From the NCBI RefSeq assembly GCF_947090785.1, contig NZ_OX352320.1:4577001-4641000 (forward strand): DNA of 64,000 nucleotides, read 5' to 3'. Made by a program: the position numbers and the translations under genes. The stretch's first letter is position 1; each line of letters begins with the position of its first letter. The notes under the pieces are model-generated. The model saw only the letters and a list, made by a program, of their open reading frames with translations. It was not told where the DNA came from and searched no databases. Source of the DNA: Rheinheimera sp. MM224. GTDB lineage: Bacteria; Pseudomonadota; Gammaproteobacteria; Enterobacterales; Alteromonadaceae. Positions 1 through 64,000 of this stretch are shown here, in pieces.

Positions 1-223
1 AAGAGCTTATCAGCGCGATATCGTCACGCCATAAGTTGTAATGATCACAAGCCAAATCGCCGTTTGAGCCATCTTTTACTTTGCCCGGTGTAGCGCAAAA
101 GGTATCCCAGATACAAGGCAGGCGATCGTCAACTCCACCTTCAATCTGGAAAGATGAAGTGGCCACACCATAAGTAAATTCTTTCTTCAGCAGTCTTGAG
201 CCTTTTGGCAATTCATAGTTCAT
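1..223 (-). CDS. GH1 beta-glucosidase, N-terminal part (cut by window edge)
   Basis: The reverse strand reads from ATG at 223 through the left edge without a stop, giving 74 residues. They match the start of glycoside hydrolase family 1: a short leader, then [27 protein letters not shown] and [15 protein letters not shown]. The QIEG, WDTF and DHYN motifs line the glycone-binding site in the family. There is no signal peptide, so the enzyme is probably cytoplasmic and splits beta-glucosides or cello/laminari-oligosaccharides entering the cell. A purine-rich AAGAAG precedes the start. A LacI-type operator lies about 65 bases upstream. It fits the beta-glucan locus that follows. The catalytic glutamates lie outside the window, so activity cannot be judged. 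Confidence 0.85.
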
Positions 224-288
224 CGTTATCTTCTTTTCATCTTTAAAATTGGAGGGTAAAAGTGGTCTGATTAACACAACACTGGCAA

Positions 289-302
289 TGTAATCGCTTT
301 CA
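289..302. promoter_or_regulatory. LacI-family operator upstream of GH1
   Basis: TGTAATCGCTTTCA is a near-palindrome with the CG centre typical of LacI-family operators. It matches the two sites at 7638 and 7751 closely. It lies in the 139-base gap between the GH1 start and the DUF6445 stop, so it probably controls GH1. The regulator itself is not in the window. The rest of this gap shows nothing else recognisable. Confidence 0.6.
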
Positions 303-362
303 TTTTTAGTGCTGTCGTGACCATATTCAGTTCCTTTGTGTTATGAGTTCAGGTGGTTTGGG

Positions 363-1073
363 TTATACGAAATCTATAAATATATTGGCGGTTAAACGCC
401 CACTGACCGGCGAACCGTCTATATCAGTAGCGACATCCACCAGTGAAGAGTGCAGCAGATTACCAGGGTAAATAATAAGTCTGTTCGCCTGATAGGGGAT
501 CTGATAGTACAGCTCATAATGCTCATTGCTTTGCACCTGATAACGCTGAGGTGGCGCACCATGAGTATCAATAAAGTTTTGTGCTGACTGGAAATAGTCC
601 TGCCGCCTTTGATCGGCCACCCGCTCAAAACCTGTAGGTTTATGCCGGAAAAAACCTGTGCTGCCATGAGGGCCGTCATTCAGGTAATGCAACAGCGCAA
701 AATAATAAGGCGCGCTGGTATCAAAATGTGGCATACATTGCAGCGGATGCAGGCTGTTTTCTGCTTGAGTGATCAGCGCATAAAACAGCATTTGTGGCTT
801 TAATCTGAGCTTTTCCGGCACCTGATAGACTTTATAAATCAGCTGATACAAAGCATTTAAGCTGGCGGCCACATAATCTTTTGGCAATACTGCACGCTGG
901 CCTGGGTAATAAGTTTGGTTCTCGCGCATAAAATCGCTGTGCTGAGCCTGCTGGCGTAAACCAGACAAGTCCAGAGCAAAGTTATCAATCATAATCAATG
1001 GCGTTTTTTCCAGCCCGAGATAGATAATTTCGGGCCGGATGGCGGTATTGACCTGATAATTCAGCGCTTCCAT
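363..1073 (-). CDS. DUF6445 family protein, probable 2OG-Fe(II) oxygenase-like fold
   Basis: About 236 residues, recognised as the DUF6445 family found beside tryptophan-halogenase-like genes in TBDT loci. Visible features are an HFD motif near residue 117, a later LLHSS, and GRLTANIF near the C-terminus. That spacing resembles the HxD...H...R set of double-stranded beta-helix Fe(II)/2-oxoglutarate oxygenases, but this is inference and no activity is known to me. The ATG at 1073 is preferred. A TTG at 1082 would add three residues and start one base after the halogenase TGA. It is the last gene of the SapC/cupin/halogenase series, and no clear terminator follows. There is no signal peptide, so it should be cytoplasmic. 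Confidence 0.75.
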   Translation of the reverse strand: MEALNYQVNTAIRPEIIYLGLEKTPLIMIDNFALDLSGLRQQAQHSDFMRENQTYYPGQRAVLPKDYVAASLNALYQLIYKVYQVPEKLRLKPQMLFYALITQAENSLHPLQCMPHFDTSAPYYFALLHYLNDGPHGSTGFFRHKPTGFERVADQRRQDYFQSAQNFIDTHGAPPQRYQVQSNEHYELYYQIPYQANRLIIYPGNLLHSSLVDVATDIDGSPVSGRLTANIFIDFV

Positions 1074-1083
1074 CCTGGTCAAC

Positions 1084-2577
1084 TCAGACTAAAGACGACT
1101 TACAATAATGCTGAATAAACTCATGGTGAGTCGGAAACTGACTCACAGTGCGTTTCACATTCTGTTTAATGCTCATCAGGAAATCATTCAGCTCGGAGTC
1201 CGGCATTAAATCGACAATAGGATGATACTGTTCTGGCATCAAACCCTGGCCAATCAGCACCTGCAACCAGGAGCTTTCGCCAAACAATTCCTGAGCAAAC
1301 TTATACACCTTGCCGGATTGTTTAAACAATTCCATCCGGTGGGCCAGCGTGTCCGGGATCTGCATATCTTTGCAGTAACGCCAGAACTTGGTATCAGTAC
1401 GCTCCGTGGCTTTGTAATGCAGGATGATAAAGTCGCGGATATTATCCATTTCGATTTTAGTCTGGCGGTTAAACTCAGCTACATCCGCAGGCACAATGCC
1501 GTGGGACGGAAACATCTGCAGCAAACGAATAATACTGCGATGGATCAAATGAATACTGGTCGACTCTAAAGGCTCGAGAAAACCACTGGATAAACCAATG
1601 GCCACACAGTTTTTATTCCAATGCTGACGGCGGGTGCCGGTTTTAAACTTAATTAAGCGTGGCTCAAACATCATCTCACCTTCGACATTCTCGATCAGTG
1701 TTTGTTTGGCTTCTGCTTCTGTCATAAATTTGCTGCAGAACACCAGGCCATTACCCACCCGGCTTTGCAGTGGGATTTTCCATTGCCAGCCAGCATCCCG
1801 GGCTATAGCGCGAGTGTACGCCACTGGCTCTTGTGTGGTTTTGGTTTGCACTGCATAAGCGCTGTCACAAGGTAACCAGTGACTCCAGTCTTCAAAACCT
1901 GTATTGAGTGTTTGTTCAATCAACAAAGCTCTGAAGCCGGTGCAATCGATAAATAAATCGCCTTCAATCAGCTCGCCGGATTCCAGCAATAAAGCACTGA
2001 TATTACCGTCCATATGCTGCTGAACTTCACGAATTTTACCTTCAATACGTTTAATACCATGCTGCTCAGACATGCGACGCAAAAACTTGGCATACAAGGA
2101 CGCATCCATATGGTAAGCGTGGTTCAGATCCTGATTTGGCAACACTGCAAAGCGGCCCTGACGAGCGCCTAAATGCTCGACACAGTAGTCACCGATTTCA
2201 GTCGCTATGCCTTTTTGTCTGCCTTTTACCCAAAAGTGCTGAAAGCCACAGGCCCAGCAGTCTTTGCCTAAAAATCCAAAGGAGTGAATATAGTCTTCGC
2301 CTACTGTTTTCCAGTTTTCAAACTGAATACCCAGCTTAAAAGTAGCATTGGTGGCTGCCATCACTTCAGATTCTTTGATATTCAGTAAGCGATGGAAGAT
2401 ATGCATAGTGGGGATAGTGGCTTCGCCGACTCCCACAGTGCCAATATCGTCAGACTCCACTAAAACCACTTCAAGGTTTTTGCCCAGCAATTTGGTCAGG
2501 CCCGCTGCTGTCATCCAGCCAGCTGTGCCACCACCTGCTATCACTACTTTTTTAATTCTGTTCTGTTCGTTGTTCAT
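1084..2577 (-). CDS. Flavin-dependent tryptophan halogenase family protein
   Basis: 497 residues, normal for the family. The N-terminus has the FAD-binding GGGTAG motif (residues 15-20). Lys81 in FKLGIQFENW aligns with the catalytic lysine of PrnA. WQWKIP at 264-269 is the WxWxIP signature that separates halogenases from monooxygenases. FLEPLEST at about 333-340 carries the conserved active-site glutamate. All key residues are therefore present. The protein would use reduced FADH2, halide and O2 to make an enzyme-bound halogenating species; the substrate is unknown. No flavin reductase gene is adjacent. It lies between a cupin-like and a DUF6445 gene behind a TBDT, a recurrent context in Alteromonadales and Caulobacterales. 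AGGGTGA precedes the ATG. Confidence 0.9.
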   Translation of the reverse strand: MNNEQNRIKKVVIAGGGTAGWMTAAGLTKLLGKNLEVVLVESDDIGTVGVGEATIPTMHIFHRLLNIKESEVMAATNATFKLGIQFENWKTVGEDYIHSFGFLGKDCWACGFQHFWVKGRQKGIATEIGDYCVEHLGARQGRFAVLPNQDLNHAYHMDASLYAKFLRRMSEQHGIKRIEGKIREVQQHMDGNISALLLESGELIEGDLFIDCTGFRALLIEQTLNTGFEDWSHWLPCDSAYAVQTKTTQEPVAYTRAIARDAGWQWKIPLQSRVGNGLVFCSKFMTEAEAKQTLIENVEGEMMFEPRLIKFKTGTRRQHWNKNCVAIGLSSGFLEPLESTSIHLIHRSIIRLLQMFPSHGIVPADVAEFNRQTKIEMDNIRDFIILHYKATERTDTKFWRYCKDMQIPDTLAHRMELFKQSGKVYKFAQELFGESSWLQVLIGQGLMPEQYHPIVDLMPDSELNDFLMSIKQNVKRTVSQFPTHHEFIQHYCKSSLV

Positions 2578-2621
2578 CTGTTCACCCTGTTGATTGGTGT
2601 CTTTATATTTTTAGTTGGTTG

Positions 2622-3644
2622 TCAGCGTTTTAATTTATTTAATAAATCAGCCCGGATCTGGCGCGCATTCAGCTCATCCAGTGGCTTAGTTAACATCTTT
2701 AAGGCATCTGGTTGAATATGATCTTGTGATATTTCATCGTGCTCAAAAATGTAGTAGTCAAAAATAGCTTTCCAGGCCTGACGCTGCGCCTTAGGCAAAC
2801 TGCGTAAGCTCAGCACCGCCATAGACAAAGCATTATTGGGTCGGCCTAAATAGGCTGGCGTATCGCGCCACCAGTGGCTGATCAGCACATTAAAAGCGTC
2901 CAACGCCTGCACGTGGTGCCACCACATGCTCGGAATAAATAACACATCGCCAGGTTCCAGCTCTGCCAGTTGTACATGCTGCAGAGCTTCGGCAAATTTA
3001 GGGAAACGCTCAAAATCAGGCGCGGCAAAATCCACCATGCTGACATCCTGACCGCCTGGCGCAAACTCCATAGGTCCCGGATACAAATTGGCAATTTGAT
3101 CAGGTGGAAATAAGGTAAAAGTGCGATGTCCGACTGCATTACAGGCCAAATTCTGCGGAAAATCATAATGAGCAGCAATGCGGGACTGATTACCAAGCCA
3201 GACACTGGTCAGCGGGCTGATACCTTCCATTGGTAAGGTATTGTGCTCTGCCAAACCCGGAAACCAATGGTTGATCTCCGTGGAGCCCATGTAATAGGTC
3301 GGTACTTGAGTTTGGCTGTTTAACGCAAAAAGGCGGTCCAATAACTGATTAAAGTCTATTTTACCGCCCTGATAATTAAAGCCATTTTGCTCTGGGTTAT
3401 AAAACACCCTGCCTTGCTGATCGGGATCAAGGTAACAGGCACTGACCGGAAGCCCCTGATAAAATTGACGAATATAATCTGCGGCAGACGAGGCTGACAC
3501 AAGACCCGCTTTGACCAGCGGCCAGTCTTTACACAAGGCTTTGAATATCAAAGGTTGATGGGCATTAGCTATTAAACTCAACGCATCAGCTAAGTCGCAT
3601 CCTTCCAGAGTTTTTACTTGTGCTAATGGCGTTGTGCTGTGCAT
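2622..3644 (-). CDS. Cupin-like (JmjC/Cupin_8) domain protein, putative Fe(II)/2OG oxygenase
   Basis: About 340 residues from the ATG at 3644. A TTG at 3665 would overlap the SapC gene by 8 bases, but the ATG has GGA five bases upstream and clears the SapC stop by 13 bases. HYD at about residues 159-161 and WWHH near 242-245 supply the HxD...H iron ligands of the Cupin_8/JmjC class. FTLFPPDQ follows the first ligand, as in asparaginyl and ribosomal hydroxylases. These enzymes hydroxylate peptides or proteins, but the target here is unknown. It is the second gene after SapC and sits 44 bases from the halogenase gene. Two putative oxygenases and a halogenase in one operon suggest oxidative tailoring of a shared substrate; this is inference. 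Confidence 0.8.
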   Translation of the reverse strand: MHSTTPLAQVKTLEGCDLADALSLIANAHQPLIFKALCKDWPLVKAGLVSASSAADYIRQFYQGLPVSACYLDPDQQGRVFYNPEQNGFNYQGGKIDFNQLLDRLFALNSQTQVPTYYMGSTEINHWFPGLAEHNTLPMEGISPLTSVWLGNQSRIAAHYDFPQNLACNAVGHRTFTLFPPDQIANLYPGPMEFAPGGQDVSMVDFAAPDFERFPKFAEALQHVQLAELEPGDVLFIPSMWWHHVQALDAFNVLISHWWRDTPAYLGRPNNALSMAVLSLRSLPKAQRQAWKAIFDYYIFEHDEISQDHIQPDALKMLTKPLDELNARQIRADLLNKLKR

Positions 3645-3657
3645 GGCTATCCAGACC

Positions 3658-4383
3658 TTACTCAAACTGCTTATTTTTTAACTGCAGCAAATGGCGAATA
3701 TTGGACTGAGATGCGATGGCCATATAAATTGCCTGCAGATAACCTTTCTGGTGCAGTTGAGCTAAAAGCTCTGGAGCTAAAGCGGCGAGGTTTTCTTCAT
3801 GAATAATGTAGAAACCTGCCAGTTGCTGCTTCTGGCCATTGCTGAAGGTTAAATCCAGGGTAAAGGATTCCAGCAGTTGATGCTCAAGCAACAGATCGAT
3901 AAAAGTTTTGCTGTCGAGCATGCCATGATGAATAGTTTCCAGCATCGAAGCGACTTCATCCAGATAAGGGCTGCTGCCACCAAAAGGTAAAAACAGAGCT
4001 TCGCCTTCAGTACTGCTGACACGCGGATTATTTAAGTCGATATGAATAACCCGTTGCGGCGTTTCAATACCGTCTTCACGCACCAGTTGCTGACCAATCA
4101 AAAACGGCTGACGTCTTAGCATCAGCGGCACATAACAACCACGCCAGTTATCCTGTTGTAAAAACAGGTTTTCCTGATCCTGGAAACCAAACAGGGTGAC
4201 AGAAAAAAACTGATTGCTGTTGTTGTCTTTATGAAAAAAAATTGGGTAGTGGGCCTGAACTGTACGGAATTCTTTAGGAAAAGTGACAGCAAACCAGACT
4301 GCATCACCATATTGTGCGCCTCTGGTCGTAATGACTTTCAGGTCTCTGTGTTCAACGCTGTTTAATAAAACATTCTTACTCAT
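3658..4383 (-). CDS. SapC family protein
   Basis: 241 residues resembling the SapC family (a name taken from a Campylobacter surface-layer region; biochemical role unknown). Visible blocks are the start MSKNVLLNSVEHRDLKV, FPKEFRTVQAHYPIFF, and ENLFLQQDNWRGCYVPLMLRRQPF. There is no signal peptide and no transmembrane segment. It is the first gene after the TBDT and its two intercistronic hairpins, and it is followed closely by the cupin-like gene. SapC genes recur directly beside TBDTs of the Xanthomonas/Caulobacter type, so a role with that receptor is likely but unproven. Confidence 0.8.
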   Translation of the reverse strand: MSKNVLLNSVEHRDLKVITTRGAQYGDAVWFAVTFPKEFRTVQAHYPIFFHKDNNSNQFFSVTLFGFQDQENLFLQQDNWRGCYVPLMLRRQPFLIGQQLVREDGIETPQRVIHIDLNNPRVSSTEGEALFLPFGGSSPYLDEVASMLETIHHGMLDSKTFIDLLLEHQLLESFTLDLTFSNGQKQQLAGFYIIHEENLAALAPELLAQLHQKGYLQAIYMAIASQSNIRHLLQLKNKQFE

Positions 4384-4500
4384 GCTATATCCCGACCGTT
4401 ACAGTGTATTTTTTAGTTATAGTTTGATTAAACCTGTCGCTTAACGCGAATGCTACTGGTTTTTTGTTTAAGTACGAAGCTATAGAAAAAATCAAGATAT

Positions 4501-4528
4501 AGCATCTTCAGCCAGGGCTGAAGATGCT
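4501..4528. other. Strong inverted repeat between TBDT and SapC genes
   Basis: A perfect 13-base stem, AGCATCTTCAGCC paired with GGCTGAAGATGCT, with a 2-base loop. No T-run follows it on the minus strand, so it is not a classical terminator. It lies between the TBDT stop and SapC and could protect or process the receptor mRNA 3' end. Confidence 0.6.
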
Positions 4529-4551
4529 GCTTCAAAAAATGGAAACAGAGT

Positions 4552-4571
4552 GGGCCATATCCTTATGGCCC
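4552..4571. other. Second hairpin just after the TBDT stop
   Basis: GGGCCATA pairs with TATGGCCC around a 4-base loop, 8 bases past the TBDT stop codon. There is no following T-run. Together with the stem at 4501-4528 it makes a structured intercistronic region that could lower expression of the downstream genes relative to the receptor. Confidence 0.5.
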
Positions 4572-4579
4572 TTTACAGC

Positions 4580-7546
4580 TTAGAAGCTGTAACGAGCACC
4601 CAGACTATAACGGGCACCTGATTCAACCAGACTTAACACCTGCTCTTTGGCACGACCGTGCACACGGATATGCTCATCAGTCACGTTTAAGGCTTCAATA
4701 AAAATGGTTAAACCTTCAACTTGTGGCAGGTCATAACTGGCTGACATATCAATCTGGTGATACGCCTCAGTGTATTTAGGATGGGCGCCTGTATCCTGAC
4801 CTTTAGAGTTCAGGAACTCGTCACGCCAGTTATAGGCAACACGAGCCTGGAAACCATCCATTTCATAAAACAGAATGGCGTTGGCAGTGTCACTTAAACC
4901 AATCAGAGCAGCCTGATCCTGCAACAGGAAATTGTTGTAGGACGTTTCGCTGTCGACCATGGTGTAGTTGGCAATAGTACCAAAACCAGTTTCTCCAAAG
5001 GCATGCTGTACCGCAAATTCCCAGCCATCAATCACTTCTGAGTTTGCGCCATTAGATGGTGTATTGATGTCGAAGACCAACGCATTGTCTTCACCTGTTA
5101 CACCATCAATAGTGCCGGCAGCAACGTCAACACCAGGGGCATTTGGATAATTTGCAAAAATCCAGTCGCGGATATCACCAGCATCGTTGCCTACAGCAGC
5201 AACAGCTTCAGCATATTTATCACCGTCAACTGGGTTTGGAATATTGTAGATAGTCGATTCCACAATAGAGTTGCTAATAAAATTACTGGTGTCTTTACGG
5301 AAGTAACCTAAAGAAACGTAACTTGCCGGAGAGTAGTACCATTCAGCCGATAAATCGATGTTTTTAGACTCTAAAGGCAACAGACTTGGGTTACCAGCAT
5401 TACCACCACCGCCAGCCCGGTTAGCTATAGTGTTCACTACTGTTCCACCCTGAATAGAAATATAGTCAGGACGACCTATAGTTTCACTATAAGCAGCACG
5501 TAACATTACATCGTCAACCACTTCAATATTGAAATTCAGGTTAGGTAATACGTAGTCGTAATCACCTGTTTTCGTCTGGAACTCACGCTCACCACTGGCT
5601 TGTAATACGATTTCAGTGTCAGCCACCCAACTGGCGCCATTGTATGCAGCGACAGCTGAAGTTGAAGTCACATCTGTTGTTTCATAACGTACACCTACAT
5701 GAACATCGTACGGCATGCCGGACAGTTCATTTTCGTAGTTGTACTGCACATAAGCAGATTGTGATTCTTCTTTCGTATAGCGGTTGACGTCACTATCGTA
5801 ATCGGTAGAAGGACAGAAGTTGGTACCACAATCACCGGCGCCAACAAAACCGTCCGGCGTGTATAACTCTTCAGCTCGGGCGCGTACTGTATTGAAATCC
5901 CAGAAGAAAATGGTATCAAGGATTTCAAAATCACGGTCTGGCATTAAAGAGAAATTACCTTTACCAGCGTTGAATTTGTCATGGATAGTGCCAGCTGGGA
6001 AATAGGAATCGTCGAAATCACCTGCCTGACCCACACCACCCCAGTCGTTACGCTGTACGTTGACTGATTTTGAATGGTTGTCCACGTCAGTCAGAGCAAT
6101 ACCGAAGTCGATGCTGCTGCCGTTTTCGAACACATATTCGCCATCAAACTGGTACTGGTCAATTTCAGACTTGTTGGTCGAGTTACCAAATACGCTACCC
6201 GTTACAATCATGTCTGAAGGTTTAACCGAGTTACCGCCACCCACTGACAATAAAGGCATTTCACCGGTAAAATCGGTCGCAGCACTGTTACGGATAAAAG
6301 CAGCAGTACTTAAGGTATTGCTTGAACCCAATACATGGTTTGGTTTGAATTCAGCGTCAGATTGGTGAGCATCAAAACTCAGTTTTAAGTTATCAGTGGC
6401 TTGCCATTCCAGGTTCAGACCTAATGAACCACTTTCGTTACGTACGCCAGAATCACCAGCGCCCATAGACAAGTCGGCTGGAGAACTGTATTCCTCAGAA
6501 TAAATCAGCGGAGAAGATACCGGACCATCAGTCCAGATGCTTTGTGAAGGTACATAGGTATACCAGGCAGACACATCATTGTACTGAGTGTCGATATCAT
6601 TGCGCATGTAGGTATAGTCAACGCTGGCCGTCAGATTATCAGTAGGAGCATACTGCAGCACTAACTGGCCATTGGTACGGGCACGTTGTTGTTCTTCAAA
6701 TTTGTAGATGGTTGTTTGTGGCACAGAGTACACATCATCAGCGCCAGGGCGGTTCACCTGATTATCGACAGGGATACTGCCCCACTGGCCAGAAGTATTA
6801 TCTACAGAACCAGCAAAACTGCGCCAGCCTGTACCTACGTTAGCCTGCTGGCTACCGCTTTCACGTTCCTGATAGCTGGCGGACACTAACACACCAAACT
6901 TATCGTCGCTAAAAGTCGTGGAATATAAACCTGCTAACTCAGGAGTAGCACTACCTTCTTCAGTCGATTTATCATCGACCATAGCAGCACTGAATACAGC
7001 TTTTTCGCCGCCAGCACTTAAAGGTTTTAAGGTTTGCACGTCAATAACCGAACCTATACCACCGGTAGGATTTTTAGCAAAACTGGTTTTATTGACTTCA
7101 ACACCGCTAATGGTATCGGCAGAAATATTGGCGAAATCAAAAGAACGTGAACCTGTAGTCACAGGCATTTGACGGCCGTTCAACGTAACTAAGTTAAAGT
7201 CCGGACCAAAACCACGGACAGATACTTTACTACCTTCACCGTTTACACGGTCAATAGATACACCGCTGATACGCTGCAGCGATTCTGCCAGATTAGTATC
7301 AGGGAATTTACCTATATCTTCAGCGGAGATTGCATCCACAATACCTGTGGATGAACGTTTGGTGTCCATAGATTTAATCAGACTACCGCGAATACCGGTG
7401 ACGCTGATCACTTCAATTTTTTCTTCGGCTTTTTTGGTGTTTTGCTCCTGCGCGTCATCCGCGAAGGCAGGCATAACAACGCCCACGCCAAGCACTAACG
7501 ACAGACTGGTGGCGAGTCTGGTCTTTTTGAACGTTTTGGATTTCAT
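4580..7546 (-). CDS. TonB-dependent receptor, Xanthomonas/Caulobacter type
   Basis: 988 residues, typical of the large TonB-dependent carbohydrate receptors (TIGR01782-like). It has a signal peptide with cleavage near MPAFA-DD, then a TonB-box-like EVISVTG and the plug domain: GRQMPV, then ISGVEVNKTSFAKNPTGGIGSVIDVQT. A long beta-barrel ends in the aromatic C-terminus YSLGARYSF. It should import an oligosaccharide too large for porins, using TonB/ExbBD energy. The neighbouring GH3 and GH1 suggest beta-glucans or beta-gluco-oligosaccharides. AGGGAA lies 7 bases before the ATG, and a LacI-type operator lies about 90 bases upstream. The SapC, cupin, halogenase and DUF6445 genes follow on the same strand. 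Confidence 0.92.
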   Translation of the reverse strand: MKSKTFKKTRLATSLSLVLGVGVVMPAFADDAQEQNTKKAEEKIEVISVTGIRGSLIKSMDTKRSSTGIVDAISAEDIGKFPDTNLAESLQRISGVSIDRVNGEGSKVSVRGFGPDFNLVTLNGRQMPVTTGSRSFDFANISADTISGVEVNKTSFAKNPTGGIGSVIDVQTLKPLSAGGEKAVFSAAMVDDKSTEEGSATPELAGLYSTTFSDDKFGVLVSASYQERESGSQQANVGTGWRSFAGSVDNTSGQWGSIPVDNQVNRPGADDVYSVPQTTIYKFEEQQRARTNGQLVLQYAPTDNLTASVDYTYMRNDIDTQYNDVSAWYTYVPSQSIWTDGPVSSPLIYSEEYSSPADLSMGAGDSGVRNESGSLGLNLEWQATDNLKLSFDAHQSDAEFKPNHVLGSSNTLSTAAFIRNSAATDFTGEMPLLSVGGGNSVKPSDMIVTGSVFGNSTNKSEIDQYQFDGEYVFENGSSIDFGIALTDVDNHSKSVNVQRNDWGGVGQAGDFDDSYFPAGTIHDKFNAGKGNFSLMPDRDFEILDTIFFWDFNTVRARAEELYTPDGFVGAGDCGTNFCPSTDYDSDVNRYTKEESQSAYVQYNYENELSGMPYDVHVGVRYETTDVTSTSAVAAYNGASWVADTEIVLQASGEREFQTKTGDYDYVLPNLNFNIEVVDDVMLRAAYSETIGRPDYISIQGGTVVNTIANRAGGGGNAGNPSLLPLESKNIDLSAEWYYSPASYVSLGYFRKDTSNFISNSIVESTIYNIPNPVDGDKYAEAVAAVGNDAGDIRDWIFANYPNAPGVDVAAGTIDGVTGEDNALVFDINTPSNGANSEVIDGWEFAVQHAFGETGFGTIANYTMVDSETSYNNFLLQDQAALIGLSDTANAILFYEMDGFQARVAYNWRDEFLNSKGQDTGAHPKYTEAYHQIDMSASYDLPQVEGLTIFIEALNVTDEHIRVHGRAKEQVLSLVESGARYSLGARYSF

Positions 7547-7637
7547 GTGTAGTTCCCTGTCGACTGTTTTTGGTTTTTTACTTGCAACGAAATTCGATAA
7601 CGCCGGACAGGTAGTTTATTTACTCCCCAAAACTAAC

Positions 7638-7651
7638 TGTAAGCGCTTTCA
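7638..7651. promoter_or_regulatory. LacI-family operator, TBDT side
   Basis: TGTAAGCGCTTTCA, an almost perfect palindrome around CG, 92 bases upstream of the TBDT start. It is the best of the three copies in the window and close to operators known for LacI-type sugar regulators in gammaproteobacteria. Confidence 0.7.
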
Positions 7652-7750
7652 CAAACTTAGGTGATTTTTTTTAACTCGTCAATACAGAAAAACTAAATCT
7701 TACATTTTGGTTAAAAAACAGTTGGCAATAATCAGTTTATCAGCTAAAAA

Positions 7751-7764
7751 TGAAACCGCTTACA
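7751..7764. promoter_or_regulatory. LacI-family operator, GH3 side
   Basis: TGAAACCGCTTACA; its reverse complement TGTAAGCGGTTTCA differs from the 7638 site at one base. It lies about 300 bases before the GH3 start and may serve either divergent promoter. Confidence 0.6.
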
Positions 7765-8062
7765 ATTGCATTATTGCTGAAGAAATTGCGCAATTTCAGT
7801 TTTAATGACAGAGAAAATGCAAAGTAACTAAAAACAATAATAAGCAAATCAAAGATTTGCATGCCGGAACTTGATGATAAGTCCGGAGGACACGGGGACA
7901 GAATACCAAGCATCCATCAGAGCTTTTGTATGCATTTGATCATACAAACCGCTGATTTGCCTGCCAGCCCCGCCGATAAAAACTCTGCTGACACAGTGAA
8001 AAGACCCGGCTTTCAGAAAGAAGCGGACACAAAAACAGACAGAGCTCAACAGGATACCCATT

Positions 8063-10609
8063 ATGTTTCGATACACCCCATTGGCGTTGTTGTGCAGTGC
8101 TGCCCTTGTGACGACTTTATCTGGTTGCGGCCAACAAAATACGGCCACTGAGAAAACGACAGAAGTCAAAGCAGCTCCAGCTGAAAGTCTGAATCTGTGG
8201 CCAGAATTAAAAAGCCCTTTAGCCAACAAGGATACAGAACAAAAAGTGCAGCAACTGCTGTCCGCTATGACCATTGAGCAAAAAGTGGCTCAGTTGATCC
8301 AGCCGGATATCCGTTGGATGACAGTGGAAGATATGCGCCAGTATGGTTTTGGTTCTTATTTAAATGGCGGTGGTGCTTATCCAAATGATAATAAAAACTC
8401 TACAGCAGCAGACTGGGTGGCTTTAGCTCAGGCGTATTACGATGCCGGTGTGGATTCAACTAAAGATGGCAGCAGCATTCCACCTATTTGGGGCACTGAT
8501 GCAGTGCACGGTCACAACAATGTAATTGGCGCGACAGTGTTTCCACATAATATTGGTTTGGGTGCAGCCAACAATGCACAGTTGGTGGAAGCCATAGGTA
8601 AAGCCACGGCAGCGGAAGTAGCAGCTACTGGCATTAACTGGATCTTTGCGCCTACTGTTGCAGTAGCCCGTGATGATCGCTGGGGCCGCAGTTACGAAAG
8701 TTATTCGGAAGACCCTACTGTGGTAAAAGAACTCGGTGCAGCATTAGTCAAAGGTATTCAGGGCAATGTTGGTTCTGACTTTATGCAAAGCGGCCGTTTA
8801 ATTGCCACAGCCAAACATTATCTGGGTGATGGTGGCACTGAAAACGGCAAAGATCAGGGCAATACATTAACCAATGAAGCCGATTTAGTGCGCCTGCATG
8901 CTCAGGGTTATATCAGTAGCCTGGATGCTGGTGTGCAAACTGTGATGGCGTCTTTTAACAGCTGGCACGGTGAAAAAATGCATGGTAATCATTACCTGCT
9001 GACCACTGTTTTAAAAGAACGTATGGGTTTTGATGGTTTAGTGGTTGGCGACTGGAACGGTCATGGCCAGCTTCCGGGTTGTACCAACAATAGCTGTGCC
9101 GCCGCTATCAACGCTGGTGTTGATATATTAATGGCACCGGAAGATGGTAAAGCGCTCTATACCAACACTCTGGCTCAGGCCAAAGCAGGTGAAATATCAG
9201 CAGCTCGTTTAGATGACGCCGTCAGCCGCATTTTACGAGTCAAAATTCGTGCTGGTTTATTTGAACACGGCAACCCTGCTCAATCAGCACTGGCGGGTAA
9301 AGCAGAATTGATTGGTCATGCCGATCATCAGGCTATTGCAGCTCAAGCCGTGCGTGAATCTTTAGTGTTGCTGAAAAATAATGCTCAATTATTGCCATTG
9401 GCTCCAAAACAAAAAGTACTAGTGACAGGTGATGGTGCTGACAATATTGGCAAACAAAGTGGTGGCTGGACTTTAACCTGGCAAGGCACGGGCAACGTCA
9501 ATGCAGACTTCCCGAATGGTCGTTCCATTTATTCAGGCATACAACAGCAAGTCGAAGCGGCCCAAGGCACAGTCGAGCTGAGTGCTGATGGCTCTTATCA
9601 GCAAAAACCTGATGTGGCTATTGTGGTGATAGGTGAAAATCCATACGCCGAATTTGATGGTGACATTCGCACTCTGGATTATCAGGCTGGTAAAAATACC
9701 GATCTGGAATTACTGAAAAAACTTAAGGCCGAGGGTATTCCGGTGGTGACAGTGTTTTTAAAGGGCCGGCCTTTATGGGTAAACCCTGAGCTGAATCAGT
9801 CCGATGCTTTTGTAGCGGCCTGGTTACCTGGTACCGCAGGTCAGGCTGTGGCAGAAGTGTTATTCAAAACTGCCGCTGGGGAAATCCAACATGACTTTAA
9901 AGGCAAACTGCCATTCTCCTGGCCAAAAACAGCAGATCAAACACCGTTAAATCAAGATGACACTAACTATGCTCCACTTTTCGCTTTGGGTTATGGCCTG
10001 ACTTATCAGGACAAAACCACTGTTGCCAATGACTTATCCGAGCAAATCAACAGTGCGCAAAGTACCAACAATGACAGCTTAAGTTTATTTGAGCGCCGCC
10101 CGGCCTCAGGCTACAGCCTGATTTTGCAGGACGAGGCAGGAGTAGTCACAGTCACAGGTAACAAAGCCAAAAGTGCCGACCAAAGCCTGAATTTAGCCGC
10201 AGTGAACTGGCAAAAACAGGAAGACGCTTTACTGTTGGACTGGGCTGCAAATTCTAAAGCCAAACTGGTACTGCAAGCTGCTGTGCCGCTGGATGCCAGC
10301 GGTTATAGTCAGTTGGTGGTCGATATGAAATGGAATGCGGCACCAACAGCAGCTGTCACTTTAGCTCAGTCTTGTGGTTCGGGCTGTGGTGGTACTTTGA
10401 ATTTAGCTGAACTGATCGGCAGTAAAGCTGCAGGCCAATGGCACAAAGTGGTGATTGATTTAAGTTGTTTTGCCAGCAAAGGCGCGGCGCTAAATCATCT
10501 GCAGCAACCTTTTGTGTTGCATAGTGAGGCGGCATACCAACTAAGTATTTCGAATATCCGTTTAACACCAGCCACAGCAACAGCTGATCTGAGTTGTGCG
10601 ACACATTAA
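8063..10609 (+). CDS. GH3 exo-beta-glucosidase/glucanase lipoprotein, ExoP-like
   Basis: 848 residues. The N-terminus is a lipoprotein signal with lipobox LSGC (Cys22), so the enzyme is probably membrane-anchored facing the periplasm or outside. Family 3 landmarks are KHYLGDGGTENGKDQG (251-266), the nucleophile Asp330 in VVGDW, and RESLVLLKNN starting the second domain. GENPYAEFDGD probably carries the acid/base glutamate. A C-terminal beta-rich domain from about residue 670 resembles the extra domain of the Pseudoalteromonas exo-1,3/1,4-beta-glucanase ExoP. It would release glucose from beta-1,3/1,4 chains. AGGA precedes the ATG. The sugar transporter gene follows after 46 bases, so they probably share a transcript. 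Divergent from the TBDT. Confidence 0.93.
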   Translation: MFRYTPLALLCSAALVTTLSGCGQQNTATEKTTEVKAAPAESLNLWPELKSPLANKDTEQKVQQLLSAMTIEQKVAQLIQPDIRWMTVEDMRQYGFGSYLNGGGAYPNDNKNSTAADWVALAQAYYDAGVDSTKDGSSIPPIWGTDAVHGHNNVIGATVFPHNIGLGAANNAQLVEAIGKATAAEVAATGINWIFAPTVAVARDDRWGRSYESYSEDPTVVKELGAALVKGIQGNVGSDFMQSGRLIATAKHYLGDGGTENGKDQGNTLTNEADLVRLHAQGYISSLDAGVQTVMASFNSWHGEKMHGNHYLLTTVLKERMGFDGLVVGDWNGHGQLPGCTNNSCAAAINAGVDILMAPEDGKALYTNTLAQAKAGEISAARLDDAVSRILRVKIRAGLFEHGNPAQSALAGKAELIGHADHQAIAAQAVRESLVLLKNNAQLLPLAPKQKVLVTGDGADNIGKQSGGWTLTWQGTGNVNADFPNGRSIYSGIQQQVEAAQGTVELSADGSYQQKPDVAIVVIGENPYAEFDGDIRTLDYQAGKNTDLELLKKLKAEGIPVVTVFLKGRPLWVNPELNQSDAFVAAWLPGTAGQAVAEVLFKTAAGEIQHDFKGKLPFSWPKTADQTPLNQDDTNYAPLFALGYGLTYQDKTTVANDLSEQINSAQSTNNDSLSLFERRPASGYSLILQDEAGVVTVTGNKAKSADQSLNLAAVNWQKQEDALLLDWAANSKAKLVLQAAVPLDASGYSQLVVDMKWNAAPTAAVTLAQSCGSGCGGTLNLAELIGSKAAGQWHKVVIDLSCFASKGAALNHLQQPFVLHSEAAYQLSISNIRLTPATATADLSCATH

Positions 10610-10655
10610 TACATAACAATAATGGCCGTCACCAGGCGGCCTGATGGGGAATAGA

Positions 10656-11876
10656 ATGCAAAGTGTTCAAAGCGCCGAAGTGCAGAGTTCCAGCACACCA
10701 ATCAGTAGCTGGGCTTTACCTGCTCTTACTTTTTTATTTTTTATCTGGGGTTTTATTACTTGTCTGAACGACATTTTAATTCCGCATTTAAAAGCCGTGT
10801 TCGACCTGACTTACACTCAGGCTATGTTGATCCAATTCTGCTTTTTTGGTGCTTATTTTGTGGTGTCTTTACCTGCGGGTGCGCTGATCAATAAGCTGGG
10901 TTACCAGAAAGGTATAGTGATAGGTTTAGCTATTGCAGGTTTTGGCACACTGAACTTCATTCCGGCCGCCAGCTTTCATAGTTACCCATGGTTTTTGGCC
11001 GCTTTATTTGTGCTGGCCTCCGGTATTACCATTTTGCAGGTTGCGGCTAACCCTTATGTCACAGTATTGGGCAATCCAAAAACTGCCTCCAGTCGCCTGA
11101 CCATGACCCAAGCCTTTAACTCTTTGGGTACCACAGTTGCCCCGCTTATTGGTGCGGCTTTGATCCTGAGTCAGCTCGACAGCACTGAAGGTGCTGATGC
11201 AGTACAACTGCCTTATCTGATACTGACAGTGGCTTTATTTGCTGTAGCTTTTGTGTTTTCGCGTCTGAAGTTACCAGAAGTTCAAAACACTACAGCAGCG
11301 GAAAAAATATCCATTAAGTCTCTATTGCCTTACACCCATTTATGGCTCGGTGCCTTGGGCATTTTTATGTATGTAGGCGCTGAAGTAGCCATAGGTTCAG
11401 TGATGGTCAACTTTATTGCTTTGCCTGAAATTACAGGACTAGCAGAAGCTGAAGCTGCGCATTACGTCGCCTGGTACTGGGGTGGCGCTATGGTGGGTCG
11501 TTTTGTGGGTGCTTTACTGATGCAACGCATAAACGCTGGCTTATTACTGGCCATTCACGCTGCTGCCGCCATGTTATTGCTGGTACTGGTGATTACAGGT
11601 CAGGGCCAACTGGCGTTATTTGCGCTACTGACCATTGGTATCGCCAACTCCATTATGTTCCCGACCATTTTTAGTCTGGCGTTACATGGTTTAGGCAAAT
11701 ACACCAGTCAGGGCGCGGGTTTATTGTGTTTGGCGATTGTAGGCGGCGCTTTAGTGCCTGTAGCTCAGGGCATGCTGGCCGACTCTTTTGGCCTGGCCTT
11801 GTCTTTTGTGTTGCCGGTGTTTTGTTACATCTATATCTGCTACTTCGGTTTACGCAGTCGCAAAGTGACAAGTTAA
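10656..11876 (+). CDS. MFS glucose/galactose-type transporter (FucP/GluP family)
   Basis: About 406 residues and 12 predicted transmembrane segments. Family features are the start [45 protein letters not shown] and [18 protein letters not shown], all characteristic of FucP/GluP proton-sugar symporters. It should take glucose or galactose released by the upstream GH3 into the cytoplasm. The ATG at 10656 is chosen because GGGGAA lies just ahead. An ATG at 10644 also exists, but its AGGCGG leader is inside a 5-base hairpin (GGCCG/CGGCC). It is the last gene of the rightward beta-glucan transcript and is followed by a structured 3' region. Confidence 0.9.
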
Positions 11877-12113
11877 GGCGAAAGCCGGGGCAAGGCGCGT
11901 ATTCCCGGTTGGCCTTGCTCATTTTATTCGCGCCATCCGTGGCCTCAACCGGCCAGTGGACAGAGCCACTGGCGCTCATCCGGACATTGCCAAACTGTTG
12001 GCAATGCTTCATCCGGCTTCGCCCTGACGGGCCAGCTAAAGCTGTTCAAAAACATTCCTGGTACTGGATGAGTATTCATCCCTTAAGGCTGAGTTAAACC
12101 TCAGCCTTTTTTT
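11877..12113 (+). ncRNA. Structured 3' region after the sugar transporter, candidate small RNA
   Basis: The 217-base gap contains three stems reading rightwards: GCAAGGC/GCCTTGC (11890-11918), GCCAGTGG/CCACTGGC (11952-11973) and CATTGCCAA/TTGGCAATG (11985-12006). A rho-independent terminator at 12085-12113 closes it. No coding frame looks real. A structured 3' untranslated region released as a small RNA is possible. A separate promoter was not identified. Evidence is structural only. Confidence 0.35.
12085..12113 (+). terminator. Rho-independent terminator of the GH3-transporter transcript
   Basis: AAGGCTGAG pairs with CTCAGCCTT around a 6-base loop and is followed by five T. The right arm lies inside the last codons of the leftward mdtC-like gene. 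On the minus strand there is no T-run, so it ends rightward transcription only. Confidence 0.8.
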
Positions 12114-15100
12114 CAGCTGCCGCGCCCGATACCAACAGCTCTGCCGATCTGGTACTGCGGAATTTACTTAACACCAGATAGACGGCTGGCGTACTGTATA
12201 AAGTTAACAACTGACTGACCAACAAACCTCCCACTATGGTGATACCCAAAGGCTGGCGCAGCTCTGAGCCTTCGCCCATACCAAACAGCAATGGCACGGC
12301 ACCTAACAAAGCAGCAAAGTTGGTCATTAAAATAGGACGCAAACGTTGTGCCGCCGCCAAAGCGACCGCTTCTTTCGGTGATAAACCCAGATCTCGTTCA
12401 GCATGCAAGGCAAAATCGACCAGCAAGATGGCGTTTTTCATCACTATGCCTATCAGCAAAAACAGCCCCAGCAGAGCTATCAGGTTAAAGTCGGTATTGC
12501 TGACATAAAGCGCCAGCAAAGCTCCTAAACCAGCACAAGGCAAGGTCGATAAAATGGTAATCGGCTGAATAGTGCTTTCATACAACACGCCGAGCAGCAG
12601 ATACACAGTTAAAATCACACCAATAATCAGCCAGAGCTGATCGCCGCTTTTAAACATGGCATTACGCTGATCTTCACCATTGATGGTATGAATGCCAGTT
12701 GGCACCATCAGACGCGCCAGCACGTTTTCTATGGCCGCAGAGGCTTGCTGTAAAGTCACACCAGGCGCTAAACCATAACCAATACCAACGGAAGCAAACT
12801 GGTTGTCGTGGCGGATACGGTCATTCGCCAGACTGTACTGGTAGCTGGCAATGCTGGATAAAGGCACCCTATTGCCATCTGCTGTCACCAGTTGCAGTTG
12901 CTTTAATACTTCAGGCTGAGCTGTATAACCTGGTGTCAGTTCCATCACCACACGGTATTGATTCATCTCATCGTACAAAGTAGCAACCTGCCGTTGTGAG
13001 AAAGAGTTATTCAGCAAGGTAGCAATGGTGCGCATATCCACACCTAAACGCTGTGCCGCTTCCCTGTCTATGGTTAAAGAAATTTGCTGTGCATCTTCGC
13101 CGCTGGGCGTATCCACATCCACCAGCTCCGGCAATTCCTGCATTTTTTCCGCGACTTGTTTGCTCCATTTGCGCAGCAGTTGCAAATCACCGGATAACAT
13201 CAGCAGCTCGTAGTCACTGCGGCCAAAAGGCGATGACAAACGGATGTCCTGATCCACATTCATAAACACCATGCCACCCGGTACTTTAGGGGCTGTAGCG
13301 CGAATACGATCCACCACCTGCTGGGCTGATATTTTACGCTCAGCCAGAGGTTTTAACCGCACACGCATCCAGCTGTTGCTGATGCCCATATCACCGCCGC
13401 TGGAGCCTGTCACATCAGCAATAGCGGGGTCTTTTAACAAATGCTGACGGAAAGCTTCAATTTTTGGCTGCATGATCTGAAAGGAGAAACCATCATCACC
13501 ACGAACAAAACCATTGAGCTGGCCTGTGTCCTGATCCGGCAATAAACCTGTTGGCACTTGAGTGTACAACCAGGCATTGGCAGCAAATAGCAGCACTAAT
13601 CCGGCCAAAAACCAGCGGTAATGATCTAAGCTCCAGGCCACGCTCTGATGATACTTCTGCTGAAACTTCTGAAAAGCTCCGGCTTCAGTGTCACCCGGCT
13701 TTTTGGCCTTCAGCAGTAACGCCGATAAGCTTGGCGTTAAGGTCAGCGAAATCACCAGACTGATCATCATGGCGGCAGCCAGCGTGATAGAAAACTCGCG
13801 GAATAAACGCTCGACCAAACCGCCCATAAATAAAATCGACAGGAAAATTACGACTAAAGCCAGGTTCATTGCCAGCAAGGTAAAACCAACTTCAGACGCA
13901 CCTTGCCGCGCAGCTTGCAAAGGAGTTAAACCACGTTCTATATGGCGTTTAATATTTTCGACTACGACAATGGCATCATCCACCACTAAACCTGTAGCGA
14001 CAATCAGCGCCATCACCGACAAGTTATTCAGCGAAAAATCACAGAGATACATCACGGTAAAAGAGCCAATCAAAGACACAGGAATAGCCAGACTTGGGAT
14101 CAGCGCACTGCGCAGGCTGCCTAAAAAGGCCCAGACCACCAGCACAACCAAGACCACAGCAATCAATAAACTGATTTGCGCTTCAGTTAAGGTAGCGCGG
14201 ATCACGGGGCTGCGATCCATCACCACAGCTAAATCAGCATCTGCTGGTATCAGTGCCCGCAACAACGGCATCTGTTGATAAATAGCATCTATGGTTTCAA
14301 CAATATTGGCACCAGTACGACGGCTGACCAATAAAATCACCGCGTTTTTATCGTTATGAAAACCAGCGCTGTAGCGGTTTTCAGTGGAGTCTGTCACTAA
14401 AGCTACATCTGATAAACGGATAGGCGCACCGTTGACATACTTCACCACTAACGACTGATAATCTGAGGCCTGACGTAAGGTCTGACTGGTCGCTAATTGC
14501 CAACGTTGATCGCTGCTTTCCAGCACACCCAAAGGCACTGAGGCATTAGCACCACTGATCGCGCTGCGTACTTCATCCAAAGCCACACCATATTGAGTCA
14601 GCATGCCCGGATTCAGTTGCACCCGCACAGCAGGCAAGGAAGCTCCAGCCACTTCCACTTCGCCCACACCAGTGATAGCCGCCAGTTTCTGTGCTAATAC
14701 AGTAGAGGCGGCATCGTATAAAGCACTGGAGGCTAAATGTTCAGAGCTTAGCGCCAGCGCCATCACAGGGGCCTGTGACGGGTTAAATTTGCGGTAACTT
14801 GGATTGCCCGGCATACCGGATGGCAACTGGCTGCGGGCGGCATTAATAGCAGCCTGTACTTCACGGGCCGCTTCATCCACATTGCGGTCCAAATCAAACT
14901 CCAGCCGTATTTGCGCTGAACCCTGATTACTGCTGGAGCTGATGCGGTTAATACCAGCAATACTACCTAAAGCCCGTTCCAGTGGCGTGGCAACAGTAGC
15001 GGCCATACTTTCAGGGCTGGCACCAGGCAAACTGGCGGTGACCACTATCATTGGAAAATCGACAGCAGGCAAAGGTGATACTGGCAATAAGCGCCAGCAC

Positions 15101-15180
15101 AACATGCCCAGCAGCAAAATAGCAGTGGCAATTAAGCCACTGGCCACAGGGCGCTGAATAAAGGGCTGAGCTAAATTCAT
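12094..15180 (-). CDS. mdtC: RND efflux pump inner-membrane subunit, MdtC-like
   Basis: 1028 residues, the normal size for HAE1-type RND pumps. N-terminal helix [21 protein letters not shown], then the porter domain starting [11 protein letters not shown]. The middle membrane segment contains [17 protein letters not shown] (motif A with the DD proton-relay pair) and [18 protein letters not shown]. The second half repeats the plan. It should form a heterotrimer with the MdtB-like subunit and expel drugs or bile-salt-like compounds with proton influx. ATGA overlaps the mdtB-like stop, so translation is coupled. No TolC-type outer-membrane gene is present, so a distant one must serve. The MdtC rather than MdtB assignment rests on being second in the operon and on similarity. 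Confidence 0.88.
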
Positions 15181-18100
15181 AGCACTTTCGCCTCAACTTC
15201 AGCTACCGCCTCTTTGCTGCTTTCTTTGCCACTGAAGTGGCGATCAAACCATAAATACACCACAGGCGTGGTAAAGAGCGTCAACACCTGACTGACTAAC
15301 AAACCGCCGACCATCACTAAACCTAAAGGCTGACGCAACTCCGCACCTGAACCGCTGGCCAGTAACAATGGAATGGCACCAAAGAGCGCAGCTAAAGTCG
15401 TCATTAGAATGGGCCGGAACCGCATTAAGGCCGCCTGATAGATAGCTTCGGTTGGCGATAAGCCCTGATGCCGCTGCGCTTCCAACGCAAAGTCGACCAT
15501 CATAATGCCGTTTTTCTTCACCAAACCTATTAGCAGCACTATGCCGATCACGGCAATCAGATCCAGCGGCTGGCCTGTGATGAGCAGCGCCAACAAAGCC
15601 CCCACTGTAGCTGAAGGTAAAGTCGACAATATGGTGACCGGGTGAATTAAGCTTTCATACAAAATACCCAGCACTATGTACATGGTGACTACAGCAGCCA
15701 GCACCAGCCAGAGCGTATTACTCAAGGACGCGCGGAAGGCTTCAGCTGCGCCCTGAAAGGTCAGCTCCACTTCGGCAGGCATTTGTAATTGTTGCTGCAC
15801 TTCTTCAATAGCAGCCACAGCTTCACCCAAGGAATAACCGGCAGCCAGGTTAAAAGACAAAGTAACAGAAGGGAATTGGCCCTGATGGTTAATCAATAAC
15901 TTGGCAGGTCGTTGTGTCACTTTAGCTACTGCAGATAAAGGCACAGGAGTACCAGAAGCCGAGCTGATATAGAGCTTATTCAGCGCATCAACACCGTTAA
16001 TCTGATCAGGGTCCACTTCCAAAATCACCCGGTACTGATTGGCCTGAGTAAATAAGGTCGTGACCTGACGCTGACTATAGGCGCTTTGCAGCACAGTACT
16101 GATTTGCGACACATTAATGCCTAAACGTGCAGCTGCAGTGCGGTCGATGTCGATATAAGCCTGTAAACCCTGCTGCTGTAAATCATGCGCCACTTCGGAT
16201 AATTCAGGTCGTTGTTGCAAGGCTTCAACCAAATCAGGTAACCACTGATTCAGCACCTCCTGATCGGGCGTGGTTAAGCTGAATTGATACTGAGTACGGC
16301 TGACTCTGTCTTCAATACTCAATTCCTGCACCGGCTGGAACCAGCCTTTTATACCAGGCACGGCCTGCACTTGCTGCTCCAGCTCACGGATCACCTCAAC
16401 TGCAGACAAATCGCGTTCGCCATGTTGTTTCAGATTGATCTGAATACGGCCACTGTTAATGCTGGTATTGCTGCCATCCACCCCAATAAAAGACGACAAA
16501 CTGCTGACATCCGGGTGCTGCAGAATATTTTCAGCCAGTTCCTGTTGGCGTGACGCCATAGCCTGAAAAGAAATATCCTGCGGTGCTTCAGTCACCACCT
16601 GAATCACACCACTGTCCTGCACAGGGAAAAAGCCTTTAGGCACAGCCAGATACAACAGAGCAGTTAATGCCACAGTCGCCAACATACTGAACATAGCTAA
16701 GGTTTGATGACGTAACACCCACTGCAAACCACGGCCATAAGCAGCAATAATGCGGTCCATTAAACCATTTTGATCATGATGCTCGGGCAGAGTTTTTAAT
16801 AGACGCGCACAGAGCATAGGGGTCAGAGTTAAAGACACCACCAGGGAGATCAGAATAGCCACAGCCAAAGTGACGGCAAATTCAAAAAACAGCCGGCCGA
16901 CCACATCTGCCATAAAGAGCAGAGGGATAAGCACAGCGATCAGCGAAAAGGTCAGGGATATCAGCGTAAAACCAATTTCTTTGGCGCCTTTCAGTGCAGC
17001 TTCCATTGGGGATGCACCTTGTTCACGGTGCCGCGCTACGTTTTCCAGCATGACGATGGCGTCATCCACCACAAAACCTGTGGCTATGGTCAAGGCCATT
17101 AAGGTCAGGTTGTTAACAGAGAAATCCAGCAACACCATCACAGCAAAAGTACCAATCAAGGACAAAGGCACGGCCAGACTAGGGATAATAGTGGCCGGAA
17201 TACTGCGTAAAAATGCGAAGGTGACTAATACCACCAGCACTATGGCGAAGATCAGCTCTTTTTGCACATCACGCACTGAAGCACGAATACTGTGAGTCCG
17301 GTCTGTTAAGACTTCCACTTTCACAGCAGCAGGCATAGTGGCCGTCAGTTGCGGCAATAACTCCTGCACTCTGTCTGCGACATCAATCACATTGGCACCG
17401 GGCTGGCGCTGAATATTGACCAGCACAGCAGCTTTTTGGTTGGCCCAGGCCGCAAGAAAACGGTCTTCAGCGCCATTTTCAATTTTAGCCACATCTTTTA
17501 AGCGGATAGGCGCGCCTTCGCGATACGCAATAATCAGCTCTTTGTATTCGTCTGTGCTGCGAATTTGATCATTGGCTTCAAGCATGGTGGAGCGAAAAGC
17601 ACCATCAAAACTGCCTTTTGGTTGATTGGTATTGGCTGCGGCTATCGCAGTACGCAGGCTTTCAACACTTAGATCCAGACTGGCTAAAGCGGCAGGATTA
17701 GCTTTGACCCGAATGGCAGGGCGTTGACCACCAGCCAGACTGACCATACCCACGCCCGTCAACTGAGCTAACTTCTGTGCCATACGGGTATCGACTAAAT
17801 CATAGACTGCAGGCAATGGCAAAGTATCAGAGCTGACGGCTAAGGTCAGAATAGGCGCGTCGGCCGGATTCACTTTGCGATACACAGGTGGTGTAGGTAA
17901 ATCATTAGGTAATAACGAGGAAGCCGTATTAATAGCAGCCTGCACTTCCTGTTCGGCCACACCCATATCGACCACTAAGGCAAATTGCAGCGTAATCACC
18001 GATGCACCGGCCGAGCTATTGGACGACATTTGTTTCAGGCCTGGTATCTGGCCTAAACGCCGTTCTAAGGGCGCTGTAACTGTGCGCGCCATAATGTCAG

Positions 18101-18266
18101 GGCTGGCACCAGGGTTAAAGCTAAACACCTGAATAATAGGGTAATCGACCTGAGGCAAGGCAGCCACAGGCAATAAACGCCAGCTCAAAATACCGGCGAT
18201 TAGAATCGCCAGCATCAATAACGACGTCGCTACAGGGCGTAAAATAAAAGGCTTGGACAGGTTCAT
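15177..18266 (-). CDS. mdtB: RND efflux pump inner-membrane subunit, MdtB-like
   Basis: About 1029 residues. It starts [20 protein letters not shown] and [11 protein letters not shown], as in Mdt[21 protein letters not shown] carries the DD pair of the proton relay. Two ATGs stand side by side (18269 and 18266). AGGGG lies 4 and 7 bases ahead respectively, so 18266 has the better spacing. The mdtA-like stop at 18270 abuts the start, and the stop overlaps mdtC by 4 bases, giving a tight three-gene operon. It works with the MdtC-like subunit and the MdtA-like adaptor across the envelope. Confidence 0.88.
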
Positions 18267-18269
18267 CAT

Positions 18270-19499
18270 TTACCCCTTAGGCACGTCCTGGATCACCTCA
18301 ACCTCACGGTCCGGTCTTAGACGATCCAACCCTTCAAGAACCACTTTATCACCCGCTTTTAAGCCTTCTTCGACAGCCACTAAACCGTTGTCCACAGCAC
18401 CTAATTTCAACTGACGGATTTGAGCTTTGTTGTTGTCATCAACCATATAAACATAAGTGCCCTGAGCACCATATTGCACAGCGTCTTGCGGAATAGTCAC
18501 AGCGCCACTTTGCACGGCCACATTTAAACGCACATTAACAAACTGGTTGGGGAATAACTCTTCGTTCTGATTGGCAAACTCGGCTTTGAGCTTCAAAGTG
18601 CCTGTGGCTATATCAATCTGGTTGTCCAGGGTGGTTAAAGTACCGCTGGTCAGCGGCATTTGTTCCGCTCTGTCCCATGCTTCCACTGACAAAGCTGCTC
18701 CGGCACGAAATGCCGTACGCACTTGCTGCAACTGAGTCTCAGGAATAGTAAAAACCACAGCTATAGGTGAACTTTGGGTAATAGTCACTAAACCTTCAGC
18801 GCTGTTGGCCTGAATTAAATTGCCAGGGTCGACAGCACGTAAGCCCAAACGACCACTGATAGGCGCTTTGATTTGGGTATAAGACAACTGCAAAGCAGCA
18901 GCATCAATAGCGGCCTGATTCGACTTAATAGCACCTTTGAGCTGGCTGACTAAAGCCTGCTGCGCATTCATTTGCTGTGCCGCTATCGTATTTTGCTCTT
19001 TGAGTTTGGCAAAACGCTCTAAATCCTGCTCTGCACTTTTCAGCAGCGCTATATTTTGCTCTTTCTGACCCTGAGCCTGCGCCAACTCTACTTTATAATC
19101 GGCCGGATCAATCTGCGCTAATAATTGGCCCGCTTCAACTTTTTGGCCTTCTTCGAAAAACACTTGCTGCAAGGGGCCAGCCACACGGCTTTGCACCAGC
19201 ACAGTATTCAAAGGCGTCACTGTGCCTATGGCTTTAATCTGCACTTTTAAATCAGTAGAACCCGCTTCAATCACCCGCACTGGTACAGGCATAGCCCAGG
19301 GATTCGCAGCTGCACCAGCGCCGGCAGGTCGTGGGCCTCCGGGTCTTTGCCCAGCCGGTTTTTGTCCGGCTCCAGCTTTGCCTGCAGCAGCTTGTCCTGC
19401 TCCAGCGGCAGGTTCAGCACTTGGCCAGAACCAATACAGAGCAGCAATGGCAACAGCCAGACCAGCAGCTAACACAACAGGCTTTTTCAGCAAAGACAT
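18270..19499 (-). CDS. mdtA: RND periplasmic adaptor (membrane fusion protein), MdtA-like
   Basis: 409 residues. An uncleaved membrane anchor VVLAAGLAVAIAALYWFWPS is followed by a Gly/Ala/Pro/Lys-rich low-complexity linker (residues about 30-68). Then come the lipoyl half-motifs (GTVTPLNTVLVQSRVAGPLQ and LAQIDPADYKVELAQAQ), an alpha-hairpin, and the beta-barrel domain (LSYTQIKAPISGRLGLR). It bridges the MdtBC pump to an outer-membrane channel. It is first in the leftward operon; the promoter lies in 19500-19848. The linker is longer and more repetitive than in E. coli MdtA. Confidence 0.9.
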   Translation of the reverse strand: MSLLKKPVVLAAGLAVAIAALYWFWPSAEPAAGAGQAAAGKAGAGQKPAGQRPGGPRPAGAGAAANPWAMPVPVRVIEAGSTDLKVQIKAIGTVTPLNTVLVQSRVAGPLQQVFFEEGQKVEAGQLLAQIDPADYKVELAQAQGQKEQNIALLKSAEQDLERFAKLKEQNTIAAQQMNAQQALVSQLKGAIKSNQAAIDAAALQLSYTQIKAPISGRLGLRAVDPGNLIQANSAEGLVTITQSSPIAVVFTIPETQLQQVRTAFRAGAALSVEAWDRAEQMPLTSGTLTTLDNQIDIATGTLKLKAEFANQNEELFPNQFVNVRLNVAVQSGAVTIPQDAVQYGAQGTYVYMVDDNNKAQIRQLKLGAVDNGLVAVEEGLKAGDKVVLEGLDRLRPDREVEVIQDVPKG

Positions 19500-19848
19500 A
19501 ACATAAATCCCTATAACAAAACTATAAATGAGTAAAACGGGCCTACTCTAATTCAGCCTGTAAAGCGCTGCAATGAAGCGAATGTCAAGATTGAGTAAAG
19601 ATGGTCTGACATTCGGTCAGATAGCTTTTTACAGCGACAAAAATCGAAGTGCCGGACAAAATACAGCCATAAAAGACAAAAGGATCAGTTGAACAGGTTT
19701 CGTCTTGCTACTGACATCAGGCTTTTAGCTCACAACAGCTAATACTTTATCTGCGAACAGATTTTTCTGGATTAAAACTTCAGGCTACTGACATAAGGTT
19801 GTCAGTCTGAGTTGCTAATCTGGCAGGGTCAAGTAAAAGGAGCGCATC
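19500..19848. promoter_or_regulatory. Divergent control region between mdtA-like and SnoaL-like genes
   Basis: A 349-base spacer with no gene. It contains an inverted repeat TCTGAC/GTCAGA with a 5-base spacer (19605-19621), suited to a dimeric repressor. It also has a direct repeat GCTACTGACAT at 19707 and 19784, 77 bases apart. The WYL regulator encoded downstream is the obvious candidate binder, by proximity only. Confidence 0.4.
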
Positions 19849-20172
19849 ATGACTTTGTTAGATACTGCTATTGATCGTTATTTTTCAGCCACTAATGCCA
19901 GAAATAACCAACTGGCGGCCGAGTGTTTTGACCCGGACGCGTCAGTCTTTGATGAAGGTCAGCAACTGACAGGACTGGAGTCGATCCAGCTTTGGCTGCA
20001 GCAAAGCCAACAAAAGTACCAGCCTCTGGTTCAGGTACTGACGGCACAGCACAATTATGGCGAAGTCTGGGTGAAAGCCAAAGTATCAGGCCAGTTTCAG
20101 GGTAGCCCCATTCAGCTGAACTATGTATTTGCCTTGCAGGATGGCAAAATCAGTCGTCTGATGATCCGTTAA
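19849..20172 (+). CDS. SnoaL-like / NTF2-fold protein
   Basis: 107 residues with the pattern of small SnoaL-like proteins: an N-terminal helix region DTAIDRYFSATNARNNQLAAECF, then DPDASVFDEGQQLTGLESIQLWL and a beta-sheet ending YVFALQDGKISRLMIR. Members form dimeric alpha+beta barrels, and many are of unknown function. AAGGAG lies 6 bases before the ATG. It is 24 bases upstream of the WYL regulator and probably cotranscribed. No catalytic role can be assigned. Confidence 0.8.
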   Translation: MTLLDTAIDRYFSATNARNNQLAAECFDPDASVFDEGQQLTGLESIQLWLQQSQQKYQPLVQVLTAQHNYGEVWVKAKVSGQFQGSPIQLNYVFALQDGKISRLMIR

Positions 20173-20196
20173 CTGCGTCAATAACAAGAGAAGCTG

Positions 20197-21123
20197 ATGA
20201 ATCGTATTGATCGACTGCTGGCGCTGATTTTGTATTTACAAAGTCGTCGCACTTGCACAGCCGAAGCCATGGCAGAACACTTTGGTTTAAGTGTGCGCAC
20301 TATTTACCGTGATATTGCGGCTTTAGGCGAGGCTGGTGTGCCTATTCTGGCCGAAGCAGGCATAGGCTATAGCCTGATGAAAGGCTATTTATTACCCCCT
20401 GTTAATTTCTCCGAACAGGAAGCTTATGCACTGTCGACCGGCGTAATGCTGGCGCAGCGCATGACCACCCACAGCTATAACGAAAAAATGCAGTCGGCTT
20501 TAGATAAAATCAAAGCTGTATTGCCCAATGAGGCCAAACACCGGCTGGAACTGCTCGCCAGAGGCATGGCCACTCCACAGACTGAACATCCACAGCAGGC
20601 GGATTTGTCGGTATTACAACAAGCCATAGCACGACAACAGCTACTGACTTTCGACTATAAGAATGCCAATCAAACTCATAGCCAACGTGAAGTAGAAGCT
20701 GCTGGTTTAGTGTTTTATCTGGGGCGCTGGCATTTGATTGCCTGGTGCAGACTGCGACAAGACTACCGTGATTTTCGCACCGACCGCATCCACAACTTAC
20801 AGCTTCAGGCTGAACAGTTTCAGGCCAGAAGCGACTTTAACGCTAAAGACTTTTTGCAAAGCGGTACTCCACCAGCACAACTGACAGCACAGATCCTGTT
20901 TGCACATACAGCAGCAGACAGAGCCAGACGGGAATGGTGGCAAGGGATCACCGATGAACAACAACATGCCACAGGTGTGATGATGACGCTGAACTGCAGC
21001 GACTGGACTTCGTTGGCCTGCTGGGTATTATCGCTTGGCACTGCAGCAAAAGTGCTGGCTCCTGAAGAGTTAAAGCAAGAAATGCGCAGCCAAAGCAGCG
21101 CTGTTTTAGCGCTCTATTCCTGA
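20197..21123 (+). CDS. YafY-type transcriptional regulator (HTH + WYL domain)
   Basis: 308 residues. The N-terminal winged helix is DeoR-like (RIDRLLALILYLQSRRTCTAEAMAEHFGLSVRTIYRDIAAL, residues 2-45). The C-terminal WYL-type effector domain includes LTFDYKNANQ, GLVFYLGRWHLIAWCRLRQDYRDFRTDRI, with the last segment being the usual ligand or nucleic-acid-sensing part. It is likely a ligand-responsive repressor or activator of its own operon and possibly the divergent efflux pump. It converges with the response regulator gene at its 3' end with an 18-base gap and no clear terminator. Confidence 0.85.
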   Translation: MNRIDRLLALILYLQSRRTCTAEAMAEHFGLSVRTIYRDIAALGEAGVPILAEAGIGYSLMKGYLLPPVNFSEQEAYALSTGVMLAQRMTTHSYNEKMQSALDKIKAVLPNEAKHRLELLARGMATPQTEHPQQADLSVLQQAIARQQLLTFDYKNANQTHSQREVEAAGLVFYLGRWHLIAWCRLRQDYRDFRTDRIHNLQLQAEQFQARSDFNAKDFLQSGTPPAQLTAQILFAHTAADRARREWWQGITDEQQHATGVMMTLNCSDWTSLACWVLSLGTAAKVLAPEELKQEMRSQSSAVLALYS

Positions 21124-21141
21124 TGGGCTTAAGCTTTCAAT

Positions 21142-21570
21142 TCAGCCTTTCTGCTGCTGTAATAAGTCCTGCATCTGCGTTAGTTTGAGCTGGGTTTTGA
21201 TCCTGTGTTTTAAAGTGACTGCATGCACAGGTTTGATCACAAAATCAGCTCCTCCAGCTTCCCAACATAAAGCTTCATCTTCCTGACTTTGCATACCACT
21301 AACAAAGATCACCGGAATGTTGGCCAGCTCAGGTTGTTGTTTAAGTAAACGGCAGGTCGCTAATCCATCCAGTTCAGGCATTACCACATCCAGCAGGATC
21401 AAATCAGGCGGGTTGTTTTGGCACAACGTAATAGCCTGAGCGCCGGAGGTGGCCATAAAAATCTGATACTCGGCATTCAGCATCTGGTGAATGATTTGAA
21501 TATTCACTGGCTGGTCGTCCACCACCAGTATTTTTATTTTGTCCGCGTTATGTAACGGGGTGACACTCAT
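21142..21570 (-). CDS. Stand-alone receiver-domain response regulator
   Basis: About 142 residues forming a single REC domain: acidic DD in ILVVDDQPVN, phospho-acceptor Asp in LILLDVVMPELDGL, Ser in VIFVSGM and Lys in FVIKPV. There is no output domain, so it works as a CheY/Spo0F-like intermediate or regulates by protein contact. The ATG at 21570 is preferred over the TTG at 21573; AAGGTAG overlaps the end of the upstream kinase gene. It is third in the leftward Hpt, kinase, receiver series. Confidence 0.9.
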   Translation of the reverse strand: MSVTPLHNADKIKILVVDDQPVNIQIIHQMLNAEYQIFMATSGAQAITLCQNNPPDLILLDVVMPELDGLATCRLLKQQPELANIPVIFVSGMQSQEDEALCWEAGGADFVIKPVHAVTLKHRIKTQLKLTQMQDLLQQQKG

Positions 21571-21576
21571 CAATAA

Positions 21577-24500
21577 CTACCTTTTCAGTAATGTCTGGTA
21601 CTGCTCTGTATACTGCAGAGCCTGAATAAAATTCAATTGGTCTAAAGCGCTTTCCAGTTTACTAACCCACTCTGGGTTCAGGCTATGTAGTGCACCTTTA
21701 AGTTCAGTAAACTGATCCAAAGCATTCATATTAAAACTTTGCAAAGAAGACTGCAGCTGGCCAAGCAGCTCTGACAGTTCAGTGTCACTGGGCATCAGAG
21801 CTATAGGCTCTTCTGCAGGTGCGGTTTCGGCCAATAATACAGGTGCAAAACTGGCAAAAGCTTCTGCATCGGCAACAAATTTAGCTAGAGCTTTAGGCAA
21901 ATCTAAGGCCGTTTTTTGTTTGATCGATTGTTCAATAGCGGCGGCTGGCTCTGATAAACGCACTATGCCCAGAGAACTGGCCGATCCCTTCAATGAATGC
22001 GCCAGCAAATATAGCTCTTTTTCTGTGAAGGCCCCAGGGCCGGCTTTTAGTTTAATCAGAGCAGCATCCAGCTCAGTGACAAAAGACTTCAGGGTTTTGT
22101 GATACACAGTAACCGAGTTGCCCAGACGGTTTAATGCTGAATTCAGTTGTACACCTTGCAGTAAAGCCGCATCCACCAACGCCGGACTAAGCAATGGTTG
22201 TTGAATTACAGCAACAGGCAAACTAGGGTCAACCGGCGTTTTCGACCATTTCAATATGGTTTGCACCAGGGTGTCTATCGCAAAAGGTTTGGCTACATGG
22301 TCATTCATGCCAGAGTCCAGGCAAGCCTGCTTGTCTGACTGCATCGCATTGGCGGTCATGGCGACTATAGGCAAGGTCAACATAGCGGCTTTGCTACGAA
22401 TACGTCTGGTGGTTTCATAGCCGTCCATATCCGGCATTTGAATATCCATCAGCACCAAATCGTATTTATCCGGTTCCTGCTCCAGCATGGCCAGAGCAAA
22501 AGTGCCGCCAGGCGCTATATCCACTAAAGCGCCTTCGTTACCTAATAACTCCGAAGCAACGATTTGGTTGGTTGGATTGTCTTCCACCAATAACAGCTGC
22601 AAACCGTTCAGGCGACTTTGACGTGGTGCCGCGTCTTGAAGTGCATTGGAAAACATCTGTTTACCTGCCAGCGCATCCAGTACTGCATCCAGCAACCGGC
22701 TCGGAGTGACAGGTTTGACAATAAAACCATTCAATAAATGCTGACTTTGTTCTTCCTGCTGTTTTTGCGCCAGACATTCACGACCATGAGCTGTGACCAT
22801 AATCACCAGTGGCATATCAGGGCCTTGCACTAACTGACGGATTTTTTCCGCCGTCTGCCAGCCGTCCATGCCAGGCATCAGCCAGTCGAGCAAAACCAGC
22901 TTATAGCCGTTTTGTTGCTGCAACAGTTGTAGAGCTTGTTCACCACTGCTGGCTAAATCCACCTGACAACCATAATGCCGCATCACTTCAGATAAAATTT
23001 GTCTGGATTGCTGGTTATCGTCCACCACCAGCACTCTTAAATCCTGTAACAAAGACAGGTCGGCTTGAGCTGCATTCAGGCTTAAACAGTTAAACCAGAG
23101 TTCAAACTCAAAACTGCTACCAGATCCCAACTGACTATCCACAGACAATTGACCGCCCATCAGCTCGACCAAACCTTTACTAATGGCCAGACCTAAACCT
23201 GTACCGCCATAACGACGACTAATAGAAGACTCCGCCTGACTGAAACTCTGGAAAATCACTGCCAGTTGTTGCTCTGTCATGCCTATGCCAGTGTCTGTGA
23301 CTTTAAACTTAATTTTGGCGGCTTCTGCAGTGCGCTCTGTCACCTCCAGGCTCAGTACTATTTCACCTTTTTCGGTGAACTTGATGGCATTACCAGTCAG
23401 GTTTAACAGTACCTGTTTTAGTCGTAAACTGTCACCCACCACCAGCTGCGGTAAATCTTCAGCAAACTGATACAGTACTTCTACATCTTTGCTGCCCAGA
23501 TTGGCCGATAAAATAGTGCCCAAATCCTCCATCAGCGATGCCAGTTCAAAGCTATGACTATCCATCTCCAGTTTGCCGGCCTCTACTTTAGAGAAATCCA
23601 GAATGTCGTTCAGAATAGCCAATAAGGACTTAGCAGCCATTTCGGTCTGACGGATATAATCTTCTTGCCTGCTGGTTAAACTGGTTTGCTGCACCAGTTG
23701 TAACATGCCGAGAATAGCGTTCATTGGCGTGCGGATTTCATGGCTCATATTGGCCAAAAAGGACGACTTTGCATCATTGGCTGCGTCAGCCAGTCGCCGC
23801 GCATAGGCCAGTTCCTGCTCTCTTTTGTGTTGCTCAGAGCGATCACGGGCCACCAGATAAAAATAATCCTGCTGTTCAAAACGGATCCAGGACAAGTTCA
23901 CCGACAAAGGTATAACAGCGCCTTCTGAGTCCTCAAACTGGGTTTCAAACTGCACACTGCGTTTTCTCTCTGTGCTCAGAACAAGTTGCTGTAACCTATC
24001 GCCTACTAAATGCAATGCCAGATCAGCTGGGCTTAAACTTGCAGTGCAGCAGGCCAAAGCGGCAGGATTGGCTTTAATAACATCAGCAGTGCCGTTTAAC
24101 CAAAAGACTAAATCCGGGCTTTGCTCTGTGGACACTTTGGCCAGCGCCAACTCAAATTCCAGCTCTTTTTGCAGCGTTAAATCCCGGGCAATGCCTAAAT
24201 AACCCACCACTTGTTTTTGCTGATCCAATAAAGCTGTGACCGCAACCTGTACAGGAAAGCGACTGCCATCTTTACGAATATAAGTCCACTCTCTGTTATC
24301 GGTTTGGCCTTGTTTGGTTTTTTCAACCAACACAGTGATATCGGCGTCAACCTGATGACCCAACTGTGTGGTCAGTTGCTGTGAGTATTCTGCCATTTCA
24401 TCCGGATCATGAATGATATCAGGGCCATAACGACCAATAACTTCAGCTTCCTTATACTGCAACATAGCTTCAGCTGCAGGGTTAAAAGACGTAATCATGC

Positions 24501-26037
24501 CGTTTAAATCAGTGGTAATAATGGCGTAGTTGGCGTTGCGCAAAATACTACGCTGTAAGGTGGAGACTCGTTCAATCTCAACGGTACGGAGTTCAACCTG
24601 ATGCTCCAGCTCTTCATTCGCTTGCTGCAGCCTTTGCTCAGCTTGTTTGATATGGCTGATATCGTTCACTGTCAGCGCAGAACCGATAAACTGGCCTTTT
24701 TCATCCAGAATAGGTGACAGATTTAACGACACCGGATACTGTTGCCCGGATTGATGCTGACGCACGCTTTGTCTGTAACGTACTTTTTGACCAGCCCGAA
24801 CCTCTTGTTCCAGTTGCAGTTGTTCCGCTTGATGTGTAGCAGGCACAATCAGTTCGCTAATGGTTTTACCTATGGCCTCTGCTTCACTGTAACCAAACAT
24901 TTGTACAGCAGCCGGGTTCCAGCTGTTGATCAGTCCTTGCTTGTCAGAACCAATCACCGCCTCGTTGGCATTTTCCACTATCGCAGCCAATACCGACCTA
25001 TGTCTGGATAACTGCAAACGGCGTGAGAAGGTCAATTGCATAAAAACAAAAATCACGATCAGTAAGGCAATGATACTCAAGCTGATGTAAAAAACATTTG
25101 CAGGTCTTTGCAAATTCAATGCTGCAACAAAATGCTCTGTCGCCTCCAGCCTCACTTGCCAGTTGCGGCCAAAAATGGACAGCTGATGATCAGCCTTATG
25201 CCCGGTTAACGCCGAGTTTGTCACTGCTCTTTTAAAAAATGCCTGCTGTGGATTAAAGGCCATATCTATGACCTCCAATTGCACTTCTGCATCCGCAGTT
25301 TTGATACTGGATAAGATTTCATCAATGGTTAAGGGCGCATAAGCCAAGCCATAGAGTTGCTGATGACGTTCTGATTCTGATTCAGGAGCTTTGCCTTGCT
25401 GATAAATAGGCATTAACAATAAAAAACCCTGCGATTTTTTGCTTTGGGCTTGCACCAGTGTAACGGGTTCTGTCAGTACAGCTCTGTTTTCCCGCACAGC
25501 TTTTAATGCAGTCTGGTATCTGATTTGCTCTGAGGCAATATCAAAACCTATAGCTTCTTCATTGTCGGCTATGGGCTCAATATACTGGATCACAAACAAA
25601 TCATGTGAATGCGTGTTCTGCTGACGAAAACTAAAGCCATCGGCATTTTCGGCTTTAGCCTTTAATAAAAATTCAGACAGATCGGCAGGAGCAACGTTGC
25701 GGATAATGCCAAAACCACGGGCGCCAGGGAATTCAGTAGTCAGGTCACGGCTTTGACTATAAGACAGCATATTCGAATGATCAAAATTCTCTGGACCAGC
25801 ACTCAATACAGCCCCACGGACACCACGCAAACCATATTGATAAATAGTCAGTTTTTCGGTAATAGCATCAGCCAGCTGATCCGCTTTTGCATCTAAACTT
25901 TGTTGAATACGCTGCTGATTTTGCTCATGCTGGCGTTGCTCCAAATGAGCAGATAGATAGAACCCTACAGCCGCAAGTAGCAGCGTTGGAATCAAAATTG
26001 CCGCCATATCCTGCAGGTTACGTTTAAGCCATGCCAT
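21577..26037 (-). CDS. Hybrid sensor histidine kinase: CHASE-PAS-PAS-PAS-HisKA-HATPase-REC-REC-Hpt
   Basis: 1486 residues. A transmembrane helix (about 12-30), a periplasmic CHASE sensor (YGLRGVRGAV, FPGARGFG) and a second helix (about 315-337) come first. Three PAS domains follow, with a coiled segment between the first and second. The kinase core has FLANMSHEIRTPMNAILG (phospho-His), NLTGNAIKFT, DTGIGM and GGTGLGLAIS. Receivers have Asp in VLLDWLMPGMDG and VLMDIQMPDMDG. The Hpt His is in LLAHSLKGSASSLG. All catalytic residues are present. CHASE domains sense small extracellular ligands; the ligand is unknown. The gene lies between a lone Hpt gene (17 bases upstream) and a lone receiver gene (6 bases downstream). 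Confidence 0.93.
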   Translation of the reverse strand: MAWLKRNLQDMAAILIPTLLLAAVGFYLSAHLEQRQHEQNQQRIQQSLDAKADQLADAITEKLTIYQYGLRGVRGAVLSAGPENFDHSNMLSYSQSRDLTTEFPGARGFGIIRNVAPADLSEFLLKAKAENADGFSFRQQNTHSHDLFVIQYIEPIADNEEAIGFDIASEQIRYQTALKAVRENRAVLTEPVTLVQAQSKKSQGFLLLMPIYQQGKAPESESERHQQLYGLAYAPLTIDEILSSIKTADAEVQLEVIDMAFNPQQAFFKRAVTNSALTGHKADHQLSIFGRNWQVRLEATEHFVAALNLQRPANVFYISLSIIALLIVIFVFMQLTFSRRLQLSRHRSVLAAIVENANEAVIGSDKQGLINSWNPAAVQMFGYSEAEAIGKTISELIVPATHQAEQLQLEQEVRAGQKVRYRQSVRQHQSGQQYPVSLNLSPILDEKGQFIGSALTVNDISHIKQAEQRLQQANEELEHQVELRTVEIERVSTLQRSILRNANYAIITTDLNGMITSFNPAAEAMLQYKEAEVIGRYGPDIIHDPDEMAEYSQQLTTQLGHQVDADITVLVEKTKQGQTDNREWTYIRKDGSRFPVQVAVTALLDQQKQVVGYLGIARDLTLQKELEFELALAKVSTEQSPDLVFWLNGTADVIKANPAALACCTASLSPADLALHLVGDRLQQLVLSTERKRSVQFETQFEDSEGAVIPLSVNLSWIRFEQQDYFYLVARDRSEQHKREQELAYARRLADAANDAKSSFLANMSHEIRTPMNAILGMLQLVQQTSLTSRQEDYIRQTEMAAKSLLAILNDILDFSKVEAGKLEMDSHSFELASLMEDLGTILSANLGSKDVEVLYQFAEDLPQLVVGDSLRLKQVLLNLTGNAIKFTEKGEIVLSLEVTERTAEAAKIKFKVTDTGIGMTEQQLAVIFQSFSQAESSISRRYGGTGLGLAISKGLVELMGGQLSVDSQLGSGSSFEFELWFNCLSLNAAQADLSLLQDLRVLVVDDNQQSRQILSEVMRHYGCQVDLASSGEQALQLLQQQNGYKLVLLDWLMPGMDGWQTAEKIRQLVQGPDMPLVIMVTAHGRECLAQKQQEEQSQHLLNGFIVKPVTPSRLLDAVLDALAGKQMFSNALQDAAPRQSRLNGLQLLLVEDNPTNQIVASELLGNEGALVDIAPGGTFALAMLEQEPDKYDLVLMDIQMPDMDGYETTRRIRSKAAMLTLPIVAMTANAMQSDKQACLDSGMNDHVAKPFAIDTLVQTILKWSKTPVDPSLPVAVIQQPLLSPALVDAALLQGVQLNSALNRLGNSVTVYHKTLKSFVTELDAALIKLKAGPGAFTEKELYLLAHSLKGSASSLGIVRLSEPAAAIEQSIKQKTALDLPKALAKFVADAEAFASFAPVLLAETAPAEEPIALMPSDTELSELLGQLQSSLQSFNMNALDQFTELKGALHSLNPEWVSKLESALDQLNFIQALQYTEQYQTLLKR

Positions 26038-26054
26038 TAGTCTGATCCCTTTCC

Positions 26055-26609
26055 TTATTTACCAATACGCTGCTTTAAGCGCTCAGCCACTGCTATAAAG
26101 TTTAACGTCATGACGTCCTGCTCCATCAGCACAAAATCATCAGGCCCAAGATAAGCTATCCAGCCTGCTCTTTGTACCTGAAATAAGCTATAGGCCTGCA
26201 TATCATTATTTTCAAGGTATCGAATATACAGCTGAACATCAGGCAAGGCACTGTCTGAGCTGTAGTTAAACTGACTCAACCATAGATCCAGAGCAGCTGA
26301 AGTCTGCTGCAGACATTCCAGATAACTTGCAATTTCCGTGGCTGAAGGCAATTGGCCTTGCTGCAACAGCAATTCCAGAGAACGCGACAACTCGGGTAAA
26401 GCCGTTGCTCCTAAAGTGGCATAACTGCCACGCAACTTATGCAAAGAATGCTCAAGGGCTTTATGATTTTTTTGCTGATATGACTGAGTGAGCTGCTTTA
26501 TTTCATCCGGAGTGGATGCAACCAGCTGAGCTATAGCAGGAGATAGATGCAAAAACGCATCCTGAGAAAAGCCAATTAATTGCTCGAGCACACTAAAATT
26601 AAACAACAT
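26055..26609 (-). CDS. Stand-alone Hpt-domain phosphotransfer protein
   Basis: 184 residues. The first half is a helical Hpt-like domain with the phosphorylatable His in HSLHKLRGSYATLGA (around residue 55-60) and PELSRSLELLLQQGQL after it. The second half is helical and resembles the segment that follows Hpt domains in hybrid kinases. It is probably a second phosphotransfer step for the adjacent hybrid kinase. The upstream gap of 133 bases to the divergent GGDEF-EAL gene must hold both promoters. Confidence 0.75.
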   Translation of the reverse strand: MLFNFSVLEQLIGFSQDAFLHLSPAIAQLVASTPDEIKQLTQSYQQKNHKALEHSLHKLRGSYATLGATALPELSRSLELLLQQGQLPSATEIASYLECLQQTSAALDLWLSQFNYSSDSALPDVQLYIRYLENNDMQAYSLFQVQRAGWIAYLGPDDFVLMEQDVMTLNFIAVAERLKQRIGK

Positions 26610-26742
26610 AGAAAGCTACCCGGATGATTTCTCACAGCATAATGGGCTTTAGCTGAAAAATCCCGTGCTTTGTCCAGTAAATTTTATCTGGTTAACTTTT
26701 CCGTCTACACTAAAAAGTGGGCAAAAAACAGGGAAGTACCAG

Positions 26743-28839
26743 ATGCAGATCACTCCATCCGCCGTATCGACAGCAAAAATCTTATTGGTTGATGACCAGG
26801 CATCCTCTTTGTTGTTATTACGTGAATTACTGCAGGACTTGGCTACTTTGTATTTTGCCACCGGCGGTAACCAAGCACTGGATTTAGCACGTAAACATCA
26901 CCCAGAGCTGATTGTGCTGGATATTGAAATGCCAGAAATGGACGGTTTAGCTGTATGCAGAGCATTAAAAGCAGACCCGGCCACCCGCGATATAGCTATT
27001 GTATTTATTACCTCTCATATCGATACAGAACACGAGTTGTCCTCATTATCTGAAGGTGGCATCGACTTTTTACGTAAACCTTTACATGCAGCAACCTGTC
27101 GTATCCGTATCAAAAACTTACTGGATTTAAGCCGCTATAGCCGGCAAGTGGAAGCAGAAAAAGAATGGCTGCGGGTGACACTGTGCTCTATAGGTGACGC
27201 TGTTATAGCCACAGATCTGGATGGAAAAATCAGCTTTATGAACCCTATAGCTGAACGTATGACAGGCTGGCTGGCGAAAGATGCGTTGCATCGTCCTATT
27301 GAAGAAGTGATGCAACTAAGGGATGCTCATACCTTAGAGCCACACTGGAACCCTATTTATTTCGCGTTAAAAGAACAACGTGTAGTGGCTATGGCTTTAA
27401 ATTGCCAGTTGGTGTCGCGCACAGGCCAGTTGTTTCAGGTGGAGGATTCTGCCGCCCCTATTATTGATCAGTCTGGCCAGTGCCTTGGCAGCATAGTGGT
27501 GTTTCATGATGTTAGTGAAAGTATGGCTCTGGCGCTGAAGATGAGTCATCTGGCCAATCACGACCCTCTAACCAATTTACCCAACAGGGTACTGCTGTAC
27601 GATCGTATCGAACAAGCCATCAAAAGAGCAGAGCAGTTGCATCATAAATCGGCTTTATTGCTGATTGATCTCGACCACTTTAAATACGTCAATGACTCCA
27701 TTGGCCATAACTTCGGCGATTTATTAATCAAACAGGCTTCAGAGCGGCTGAGCACCATTTGTGATGCCGGCACAACACTGGCTCGTTTAGGCGGTGATGA
27801 GTTTGTGCTGGTGCTGCCAGAGCTGTGGTCTATTGAAGAAGTGGGCTTATTCACCAGTCAGGTGCATAGTCAGTTTCAGCAACCTTTTGTGCTGGAGAAC
27901 AAAAAGTATCAAATGGCCGTCAGTATTGGCGTCAGTATTTATCCGGACGACGCCCAAACCATAGAAATGTTTATGCGCCATGCCGATGTGGCTATGTTTA
28001 AAGCCAAATCTGAAGGCCGCAACAGAACCAGTTTTTTCTCCAACGAACTGGAACAACAAATCATTCATCGCCATCAACTGGAATTGCTGTTGCGTGACAC
28101 CTTAACCAATCAGCAACTACAAGTGTATTACCAGCCAAAGCTCTGTTTAGAAACAGGCAAGTTATTGGGTGCCGAAGCTTTGGCCCGAATGCAGAATCAT
28201 CAGGGCCAGTGGGTCTCTCCTATGGAATTTATTCCGCTGGCAGAAGAAACAGGTTTAATTGGCGAACTGGGGCAGCAAGTGTTGCGTCAGGCCTGTATAG
28301 AATGTCTGAGCTGGCAACAATTGGGTTATCAGGTACCGGTATCTGTCAATATTGCCGCAGCTCAGTTTGCCGATCCACTGCTGGTGAAACACATCAGCAG
28401 CCTGATGACAGAGTTACAGATGCCTGCCCGGTTGTTAGAGCTGGAAGTGACTGAAAGTGCGTTAATGCTGGATGTCAGTAAAACCCAAAGCATGTTGAGT
28501 CAACTCAAAGCGGCCGGTATTTGTATTTCGATAGATGACTTTGGCACTGGCTACTCCAGCTTGTCTTATTTGAAAAAATTCCAGGTCGACGTGCTGAAAA
28601 TAGATAAATCCTTTGTCCACGAAATGCTGACCGACAGAGGCGATATGGAAATAGTCAAAGCCGTGATTTCCCTGGCTCAGTCTATGAATTTGCAGTTAAT
28701 AGCCGAAGGCATTGAACTAGAAGCGCAAAAAGACAAGCTACTGGAATTGGGCTGCCAGATGGGCCAAGGCTATTTTTTTAGCAAACCTTTGTCGGCCGCG
28801 GATTTTAAAGCCTACTTGCAGCAAAAGACCACATCATAG
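26743..28839 (+). CDS. REC-PAS-GGDEF-EAL cyclic-di-GMP response regulator
   Basis: About 698 residues from ATG 26743, which has AGGGAA ahead. A start at 26665 would add 26 unlikely residues. The REC domain has DD in ILLVDDQ and phospho-Asp in LIVLDIEMPEMDG. PAS follows (LCSIGDAVIATDLDGKISFMNP). The GGDEF site is intact (RLGGDEF, near residue 350) and so is the EAL signature (AEALAR, near 477), with DDFGTGYSSL further on. It could both make and break c-di-GMP. It is divergent from the Hpt/kinase/receiver operon and is its likely output. It converges with the HAAS-domain gene. Confidence 0.92.
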   Translation: MQITPSAVSTAKILLVDDQASSLLLLRELLQDLATLYFATGGNQALDLARKHHPELIVLDIEMPEMDGLAVCRALKADPATRDIAIVFITSHIDTEHELSSLSEGGIDFLRKPLHAATCRIRIKNLLDLSRYSRQVEAEKEWLRVTLCSIGDAVIATDLDGKISFMNPIAERMTGWLAKDALHRPIEEVMQLRDAHTLEPHWNPIYFALKEQRVVAMALNCQLVSRTGQLFQVEDSAAPIIDQSGQCLGSIVVFHDVSESMALALKMSHLANHDPLTNLPNRVLLYDRIEQAIKRAEQLHHKSALLLIDLDHFKYVNDSIGHNFGDLLIKQASERLSTICDAGTTLARLGGDEFVLVLPELWSIEEVGLFTSQVHSQFQQPFVLENKKYQMAVSIGVSIYPDDAQTIEMFMRHADVAMFKAKSEGRNRTSFFSNELEQQIIHRHQLELLLRDTLTNQQLQVYYQPKLCLETGKLLGAEALARMQNHQGQWVSPMEFIPLAEETGLIGELGQQVLRQACIECLSWQQLGYQVPVSVNIAAAQFADPLLVKHISSLMTELQMPARLLELEVTESALMLDVSKTQSMLSQLKAAGICISIDDFGTGYSSLSYLKKFQVDVLKIDKSFVHEMLTDRGDMEIVKAVISLAQSMNLQLIAEGIELEAQKDKLLELGCQMGQGYFFSKPLSAADFKAYLQQKTTS

Positions 28840-28856
28840 GCTTTCTAACAAGCAGA

Positions 28857-29411
28857 TTATCTCTGATATTTTAACACCCTGAGCACTTGTCTGGTTAAAG
28901 TGAACACCAGCAAGGCTGCTAAAGTTGCAATAGGAGTCAGCCAAGCGCCAAGCAGCTCCTGATCGGTGGGATAAGGCGCAGCCAAAAAGCCTATAGCCAG
29001 ACTGTTACCATTACCAGCAGACCAGGCACCAACCGAATCCGGCATAAACACTTCGGCTCCAGCAACAAAAAACAGCGCAAAAGCAATGCTGAAACCAAAG
29101 GCCGCCATGGCGTAATACAACGTAGCGGTCACCCCTTGTTTTACCTTTTGAATAGCTTTAAAACCAACAGGAGGCGGCGCACCTGTAGTGATATGAGCTA
29201 TGTAGGCTAGAGCCAGCTCACGCGGCTCACCAAAGCCCTGCAAAATGGCCTTAGCATCCTCTACCAGACCTGAACCTTGTTGCTGGTCCATCGCATCAAA
29301 AATATGACTTTCAATTTCCTTTAGTACTTCCTGCGCTTCTACCTTCTCCAACCTTGCCAGATAACGCTCCAGCTCTTTCAGATACTGATGAATCACGTCA
29401 CGTTGTTCCAT
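28857..29411 (-). CDS. HAAS/DUF1700-type membrane protein
   Basis: 184 residues. The N-terminal helical domain (YLKELERYLARLEKVEAQEVLKEIESHIFDAM) is the HAAS/DUF1700 signature. FGEPRELALAYIAH ends it. Two hydrophobic segments (about 88-118 and 155-175) anchor it in the inner membrane. Such proteins are commonly encoded directly after PadR regulators and are thought to work with them, mechanism unknown. The ATG is one base after the PadR stop with GGAG inside the PadR end, so translation is coupled. Confidence 0.8.
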   Translation of the reverse strand: MEQRDVIHQYLKELERYLARLEKVEAQEVLKEIESHIFDAMDQQQGSGLVEDAKAILQGFGEPRELALAYIAHITTGAPPPVGFKAIQKVKQGVTATLYYAMAAFGFSIAFALFFVAGAEVFMPDSVGAWSAGNGNSLAIGFLAAPYPTDQELLGAWLTPIATLAALLVFTLTRQVLRVLKYQR

Positions 29412-29412
29412 T

Positions 29413-29799
29413 TTATTCTCCTTGAACTAGTAAAGCGTCAGGGCCCGGATGAGCCAATAAAAATTCAATATCAGCAACAGACTGGCGCCATAAAGTGATC
29501 AAATCGGCCAGCTTATGATGACCAGTGGCGGTCAGGCTGTAATACTTACGCGGCCTGACATCGCCTTCCTGCACCCACTGCGCATCTACAATACCTTCAC
29601 GTTTCAGCCTGTCTAACAGCGGATACAAAGTGCCTTCGGTAATGGCAGCACTTTTGAAACTTTGCAGCAGCTTTAACAGCTCCAGCCCATACAAAGTACG
29701 GTGTTGCAGCGCTGCCAAAATCACCAGCTCAAGCGTGCCTTTACGCAACTGCACTTCCCACTTTTCCTGAGTTTTTTCTTCTTTCTCTTCTATTGTCAT
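29413..29799 (-). CDS. PadR family transcriptional regulator
   Basis: About 128 residues from the ATG at 29799 (MTIEEKEEK). An upstream frame extension to 29853 has no family similarity. The winged helix is typical: LRKGTLELVILAALQHRTLYGLELLKLLQ, then TEGTLYPLLDRLKREGIVDAQW, and RKYYSLTATGHHKL. Such regulators repress their own operon and respond to ligands or stress. A palindrome ATATG-N5-CATAT lies about 45 bases upstream. The HAAS-domain gene follows directly. Confidence 0.9.
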   Translation of the reverse strand: MTIEEKEEKTQEKWEVQLRKGTLELVILAALQHRTLYGLELLKLLQSFKSAAITEGTLYPLLDRLKREGIVDAQWVQEGDVRPRKYYSLTATGHHKLADLITLWRQSVADIEFLLAHPGPDALLVQGE

Positions 29800-29840
29800 A
29801 AAGTAACCATGCGATGAACAATACCTTGCACTACATAGTA

Positions 29841-29855
29841 ATATGTATAGCATAT
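29841..29855. promoter_or_regulatory. Candidate PadR operator
   Basis: ATATG and CATAT are separated by 5 bases and overlap a TA-rich -10-like segment in front of the PadR gene. Position and symmetry fit autorepression by PadR; this is inference. Confidence 0.4.
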
Positions 29856-29927
29856 CACATTCTGGGTTAGCAAGCGGAATTTTTGAGCAATGTTTGATGA
29901 TGTGTTAGAAAATCATCTGATGGAAAC

Positions 29928-29957
29928 AATAGAAGCCGCATCATTGCAGCTTCTATT
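29928..29957 (-). terminator. Probable terminator of the YeeE/YedE operon
   Basis: AATAGAAGC pairs with GCTTCTATT around a 12-base loop, about 50 bases past the end of the second YeeE/YedE gene. The minus-strand continuation TGTTT is a weak T-run, so termination is likely but not strong. Confidence 0.45.
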
Positions 29958-30009
29958 TATTGGGTTGGGTGGGGTGTTAAAAAGGCGATGTTAAAAATGA
30001 AATGAATGT

Positions 30010-30441
30010 TTAGCTTTGTCTGGCGTGAAAGTAATCAACCAGCCGAATACCCACCAGCATAAATACAATAAAAATAAGCCCTTCAACAGAACCAGTGCCC
30101 GCCAATACCAAGGCAGGGCCCGGGCATAATCCGACTAAACCCCAACCTAAGCCAAACAAAGCGCTACCTGCTAATAATGGGCGGGTAATAGCAGTGGCTT
30201 CAGGCCAGCTGAATTTGGTGTTTAACAGGCTGTGCGGCATTTTTTTGCTATACCAGAAGGCAATAAAAGCAACAGCTATAGCGCCCAGCATCACCAAAGC
30301 CAAAGACGGATCCCAAAGGCCTGTTATATCTAAAAACCCCAGTACTTTGGCCGGGTTCGCCATTCCTGCCATTAATAAACCCAAACCAAAGAGCAAGCCA
30401 CAGATAAAAGCACTTAAGGATAAAAGCCGGTGTTGTTGCAT
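30010..30441 (-). CDS. YeeE/YedE family transporter subunit (DUF6691 type)
   Basis: 143 residues with four hydrophobic segments. The family block is FGLGWGLVGLCPGPALVLAG near the C-terminus, with the conserved Cys in GLCPGP. Together with the upstream half it makes the split form of the YeeE thiosulfate/sulfur-compound channel (PmpAB-like). It sits 10 bases after the partner gene; AAGGAC precedes the ATG. Substrate is inferred from family only. Confidence 0.85.
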   Translation of the reverse strand: MQQHRLLSLSAFICGLLFGLGLLMAGMANPAKVLGFLDITGLWDPSLALVMLGAIAVAFIAFWYSKKMPHSLLNTKFSWPEATAITRPLLAGSALFGLGWGLVGLCPGPALVLAGTGSVEGLIFIVFMLVGIRLVDYFHARQS

Positions 30442-30451
30442 TGGGAAGTCC

Positions 30452-30877
30452 TTACAGCAGATGACGGACGATAAAAACAGTGACCACAGCCACGCCCATA
30501 AAAGTCAGGGTGGCGACCAGAGAACGCACAGATAAACGAGCCAAACCACACACACCATGCCCGCTGGTGCAACCCGAACCTAAGCGAGCACCAATACCCA
30601 CCAGCAAACCCGCAGCAGCCAATAAGCCATAGTTGCTGGTGACTTCAGCGACAGGCAAAGGCGCCAACATCAGCCAGAGCCAGGGCGAAAACAGCAAACC
30701 CAGAATAAAAGCCAGCCGCCACTGCCGCTCAGTAGTTAAGGAGGTAAAAGTTCCGGCGGTAATGCCGATCACACCAGCGATACGACCGTTGAATAACCAC
30801 AACAAAGCACAAGCAAGCCCAATCATCAGCCCACCCGTTAAAGCCGACTGCGGCGTAAATTGAGTCCAGTCAATCAT
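30452..30877 (-). CDS. YeeE/YedE family transporter subunit
   Basis: 141 residues with four hydrophobic segments and the signature [22 protein letters not shown], whose two cysteines are the family hallmark of sulfur-compound relay in YeeE/TsuA-type transporters. First gene of a two-gene leftward operon. A near-palindrome overlapping the probable promoter lies about 70 bases upstream. In related bacteria such pairs are controlled by ArsR-type sulfide sensors, but none is encoded here. Confidence 0.87.
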
Positions 30878-30947
30878 AAATACCCTCTATTTCTGATAAA
30901 GCTGAAATGGAACAACTGCTTATTTTGCAAACAACAAACTACGCTAT

Positions 30948-30964
30948 GGATATAAGCATATACC
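30948..30964. promoter_or_regulatory. Near-palindromic operator candidate before the YeeE/YedE pair
   Basis: GG-A-TATA-N4-TATA-CC is an imperfect inverted repeat in an AT-rich stretch upstream of 30877. Its position fits a repressor site over the promoter. Confidence 0.35.
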
Positions 30965-31044
30965 ATTTAGATATATTAGTAAACGCTAAAAAACAGGAGT
31001 GGGTAATAGTAAAAAGTCAGAGACAAGGAGCTTTTCGCTACAAA

Positions 31045-31072
31045 TAAAAAAGCCTGGGAAACCCCAGGCTTT
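31045..31072 (-). terminator. Rho-independent terminator of glmS
   Basis: AAAGCCTGGG pairs with CCCAGGCTTT around a 4-base loop. On the minus strand a T-run follows. It lies about 100 bases after the glmS stop. Confidence 0.85.
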
Positions 31073-31168
31073 ACAAAATGTGTGGTGACAAAATAGATCT
31101 TATCCTTGGGGTGACTTGTTCACCCCTACCATGTCAGACCACACAAAAAACAATGTTAAATCAATATC

Positions 31169-32998
31169 TTATTCGACCGTAACGCTTTTAGCTAAGTTAC
31201 GGGGCTGGTCTACGTCTGTGCCTTTGATAATGGCAACGTAGTAGCTTAATAACTGCAGTGGGATGGTGTAGATAATAGGTGCGATCAGCGGATGCACGTG
31301 TGGCACGCTGATCACGCGCTGCGTTGCGTCTGATTTAAAGTGCGCATCCACATCAGCGAAGATGTACATGATGCCGCCTCGGGCGCGCACTTCTTCCACG
31401 TTTGACTGCAGTTTTTCCAGCAGTTCGTTGTTTGGCGCGACCACAATAATTGGCATATCAGCGTCAATCAGCGCTAATGGGCCGTGTTTCAGCTCGCCTG
31501 CGGCATAAGCTTCAGCGTGAATGTAAGAAATTTCTTTTAACTTCAGCGCGCCTTCCATAGCGATTGGATACTGGTCGCCACGGCCTAAGAACAATGAGTT
31601 GTGCTTGTCGGCAAACTCTGTCGCCAAAGCTTCGATTTTTGGCGCTAGCGTTAAGGTTTCTTCCAGTTTGGATGGCAGTGTTTTTAATGCCTGCACCATA
31701 TCCAGTTGCTGCTCAACCGTTAAACCATTGTATTTACCAATAGCCAGCGTCAGCATAGACAAACCAACCAGCTGAGTGGTGAAGGCTTTAGTGGAAGCCA
31801 CACCAATTTCAGCACCAGCACGGGTCATAAAGGCCAGATCCGATTCACGCACCAGTGAAGAACCTGCTACGTTACAAATAGTTAAGCTACCGATATAACC
31901 CGCTTCTTTGGCTAAACGTAAGGCCGCTAAAGTGTCTGCAGTTTCACCAGACTGGGAAATGCTGACCAAAAGGCTGCCTGGCTGGACAAACGACTTGCGG
32001 TAACGGAATTCAGATGCAATTTCCACGTTACAGGAAATGCCACCTAAAGATTCCAGCCAGTAACGGGCGACCATACCTGAGTGGTACGAAGTACCGCAGG
32101 CGACGATTTGCACGTGACGTACTTTTTTGAACAGTTCAGCGGCACCGTTACCAAAAGTTTCGTCCAGCACTGAGTCTGAACCTAAACGACCTTCTAAGGT
32201 GTTGTTGATGGCATGTGGCTGTTCGTAGATTTCTTTCAGCATAAAGTGACGGTACTGACCTTTGTCACCTGCGTCGTAGCTGGCGGTGGATTCAGTAATA
32301 GTGCGCTCTACTTGTTTGCCGTTTTTGTCGTACACAGTCACGCTGGTACGGGTAATTTCGGCCACATCGCCTTCTTCTAAAAACATAAAACGACGGGTTA
32401 CAGGTAACAGAGCTAACTGGTCAGAAGCGATAAAGTTTTCGCCGATACCAAACCCTATCACCAATGGGCTGCCTGAACGGGCCACAACTAAATGGCTTGG
32501 GTCGTTTTGGTCCATCAATACAGTGCCGTAAGCGCCGTTAAATTGTTTTACCGCAGTTTGTACTGCAGCTAACAAAGAACCAGCGGTTTTCATTTCTTCA
32601 GCCACTAAGTGCGCAATAACCTCAGTGTCAGTGTCAGAATTAAACACATAACCTTTGGCTTTTAACATTTCACGCAGCGGGCCGTGGTTTTCGATAATGC
32701 CGTTGTGCACTACAGAAATATTGCCGGATACGTGTGGGTGAGCATTACGCTCTGAAGGTTCGCCGTGTGTAGCCCAGCGGGTGTGTGCAATACCAGTGCC
32801 GCCAACAACTGGCGTTAATTTTACTGCGTCAGACAGTTCTTTTACTTTACCTAAACGGCGGATACGTTGTAATTCGCCTGTTGGGCTGATGATCGCCACA
32901 CCGGCAGAGTCATAACCACGGTATTCCAGACGGCGTAAGCCTTCCACCAGAATGTCTACTACGTCACGTTGTGCTACAGCACCTACTATTCCACACAT
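31169..32998 (-). CDS. glmS: Glutamine-fructose-6-phosphate aminotransferase (isomerizing)
   Basis: 609 residues, the same size as E. coli GlmS. Cys2 in MCGIVGAV is the glutaminase nucleophile. The N-terminal Ntn domain includes [12 protein letters not shown] and HTRWATHG. Two SIS domains follow ([52 protein letters not shown]), and the chain ends [11 protein letters not shown] as expected. It makes glucosamine-6-phosphate for peptidoglycan and LPS. It lies 6 bases after the DeoR regulator gene, in one leftward operon. Confidence 0.98.
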
Positions 32999-33004
32999 AA
33001 AGTC

Positions 33005-33784
33005 TTACTCCACTGATCCAAGGGGGGCGCAAATCACCTTCACGCCTTGTTGTTCTATTTGTTGTTTTGCGCTGGCGGGTAACTTGTCGTCTGTTACCAG
33101 TATTTTGATGGACGACCAGGGCAATTCTAAGTTGTGGATTTTCCGGCCTATTTTGTCGGACTCCACCATCACCACCACTTCACGCGCCACTTCTGCCATT
33201 ACCCGGCTTAAGCTGGTCAGCTCATTAAAAGTAGTAGTACCACGCTGCAGATCAATGCCATCGGCACCAATAAACAGCTGGTCAAAATCGTATGCACGTA
33301 AAACCTGTTCCGCCAGCTGGCCCTGAAAAGCCTCTGACTGCGGGTCCCAGCTGCCACCTGTCATCAACAGCGTAGGCTCGTTTTCCAGTTCACGTAAAGC
33401 ATTGGCAATAGACAAGGAATTGGTCATCACCACTAAACCTTGTTTATGCGACAACTCAGGCAATAAAGCTGCCGTGGTGCTGCCGCTGTCGAGAATAATG
33501 CGGTTGTGATCACGAATAAGCTCTGCAGCAGCTTTGGCCAGAATTTGCTTTCGTTCTGAAACTTTTTCGACCGCAGCTTCCTGGATCAGTTCATGTGGCA
33601 CTTGCACAGCACCACCATAACGACGCAATAACAAACCGTTATTTTCCAGTGCAGCTAAGTCTTTACGAACAGTCACTTCAGAGGTTTCAAAGTGATGAGC
33701 CAACTGCTCAACACTGACTTCGCCCTGCTGATTCAGCAGGTCAAGAATAGCGCGGCGGCGTTGTTGGGTGTTTCGTTTGTTCAT
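33005..33784 (-). CDS. DeoR family regulator linked to glmS
   Basis: 259 residues from ATG 33784 (MNKRNTQQRRRAILDLL). A longer frame to 33844 is unlikely because it runs through the operator-like repeats. The DeoR helix-turn-helix is at about 22-42 (VSVEQLAHHFETSEVTVRKDLAAL), followed by LRRYGGAV. The sugar-phosphate-binding domain has LDSGSTTAALLPEL and LFIGADGIDLQRG. A DeoR gene in front of glmS is common in Pseudomonas and relatives. It probably senses an amino-sugar phosphate and controls glmS. Three TTTCGTTT-type repeats surround its start. Confidence 0.88.
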   Translation of the reverse strand: MNKRNTQQRRRAILDLLNQQGEVSVEQLAHHFETSEVTVRKDLAALENNGLLLRRYGGAVQVPHELIQEAAVEKVSERKQILAKAAAELIRDHNRIILDSGSTTAALLPELSHKQGLVVMTNSLSIANALRELENEPTLLMTGGSWDPQSEAFQGQLAEQVLRAYDFDQLFIGADGIDLQRGTTTFNELTSLSRVMAEVAREVVVMVESDKIGRKIHNLELPWSSIKILVTDDKLPASAKQQIEQQGVKVICAPLGSVE

Positions 33785-33834
33785 CTGCCAGTCATTTAAG
33801 TTTCGTTTCGAAAGATATTTTACATAAACGAAAG
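33771..33834. promoter_or_regulatory. DeoR-type operator repeats
   Basis: TTTCGTTT occurs at 33771 and 33801 and as AAACGAAA at 33826. DeoR-family regulators often bind such short repeats. The set spans the first codons and the upstream region of the DeoR gene, suggesting autoregulation of the regulator-glmS operon. Confidence 0.45.
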
Positions 33835-33929
33835 ATAAGTGCAAGAGTGAAAGTTAAATTTAGCTTTTGCTGGAGCGATCCGTGGAGAATGATGTATAGG
33901 GACTCTATAGGGGGTGTTAGATAAAAAAC

Positions 33930-34008
33930 GTAGGGGCAGGTCTTGAACCCGACCGTCTAATAATACCGCGGTACGCATGGAAGGGCGGGGACAAGCCCGC
34001 GCCCCTAC
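33930..34008. repeat. Palindromic dispersed element, GTAGGGGC ends
   Basis: A 79-base segment with 8-base inverted ends GTAGGGGC and GCCCCTAC. It contains an internal palindrome TACCGCGGTA and a hairpin GGGC/GCCC around GGGGACAA. It lies just after the ZIP gene stop. A related copy lies at 35190-35222. It looks like a REP- or MITE-like element and may also end ZIP transcription. Confidence 0.55.
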
Positions 34009-34014
34009 AACAAC

Positions 34015-34770
34015 TTAATGTTGATGTGAAGCTTCAGGCCCTATCAGCACCAGCATTAATAGCACGCCAAGGCCCATCATCAGGCCATGTAACCAGAGAG
34101 GTTGTTCGACATTTTTGCGCAGCAGTGGCATTAAGTCGGCACTGGCTAAATAAATAAAAGCACCGGCTGTAATAGCCAATAAGATATTCAGATTCGGCGT
34201 TAACCAGTGACTGATGGTTAACGTGGCTACTGCACCTAACACACAAGCGCTGGCCGATAACAGGTTATACAGCAAAGCTTTTTTACGGCTGAATCCGGCA
34301 TGCAGTAATACAGCGACATCGGCAATTTCTTGCGGAATTTCATGGATCAGAATAGCCACTGTGGTAGTGACCCCCAATAAAGGGTCGACCAGAAAACTGC
34401 CTGCTATCAATACACCATCAATAAAATTGTGAACTCCATCGGCTGCCAGATTCACTTTGCCATAGCTGGCTGTGCTTATCGCTTGATCCGGTAGTTGTGG
34501 ATGACCATGTTGCAGTGCACGTTCCAGAAAGTAAAACCCTAACAAACCTGCCAGTACCCAGCCAAAAAGCTGACGATGCGACTCCTGGTGCTGCAATGCA
34601 TCCGGCAATAAATGTAAAAAGGCATTTGCCAGTAATACACCCACAGCCAGGCTTAAAATCAGCGGTAAAAAACGTTGCAGTTTGCTTTGCGGCAGCAGAA
34701 ATAACACGGCCCCGGACAGGGACACCAGCATCACCAAAAAGGCAGCCAGCAGGATAAACAGAGTCAACAT
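34015..34770 (-). CDS. ZIP family metal transporter
   Basis: 251 residues and about eight membrane segments. The metal-binding helices carry HNFIDGVLIAG (residues about 114-124) and HEIPQEIADVAVLLHAG (about 143-159), the two ZIP signature histidine/glutamate motifs. A short His-containing loop (HGHPQLPDQ) sits between helices. It should import zinc or another divalent metal into the cytoplasm. It is transcribed alone: a TATAAT box lies 83 bases upstream and dispersed repeats flank it on both sides. Confidence 0.88.
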   Translation of the reverse strand: MLTLFILLAAFLVMLVSLSGAVLFLLPQSKLQRFLPLILSLAVGVLLANAFLHLLPDALQHQESHRQLFGWVLAGLLGFYFLERALQHGHPQLPDQAISTASYGKVNLAADGVHNFIDGVLIAGSFLVDPLLGVTTTVAILIHEIPQEIADVAVLLHAGFSRKKALLYNLLSASACVLGAVATLTISHWLTPNLNILLAITAGAFIYLASADLMPLLRKNVEQPLWLHGLMMGLGVLLMLVLIGPEASHQH

Positions 34771-34852
34771 AAAAAATCCTGTCCTATGGGAAATAACAGC
34801 GGATAAAGACGGTCAGGCTCAAACTGCAAGAGCTCAATAAAAAACTTGTGAC

Positions 34853-34858
34853 ATTATA
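34853..34858 (-). promoter_or_regulatory. Probable -10 box of the ZIP gene
   Basis: The minus strand reads TATAAT, a perfect sigma-70 -10 hexamer, 83 bases before the ZIP start. No good -35 hexamer is seen at the normal distance, so an activator may be needed. Confidence 0.4.
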
Positions 34859-34892
34859 ACGTTTTTTCTCCTATGTGGTCTTTGTTTTTTAA

Positions 34893-35118
34893 AGAAAAAA
34901 TCGTCAGGAACGATTTTTAACAGCTTCAGCTGGCCCGAAGGGTGAGCGCCAAGGATGGCTGCGAATAAAAAATCGTCAGGAACGATTTTTAACAGCTTCA
35001 GCTGGCCCAAAGGGTGAGCGCCATGGATGGCTGCGAATAAAAAATCGTCAGGACCGATTTTTAACAATGCGAAGCATTGGCCCGAAGGGTGAGCGCCAAG
35101 GATGGTGGCGAATAAAAA
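34893..35118. repeat. Three-copy 72-bp tandem array of hairpins
   Basis: Three units repeat with an exact 72-base period (TCGTCAGG at 34901, 34973 and 35045). Each unit has a stem AAAAATCG/CGATTTTT, a second small stem, a CCC/GGG stem and a GCCA/TGGC stem. The second stem is CAGC/GCTG in units 1 and 2 but CAATGC/GCATTG in unit 3, so pairing is kept while sequence changes. An open frame crosses the array only because 72 is a multiple of three. The unit is too structured and spacer-poor to be a CRISPR array. Confidence 0.75.
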
Positions 35119-35145
35119 AACCACCTGTCTTCCCAGCAGGTGGTT
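35114..35145 (-). terminator. Rho-independent terminator of the haem/transferrin-type TBDT
   Basis: AACCACCTG pairs with CAGGTGGTT around a 9-base loop. On the minus strand seven T follow. It lies between the TBDT stop and the 72-bp array. Confidence 0.75.
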
Positions 35146-35189
35146 GAGCATAAAATCCCCTTCGTCCTTGAAGCCGCAGTTTTGTTGAC

Positions 35190-35222
35190 TGCGCGGTGGG
35201 CGGGGACAAGCCACCGCCCCTA
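35190..35222. repeat. Second copy of the palindromic GTAGGGGC-type element (partial)
   Basis: Shares GGCGGGGACAAGCC and GCCCCTAC with the element at 33930. Its stem is CGGTGG/CCACCG here and GGGC/GCCC there, so the loop is conserved and the stem differs but still pairs. The outer GTAGGGGC arm is missing. AATCCCC (35154) and GGGGATT (35228) frame it. Confidence 0.5.
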
Positions 35223-35268
35223 CATGTGGGGATTACAACACCAGGATGAAACTGGTCTCAAACAAAAC

Positions 35269-37599
35269 TTAGAAACTGTAACTGACACTCAACTTGGCAT
35301 AACGGCCCGGTTCGCTGTAACGCTGAATACCGTCGGCACTGATATTGTTTCTGCTGCTGGCGGCATAACGAATACGCTCCCAGCGGTAGTATTCTTTATC
35401 CAGCAGGTTATACACACCAACGTTCAGTAACCAATTGTCGCCAAACTCCATATTGCTGACTAAATCCACCACACTAGCGCTTTTTGGCAGATAGGTGACT
35501 AATTGGGTTTGAGTACCGTCTTCTTCCGTTTCGTACGCATCTTTAGCTTTCACTTCTGAGCTGTAACTTAAGTTAGCGGCCAGACTCCACCAGTCGGTTG
35601 CGCGGTAGCTGACACCAGCAACCAGTTTATCCGGGCTTATAGTGATCAGCGGGTCGCCATTTTCTTTTTCACCTTCATGATGGCTATAAGAGAACTGAGC
35701 ACTCCAGCTTTGATTAAAGCGCCATGCCCCCTGCAACTCGACGCCTGTGACATCGACATCACCGACATTCTCGTTGATGGTATAAGGGTTGCCCTGAGTG
35801 ACAGTACAGCCGAAACTGGTGCAGCTTTCATACACAGTGCCCGGGTTTTGTACTTTGGTGACATTTTCAATCATGTCGCGGTAGTTATCTTTAAACACCG
35901 CCACTTTGATTCTGCTGTTTTCACTTTGCCACTGATAAGCCAGTTCCAGATTGGTACTGTATTCAGCTTCTAAATTGGGGTTAGATAAAGAACCATATAA
36001 ACCAGTCACCACAGTACCAGTGGCTTGTTCAGTGCGGCTGACGGATGAGGTCTGGAAATACATTTCTTCTGTACTTGGCGCACGGAAACCACGGCCCAGT
36101 TGTAGCGCTACACTTTGTTGCTCTGTCAGTTGATAGTTACCCACCAACTGACCTGTTACTGCGCTGAAGCTACTGTCCTGCACTGAACCAGTAACATCAG
36201 TAAAACCATCATTTAACTGAGGTTTGTACGACACATGATCGTAACGCAGGCCACTGGTTAAGCTAAAAGCACTGTTGTTAAATTTAATGTTATCGCGTAT
36301 GTAAAGATGCCATAAGTCAGCGTCAGTCTCTGGCACAAAATCCGGATCTATATCTTCCCGGGCAATTTCCATGGTCTGGCCAACGTAGCTGGTATCAATG
36401 GCAGAAAAATCGACAGACTTTTGTTCCAAAGCCCCGCCGTATACCAGTTGATGGCTGCTGCCTTCGGTTTGTAGTTCTTTATCCAAGGCAAAAGCCCATT
36501 TCAGCAAATCCTGCTGGTAATCGCGATCTTCACTACGGTAACAAGGGCCAGTGGTACATAAACGGGCTGCACTGGCTGGGGCCAACATCAGAGTGAAAGC
36601 GTCGTTATTGGTTTTCTGATAATCCAGACTGGTTGAGAAGGCATCAAATAATTGATGACCTGCTAACCAATTGTATTTTAGGCCAATACGGCTGCGCTCC
36701 TGCTGGTCGTCACTGGTACGGGTCAGGTAGCTGCGGCTTAACCAGGATAAGTTGTTGGTGTCGATATCTGCTTTGAATAACTCAGCGGTCAGGCCAATAT
36801 CCTGAGTATCAGTCAGTTGGTACTTTAATTTGGTTAGTATATTGTGACTGCTATTGTCCTGCGGATCCGCAACAGGGCGGCCTGAACCTGTAATGGCCTG
36901 ACGTTCGGCTGAGTCAGCATAGTTTTCCATTTCGTGGCCTTCACGCTTGGTCAGCACGGCCAAAGCTTCCAGCTTGCCACTACGGTTTGCCACTGTCACA
37001 GTGCCCTGAGTTTCATCATTGGCACCACTGTAAGCCGCTTTTAACCGGACAAAAGTATCGTTGCCTTCTGGCTCTAAATAGTCTGCTGCATCTTTAGTGA
37101 CAAAAAGCACGGCACCACCTAAAGAACCACTGCCAGCAGCTATGGCATCAGCACCTTTAACAATTTCAATTTGTTTCACTGCATCCGGGTCTATACCACC
37201 ACGGCCGGCCGCAAAGAAATCGTAAAAGGCATAAGTTGGCGGGTTTAAGGTTTCACCTACAGACAAACCGTCGACCGTAATAGCTACCTGATTGCCTTCC
37301 AGACCACGGATATTAAAGCCGGCCGAACCAAAACGGCCCTGGTCAGTTAAGCTGACGCCTGGGATATAACGCACCATATCTTCTAAACGCTGCACCTGCT
37401 GTTGTTCCAGCTGTTTGGCTTTAATCACTGTGCTATTGGCTGTGGTCGATTTTTTATCCTCAAGCGCAGTAGCAGTAACTGTCACTGCATCCAGTTGCGA
37501 CAAATCTTTTGTGGCCTCTTCAGCTGCAACTTCTGCCAACAGGGAGGTGGAAAATAAGCTGCTAATAGCAACAGCAATTAAAGTTTTAGAACAGGGCAT
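35269..37599 (-). CDS. TonB-dependent receptor, haemoglobin/transferrin/lactoferrin type
   Basis: 776 residues. A signal peptide (VAISSLFSTSLLAEVA) is followed by a TonB-box-like LDAVTVTAT. The plug domain has LEDMVRYIPGVSL, GFNIRGLEGNQVAITVDGL and VKQIEIVKGADAIAAGSGSLGGAV, which is the haem/transferrin receptor style. The barrel ends RYAKLSVSYSF. A Fur box sits 64 bases upstream, so it is probably induced by iron limitation and imports haem or another iron source. AAGGAG precedes the ATG. No haem oxygenase or ABC haem importer is nearby, so the exact ligand is open. Confidence 0.88.
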   Translation of the reverse strand: MPCSKTLIAVAISSLFSTSLLAEVAAEEATKDLSQLDAVTVTATALEDKKSTTANSTVIKAKQLEQQQVQRLEDMVRYIPGVSLTDQGRFGSAGFNIRGLEGNQVAITVDGLSVGETLNPPTYAFYDFFAAGRGGIDPDAVKQIEIVKGADAIAAGSGSLGGAVLFVTKDAADYLEPEGNDTFVRLKAAYSGANDETQGTVTVANRSGKLEALAVLTKREGHEMENYADSAERQAITGSGRPVADPQDNSSHNILTKLKYQLTDTQDIGLTAELFKADIDTNNLSWLSRSYLTRTSDDQQERSRIGLKYNWLAGHQLFDAFSTSLDYQKTNNDAFTLMLAPASAARLCTTGPCYRSEDRDYQQDLLKWAFALDKELQTEGSSHQLVYGGALEQKSVDFSAIDTSYVGQTMEIAREDIDPDFVPETDADLWHLYIRDNIKFNNSAFSLTSGLRYDHVSYKPQLNDGFTDVTGSVQDSSFSAVTGQLVGNYQLTEQQSVALQLGRGFRAPSTEEMYFQTSSVSRTEQATGTVVTGLYGSLSNPNLEAEYSTNLELAYQWQSENSRIKVAVFKDNYRDMIENVTKVQNPGTVYESCTSFGCTVTQGNPYTINENVGDVDVTGVELQGAWRFNQSWSAQFSYSHHEGEKENGDPLITISPDKLVAGVSYRATDWWSLAANLSYSSEVKAKDAYETEEDGTQTQLVTYLPKSASVVDLVSNMEFGDNWLLNVGVYNLLDKEYYRWERIRYAASSRNNISADGIQRYSEPGRYAKLSVSYSF

Positions 37600-37662
37600 G
37601 ACGCTCTCCTTGACGAGCTTAAGAGGTGTGGTAAGTCCACAGGATGGCGTTATGCTAGATCA

Positions 37663-37681
37663 AATGAGAACCATTCTCAAC
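37663..37681. promoter_or_regulatory. Fur box upstream of the TBDT
   Basis: AATGAGAACCATTCTCAAC is close to the AATGAGAAT-centred inverted repeat recognised by Fur in gammaproteobacteria. Confidence 0.7.
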
Positions 37682-37731
37682 AATAAAGTTTAATTTATTT
37701 TTATATATATCAATAACTTATAAATTTAAAA

Positions 37732-37763
37732 CACAAAAAGCTCCCTATTCAGAGAATAGGGAG
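37732..37763 (-). terminator. Rho-independent terminator of the DUF4198 operon
   Basis: CTCCCTATTC pairs with GAATAGGGAG around AGA, a perfect 10-base stem; the minus strand continues with TTTTT. It lies about 50 bases after the DUF2271 stop. Confidence 0.85.
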
Positions 37764-37811
37764 AACAACAGGAGTTGGCAGGCAACTCAACAGGAATTTG
37801 ATACTAAAAAC

Positions 37812-39140
37812 TTAGCCGTCTTTGCTCTGAAACTGCAGGCGCACCAGCCCCAGTTCAGCTTCACCTTGTAGCTCAACCGGCTTCAGATCGGCTTGCCAAT
37901 TCAGCGGCAGAGTTAAATGTTCATGGCCACCATGCTCACGCGCCACTTCCAGATGCAACTGGTACTGACCCCATGGCACCACAGCACCTTGCTGATCACG
38001 ACCATCCCACTGCAGCTGATAAGTGCCAGGCTTTTGGGTTGCTCCGGCAATCTGATCTATTTGTTCCGGATTTTTCCGACCAAGGCGACGCCACCAGTGA
38101 TTCAGCTCCTGATACCAGCGGCTTTGCTGGCCGACCAGGCTGATTTGGCGTACAGGTTTTTTCTGCTGATCGGTCAGCCATACCGAAACATAAGGTCTTT
38201 TGTAATTGCCATCACTAAATTGGGGCAACTGATAACTGATCTCCAGCACCTGCTGCTGACTTTGGCTTTTATCCGCCAAATAGTCATACCAGGAGTTAGA
38301 CGCATACCAGTTGGCCGAATCAGTTTTGATTAAAGCTGCGGCCTGCTGTTGATCGGTAAGCTGCTGGCCCTGCTTCAAGTCCAGCACCGCCAGACTTTGC
38401 GCCAGTAAATAAGCTGTGACTGCATCTTTAGCCAGCACTGTGGCTGTTGGGCCATATTCCACTGGCCAGCCTTCTGCCGGATTGAGCAGCGGGCTAAAAG
38501 TCCGGTACGACACTTTATACCCTTGCTGAGTATCAGCCGTTTCGGTCTGAGCTAAAGCTACTGAACTCAGCTGCAGTTGCTGTAATAAGGGTTGTTCAGT
38601 GCCCAGACTAAGCGGTATTGCACCCGCATCAGACCATAACAATCGGCTGACACCAGATTGCAGATCCATCTGCTTTAACTCTGGGAACCAACTTTTTAGC
38701 TGTACAGCGGTATCATCCAACAAGCGGGCATTGGCTAAGCCATCCAGCTGCCATACTTGCGTGCTGTAATTTGCTTCCGACATCACAGCTTGCTCTATGG
38801 CTCTGGTTTGACGGCGTAACTCCACTCTGTCCGGTAACACTTGGTTCTCTACCGCTTGTTGCCATTGCTGGGCTATAGCGCCTAAACGGCAGCTGTAACT
38901 TTGCTGGCTTAGCGCTCGCCATTCTTCACAGAGCTGAATTAACTCATGCTGTTTTGGTTTAGCAGCGGCTAACCAGTGCTGGAACTGGGGTAGTCTGGCC
39001 TGCCAGTCCTTTTGGCTGACGCCTTCCAGCTGCAGTTTCAGCTGCTTCCCTGCAATATCCTGCTGATAACTGACAGGCTCTGCCAGCACCAGCACAGGAC
39101 TTAACGCTAACAGTGTCAAAGGCCAGACAAAATGTTTCAT
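37812..39140 (-). CDS. DUF2271 domain periplasmic protein with ApbE-like N-terminal part
   Basis: 442 residues. A signal peptide is followed by a region that weakly follows the ApbE flavin-transferase plan: QLDGLANARLLDDTA at about 131-145, and YGPTATVLAKDAVTAYLLAQSLAVL at 229-253 against the ATVVA...DALATA block. The expected catalytic residues are not evident. From about 298 a DUF2271 domain follows (PYVSVWLTDQQKKP, GTYQLQWDGRDQQGAVVPWGQY, then HGGHEH). It is last in the Fur-box operon; its ATG overlaps the EF-hand stop by one base (TAATG). DUF2271 proteins recur with DUF4198 and PepSY proteins in iron-linked operons. No PepSY gene is present here. Confidence 0.75.
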   Translation of the reverse strand: MKHFVWPLTLLALSPVLVLAEPVSYQQDIAGKQLKLQLEGVSQKDWQARLPQFQHWLAAAKPKQHELIQLCEEWRALSQQSYSCRLGAIAQQWQQAVENQVLPDRVELRRQTRAIEQAVMSEANYSTQVWQLDGLANARLLDDTAVQLKSWFPELKQMDLQSGVSRLLWSDAGAIPLSLGTEQPLLQQLQLSSVALAQTETADTQQGYKVSYRTFSPLLNPAEGWPVEYGPTATVLAKDAVTAYLLAQSLAVLDLKQGQQLTDQQQAAALIKTDSANWYASNSWYDYLADKSQSQQQVLEISYQLPQFSDGNYKRPYVSVWLTDQQKKPVRQISLVGQQSRWYQELNHWWRRLGRKNPEQIDQIAGATQKPGTYQLQWDGRDQQGAVVPWGQYQLHLEVAREHGGHEHLTLPLNWQADLKPVELQGEAELGLVRLQFQSKDG

Positions 39141-40048
39141 TACTCAGCCGTACCTTTGGTTTGTTCGTTCTTAATCACAGGCAGAGCTTCAGCCATAGTC
39201 ACTTGCTGGTTTACATCTGTATCCCAGCGTTTGAACATACGTTCGCCCGAAGCATTAAACTCAGCGGCGCTGATTTGCTGGCTGTTGTCTTTATCCAAAG
39301 CTTTAAAGCGCACTGCAGCTTGCTTTAGCTGGGCGGTACGGGTTTTGGCGATTTGACGATCCAGACGATCCACAAACTCATTCAGGTATTCATCGCTGCT
39401 CAGCTCACCGTTTTTGTCCAGATCGGTACGGGCAAAAGCGGCATCACGTTGTTGTTGGTATTCAACCTTGTCGACCTTACCGTCGCCATTCTGGTCATAC
39501 ATATCCAACATACCAACCACACTGTGGGTCGTTGGCATCACTAAAGCCGGACGGGCACGTACTGTTTGTTTGGCATCCGGTTTACGCTCACGCTCTGGTA
39601 GCGGGTCAGCTTTGCTGATTACGCCATCTTTATTGGTATCTATATAGGCAAAAGCTTTATCACCAGAGGCGTTGTATTCGTCATGGCCTATGGTTTTGCT
39701 TTTGTTTTTATCCAGCGCATCAATACGCACCAGCGTTTGTTTGATTTGGCCTGTGCGTTCGGTATCAAGTTTTTTATCCAGACGACCCGCATATTCATTA
39801 ACGTACTCGTCCACCGACACCTGACCATCTTTGTTCTCGTCCATCACGCTGTAACGCTGCTGACGTACTTCTGCAAATTCGGCTTCACTGACAGTGCCGT
39901 CCTTATTCAGATCATAATCCTGAATAAAACTGGCTTTGCCCTGAGCTGTAGGCTGATGAGCCGGTTTTTTTGGTGCTTTTTCATCGGCAGCTAAATAACA
40001 GCTGGTGATGGCTAAAAATAAAGTAAGGGCTGTGCTTCTGCGTTGCAT
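39140..40048 (-). CDS. Secreted protein with eight EF-hand motifs
   Basis: About 302 residues. A signal peptide (LTLFLAITSCYLAADE) is followed by eight EF-hand-like loops. In the 303-residue numbering from the first ATG they begin at Asp 47, 71, 114, 138, 186, 210, 253 and 277. The last four are the first four shifted by exactly 139 residues, so a four-hand unit was duplicated. Loops 1, 2, 5 and 6 have near-ideal Ca ligands (DLNKDGTVSEAE and similar); loops 3, 7 and 8 are weaker. It probably binds calcium outside the cytoplasm. Two ATGs occur (40051, 40048), and AGGA gives the second better spacing. It is the middle gene of the Fur-box operon. Confidence 0.85.
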   Translation of the reverse strand: MQRRSTALTLFLAITSCYLAADEKAPKKPAHQPTAQGKASFIQDYDLNKDGTVSEAEFAEVRQQRYSVMDENKDGQVSVDEYVNEYAGRLDKKLDTERTGQIKQTLVRIDALDKNKSKTIGHDEYNASGDKAFAYIDTNKDGVISKADPLPERERKPDAKQTVRARPALVMPTTHSVVGMLDMYDQNGDGKVDKVEYQQQRDAAFARTDLDKNGELSSDEYLNEFVDRLDRQIAKTRTAQLKQAAVRFKALDKDNSQQISAAEFNASGERMFKRWDTDVNQQVTMAEALPVIKNEQTKGTAE

Positions 40049-40060
40049 CATAAATTCCTG

Positions 40061-40849
40061 TTATTCAGTGACTTCAACTACAGCGCTATAGCTGTAACTG
40101 TAGGTTGGGGCTTTGGCACCTGCTGGTGCATCGGTACGAAAACGGGTCAGCAGCAAATAGGTACCGGCTTTATCCAGCTCGAAATTCAGCTGACCTTGTT
40201 TGTCCGTAGTGAGCTCTTTTGAAGCTTTGGTTTCGGCTTCTGCCGAATTAGCTGGATACACTTGTACTTTTTGTTCGGCCAAAGCTTTGCCGTTATAAAG
40301 CACAGTGGCTTTGATTGGGCTCTGGATATACAAGTCGTTTGGATGGCTTTGGAACACCAGTTCCAGCCCTTTGTTGCTTGGTTTTAATGCGGTTTGGCTT
40401 GGTGCGCCTTTGCTGACATAAGTTTCAGCCAGCGTCACAGACTGGAAATGCGCAGTTAACTTAGCGCCAGCAGGAATTTGTTCTTTTGGATCTCTGCTGT
40501 TATGAGTTTTTCCGTCTTGCTGCCAGCTACGAAATACAGCACCGAATCGCTGGCCTGTGCTGAATTTATAAGTGCCATCCTGTTCCAGCTGGTGCGCCAC
40601 TGCAGTGCGGGTTTTACCTGAAAACAGCTCTTTTGGTGTAACAGCTTTGCCATCGGGTTGCAGCACTTTAAATTCGCTTTGATCAAAAGCCACTTCGGGC
40701 ACAAAAAACTTCTCAGCAAAAGCAGCGTCCAGCGTAACCCAGCCTCCTAATGGTTCAAAACTGGCAGGTGCCAGATATGGAGTGTGAGCTGTGGCAGTAA
40801 AAGCCAGTAACAAAGAGGCAGAACAAAGCAGGGGTTTGAGTTTAAACAT
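40061..40849 (-). CDS. DUF4198 periplasmic protein
   Basis: 262 residues with a signal peptide (LLCSASLLLAFTATAHTPY). The mature start HTPYLAPASFEPLGGWVTLDAAFAEKFF fits the DUF4198/NikM-like family, whose N-terminal His can be a metal ligand. PIKATVLYNGKALAEQKVQVYP and TDKQGQLNFELDKAGTYLL form an immunoglobulin-like beta domain. It is first in the operon with the EF-hand and DUF2271 genes, behind two Fur-box-like sites. A role in metal handling at the envelope is inferred; the biochemical function is unknown. Confidence 0.85.
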   Translation of the reverse strand: MFKLKPLLCSASLLLAFTATAHTPYLAPASFEPLGGWVTLDAAFAEKFFVPEVAFDQSEFKVLQPDGKAVTPKELFSGKTRTAVAHQLEQDGTYKFSTGQRFGAVFRSWQQDGKTHNSRDPKEQIPAGAKLTAHFQSVTLAETYVSKGAPSQTALKPSNKGLELVFQSHPNDLYIQSPIKATVLYNGKALAEQKVQVYPANSAEAETKASKELTTDKQGQLNFELDKAGTYLLLTRFRTDAPAGAKAPTYSYSYSAVVEVTE

Positions 40850-40863
40850 AAAGCGCTCCAGTT

Positions 40864-40883
40864 AATGAGAATAGATCTCATTT
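40864..40883. promoter_or_regulatory. Fur box 1 of the DUF4198 operon
   Basis: AATGAGAATAGATCTCATTT is a near-perfect inverted repeat of the Fur type, 15 bases upstream of the DUF4198 start and so able to block transcription or initiation. Confidence 0.7.
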
Positions 40884-40908
40884 AATTATTGGGCGCCACT
40901 TTAGATCA

Positions 40909-40927
40909 AATGAGAATCGTTTGCAAC
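40909..40927. promoter_or_regulatory. Fur box 2 of the DUF4198 operon
   Basis: AATGAGAATCGTTTGCA keeps a good left half and a weaker right half. Its position about 60 bases upstream is right for covering the promoter. Confidence 0.5.
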
Positions 40928-41000
40928 TAGATCAATTCATCTTTACATTAAACAGGTAAAAAGGCCCTGCAACTGAGAGCCTTACTACTGAAAACAGTGG

Positions 41001-41573
41001 TTACTGAGCAGAATAATTCGGTTTTAATAACAGCTCGCCAGGTTGCAACACTAAAGTTAAAGGCATGCCACATAAGACTTTTTCCGTTACTTTACCGCAA
41101 TCTAACTTATACATAGGCTGACGATTCAGCACTTGAGTCAGAATGGCCTTGGCTTCGTTACTTAAAGGTGCCAGTTTGAGCTGCGAGCTGCCACTACCGA
41201 CACTGGAATCCAGAATGGTTAAATTTTTCAGATAAATTGCGTTTTTCTCGTCGTCAAAATACGGCAGAGCCGACAAGTGTAAATTCAGATCTGTATTCAG
41301 TGGTTTAAATAACGCATCCACTTCAGCACCCAGCGCCAGCTTGAGTTCTATCTGCTGTTTGTTATCCGGCGCCAATTGTAGCTCCAACTGACGTACCGTT
41401 AGCGTCAGTGGCAGGCCCAACATTTTACCTTTGCTTTGCTGTTGCTCTAATTGATCCAGCAATAAGCTCTGCAACTCCTGCTGCTTCAGGCTGAAAATAT
41501 CCAGATGATTCAGCTGAGTACAAGAAGCTAGCAGCAGCAAGCCAAGTCCCAGAATTTTGTTTTTATTGATCAT
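41001..41573 (-). CDS. DUF1439 family lipoprotein (YceB-like)
   Basis: 190 residues. A lipoprotein signal ends in lipobox LLASC. The body follows the DUF1439/YceB plan: a helix QQELQSLLLDQLEQQQS, then amphipathic strands (GLPLTLTVRQLELQLAP, IELKLALGAEVDALF) of a tubular lipid-binding-like fold. Function unknown; probably outer-membrane-anchored on the periplasmic side. It is a single gene, leftward, with no Fur box of its own. Confidence 0.8.
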   Translation of the reverse strand: MINKNKILGLGLLLLASCTQLNHLDIFSLKQQELQSLLLDQLEQQQSKGKMLGLPLTLTVRQLELQLAPDNKQQIELKLALGAEVDALFKPLNTDLNLHLSALPYFDDEKNAIYLKNLTILDSSVGSGSSQLKLAPLSNEAKAILTQVLNRQPMYKLDCGKVTEKVLCGMPLTLVLQPGELLLKPNYSAQ

Positions 41574-41707
41574 TTTATTGTCCTTAGAGGGCAGTTTGGC
41601 GCGAACTTTAGCAAGTTCGAATGAACCTCACCTGATTTATTTTTAAAAGCTTCCAACTATTTCGCCACTGCGTACGACTTAGTATAAGAACTTCAGGGAG
41701 AGCGGCG

Positions 41708-41893
41708 ATGAATACACAAGACTCAATTCAATTACCAGGCCTGCGGCAGCTTATTACTGCCTTTATTGTGCTGGTGCTGCTACTGCTGGCTTTTGATTCA
41801 GCACTGCAGTGGCTAAGTTTCAGTTTGCACCAACAGCCATTAATAGCGCCAGAGTTATTGTTTCCTATGAGCTGGTTGTCGGTTTTGTTTTAA
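41708..41893 (+). CDS. Small single-pass membrane protein, hypothetical
   Basis: 61 residues with one strong transmembrane helix (LITAFIVLVLLLLAFDSALQWL). AGGGAG lies 7 bases before the ATG and a TATAAG box lies about 20 bases further up, so expression is plausible. No family is recognised. It is the only rightward gene in this part of the window, convergent with glmU. It could be spurious. Confidence 0.4.
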   Translation: MNTQDSIQLPGLRQLITAFIVLVLLLLAFDSALQWLSFSLHQQPLIAPELLFPMSWLSVLF

Positions 41894-41960
41894 CTCGGCT
41901 AACCAGAGTCGCAACTCTGTTCCCTGCAGTTGCGACATACCGTCCTTCCATGCACATAAC

Positions 41961-41985
41961 AAAAACCCGCCAACAAGGACGGGTC
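41961..41985 (-). terminator. Rho-independent terminator of glmU
   Basis: ACCCG pairs with CGGGT, extended inside by CC/GG with one bulged base, and the minus strand continues TTTTTG. It lies about 25 bases past the glmU stop. Confidence 0.7.
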
Positions 41986-42007
41986 TTTGTTTGTGATCAG
42001 CCGATCA

Positions 42008-43372
42008 TTATTTCTTAATCTTCACCGGTCTTTTCCAGCCACTGATATGACGCTGCTTCGAACGCGCTACCACCAGCTCATCCGCTGCTACATTAGCTGT
42101 CACTACAGAACCAGCACCGACAGTGGAGTTTTGGCCTAAAGTGATTGGCGCTACTAAAGAGCTGTTGGAACCAACAAAAACGCCGTCTTCAATGGTGGTG
42201 ACAGACTTATTCGCACCATCGTAGTTACAGGTAATAGTGCCGGCACCAATGTTCACTTTGCTACCAATCACCGCATCACCTAAATAGCTTAAATGGTTGG
42301 CTTTAGAACCCACACCTAAAGTGGCTTTTTTCAGCTCGACAAAGTTACCGACATGGCTGTCGTCAGCCAATACGGAGTCAGGGCGAATACGGGCATAAGG
42401 GCCAACAGAGCAGCCGATACCAATAGTGGATTTTTCAATCATGCTGTTGGCTTTCACTTCAGTGTTATTGCCTATCACCGCGTCTTTGATCACACAGTTA
42501 GGGCCTATCACCACACCATTGCCTAGTACCACTTTGCCTTCAAAAATCACGTTGATGTCGATCATTACATCGTTGCCAACAGTGACGTCACCGCGTATAT
42601 CAATACGGGCCGGATCGCGCAGGTTAGCACCGTTTAACATTAATTCTTCAGCTTTACGCGCCTGATAAGCCCGCTCTAACTGTGCCAGTTGTACACGGTT
42701 ATTCGCGCCTTCAGTCTCTATAGCAGTCGCAGGATGAGCCGTCGTAATGTCCACCCCTTCTTTATGCGCCATAGCGATAATGTCGGTCAGGTAGAATTCG
42801 CCCTGCGCATTGTTGTTCTGTAACTGGCTTAACCATTTTTTCAGTTGTTTACCAGGTACAGCCATAATGCCACTGTTTACTTCAGTGATTTTCAGCTGTT
42901 CAGCGCTGGCATCTTTTTGCTCAACAATACCCACGACTTTGCCGTTTTCGCGCACCATACGACCGTAACCCATAGGATTGGCCAAATGCACAGTCAGTAC
43001 AGCTAAACCATCGGCAGATCGAGCTGTTAATAATTGCTCTAAGGTTTCTTTTCGGGTTAAAGGCACATCTCCGTACAGCACCAGCACAGTGTCGTTATCA
43101 GCGATATGAGGCACTGCCTGCTGTACTGCATGGCCTGTACCTAATTGTTGTGCTTGTAACACCCAGTGTAAATCCTGTTCGCCTAAAGCGGATTTCAGCT
43201 GATCGGCGCCATAACCGTACACCAGATTAATAGACTCTGCGCCCAAAGAACGGGCCGTATCGATCACATGCTGCACCATAGAGCGTTCAGCCACTTTGTG
43301 TAGCACTTTAGGTAAAGCAGATTTCATCCGCGTGCCTTTACCGGCAGCCAGGATCACAACGTTTAAAGCCAT
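42008..43372 (-). CDS. glmU: Bifunctional UDP-GlcNAc pyrophosphorylase / GlcN-1-P acetyltransferase
   Basis: 454 residues from the ATG at 43372 ([16 protein letters not shown]); a TTG three codons earlier is unlikely. The uridyltransferase domain has the GKGTRM nucleotide loop, QQLGTGHAV and YGDVPL. The C-terminal left-handed beta-helix acetyltransferase has hexapeptide repeats and [23 protein letters not shown], then [14 protein letters not shown]. It makes UDP-GlcNAc from the product chain begun by GlmS. It follows atpC as in many gammaproteobacteria, but glmS lies about 9 kb further on. The strong atp terminator lies just before it, so it needs its own promoter or readthrough. Confidence 0.98.
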
Positions 43373-43444
43373 ATCAGCCAATCCTTTTATTACAATGCTG
43401 CGATTTTAACGGAAACCAACTGAAATTACAGTGAATGGACAAAT

Positions 43445-43471
43445 AAAAAAGCCACCCGAAGGTGGCTTTTT
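43445..43471 (-). terminator. Rho-independent terminator of the atp operon
   Basis: GCCACC pairs with GGTGGC around CGAA; the minus strand continues with six T. It lies about 18 bases after the atpC stop. Confidence 0.85.
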
Positions 43472-43488
43472 AGTATGCAGTAATCCGC

Positions 43489-43905
43489 TTATTTTTTGCG
43501 AAGTTTCTGAATTAAACGTAACTGGGCAATAGCTTCAGCCAATTGAGCTGCGGCTTCTGCGTAGTTGAAGTCAGCGCCTGCATGTTGCATCGCTTCTTCT
43601 GCACGTTTCTGAGCAGCTAAAGCAGCTTGCTCGTCCAGATCTTCAGCTCGTACCGCTACGTCGGCAAGCACTATGACGCTGTGCGGCTGAACTTCCAGCA
43701 CGCCACCAGCAACATAAATCAGGTGCTCTTCGCCAAACTGTTTGACGATACGAACCATACCAGGCTTGATTCCAGTAAGAAGCGGAATGTGACCAGGTAA
43801 AATACCTAATTCACCTTCACTACCTGTTACCTGAATGGATTCCACCAGACCAGAAAAAATCCGCTCTTCGGCGCTTACCACATCCAGTTGTACTGTCATT
43901 GCCAT
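43489..43905 (-). CDS. atpC: ATP synthase epsilon subunit
   Basis: 138 residues, as in E. coli. It starts [19 protein letters not shown]; the beta-sandwich includes [22 protein letters not shown] and [10 protein letters not shown], and a two-helix C-terminus follows. It is the F1 central-stalk and inhibitory subunit. Last gene of the atp operon, 26 bases after atpD. Confidence 0.97.
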
Positions 43906-43930
43906 TTCGCTCTCCTAAAGCTGTAGTTGA

Positions 43931-45340
<1,410 letters not shown>

Positions 45341-45347
45341 CTAAGCC

Positions 45348-46208
45348 TTAAACGGCAGCGGCCCCACCGACGATTTCGCTCAGTTCCTGGGTAATAGCTG
45401 CTTGACGTGCTTTGTTGTAAACCAACTTCAGGTCATCCATTAAGCTACCAGCGTTGTCTGTAGCGGCTTTCATCGCCACCATACGGGCAGCTTGTTCGCT
45501 CGCCGCGTTTTCAACTACACCCTGGTACACCTGAGACTCTACGTAACGGCTCAGTAATTTATCTAAAATTACCTTTGGATCCGGTTCGTAAATGTAATCC
45601 CAGCTATGGCTTTTCGCTGTTACGTCTGCTTTTGGCAAAGGTAAGAGTTGTTCGATCACTGGCTCTTGTTTCATGGTATTTACAAACTTGTTGAACACCA
45701 GGAACAAGCGGTCGATACGGCCTTCTTCGTATGCTTTCAGCATCACCTGAACCGAACCAATCACATCAGCCAAACGTGGGTTATCACCAGGACCAGTTTG
45801 TTGTGCCAGCACTTTACCGCCAAAACGTTTGAAAAACGCTGTAGCTTTGTTGCCGATCACCGCAATATGGGCCGAAGCTCCCTGCTCTTTCCAGCTTTTC
45901 AGGTCCAGAGCAATACGTTTGAACTCATTGGTATTTAAGCCGCCGCAAAGGCCACGGTCTGTCGATATCACAATGTAGCCCACATTTTTTACCGGACGTT
46001 CCGTTAAATACGGATGACGGTATTCGATGTTGCCGTTTGCGATATTGCCGATCACTTTGCGCATACCTTCAGCGTATGGACGGCTATGTGCAACCCGCTC
46101 TTGCGCTTTGCGCATTTTGCTGACTGCTACCTTTTCCATTGCGCTGGTGATCTTACGAGTATTATTAATACTCCCGATCTTACTTTTTATCTCTTTTGCG
46201 CCGGCCAT
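45348..46208 (-). CDS. atpG: ATP synthase gamma subunit
   Basis: 286 residues. Long N-terminal helix [20 protein letters not shown], then [11 protein letters not shown], and a C-terminal helix with [41 protein letters not shown]. It is the rotating central shaft of F1. 31 bases upstream of atpD. Confidence 0.98.
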
Positions 46209-46262
46209 GACTAATCTCCGAAAGTTTCAACGACCGGGTGCGGTTGCCCACACCCGATATGT

Positions 46263-47804
46263 TTACCAAGTCTGAGTTGCTTTAAACTTCTCAATAGCGC
46301 CTTTTAATGTCGCTTCGATTTGGTCGTTGTAGTTACCGGTTTTGTTCAGATCAGCCATAAACGCTGCGTGCTCTGAGTGCATGTAAGCAATTAAAGCAGC
46401 TTCAAAATCAAGGATTTTGGCAACTTCGATGTCTTTCATGTAGCCTTTTTCGATAGCGAAAATAGACACACCCATATCAGCCACGCCCATTGGCGCGTAT
46501 TGTAACTGTTTCATCAGTTCAGTAACTTTCTGGCCGTGGTCTAACTGCGCACGAGTCGCGTCATCCAGGTCAGAAGCGAACTGAGCGAATGCCGCCAGTT
46601 CAGAGTACTGAGCTAAGGCTAAACGGATACCGCCACCCAGCTTTTTGATGATTTTTGTTTGAGCAGCACCACCAACACGAGATACCGAAATACCAGCGTT
46701 TACGGCTGGACGGATACCGGCGTTGAATAAACCAGATTCTAAGAAGATCTGACCGTCAGTGATCGAAATTACGTTGGTTGGAACGAACGCAGAAACGTCG
46801 CCAGCCTGAGTTTCGATAATTGGCAGTGCAGTTAATGAACCAGTTTTGCCTTTCACTTCACCGTTCGTTAAACGCTCAACATAATGCTCGTTTACACGAG
46901 ATGCGCGCTCTAACAGACGGCTGTGGAGATAGAATACGTCACCTGGGTAAGCTTCACGGCCTGGTGGACGACGTAACAGCAGAGATATTTGACGGTAAGC
47001 AACAGCTTGTTTAGACAAGTCATCGTATACGATCAGTGCATCTTCACCGCGGTCACGGAAGTATTCACCCATAGTACAACCAGAGTATGGCGCCAGGAAT
47101 TGCAGTGCAGCGGCTTCAGAAGCAGAAGCTACAACAACAATAGTGTGGGCCAGAGCGCCGTGCTCTTCCAGTTTACGTACTACGTTAGCGATAGTAGAAG
47201 CTTTTTGGCCTATAGCTACATAGATACATTTCACGCCAGAAGTTTTCTGGTTGATGATTGCATCGATAGCTAAAGCCGTTTTACCTGTCTGACGGTCACC
47301 GATTAACAATTCACGCTGACCACGACCGATTGGGATCATGGAGTCAACTGACTTGTAACCAGTTTGCAGAGGTTGGTCTACTGAACGACGATCGATAACG
47401 CCCGGAGCGATTTTTTCTACTGGTGCGAAACCAGCAGCATCGATTGGACCTTTACCGTCGATTGGCTCACCTAAAGTGTTTACCACACGGCCTAACAGAC
47501 CTGGGCCAACTGGTACTTCAAGGATACGGCCAGTAGATTTAACTTTTGTGCCTTCACGCAGGTCCGCATAAGGACCCATAACTACAGCACCTACTGAATT
47601 TCTTTCTAAGTTCAGTGCGATAGCGTAACGGTTGCCAGGAAGCTCAATCATTTCGCCTTGCATACAGTCAGCAAGGCCGTTGATACGGATAATACCGTCA
47701 GTAACAGCGACGATAGTACCTTCGTTGCGAGCTTCACTGACAACTTCGAACTGTTCAATACGTTTTTTGATCAGTTCAGAGATTTCAGTGGAATTCAGTT
47801 GCAT
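46263..47804 (-). CDS. atpA: ATP synthase alpha subunit
   Basis: 513 residues, as in E. coli. It starts [19 protein letters not shown]. The Walker A loop GDRQTGKTA is near residue 169. [12 protein letters not shown] carries the arginine finger region. This is the non-catalytic nucleotide-binding F1 subunit. 14 bases after atpH. Confidence 0.98.
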
Positions 47805-47818
47805 GCTCTAATCCCCAA

Positions 47819-48352
47819 TTATGACTGCAGTGCAGTAGCTAAACGGTCTAACTTGCCACGAACCGAGCCGTCAATCACCATATCACCGGCTTTGATTAAC
47901 ATACCGCCAACGACGGTCGGATCTACACTACAGTTCAATTTCACTTTACGTGCTAAACGTTGCGATAAAGCCGCAGCCAGTTTGTCTTGTTGTGCTGCGT
48001 TGAGTGTCGTAGCAGAAATCACTTCAACAGTGGCTTCCTTTTCGTACTCAGCTTTTAATGCAACATAACCGTCAAACACTGCAGGCAACGCCAGCAAGCG
48101 ATTATTTTCCGCCATGAGCTTAATAAAGTTCTGGCCATGGGCATTTAACTGCTCACCGCACACTTTTAAAAAGAACTCAGCTTGCTTTTCAGCTGCACCG
48201 GCACTTTGCAGTTGCTCGGAGACAAAATCATTTTTTGCTACTTCAGCAGCGAAAAATAACATGCCAGTCCAGGCTTCTAATGCATTGTGCTCTACTGCAA
48301 ACTCAAACGCCGCTTTGGCGTAAGGACGAGCTAAATTAGTCAGTTCAGACAT
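47819..48352 (-). CDS. atpH: ATP synthase delta subunit
   Basis: 177 residues. It starts LARPYAKAAFEFAVEH and ends in the conserved DPTVVGGMLIKAGDMVIDGSVRGKLDRLA. It links F1 to the peripheral b-subunit stalk. It lies 9 bases after atpF. Confidence 0.97.
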   Translation of the reverse strand: MSELTNLARPYAKAAFEFAVEHNALEAWTGMLFFAAEVAKNDFVSEQLQSAGAAEKQAEFFLKVCGEQLNAHGQNFIKLMAENNRLLALPAVFDGYVALKAEYEKEATVEVISATTLNAAQQDKLAAALSQRLARKVKLNCSVDPTVVGGMLIKAGDMVIDGSVRGKLDRLATALQS

Positions 48353-48361
48353 GGCTCATCC

Positions 48362-48835
48362 TCAATTAAGTTCTGCGACCAGTTTTTCCAGGATGTCGCT
48401 GTGAGCAGCTTCATCTATTGAACGCTGAAGAATTCTTTCTGCACCGGCTACAGCTAAAGCTGCAACTTGCTTACGCAATTCTTCTTTAGCTCTGATCCGT
48501 TCAGCTTCGACTTCGGCTTTCGCCTGAGCCAGGATTTTTTCCCGCTCTGCCTGGGCTTTTACGGCAGCTTCTTCAATAATCTGCTGTTCGCGTTTTTTAG
48601 CCTGGTCAATCAAAGCAGAGGCTTGCGTCTTTGCTTCAACCAGATGCTGTTTTGCTTTCTCTTGCGCTAAACGCAGATCTTGCTCGGCGCGATCAGTCGC
48701 GGCCAAACCGTCTGCAATTTTTTGCTGGCGAGTTTCAATAGCATTGATGATTGGTGGCCATACATATTTCATACAAAAAAGTACGAACACCAGGAAAGCT
48801 ATCAATTCACCAATGAGAGTGGCGTTAATATTCAC
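48362..48835 (-). CDS. atpF: ATP synthase b subunit
   Basis: 157 residues with a GTG start preceded by AAGGAG. It starts [20 protein letters not shown], followed by the CMKYVWPPI hinge, then a long charged coiled helix ending [24 protein letters not shown]. It is the membrane-anchored peripheral stalk. Confidence 0.97.
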
Positions 48836-48886
48836 AACCGCTTCTCCTTAATTTTACAAAGTAAATGGTTCTGTTCAGAAACCGAA

Positions 48887-49144
<258 letters not shown>

Positions 49145-49167
49145 TTAAAGTTAAAGTTAAAACGAAA

Positions 49168-50360
<1,193 letters not shown>

Positions 50361-50411
50361 TTTTTATGGCCTGCTAATCCTGTCAATATTGAATAGTTTA
50401 AAGCCAGCGCA

Positions 50412-50439
50412 AGTATACTTATCTGCCTTTTTTTTGCAA
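50412..50439 (-). promoter_or_regulatory. Probable sigma-70 promoter of the atp operon
   Basis: On the minus strand TTGCAA (50439-50434) and TATACT (50417-50412) are 16 bases apart, about 52 bases before the atpI start. This is the best promoter-like match in the 130-base gap between parB and atpI. Confidence 0.6.
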
Positions 50440-50480
50440 GAAAAAGCGGCCTTACTCTAACTTTTGTCTGAGATAATGAA

Positions 50481-50520
50481 AAATTACAGCCTAGGATTCA
50501 GAATACTCTGACTGTAATTT
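50481..50520 (-). terminator. Probable terminator overlapping the parB end
   Basis: AAATTACAG and CTGTAATTT pair across 22 bases that contain a further TCAGA/TCTGA stem. The minus strand then reads TT followed by CATT. The left arm lies within the last parB codons. It would separate parAB from the atp promoter. Confidence 0.5.
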
Positions 50521-51384
50521 GCTCAGTATGCCTTCCAGCTCATCTAAGCTGCTGTATGAAATCACCAGATTGCCTTTGCCCTTTTTGTTGTAATTAATCT
50601 CAACGGGGGCGGCAAAACGTTCACTTAAGCGTTGCTCCAGCGAACTTACATCCGGGTCTTTTACTTTTGGAGTGGCTTCAGGGGTAGGTTCAAGCAGTCG
50701 GCGCACCAGATTTTCAGTATCACGTACCGTCATCTGCTTTGCAGCCACAATGCGGGCTGCATCGGATTGCGCCAGGCCATCCAGAGCTAATAAAGCACGG
50801 GCATGACCCATTTCGATATCACCATGTTCCAGTAGTAACTTCACATCGTCATTCAACTGGTTCAGGCGTAATAAATTAGTCACACTAGCGCGTGATTTAC
50901 CAACAGCATCAGCCACTTGCTGATGCGTCAGTTCAAATTCGGACAATAAACGCTGCAGCGCAATGGCTTCTTCCATCGCATTCAGATCTTCGCGCTGAAT
51001 GTTTTCAATCAGGGCAATAGCGACAGCAGCTTCGTCTGGTACATCTTTGATAATACAAGGAATAACATCCAGTTGCGCCAACTGGCTTGCACGCCAGCGC
51101 CGCTCACCAGCGATGATTTCATAGGATTGTTCACCAATCTGACGCACAACAATAGGCTGAATAATACCTTGAGAGCGAATTGAACTGGCTAAATCTTCCA
51201 GTGCATCCTGCGACATATCTTTACGCGGCTGGTATTTACCAGGCTTGAGCCATTCAATCGGCAGTTTTTGCAATTCGCTGCGCTGGGCTGAAGAAAAGTT
51301 GGCGTCATTCTGTTGATCAGACACAGGTTTAGTAGTGAGTAAAGCGTCTAAGCCCCGGCCTAAGCCACGTTTTTTTACCGACAT
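50491..51384 (-). CDS. parB: Chromosome-partitioning protein ParB
   Basis: 297 residues. It starts KKRGLGRGLDALL. The CTPase/ParB nuclease-like fold has GIIQPIVVR and EIIAGERRWRAS, then the helix-turn-helix LTHQQVADAVGKSRASVTNLLRL and a C-terminal dimer domain. It loads onto parS and spreads to segregate origins with ParA. It lies 22 bases after parA. No full parS site was found in the window. Confidence 0.97.
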   Translation of the reverse strand: MSVKKRGLGRGLDALLTTKPVSDQQNDANFSSAQRSELQKLPIEWLKPGKYQPRKDMSQDALEDLASSIRSQGIIQPIVVRQIGEQSYEIIAGERRWRASQLAQLDVIPCIIKDVPDEAAVAIALIENIQREDLNAMEEAIALQRLLSEFELTHQQVADAVGKSRASVTNLLRLNQLNDDVKLLLEHGDIEMGHARALLALDGLAQSDAARIVAAKQMTVRDTENLVRRLLEPTPEATPKVKDPDVSSLEQRLSERFAAPVEINYNKKGKGNLVISYSSLDELEGILSKLQSEYSES

Positions 51385-51406
51385 CTTCAGTTGTATTCCT
51401 TGTCAA

Positions 51407-52201
51407 TTAGGCGGGAGTGGTGGTTTTTACAGTTTTTTTATCGGCGCGGCGTAAAATTTCGCCAGCGAGCGCCAGATAGGCTTTTGCCCCTGTTGAACCT
51501 TTGTCGTAATACATGACCGGAGTACCAAAACTTGGCGCTTCCGCCAGTCGTACGTTACGTGGGATCACGGCGCGGTAGACTTTATCGCCAAAATGTTGCT
51601 TCAGCTGTTCAGACACATCATTCGCCAGACGGTTCCGCGGGTCGTACATAGTACGCAAAATACCTTCGATTTTAAGGTCGGCATTCACCACAGACGTCAG
51701 CTGGTTGATGGTGTCCATCAGGGCAGTTAAACCTTCCAGCGCATAGTATTCACATTGCATAGGCACCAGCACGGAGTCGGCGGCGGCCATGGCATTCACC
51801 GTCAGCATGTTCAGTGCTGGCGGACAATCAATAAAAATAAAATCGTACTGTTGGCGGGCGTCTTTGAGCGCATTACGTAAACGCAGTTCGCGGGCAAAGA
51901 CGTTAAGTAACCGTACTTCGGCGGCTGTCACATCAGAATTTGCTGCGATCAAGTGGTAACCACCGGCCGTTTCTTTCACCACCACTTCGGCAAAAGGTTT
52001 TTCTTCCACCAACAACTCATAGGCGCTGGCATGCACGGCGTATTTGTCGACACCACTGCCCATGGTGGCATTGCCTTGCGGGTCTAAATCAATCAGCAGC
52101 ACCTTGCGTTTGGTTGCGGCCATAGAGGCAGCCAGATTGACCGCTGTGGTTGTTTTGCCCACACCACCTTTCTGGTTTGCAATAGCTATGACTTTTCCCA
52201 C
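51407..52201 (-). CDS. parA: Chromosome-partitioning ATPase ParA (Soj)
   Basis: 264 residues with a GTG start (GKVIAIANQKGGVGKTTTAVNLAAS). The deviant Walker A KGGVGKTT is at the start, Walker A' LLIDLDPQGNAT follows, and Walker B is FIFIDCPPALN. No extended DNA-binding N-terminus, so it is the chromosomal short form. It lies in the origin-linked rsmG-parA-parB series. Confidence 0.97.
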   Translation of the reverse strand: MGKVIAIANQKGGVGKTTTAVNLAASMAATKRKVLLIDLDPQGNATMGSGVDKYAVHASAYELLVEEKPFAEVVVKETAGGYHLIAANSDVTAAEVRLLNVFARELRLRNALKDARQQYDFIFIDCPPALNMLTVNAMAAADSVLVPMQCEYYALEGLTALMDTINQLTSVVNADLKIEGILRTMYDPRNRLANDVSEQLKQHFGDKVYRAVIPRNVRLAEAPSFGTPVMYYDKGSTGAKAYLALAGEILRRADKKTVKTTTPA

Positions 52202-52228
52202 AAGGACCCCAATACGTTTTTGATTAAA

Positions 52229-52846
52229 TTAGACTTTCTCCAACACTACCAGATAACGTTCGGCGTTCAGTGTTGGCACCTGTAACGGATGACTGCCGAC
52301 AACTTTAACAAAATTCGGCAAAGCTGCAATTTCTTCTTGAGCTAAAGCACCTTTCATGGCTAAAAACTGGCCATTGGCTCCTGGCAAATGCTGACACCAA
52401 TTCACCATATCGGTCATTGAAGCAAAAGCCCGACTCAGCACCGCATCATACCCTGTTTCAGGTTGATGATCTTCCACCCGACTCTGAATAGCTTCAAAGT
52501 TCTGTAGTTTCAGCTGTAATTTGACATGATTTAAAAAACGAATACGTTTGCCAAGGCTGTCCAGCAGGTAAAATTGCTTGTCAGGTAAAGCGATCGCCAG
52601 TGGTATACCAGGTAAACCAGGACCGGTACCGACGTCGATAATACGTTTTCCAGTGACAAAAGGCGCCACAACCAGGCTGTCCATAATGTGTTTCACCAGC
52701 ATTTCTTCCGGATCACGCACTGAGGTCAGATTGTAAGCACTGTTCCACTTGTCCAGCAGTTGAACATAAGCCACAAGCTGTTGCAATTGGTGTTCAGATA
52801 AAACCAAGCTGGTCTGTGCGACCAGCTTTTTTAATTTTTCCAGCAT
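52229..52846 (-). CDS. rsmG: 16S rRNA (guanine527-N7)-methyltransferase
   Basis: 205 residues. The SAM-binding motif [16 protein letters not shown] is near residue 70. It starts [20 protein letters not shown] and has [27 protein letters not shown], the GidB signature. It methylates G527 of 16S rRNA. It lies 14 bases after mnmG. Confidence 0.97.
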
Positions 52847-52860
52847 GATGATCCCAATGC

Positions 52861-54750
52861 TTAAGCAGATTTGCGCAGTAAACCCTGTTTTTTCAGGTAG
52901 ACCAGCAATAACGAAATAGCGGCAGGCGTGATGCCTGAAATACGAGAAGCCTGACCCATAGTTTCAGGTTGCACCTGATTCAGTTTCAGTATCACTTCGT
53001 TGGATAAACCTTTCACCGCTTTGTAATCAAAGCCTGCAGGTAAACGGGTGTTCTCGTTACGCTCTTGTCTGGAGATCTCATCCTGCTGGCGATTGATATA
53101 ACCTTCGTACTTGATTTGAATTTCAACCTGTTCAGCAGCTGCAGGGTCGGCTAACCCAGGGCCTACCAGATCAATTTTCATCAGATCCTGATAATTCACT
53201 TCAGGACGACGGATCAATTCTTCCAGACTGGCTTCTTTGCTCAGCGGAGTTTTCACCAACAGGTTCACTTCAGCCAAAGCCGCGTGTTGTGGGTGGATCC
53301 ACTGCTGTTTTAAGCGCTGACGTTCCAGTTCAATTTGTTCGATTTTCAGGTTAAATGCTGCCCAGCGAACATCGTCAACCAAACCTAACTCACGACCTTT
53401 GGCGGTTAAACGAATATCAGCATTGTCTTCACGTAACATCAGACGGTATTCAGCACGGCTGGTGAACATACGGTAGGGCTCTTTCGTACCCATAGTGGTC
53501 AGATCGTCAATCAATACACCGACATAGGCCTGATCACGGCTTGGTGTCCAGGACTCTTTGTCCTGAGCAGAAAGCGCAGCGTTCATGCCAGCCATTAAGC
53601 CCTGAGCACCAGCTTCTTCGTAGCCTGTAGTGCCGTTGATTTGTCCTGCAAAAAACAAACCTTTAATGAATTTAGTTTCCAATGAAGTTTTTAAATCACG
53701 TGGATCAAAAAAGTCATATTCAATGGCATAACCAGGGCGGGTAATATGGGCATTTTCCAGACCTATGATCGAACGAACCAGGTTTAACTGCACGTCAAAA
53801 GGCAAGCTGGTAGATATCCCGTTTGGATACAGCTCGTGTGTGGTTAAACCTTCAGGTTCAATAAAGATCTGATGTTTATCTTTGTCAGCAAAACGGGTGA
53901 TCTTATCTTCAATCGAAGGGCAATAACGTGGGCCTATGCCTTCAATCACACCAGTGTACATAGGGGATCTGTCTAAACCATTACGAATAATATCGTGAGT
54001 TTGCTCGTTGGTGTAGGTGATATGACAAGGTATCTGCGTTGGTTGATCCCTGTGGGATCCCATAAACGAAAACACCGGAGTAGGGTTATCACCAGGCTGA
54101 GCCTGCATCACTGAAAAATCAACAGTTCTGGCATCAATTCGGGGTGGAGTACCGGTTTTTAAGCGACCCACACGGAAAGGCAATTCACGTAAACGTCTGG
54201 CAAGCGCTATGGACGGCGGATCACCTGCACGGCCACCGCTGTAATTTTGTAAACCAATATGGATCTGGCCACCGAGGAAAGTACCTACAGTCAGCACCAC
54301 TGATTTGGCTTTAAATTTCAAACCCATTTGGGTCACTACACCATAAACCTGATGGTTTTCTACGATCAAGTCATCACAGGCTTGTTGAAAGATCTTCAGG
54401 TTTGGCTGGTTTTCAAGAACTAAACGTACAGCTGCACGATAGAGCTGACGGTCAGCCTGAGCACGGGTTGCACGGACAGCCGGGCCCTTCGAACTGTTTA
54501 GAGTTCTGAATTGGATCCCTGCACGATCCGTAGCTTTCGCCATGACACCACCCAGGGCATCAATTTCTTTCACCAGATGGCCTTTACCAATGCCACCAAT
54601 GGCCGGATTACAGGACATCTGACCTAAAGTCTCAACGTTGTGAGTCAGCAATAAAGTTTGCATTCCCATGCGGGCCGCAGCAAGCGCAGCCTCTGTGCCG
54701 GCGTGACCACCACCAACAACGATGACATCAAATGTTTCCTGAAAAAGCAT
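52861..54750 (-). CDS. mnmG: tRNA U34 carboxymethylaminomethyl-modifying enzyme, FAD subunit
   Basis: 629 residues, the same as E. coli MnmG. The FAD-binding [21 protein letters not shown] is at 10-30; [24 protein letters not shown] and [12 protein letters not shown] follow. The C-terminus is helical. It works with MnmE to modify tRNA wobble uridine. Its start faces the origin and it is transcribed away from it. Confidence 0.98.
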
Positions 54751-54789
54751 ATAGGCCTCGAACTCAAACCAGTTCTGTAAAAAGGGCGC

Positions 54790-55262
54790 GTATTGTAACT
54801 GGATCTGAGGCTTTGGGAAATGATTAAAACTCGATCACGATCCTCGAAAGATCACTAATAATATATAAGGATCTTTAAAGAGATCTTTTTATTATGTTTA
54901 CTACTATACAGAGCCTTTTCTGTGGGTAACCCTTGATCTGTTTTGAAGATCAATCAGTTAGAAAGGATCGGATCCTGTGATCAACACAAGATCCTGAGTC
55001 GAACAAGCGGTGTTTAACTAGCACTTTTATACACAGGGCATAAAACCTGATTTGTTACACAGAGGATAACTTCAGCTTTTACATAAGTTATAACTACACT
55101 TATACACATTCGACATAAAAATAAGTGAAAACTGTGGATATCTATGTGTAACTGGATCATAAGTATGATCCTCTTTATATAGAAGTGGATCATTATCGGG
55201 TTATAAAGAGTAAAGGCCCTTTGTTTATGGGCCTTTGGGTGATGAAGCGCAAAAGATCCTGT
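54790..55262. other. oriC: Predicted chromosomal origin of replication (oriC)
   Basis: The 532-base gap between mnmG and mioC is where E. coli-type oriC lies. It contains 16 GATC sites between 54802 and 55258. The left part is AT-rich with three GATC-led 13-mer-like units (54850, 54870, 54882), the third being GATCTTTTTATTA; these fit the unwinding element. DnaA boxes to the right are TTATACACA at 55027 and 55100 (perfect), TGTGGATAT at 55133 (one mismatch, reverse), TGTGGGTAA at 54921 (one mismatch, reverse) and weaker TGTTACACA at 55053. A stem at 55212 lies on the mioC side. The whole set is the normal order: unwinding element, then DnaA boxes. Confidence 0.88.
55212..55236 (-). terminator. 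Hairpin between mioC and the origin
   Basis: AAAGGCCC pairs with GGGCCTTT around 9 bases, about 45 bases past the mioC stop. The minus-strand T-run is interrupted (TTTACTCTTT). It probably keeps mioC transcription out of oriC. Confidence 0.5.
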
Positions 55263-55282
55263 TCTGTATAACTAAGCAGGAT

Positions 55283-55720
55283 TTAAGGCAGAGTTTTGAT
55301 AAATTCAGGTAGCCAGACCAAAGCTTGATCTTCAGGCAGTTCAGCCGTTAAAACATCTATATCTAATCCTGGTAACAATAATCGGCCACCTAAAGAACCA
55401 AAAAGGTCAGAGATTTTTTTACCGGCCAGACAAAAAGTATCGTAACTGGAATCACCTAAAGTGATCACTGCGTAGGAAACTGTGGTAAGATCTGTTCGAT
55501 CTTGTGCTAATTGATCCACAAAAGGTTGGATATTATCGGGCAGATCCCCTGCGCCATACGTCGAAGTGACGACTAACCAGATACTATTTCTGGTTATCAG
55601 TGTTAAATCAGGGGTGAGATGAAGTTTTACTTCATAACCCGCTTTTTCCAAAGTTTCAGCTACTTGTTCTGCTGCATATTCCGCAGCGCCCATTTGGCTG
55701 CCCACAAGGATCTCAATCAT
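55283..55720 (-). CDS. mioC: FMN-binding flavodoxin-like protein MioC
   Basis: 145 residues. FMN-phosphate loop GSQMGAAEYAAEQ at 6-18; further flavodoxin blocks are VTSTYGAGDLPDNI and YAVITLGDSSYDTFCLAGKK. It is the short-chain flavodoxin whose gene normally borders oriC; in E. coli it supports biotin synthase. It is transcribed toward the origin. Confidence 0.93.
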   Translation of the reverse strand: MIEILVGSQMGAAEYAAEQVAETLEKAGYEVKLHLTPDLTLITRNSIWLVVTSTYGAGDLPDNIQPFVDQLAQDRTDLTTVSYAVITLGDSSYDTFCLAGKKISDLFGSLGGRLLLPGLDIDVLTAELPEDQALVWLPEFIKTLP

Positions 55721-55885
55721 ACTGCATCCTATTGTCAGTGAAATGATTGGCTATACTACTGGAATTAAAACGTGCAAAGCGAATGCTTCTTGCACCTTTT
55801 TGGGTATTTTTACTGCAAAGCAGGCTCAGTAAATCTACGATAGCACAAACCGTTCGCCTGCGTGTTATTGAGGTTTATACAATAT

Positions 55886-57721
55886 ATGTCCGAGTCCATG
55901 TCTTTTTCCCAGCTAGCGCTGCCGGAACCTATTCTTCGTGCAGTTTTAGAACTTGGTTATGAACATCCGTCTCCAATTCAGGAAGCGGCTATTCCTAAGT
56001 TACTAGCTGGTGAAGACTTGCTAGGCCAAGCCCAAACAGGTACTGGTAAAACAGCTGCGTTTGCACTGCCTTTATTAGCCCGTTTAGATCCGGCCCAAAA
56101 TGATCCACAAATTTTAGTGTTGGCTCCTACTCGCGAACTGGCTATCCAGGTTGCAGAAGCATTCCAGGCTTATGCCCGTTATATGCCAGCTTTCCATGTA
56201 CTGCCTTTATATGGCGGTCAAAACTACACCACTCAGTTAAAAGCACTGAAACGTGGTTCTCAAGTTATTGTTGGTACGCCAGGTCGTATCATGGACCACC
56301 TGGATCGCGGCACTTTAGTGCTGGATAAACTGCGTGCCATAGTACTGGACGAAGCCGACGAAATGTTGCGTATGGGTTTTATCGATGATGTTCAAACTAT
56401 CATGGATGCTACTCCGCCAGGCCGTCAGGTTGCGATGTTCTCCGCGACTATGCCAAACCAGATCCGTGCTATTGCTCAGAAGCATTTAAAAAATGCTCAT
56501 GAAGTAAAAATCGAATCAAAAACGTCCACTGTTGAGCGTATTCAACAGCGTTACGTGATGCTGGACAATAATCAGAAGCTGGATGCGTTAACCCGTATTC
56601 TGGAAGGCGAAGAATATGATGCAAGCATCATTTTCGTTCGTACCAAAAGTGCGACTGAAGAAATTGCTGAAAAGCTGGGCGCCCGTGGTTATGCAGTAGC
56701 TTGCTTAAACGGTGATATGAACCAGGCTCACCGCGAGCAAACCATCCGTCGTTTAAAAGCTGATCAGCTGGACGTGATAGTTGCAACAGACGTTGCTGCC
56801 CGTGGTCTGGACGTAGAACGTATCAGTCTGGTTATCAACTATGACATTCCATACGATAGCGAAGCTTATGTACACCGTATCGGTCGTACTGGCCGTGCTG
56901 GTCGTGATGGTAAAGCCATTCTGTTTGTATCGCCACGTGAACGTCGTTTACTGCGTACTATCGAACATGCGACTCGTCAGCCGATTGAAAAAATGTCGCT
57001 GCCAACAGGTCAGGTGATTGAACAACGTCGTATCGAGTCTTTCCGTGCTCAGTTAGCCCAGACCATTGAAGCGAAAAACTTAAGCTTCTTCCAGGATCTG
57101 GTGAACGATTGGCGTGAAAAGTTAGAAACCACTGATGTAGATATGGCTGCAGCCCTGTTGTATCTGGCGCAGAAAGATTCTCCGTTAAACGTAGCTAACC
57201 AGTTCCCGGAAATCCGTGAACCACATAGCCGTGACCGTGATGATCGTGCTCCATCTTCAGGCCGTGATAAATTTGCCCGTGGCGACAGACCAGAACGTTC
57301 AGGTGACCGTCCTGAGCGCGGTGCAGATCGTCCACCACGTCAACGTCGTGAGTTAAAAGGTGATTACACCAATTATCGCATTGAAGTGGGTAAAGAACAT
57401 GGTGTGCGCGCTGGTGACATCGTTGGCGCTATCGCAAACGAAGCCAACATCGACAGCCAGTTCATCGGTAACATCAAGCTGTTTGATCATTTCAGTACTG
57501 TAGAATTACCAGCCAATATCCCGGCTGAAACTATGCAGCACCTGAAAAAGGTCTATGTGCGTAAGCAGAAACTGAATATCAGTGTGGATACCGGCTCAAC
57601 AGCTGGTGGTTCAACCTCTGGTTCAGCTCCAAGCTCAGCACCACGTCGTGAACGCACGGAAACAGGCTCAGGCCCGCGTCCAGGTGCAGCTCCACGTGCA
57701 CCACGTAAGCCAAGAGATTAA
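55886..57721 (+). CDS. deaD: DEAD-box RNA helicase, DeaD/CsdA type
   Basis: About 611 residues from ATG 55886 (MSESMSFSQLALPEP); GTG 55862 and ATG 55898 are alternatives, and the only purine tract (GAGG) is 12 bases ahead of 55886. The core has the Q motif GYEHPSPIQ, AQTGTGKT, PTRELA, TPGR, DEAD, SAT and HRIGRTGRAGR. An Arg/Asp-rich linker follows, then a DbpA-type RNA-binding domain (YTNYRIEVGKEHGVRAGDIVGAI) and a basic Pro/Ala/Arg tail. It unwinds RNA in ribosome assembly and cold-shock decay. It is the first gene of the rightward block after mioC. Confidence 0.93.
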   Translation: MSESMSFSQLALPEPILRAVLELGYEHPSPIQEAAIPKLLAGEDLLGQAQTGTGKTAAFALPLLARLDPAQNDPQILVLAPTRELAIQVAEAFQAYARYMPAFHVLPLYGGQNYTTQLKALKRGSQVIVGTPGRIMDHLDRGTLVLDKLRAIVLDEADEMLRMGFIDDVQTIMDATPPGRQVAMFSATMPNQIRAIAQKHLKNAHEVKIESKTSTVERIQQRYVMLDNNQKLDALTRILEGEEYDASIIFVRTKSATEEIAEKLGARGYAVACLNGDMNQAHREQTIRRLKADQLDVIVATDVAARGLDVERISLVINYDIPYDSEAYVHRIGRTGRAGRDGKAILFVSPRERRLLRTIEHATRQPIEKMSLPTGQVIEQRRIESFRAQLAQTIEAKNLSFFQDLVNDWREKLETTDVDMAAALLYLAQKDSPLNVANQFPEIREPHSRDRDDRAPSSGRDKFARGDRPERSGDRPERGADRPPRQRRELKGDYTNYRIEVGKEHGVRAGDIVGAIANEANIDSQFIGNIKLFDHFSTVELPANIPAETMQHLKKVYVRKQKLNISVDTGSTAGGSTSGSAPSSAPRRERTETGSGPRPGAAPRAPRKPRD

Positions 57722-57739
57722 TCTCTGACTTATAAAAAG

Positions 57740-57761
57740 ACCGGCGAAAGCCGGTTTTTTT
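57740..57761 (+). terminator. Rho-independent terminator of the deaD-like gene
   Basis: ACCGGC and GCCGGT pair around GAAA, followed by six T. It lies 18 bases after the stop. Confidence 0.85.
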
Positions 57762-57831
57762 ATGCTTACTACCCTATAAAAACCCTGTTGGGGGCCATAT
57801 CTTGCTTCCATAGCCCAATCTGGAGCCAGTT

Positions 57832-58254
57832 ATGATTATTGCCTGTCCTCACTGTTCAACCTTAAACCGGGTTCAGCCGGAAAAGTTTGCCGATCATCCT
57901 AAATGTGGTCAGTGCAAAGACGCGCTTTTTGCCGGAAAACCTATAGAGTTAACCCAGCAGAATTTTGTCAATCAGATCCAAAAGTCAGAATTACCTGTGG
58001 TGGTGGATTTTTGGGCCAGCTGGTGTGGGCCTTGTCTGAACTTTGCGCCGGTATTTAATCAGGCCGCGGCAGAGTTAGAGCCACAATTTCGGTTTGCCAA
58101 AGTAAATACTGAACAGCAACAACAACTGGCAGCACAGTTTCAAATTCGCTCTATTCCCACTCTGATGTTGTTTAAAGCAGGTAAGCTGGTTGCCCAACAA
58201 TCTGGTGCTATGCCAAAACAGATGTTTTATCAGTGGTTACAGCAACATAGTTAA
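57832..58254 (+). CDS. trxC: Thioredoxin 2 (zinc-containing)
   Basis: 140 residues. The N-terminal zinc site uses CPHC (5-8) and CGQC (26-29). The thioredoxin fold has the active site WASWCGPC, and FQIRSIPTLMLFKAGK with the cis-Pro. It reduces disulfides in the cytoplasm and is often induced by oxidative stress. TGGAG precedes the ATG. Confidence 0.95.
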   Translation: MIIACPHCSTLNRVQPEKFADHPKCGQCKDALFAGKPIELTQQNFVNQIQKSELPVVVDFWASWCGPCLNFAPVFNQAAAELEPQFRFAKVNTEQQQQLAAQFQIRSIPTLMLFKAGKLVAQQSGAMPKQMFYQWLQQHS

Positions 58255-58296
58255 AGACCGCACTCTTAAAGAGCAGTGACCTGAATTGGTCGCAAA

Positions 58297-58336
58297 AGTC
58301 TGGATTTGCTTAGCGGCAAAGTCCAGACTCAATTTT
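58297..58336 (+). terminator. Probable terminator of trxC
   Basis: AGTCTGGA pairs with TCCAGACT; TTGC/GCAA extends the stem inside. CAATTTTTA follows. The loop is long, so strength is uncertain. Confidence 0.5.
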
Positions 58337-58373
58337 TATACCTCTTAATTCTGAATTCAATCTAAGGAAAAGC

Positions 58374-58865
58374 ATGACATCCAGCGTATTTCAACTGACA
58401 AGCCCGGATATCCGTGAAGGCCATTTTATGGCAAAGACCTTTGAATTTAATGGTTTTGGTTGTGATGGTCCGAATCTGTCGCCTGCATTAAACTGGCAGA
58501 ATGCGCCAGCCGGTACTCAAAGTTTTGCTATTACTGTGTTCGATCCGGATGCACCTACAGGTTCAGGTTTCTGGCATTGGCTGGTTCTGGATATTCCAGC
58601 TACTGTCACTTCATTCGCTCAGGGCGCTGGTAATGGTCAGCTACCAGTAGGCTGCCGCTGTTTTAACAACGACTATGGCATCAAAGAATTTGGTGGCGCC
58701 TGCCCACCTGAAGGCCATGGTATGCACCGCTATCAGTTTACGGTTTGGGCTTTACCGGAAGCGACTTTAGGCGTACCTGATGGTGCCAGCGCTGCTGTAG
58801 TAGGTTTTATGCTGAATGCGACCGCCATTGGCAAAGCGACTTTAACCGCCACCTATGCGCGGTAA
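58374..58865 (+). CDS. YbhB/YbcL family (PEBP/Raf-kinase-inhibitor-like) protein
   Basis: 163 residues. Family blocks are GPNLSPALNWQNAPAGTQSFAITVFDPDAPTGSGFWHW and YGIKEFGGACPPEGHGMHRYQFTVWAL, which carry the DPD and GxxPPxGxxHxY ligand-site motifs. No signal peptide, so cytoplasmic. AAGGAA precedes the ATG. Function in bacteria is poorly known. Confidence 0.92.
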   Translation: MTSSVFQLTSPDIREGHFMAKTFEFNGFGCDGPNLSPALNWQNAPAGTQSFAITVFDPDAPTGSGFWHWLVLDIPATVTSFAQGAGNGQLPVGCRCFNNDYGIKEFGGACPPEGHGMHRYQFTVWALPEATLGVPDGASAAVVGFMLNATAIGKATLTATYAR

Positions 58866-58880
58866 CTAAAATATTCTACC

Positions 58881-58904
58881 AGGCCAGCATCTGCTGGCCT
58901 TTTT
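58881..58904 (+). terminator. Rho-independent terminator of the PEBP gene
   Basis: AGGCCAGCA and TGCTGGCCT pair nearly loop to loop (TC between), followed by TTTT. It lies just ahead of the TauE/SafE start, so that gene probably has its own promoter or relies on readthrough. Confidence 0.75.
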
Positions 58905-58921
58905 GATGAAAGCGGGAAATT

Positions 58922-59731
58922 ATGGATCTGTGGGTACTGACGTTATTTATTCTGGCGGGTCTTGCTGGTGGCTTGTTGTTGGGCCTGATTGGCGTCGGCA
59001 TGGCTTTGGTGACAGTGCCCTTTTTAACTTTTATGCTGCCATCTTTAGGTTTTAGTGCAGAAGTTTCACCTCTGATTGCGCTTGCCAGTTCTATGGTGAT
59101 TGCCGCTATAGGTTCTGTTTCTTCACTGCGGGTGCATCATCAAAAGGGTACTATTAACTGGGGGTTGATCAGGTTGATGTTACCAGCCAGTTTATTTGGC
59201 GTTGTGCTCGGCTCCTTGCTGGTGACACGTTTGCCAGCTTTGTGGCTGCAGTGTATTTTCGCCGCTTTTTTGCTTTATGTGGCTTTTTCTATGTTAAAGC
59301 CGTCGAAGGAAAAACCTTCAGCAGTGGATCAAACGCAACTGCAAGATCCTCCCTCAAATCAACTATTACGCTGGTTTCCGGCTTTAGTCGGAGCCACCGG
59401 CAGTTTTATCGGCGCTGGTGGAGGTGTCTTGATGGTGCCTTTTTTAAGTCGTTTTATGGCCATGCCCAAAGCCGTAGCCAGTTCAGTGGCGGTGGGTTTT
59501 CCGGTGACTGTGTTTGGCGCAATCTCCTATATGCTGCAAACAACTCCTGTTGCTCATCCGGATCTGATAGGTGCTGTGTATTGGCCTGCTGTGCTGGGAA
59601 TGAGTATAGGTTCTGTGGTGGCTGCTCCGCTTGGTGTGCAGCTCGCCACTAAAGTGCCTGCGGCCTTGTTGAAGAAGTTATTTGCCTTCGTATTACTTTT
59701 GATAGCGCTAAAGATGCTGCTGTCTTTTTAA
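58922..59731 (+). CDS. TauE/SafE family sulfite/sulfonate exporter-like protein
   Basis: 269 residues, about eight membrane helices in two repeats. Each repeat has the family glycine-rich motif: GLIGVGMALVTVPFL near 21-35 and GAGGGVLMVPFLSRF near 166-180. A central loop KPSKEKPSAVDQTQLQDPPS separates the halves. It probably moves an organic or inorganic anion; the substrate is not visible. 105 bases precede the next gene. Confidence 0.88.
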   Translation: MDLWVLTLFILAGLAGGLLLGLIGVGMALVTVPFLTFMLPSLGFSAEVSPLIALASSMVIAAIGSVSSLRVHHQKGTINWGLIRLMLPASLFGVVLGSLLVTRLPALWLQCIFAAFLLYVAFSMLKPSKEKPSAVDQTQLQDPPSNQLLRWFPALVGATGSFIGAGGGVLMVPFLSRFMAMPKAVASSVAVGFPVTVFGAISYMLQTTPVAHPDLIGAVYWPAVLGMSIGSVVAAPLGVQLATKVPAALLKKLFAFVLLLIALKMLLSF

Positions 59732-59836
59732 ATTGTGCGGGCGAACTGCCCATCTCTGCGACTATTCGCCTATAGCTTTGCGTTGTGTTGGCTGTCAATC
59801 TGACTAAAAAGTGCGAGTGCTAAAAGAAGGGAATGT

Positions 59837-61024
59837 ATGTCTGATCCAGTGGCCCGCCGCATCCTGTTGGCTGGTTTTTTTAGTCAGCTGTTGTGTTTAG
59901 GCATAGCGCGTTTTGCCTACACTCCGCTTATTCCTTTGATGTCCGGTGCAGGTCTTACTGAAGCTCTGGCTGGTTATTTAGCTGCAGTAAATTATCTGGG
60001 CTATTTTGCCGGCGCTTTATTGGCTGTGCGGTTAAAAGACTGGCAGTGGAAGTTTTATGCCTATCGTATTGGTTTGGTTTTTGCGGTGCTAAGCACACTG
60101 GCCACAGCTTATAGTTCAGACCCGCTGTTTTGGGGCTTGTGGCGCTTTCTGGCAGGTTTAAGTTCGGCTGCTTCGATGTTATTGGCCTCAGGTCTTATTT
60201 TGCAGCAGCTGGCCGCGCGTGGCGCGAAAGCTGAACTGGGTTTACATTTTGCAGGCCTCGGCTTGGGCATAGCTTTAGTGGCTTTATTAGTCGAGCTGTT
60301 TAGCGTTGCAGCTTTGAGTTGGGATCAGCAATGGCTGGCGCTTAGTGTACTCGGATTGGTGCTGATAGTTCCGGCCTGGCGCTGGTTGCCTGCACCACAT
60401 CTGGCGTTATCCAGCAACAACACAGACGCAACTCCTTTGGCCTTGCCCCGTAGTTTCCTCTGGCCGTTATTTTTGATGTATTTCTGCGCCGGTTATGGCT
60501 ATGTGGTCACTATCACTTTTATTGTCGCTATGGCGAGCTTGAATGCAGAACTGACTGGTTTTGGTAACTGGGCATTTTTTGCTTTAGGTGTAGGTGCAGC
60601 ACCAGCAGCGCTACTCTGGGATCGGGTCGCACGACTATCAGGTTATTTAGTCAGTTTACGTTGGGCTTTACTGCTGAACGCTTTGGCTATTGTGTTACCT
60701 GTGCTCTGGAGCCAGGCGCTGGCGTTATTGTTCAGCGCCTTTTTATTTGGCATCAGTTTTGTTGGTTGCGTCAGCTTAATGCTGACAATGGCAGGGCGCT
60801 TATTACCAGCAAAACCAGCTCAGCTGATGGGTAAGATGACGCTTTGTTATGGCACTGCGCAAGTTATAGCACCGGCCATCAGTGGTTACTTAGCCAAACA
60901 AAGCGGAAGTTTTGATTCAGGATTATTAACGGCAAGCGTGATTACTTTATCTGGGGCGGCAGTACTGACGTTGCTGATCCGCCGCACCGCCAGCGATCAT
61001 CTGGCAATGCGGGGTGGGAGTTAG
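59837..61024 (+). CDS. YbfB/YjiJ family MFS transporter
   Basis: 395 residues and 12 membrane segments. The N-terminal ARFAYTPLIPLM and AGYLAAVNYLGYFAGAL are the YbfB/YjiJ signature. LAGLSSAASMLLASG and a C-terminal MGKMTLCYGTAQVIAPAISGYL follow. Substrate unknown. GAAGGGA precedes the ATG. It converges with mnmE with a 7-base gap. Confidence 0.87.
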   Translation: MSDPVARRILLAGFFSQLLCLGIARFAYTPLIPLMSGAGLTEALAGYLAAVNYLGYFAGALLAVRLKDWQWKFYAYRIGLVFAVLSTLATAYSSDPLFWGLWRFLAGLSSAASMLLASGLILQQLAARGAKAELGLHFAGLGLGIALVALLVELFSVAALSWDQQWLALSVLGLVLIVPAWRWLPAPHLALSSNNTDATPLALPRSFLWPLFLMYFCAGYGYVVTITFIVAMASLNAELTGFGNWAFFALGVGAAPAALLWDRVARLSGYLVSLRWALLLNALAIVLPVLWSQALALLFSAFLFGISFVGCVSLMLTMAGRLLPAKPAQLMGKMTLCYGTAQVIAPAISGYLAKQSGSFDSGLLTASVITLSGAAVLTLLIRRTASDHLAMRGGS

Positions 61025-61031
61025 AATTTTG

Positions 61032-62396
61032 TTATTTGCCAATACAGAACGAGCTGAAAATCCTGCCCAATAAATCATCCGAACTAAATTCGCCGGTGAT
61101 TTCATTCAGGTGTTGCTGAGTAAGCCGTAATTCTTCTGCTAACAGCTCGCCAGCTAGGTGGTTATGCAACTGAGCATCGCCTATGGCTAAATGCTCTGCA
61201 GCGCGTTCCAGCGCGTCTAAATGGCGGCGGCGGGCGATAAAGCTGCCTTCGGTATTGGCGTCAAAGCCCATACAGGCTTTTAAGTGATCCCGTAGCTGTT
61301 CTATGCCGGAATTGGTTTTGGCCGAGATATGAAATACCGGATAGTCACCGGCCTGGCTGGCACCCGTAGTTTCACCTGTTAAGTCGGCTTTATTGCGAAT
61401 GACAGTTAAGCCCAGGTCTTTGGGTAAGCGTGACATAAAGTCTGGCCAGATGTCGGCCGGGCTGGTGGCATTGGTGGTGGTGCCATCAACCATAAAAAGG
61501 ACGCGGTCTGCTTGTTCTATTTCCTGCCAGGCACGTTCTATCCCTATTTGTTCCACTTTGTCTGTGGCTTCACGTAAACCTGCGGTGTCGATGATATGCA
61601 AAGGCATACCGTCGATATGAATATGCTCACGCAGTACATCACGGGTGGTGCCTGCTATTTCTGTCACTATGGCGGCTTCGCGGCCTGCTAAAGCATTTAA
61701 TAAGCTGGATTTGCCGGCATTAGGCCGGCCGGCAATCACCACACGCATGCCTTCACGCAATATGCTGCCTTGTGTGGCTTGCTTCTGGATCCCGGCTAAA
61801 TCGGAGATGATTTCGGCTAAATCACCAGCCACTTTGCCGTCTGATAAAAAGTCGATTTCTTCATCCGGAAAGTCGATAGCAGCTTCTACGTAAATCCGCA
61901 GATAAATCACTTTTTCTACCAGGTCATGAATTTTGCGCGAAAACTCACCCTGTAACGAATGCATAGCGGAACGAGCTGCCTGTTCAGAGCTTGCGTCAAT
62001 CAAGTCGGCTATGGCTTCGGCCTGAGTTAAATCTAATTTATCGTTTAAAAAGGCCCGTTCGGAAAACTCGCCTGGCCGTGCTATCCGTACGTCTTTAATA
62101 TCCAGCACGCGGCGCAGCAGCATATCCAGAAGTACTGGGCCGCCGTGGCCTTGTAATTCCAGTACATCTTCACCGGTAAAGGAATTGGGGCCAGGGAAAT
62201 ACAAGGCGATACCCTGATCCAGAGTTTGTTTTTGTTCGTCTAAAAACGGCAGGTATTCAGCAGTACGGGGTTTTGGCACTTTGCCCAGAATAGCCGAAGC
62301 CACTGCGGATACGGCAGGGCCTGATACCCGTATTATTCCTACACCGGCACGACCTGTGGCTGTGGCCTGAGCGGCAATAGTGTCTGTGCTGTACAT
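61032..62396 (-). CDS. mnmE: tRNA modification GTPase MnmE
   Basis: 454 residues, as in E. coli. The N-terminal folate-binding domain starts [22 protein letters not shown]. The G domain has [16 protein letters not shown] and [10 protein letters not shown]. It ends in the functional CIGK motif. With MnmG it installs the cmnm5 group on tRNA U34. It lies after yidC, separated by a terminator hairpin. Confidence 0.98.
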
Positions 62397-62433
62397 ACGT
62401 CAAACCTCAACTTTATAAACTGTGTTTTTAAAC

Positions 62434-62467
62434 TCAAAAAAACAAAAAGGCCTGAAAACAGGCCTTT
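62434..62467 (-). terminator. Rho-independent terminator of yidC
   Basis: AAAGGCCTG pairs with CAGGCCTTT around AAAA; on the minus strand TTG and a run of seven T follow. It sits between yidC and mnmE. Confidence 0.85.
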
Positions 62468-62486
62468 AAAGTGTATACCTTAAGCC

Positions 62487-64000
62487 TTAGCTTTTGGTGT
62501 ATAGACCTTTCTTCTCCATGCCGCGGTAGATATACAGCATCTGGGCTAAAGAAATCAGGTTGCTGACCAACCAGTACAGTACCAGACCACTTGGGAACCA
62601 CAGGAAGAATACTGAGAACACCACTGGCATCCACAGCATAATTTTTTGCTGCATAGGATCAGTCACTGTCATAGGCGTCAGTTTTTGCATCACAAACATA
62701 CTGATACCAAACAGCACTGGTAATACGTAGTACGGGTCTTGGGTGGACAAATCCTGGATCCATAACATAAACGGAGCCTGGCGTAATTCCACGCTCTCTA
62801 CGAACACCCAATACAAAGCCAGGAAGATTGGCATTTGCACCAGCATAGGTAAGCAACCACCCATAGGGTTTACTTTTTCTTTGCGGTACAGCTCCATCAT
62901 AGCCGGGCCCATTTTTGAGCGGTCGTCTTTATAACGGGCCTGCAGTTCGTCAATTTTTGGCTTCAGATTACGCATCTTGGCCATAGATTCGTACTGCACT
63001 TTGGTCAGAGGGTACATCACACCTTTCACCAGTAGGGTGATCATAATAATGGCGACACCCCAGTTGCTGACAAAGCTTTGAATAGTGGTTAACAACCAGA
63101 ATAAAGGCTGAGAAATAAACCATAAGAAGCCGTAGTCAACCGTCAGATCCAGACCATCAGCAATAGCGGCTAAGTTATCCTGATCCTTCGGACCGGCATA
63201 AAAAGTAGAAGCTATAGTCAGGCTTTCACCAGCAGGAATCGTCAGTTCAGGGCCTTTAGCGCCTACAATACCGTTGCCGTTATTCACTAAGCTATACAGC
63301 TGATTATCTGCAGTTTTCTCAGGAACCCAAGCCGCTACAAAGTAGTGCTCCAGCATAGCCACCCAACCACCTTTGGTGGATTGAGCCAGGTTAGTTTCCT
63401 GCATATCTTCAAAATCGTACTTTTCATAACGTTTTTCAGAAGTAGAGAAAGCCGCACCACGGTAGATAGGCATCATCATGCTGCTGCTTTCACCATTGTT
63501 AATGGTTTGCACCAGATGCTGATAAGGCTGAACTAACTTAGTTTCAGCAGTGGTATTTTTCAGTAAATATTCTACCCGGACATCATATTTTCCAGCGGTA
63601 AAGGTGTAGCGTTTTTCAATCTCTAAACCGTTATGGTTAAAGGTTAAAGGCACCACTACTTGCTGTTCGCCATTGGCAAGCGCGTAACTGGTTTTGGCTG
63701 CAGAATACACAGGACGACCGCTGTTGCGTTTATCATCCGGGCCATCTGCTAATAAGCCAGACTGAGCTACGTATTCAAAACCGTTTAACTTACGCATCAG
63801 CTGATAAGGCTGGTCGCTGTCTTTGCTTAAAGTAAAAGCAGGTAAAGTTAAATCAACAATATCGCCACCTTTAGTGTCGATCTGTACTTTTAATACATCA
63901 GTACTGACGGTGATCACTTGTTGAGTAGCAACTGGCGCAGCAGGTTGAGCTGAAGTGCCTGAACTGCTTAATTGTAAGTCGGCTGAACCAGTTGAACTGG
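62487..64000 (-). CDS. yidC: Membrane protein insertase YidC, C-terminal part (cut by window edge)
   Basis: The frame stays open to the right edge, so the GTG at 63917 is not the true start and the N-terminal helix lies outside. Visible parts are the large periplasmic P1 beta domain (VRVEYLLKNTT, TKGGWVAMLEHYFVAAWVP) and the insertase helices: PLFWLLTTIQSFVSNWGVAI, then MGGCLPMLVQMPIFLALYW and VLPVLFGISMFVMQKLTP. It inserts proteins, including AtpE, into the inner membrane. At least 504 residues are present. Confidence 0.97.
   Translation of the reverse strand, partial: SSTGSADLQLSSSGTSAQPAAPVATQQVITVSTDVLKVQIDTKGGDIVDLTLPAFTLSKDSDQPYQLMRKLNGFEYVAQSGLLADGPDDKRNSGRPVYSAAKTSYALANGEQQVVVPLTFNHNGLEIEKRYTFTAGKYDVRVEYLLKNTTAETKLVQPYQHLVQTINNGESSSMMMPIYRGAAFSTSEKRYEKYDFEDMQETNLAQSTKGGWVAMLEHYFVAAWVPEKTADNQLYSLVNNGNGIVGAKGPELTIPAGESLTIASTFYAGPKDQDNLAAIADGLDLTVDYGFLWFISQPLFWLLTTIQSFVSNWGVAIIMITLLVKGVMYPLTKVQYESMAKMRNLKPKIDELQARYKDDRSKMGPAMMELYRKEKVNPMGGCLPMLVQMPIFLALYWVFVESVELRQAPFMLWIQDLSTQDPYYVLPVLFGISMFVMQKLTPMTVTDPMQQKIMLWMPVVFSVFFLWFPSGLVLYWLVSNLISLAQMLYIYRGMEKKGLYTKS

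Follow-up and report, generated by a model that had tools for sequence, protein, structure and literature searches.

The window, i.e. the whole 64,000-nucleotide stretch of DNA analysed here, contains a run of five leftward genes, and their identities as given in the first-pass annotation are confirmed by open reading frames (ORFs) and by Pfam and TIGR profile scores. At the head of the run lies a TonB-dependent receptor (TBDT; 4580..7546, minus strand, 988 aa) of the TIGR01782 (TonB-Xanth-Caul) subfamily, with 660.9 bits for TIGR01782 (cut-off 310), 69.6 for the plug (23.9) and 82.7 for the barrel (27). It is followed, all on the minus strand, by SapC (PF07277; 3658..4383; 236.2 bits, cut-off 28.9), a Cupin_8/JmjC-like putative 2OG oxygenase (2622..3665; 226.6 bits, cut-off 27.4), a flavin-dependent halogenase (Trp_halogenase, PF04820; 1084..2577; 642.2 bits, cut-off 21) and DUF6445 (363..1082; 226.7 bits, cut-off 24). 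Judged by ORF ends, the TBDT and SapC are 196 bp apart, SapC and Cupin overlap by 8 bp, and the Cupin/halogenase and halogenase/DUF6445 spacings are 44 bp and 1 bp. For Cupin and DUF6445, the ORF list places the start at a TTG codon, hence the true starts may be located further in.

Divergent from the receptor and outside the cassette, profiles identify a GH3 glycosidase (8063..10609, plus strand) and an MFS sugar transporter of the gluP subfamily (10644..11876, plus strand). The position of the GH3 gene next to the receptor suggests a beta-glucoside ligand, and these two neighbours (8063-11876) only hint that the cassette genes are induced with a glucan receptor.

The gap between TBDT and SapC (4384..4579, minus strand) harbors two hairpins, of which the first, at 4571-4552, is terminator-like in the scan and parts the receptor from the enzymes; the hairpins possibly form an attenuator or an mRNA-stabilising element. 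Counterparts of the gap can be recognised in 11 sequences from the same genus, and relatives differ in it by insertions and deletions. No promoter-like site was detected on its minus strand, in a promoter scan that says little, as it returned 13 sites compared to 13.9 in shuffles, and a search of this gap for a small precursor peptide yielded only two minus-strand ORFs, both with TTG starts and 35-36 aa in length.

Catalytic features of the cassette enzymes

The marks of variant A (PF04820) are all present in the window halogenase, namely the GxGxxG flavin motif, the catalytic lysine, WxWxIP and the catalytic glutamate. They read GGGTAGW, K81, WQWKIP (W264/W266/I268/P269) and FLEPLEST with E338, so the earlier description of an intact enzyme holds. 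The closest solved relative is Xcc4156 (6y1w, 670 bits), to which the halogenase aligns with two single-residue gaps across 491 residues, and BrvH (6frl, 483 bits) is the third closest, with 9luq in between. Neither BrvH nor Xcc4156 halogenates free tryptophan; their active sites are open, and the authors proposed larger substrates or peptides (PMC5945002, PMC7336383). Xcc4156 is reported to lack the loops with which other enzymes of the PrnA/RebH type hold the backbone of the free amino acid (PMC7336383).

DUF6445 is predicted to be an Fe(II)/2OG oxygenase of the prolyl/lysyl-hydroxylase type. Its HxD...H...R pattern (H119xD121, H211 and R229) is conserved at a frequency of 1.00 for each residue among 84 homologues (weak relatives L146 and L147 excluded), and the metal-site and basic 2OG-binding residues are invariant in a set of 36. 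A fold unrelated to oxygenases would have spoken against the first-pass annotation; instead, the fold is a double-stranded beta-helix, as of 2OG oxygenases, with the protein hydroxylases OGFOD1, lysyl hydroxylases and PHD2 as nearest folds. By sequence, the DUF6445 profile did not find a 2OG oxygenase among solved structures. The Cupin_8 protein carries the metal triad H166xD168...H250, each residue again at 1.00 in 44 homologues, and its nearest solved relatives among PDB matches are FIH and JMJD5. For SapC, no structural match of note was found.

Spread and co-inheritance of the cassette

The gene set recurs across genera and classes, in an arrangement far beyond chance, and thus well outside this clade; confinement to the clade would have counted against the first-pass annotation. 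Of 43 halogenases in six genomes, 38 are part of same-strand runs with a TBDT at the head, 36 of them behind TIGR01782 receptors and 2 behind other TBDTs (L022, L188); 3 more are within 4 kb of a TBDT and 2 are not. Among 80 named halogenase loci, a TBDT-to-halogenase run is found in 64, while 9 are cut by contig ends and 7 lack one; SapC is present in 61 and Cupin in 64. An example is the Xanthomonas locus L268, with the order TBDT-SapC-Cupin-halogenase and a halogenase 50% identical to that of the window. The genome of Caulobacter vibrioides, used as a control, also gives matches to PF04820, PF07277 and TIGR01782. Halogenase-only runs are devoid of SapC (L023, L024, L152, L158, L167 and L185), and 12 of 80 DUF6445 stretches lack a TIGR01782-type receptor, three of which (L138, L141 and L143) contain SapC and DUF6445 alone.

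Across 94 cassettes, the distance correlation with the TBDT is 0.913 for the halogenase, 0.902 for SapC and 0.876 for Cupin. Co-inheritance is likewise expected of any stable operon. Hydrophobic N-terminal stretches occur in 0-8% of the cassette enzymes versus 70% of the TBDTs.

Glycan enzymes accompany 12 of the 17 halogenase loci with scanned neighbours, and their kinds are diverse, including GH3, GH3 with SASA esterase, GH31 with pullulanase, GH30, GH20, GH94, an agarase-type CBM, and GH36 with GH42. That a single gene set adjoins enzymes for unrelated glycans strengthens the previous remark that the oxidative enzymes are not explained by sugar breakdown. Since the cassette is found with receptors for sugars of very different kinds, modification of the receptor or of a partner protein is more likely than modification of the sugar.

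Receptor residues in relation to the halogenase

W907, W736 and W502 were suggested as a receptor signature by a first comparison of 64 TBDTs followed by cassette genes and 18 without, and were rejected, as the W907 contrast weakened in an unbiased set and a tree-aware test gave no residue clearly tracking the halogenase. In this cassette-rich set, W907 is present in 61/64 versus 3/18 receptors, one of the three being the truncated L083, which lies at the end of a stretch with its cassette outside (compare L072). The distribution falls to 15/24 versus 9/37 in the unbiased set, which comprises 61 TBDTs of six genomes. A tree-aware test of 523 receptor residue states, of low power with its 8 independent pairs, found none that clearly tracks an adjacent halogenase; the best state has on average 4.2 pairs for and 0.02 against, and fewer than 6 differing pairs cannot reach 0.05.

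W502 and W907 are both present in 100/100 full-cassette receptors and each in 9/36 without cassette genes. However, cassette-clade sister receptors without an adjacent cassette (L151 and L182) retain the conserved tryptophans, and these residues are regarded here as marking the clade and as no more than candidate sites. W328 and W640 are further conserved tryptophans of the receptor. F426 (15/24 versus 2/37 in the unbiased set; 3.3 of 8 independent pairs) is unproven as a halogenase-tracking residue.

Discussion

The explanation towards which we lean, tentatively and short of calling it probable, is that the four genes behind the receptor are inherited as a cassette for protein tailoring that serves sugar-type TonB-dependent receptors, with the receptor precursor as the likeliest target. 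The halogenase and both 2OG oxygenases would operate in the cytoplasm, with SapC assisting or guiding them, and would introduce halogen and hydroxyl groups into polypeptide side chains ahead of export. This polypeptide would most likely be the unfolded receptor precursor encoded alongside, or, as a second choice, a partner protein of the uptake apparatus, and a benefit might be, e.g., that aromatic side chains of ligand-binding loops are tuned for carbohydrate binding. In favor of protein tailoring are the linkage and co-inheritance with TBDTs, the variety of the accompanying glycan enzymes, the retained catalytic residues of the halogenases, the nearness of DUF6445 to protein hydroxylases and of the Cupin_8 protein to FIH and JMJD5, and the scarcity of hydrophobic N-terminal stretches in the cassette enzymes compared to the TBDTs. 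The larger substrates or peptides proposed for BrvH and Xcc4156, and the action of QhpG on a protein tryptophan in the cytoplasm (PMC7876137), point the same way. Counting against it are the terminator-like hairpin between receptor and enzymes, the receptor-less DUF6445 stretches, the tryptophans retained in L151 and L182, and the drop of W907 in the unbiased set. The original proposal of one shared substrate tied to the receptor, or of modification of the receptor itself, gains from the DUF6445 fold and the wide spread of the gene set and is not aided by the residue comparison, where power was low.

Alternatively, and in our judgment unlikely, the cassette may tailor another shared protein or a short peptide, such as SapC, a partner of TonB/ExbD type or a peptide whose gene lies elsewhere, with the receptor merely co-regulated. 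The frequency of SapC and Cupin in the named loci, the occurrence of SapC and DUF6445 with neither TBDT nor halogenase nearby, and the receptor residues that do not clearly track the halogenase agree with such a target. However, the halogenase-only runs show that SapC is not an obligatory substrate, and the gap behind the receptor offers only the two short ORFs. It is improbable that the enzymes instead target a small molecule of aromatic or indole-like nature, made during glycan feeding as a signal or defensive halometabolite. In vitro, BrvH and the Xanthomonas campestris halogenases do accept indole itself or derivatives of it (PMC5945002, PMC7336383), but the activity of BrvH on indole is low, for which reason its authors doubted indole as the natural substrate (PMC5945002). 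Furthermore, no peptide-synthetase or polyketide gene was found in a sample of 40 scanned neighbouring proteins, and FIH- and P4H-type oxygenases would be untypical of such a pathway.

Decidedly improbable is that these Trp_halogenase homologues do not halogenate in vivo, and rather hydroxylate or supply hypohalous acid for another purpose. QhpG, an FAD monooxygenase resembling FAD-dependent halogenases, dihydroxylates a protein tryptophan in the cytoplasm (PMC7876137), and the upstream halogenase subtype mostly deviates from WxWxIP at the proline. Against this, in vitro bromination of model substrates is documented for BrvH and Xcc4156 (PMC5945002, PMC7336383). Moreover, the catalytic lysine and glutamate are retained in 99/99 halogenases scoring at least 150 bits.

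That the imported glycan or its decorations are modified in the cytoplasm is scarcely credible despite the adjoining glycosidases and sugar transporters, as one set stands beside enzymes for starch, chitin-type, beta-glucan, galactoside and agarose-type glycans, which to our knowledge contain no aromatic ring.

Returning to tailoring of the receptor precursor, a wider formulation, which we consider rather doubtful taken as a whole, is that sugar receptors of the outer membrane are both halogenated and hydroxylated in many proteobacteria prior to their export. The co-inherited set, with SapC as an adaptor, either one or two intact halogenases and at most two 2OG oxygenases, would then provide a combinatorial post-translational code, and this would be the native role of Xcc4156/BrvH-type halogenases. 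For a large group of 'tryptophan halogenases', the missing natural substrate hampers both biology and use as catalysts. The finding that they form part of sugar-receptor runs in three classes of proteobacteria, regardless of the sugar, restricts the candidates to proteins linked to the receptor and opens a direct proteomics test. Receptors that are halogenated or hydroxylated would, if confirmed, add a new layer to outer-membrane biology.

Comparison with known systems

LodB and GoxB, like QhpG, are maturases of tryptophylquinone proteins, halogenase-like flavoenzymes that alter protein tryptophan. They differ from the present system in that the five window genes include no radical-SAM or protease gene, and the window halogenase is far below the cut-offs of QhpG/LodB-type NCBIfam models (34.4 bits, cut-off 240; 21.2 bits, cut-off 400), with cassette halogenases in general at about 20-38 bits. 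FIH and JMJD5 resemble the window Cupin_8 protein, and OGFOD1, PHD2 and lysyl hydroxylases resemble DUF6445, in metal triads and fold, at low identity. The carbohydrate utilisation (CUT) loci of Xanthomonas and Caulobacter likewise combine a TBDT with a glycosidase and a sugar transporter; the words halogenase, SapC and hydroxylase do not occur in the main text of PMC1790865, which describes them. MibH (5uao), a RiPP tryptophan halogenase, halogenates tryptophan solely within its cognate peptide (PMC5945002), and differs in targeting a small ribosomal peptide and in its far weaker match to the window halogenase (178 bits).

The word 'TonB' is absent from the main texts of three halogenase papers, including PMC5945002 and PMC7336383, by word search. 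No prior account of a halogenase-receptor linkage was found in the open full-text literature, where hits were judged by title and the beginning of the abstract (for one search, the 30 listed of 456); this literature mostly leaves out subscription papers, where a description is possible. Xcc4156 and BrvH share their catalytic motifs with the window halogenase but were studied as single enzymes, whereas the latter is situated in a receptor run together with SapC and two putative 2OG oxygenases.

Results

The first-pass annotation described a leftward five-gene block within 363-7546, and this is borne out by the open reading frames and by Pfam scores, each above the family's own cut-off. The block comprises a TonB-dependent receptor (TBDT; 4580-7546) assigned to TIGR01782, a subfamily of sugar-type TBDTs, followed by SapC (3658-4383), Cupin_8 (2622-3665), a Trp_halogenase family protein (HAL; 1084-2577) and DUF6445 (363-1082), all on the minus strand. 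A GH3 gene (8063-10609) and a gluP-type MFS gene (10644-11876) diverge from this run and suggest a beta-glucoside locus. A tandem pair of AcrB-type RND pump genes (12094-18269) adjoins the sugar locus.

From SapC through DUF6445, neighbouring genes overlap or lie at most 44 bp apart, and a 196 bp gap with two hairpins (4384-4579) separates the TBDT from SapC. Both hairpins are recognisable in 11 aligned same-genus sequences, with both arms of the second changed in some of them, as judged by eye. The first scored terminator-like in a weak scan, and the enzyme block may be transcribed separately; a similarly weak promoter scan, which called 13 sites vs 13.9 in shuffles, detected no minus-strand promoter-like site in the gap. 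We take the TBDT and enzyme genes to form a single operon subject to attenuation or differential stability, the hairpins possibly being an attenuator or a 3' stabiliser of the receptor message.

Among 147 related genomes, 103 carry a TIGR01782 receptor (E up to 1e-90), 95 the halogenase (E up to 1e-60), 94 SapC and 58 DUF6445, where two of the family searches scored at most 10 and at most 5 candidates per genome and unlisted genomes count as without a match. The halogenase is present in 94/103 genomes with a TIGR01782 receptor vs 1/44 without, SapC in 92/103 vs 2/44 and DUF6445 in 57/103 vs 1/44 (Fisher test, with p values that ignore kinship). Gene order was compared across genomes, a check proposed earlier: in 55 of 80 DUF6445 stretches outside the own genome, the run starts with a TBDT on the same strand. 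Seven gene combinations occur among these, most commonly SapC-Cupin-HAL-DUF6445 (n=26). Of the other 25, four end at contig edges (L070, L084, L097, L102), nine hold a receptor outside the DUF6445 run, and 12 contain no TIGR01782-type receptor, one of these (L136) carrying another TBDT-like protein. Three stretches (L138, L141, L143) combine SapC and DUF6445 with neither halogenase nor TIGR01782-type TBDT, suggesting a minimal pair.

All five halogenases of the own genome lie in TBDT-headed runs, a count that leaves out a weak sixth family match (38 bits, at 1979052), in whose stretch (L038) none of the five window proteins matched. The fifth follows a TPR protein with a terminal 2OG-FeII_Oxy_5 domain, itself preceded by a TBDT that does not belong to TIGR01782 (L022:8649-14256), a second receptor, oxygenase and halogenase architecture in this genome. 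Across five other genomes, 33/38 halogenases (E up to 1e-40) are in TBDT-headed runs, one (L188) behind a TBDT of another type; three have a TBDT within 4 kb without being part of a run headed by one (two of them in L159, the third in L184), and two (L189, L190) have no TBDT nearby. Linkage also extends beyond the clade: the best 80 of 592 confirmed halogenase loci in titled genome records come from Gamma-, Beta- and Alphaproteobacteria (including Shewanella, Alteromonas, Colwellia, Massilia, Duganella, Sphingomonas, Lysobacter, Xanthomonas). A TBDT-to-halogenase run occurs in 64 of these 80, with a contig edge in 9 and no such run in 7, one with a split TBDT upstream; the set is biased to TBDT-linked halogenases because the 12 members of the query alignment (A3) all come from TBDT loci.

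Two variants of the halogenase family were also observed. An upstream subtype (L080:7169-8704 and similar) keeps Lys and Glu, with WxWxIG or WxWxIA replacing WxWxIP in 26/30. A very diverged protein of about 460 aa, scoring 59-74 bits, lacks both catalytic residues (Lys and Glu) and adjoins intact halogenases (L083:9094-10470, also L074, L088, L089, L095, L096).

Discussion

We read the cassette as a widespread, ligand-agnostic set of sugar TBDTs with a predicted oxidative-tailoring role. A glycan enzyme is found in 12/17 halogenase loci with scanned neighbours: GH3 with MFS (window), SASA esterase and GH3 (L020), GH31 with pullulanase (L024, L152; cyclomaltodextrinase too in one), GH30 (L023), GH20 (L149, L157, L181), GH94 (L150), GH3 (L161), an agarase-type CBM (L178) and GH36 with GH42 (L171). 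The remaining five (L022, L154, L170, L177, L180), with few proteins scanned per locus, have transporters, a LacI regulator, oxidases and others. A GH3 relative is present in 29/80 DUF6445 stretches. This diversity strengthens the earlier remark that sugar breakdown does not explain the enzymes. These glycans have no aromatic ring, which leaves the receptor, or the apparatus it belongs to, as the common element. In the own genome, a TBDT-Cupin-SapC set without halogenase adjoins GH20 (L025:6392-11126).

A crude hydropathy count places hydrophobic N-terminal stretches in 0-8% of cassette enzymes vs 70% of TBDTs, and FADH2 and 2-oxoglutarate are cytoplasmic, hence the substrate should pass the cytoplasm. 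The enzymes would act there on a substrate in transit, as the unfolded receptor precursor would be. We tentatively regard this precursor as the most likely candidate substrate; a partner protein is the second, less likely candidate. W502 and W907 are present in 100/100 full-cassette receptors and in 9/36 each of receptors without cassette genes, W328 in 99/100 vs 17/36, and W640 in 97/100 vs 5/36. Sister receptors lacking an adjacent cassette (L151, L182) retain W502, W640 and W907; their genomes have cassettes at other loci, which may modify such receptors in trans. No receptor residue clearly tracks the halogenase in a low-power test (523 residue states, 8 independent pairs; best residue on average 4.2 pairs for, 0.02 against), an outcome compatible with the receptor as substrate and equally with another substrate. 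The first-pass proposal of tailoring tied to the receptor is partly supported, by the wide linkage to sugar TBDTs whatever the ligand.

Across 94 complete cassettes, distance correlations are 0.913 (TBDT-HAL), 0.902 (TBDT-SapC), 0.876 (TBDT-Cupin) and 0.871 (HAL-Cupin), descriptive values from a set in which many members are closely related; such correlations would also be expected from a stable operon by itself. In six genomes, 24/61 TIGR01782 receptors have a halogenase in the following run, a trait requiring at least 8 changes on their tree.

FIH and OGFOD1, relatives of the predicted Cupin_8 and DUF6445 oxygenase folds, have proteins as substrates. By word search, halogenase and SapC are absent from the main text of the CUT-locus paper (PMC1790865) and of the Shewanella sugar paper. 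For the characterised halogenases Xcc4156 and BrvH, the parts consulted describe open active sites, rejection of free Trp and unknown native substrates, and propose larger substrates or peptides (PMC7336383, PMC5945002). The halogenase-like flavoenzyme QhpG, according to the portion consulted, dihydroxylates peptidyl Trp in the cytoplasm (PMC7876137).
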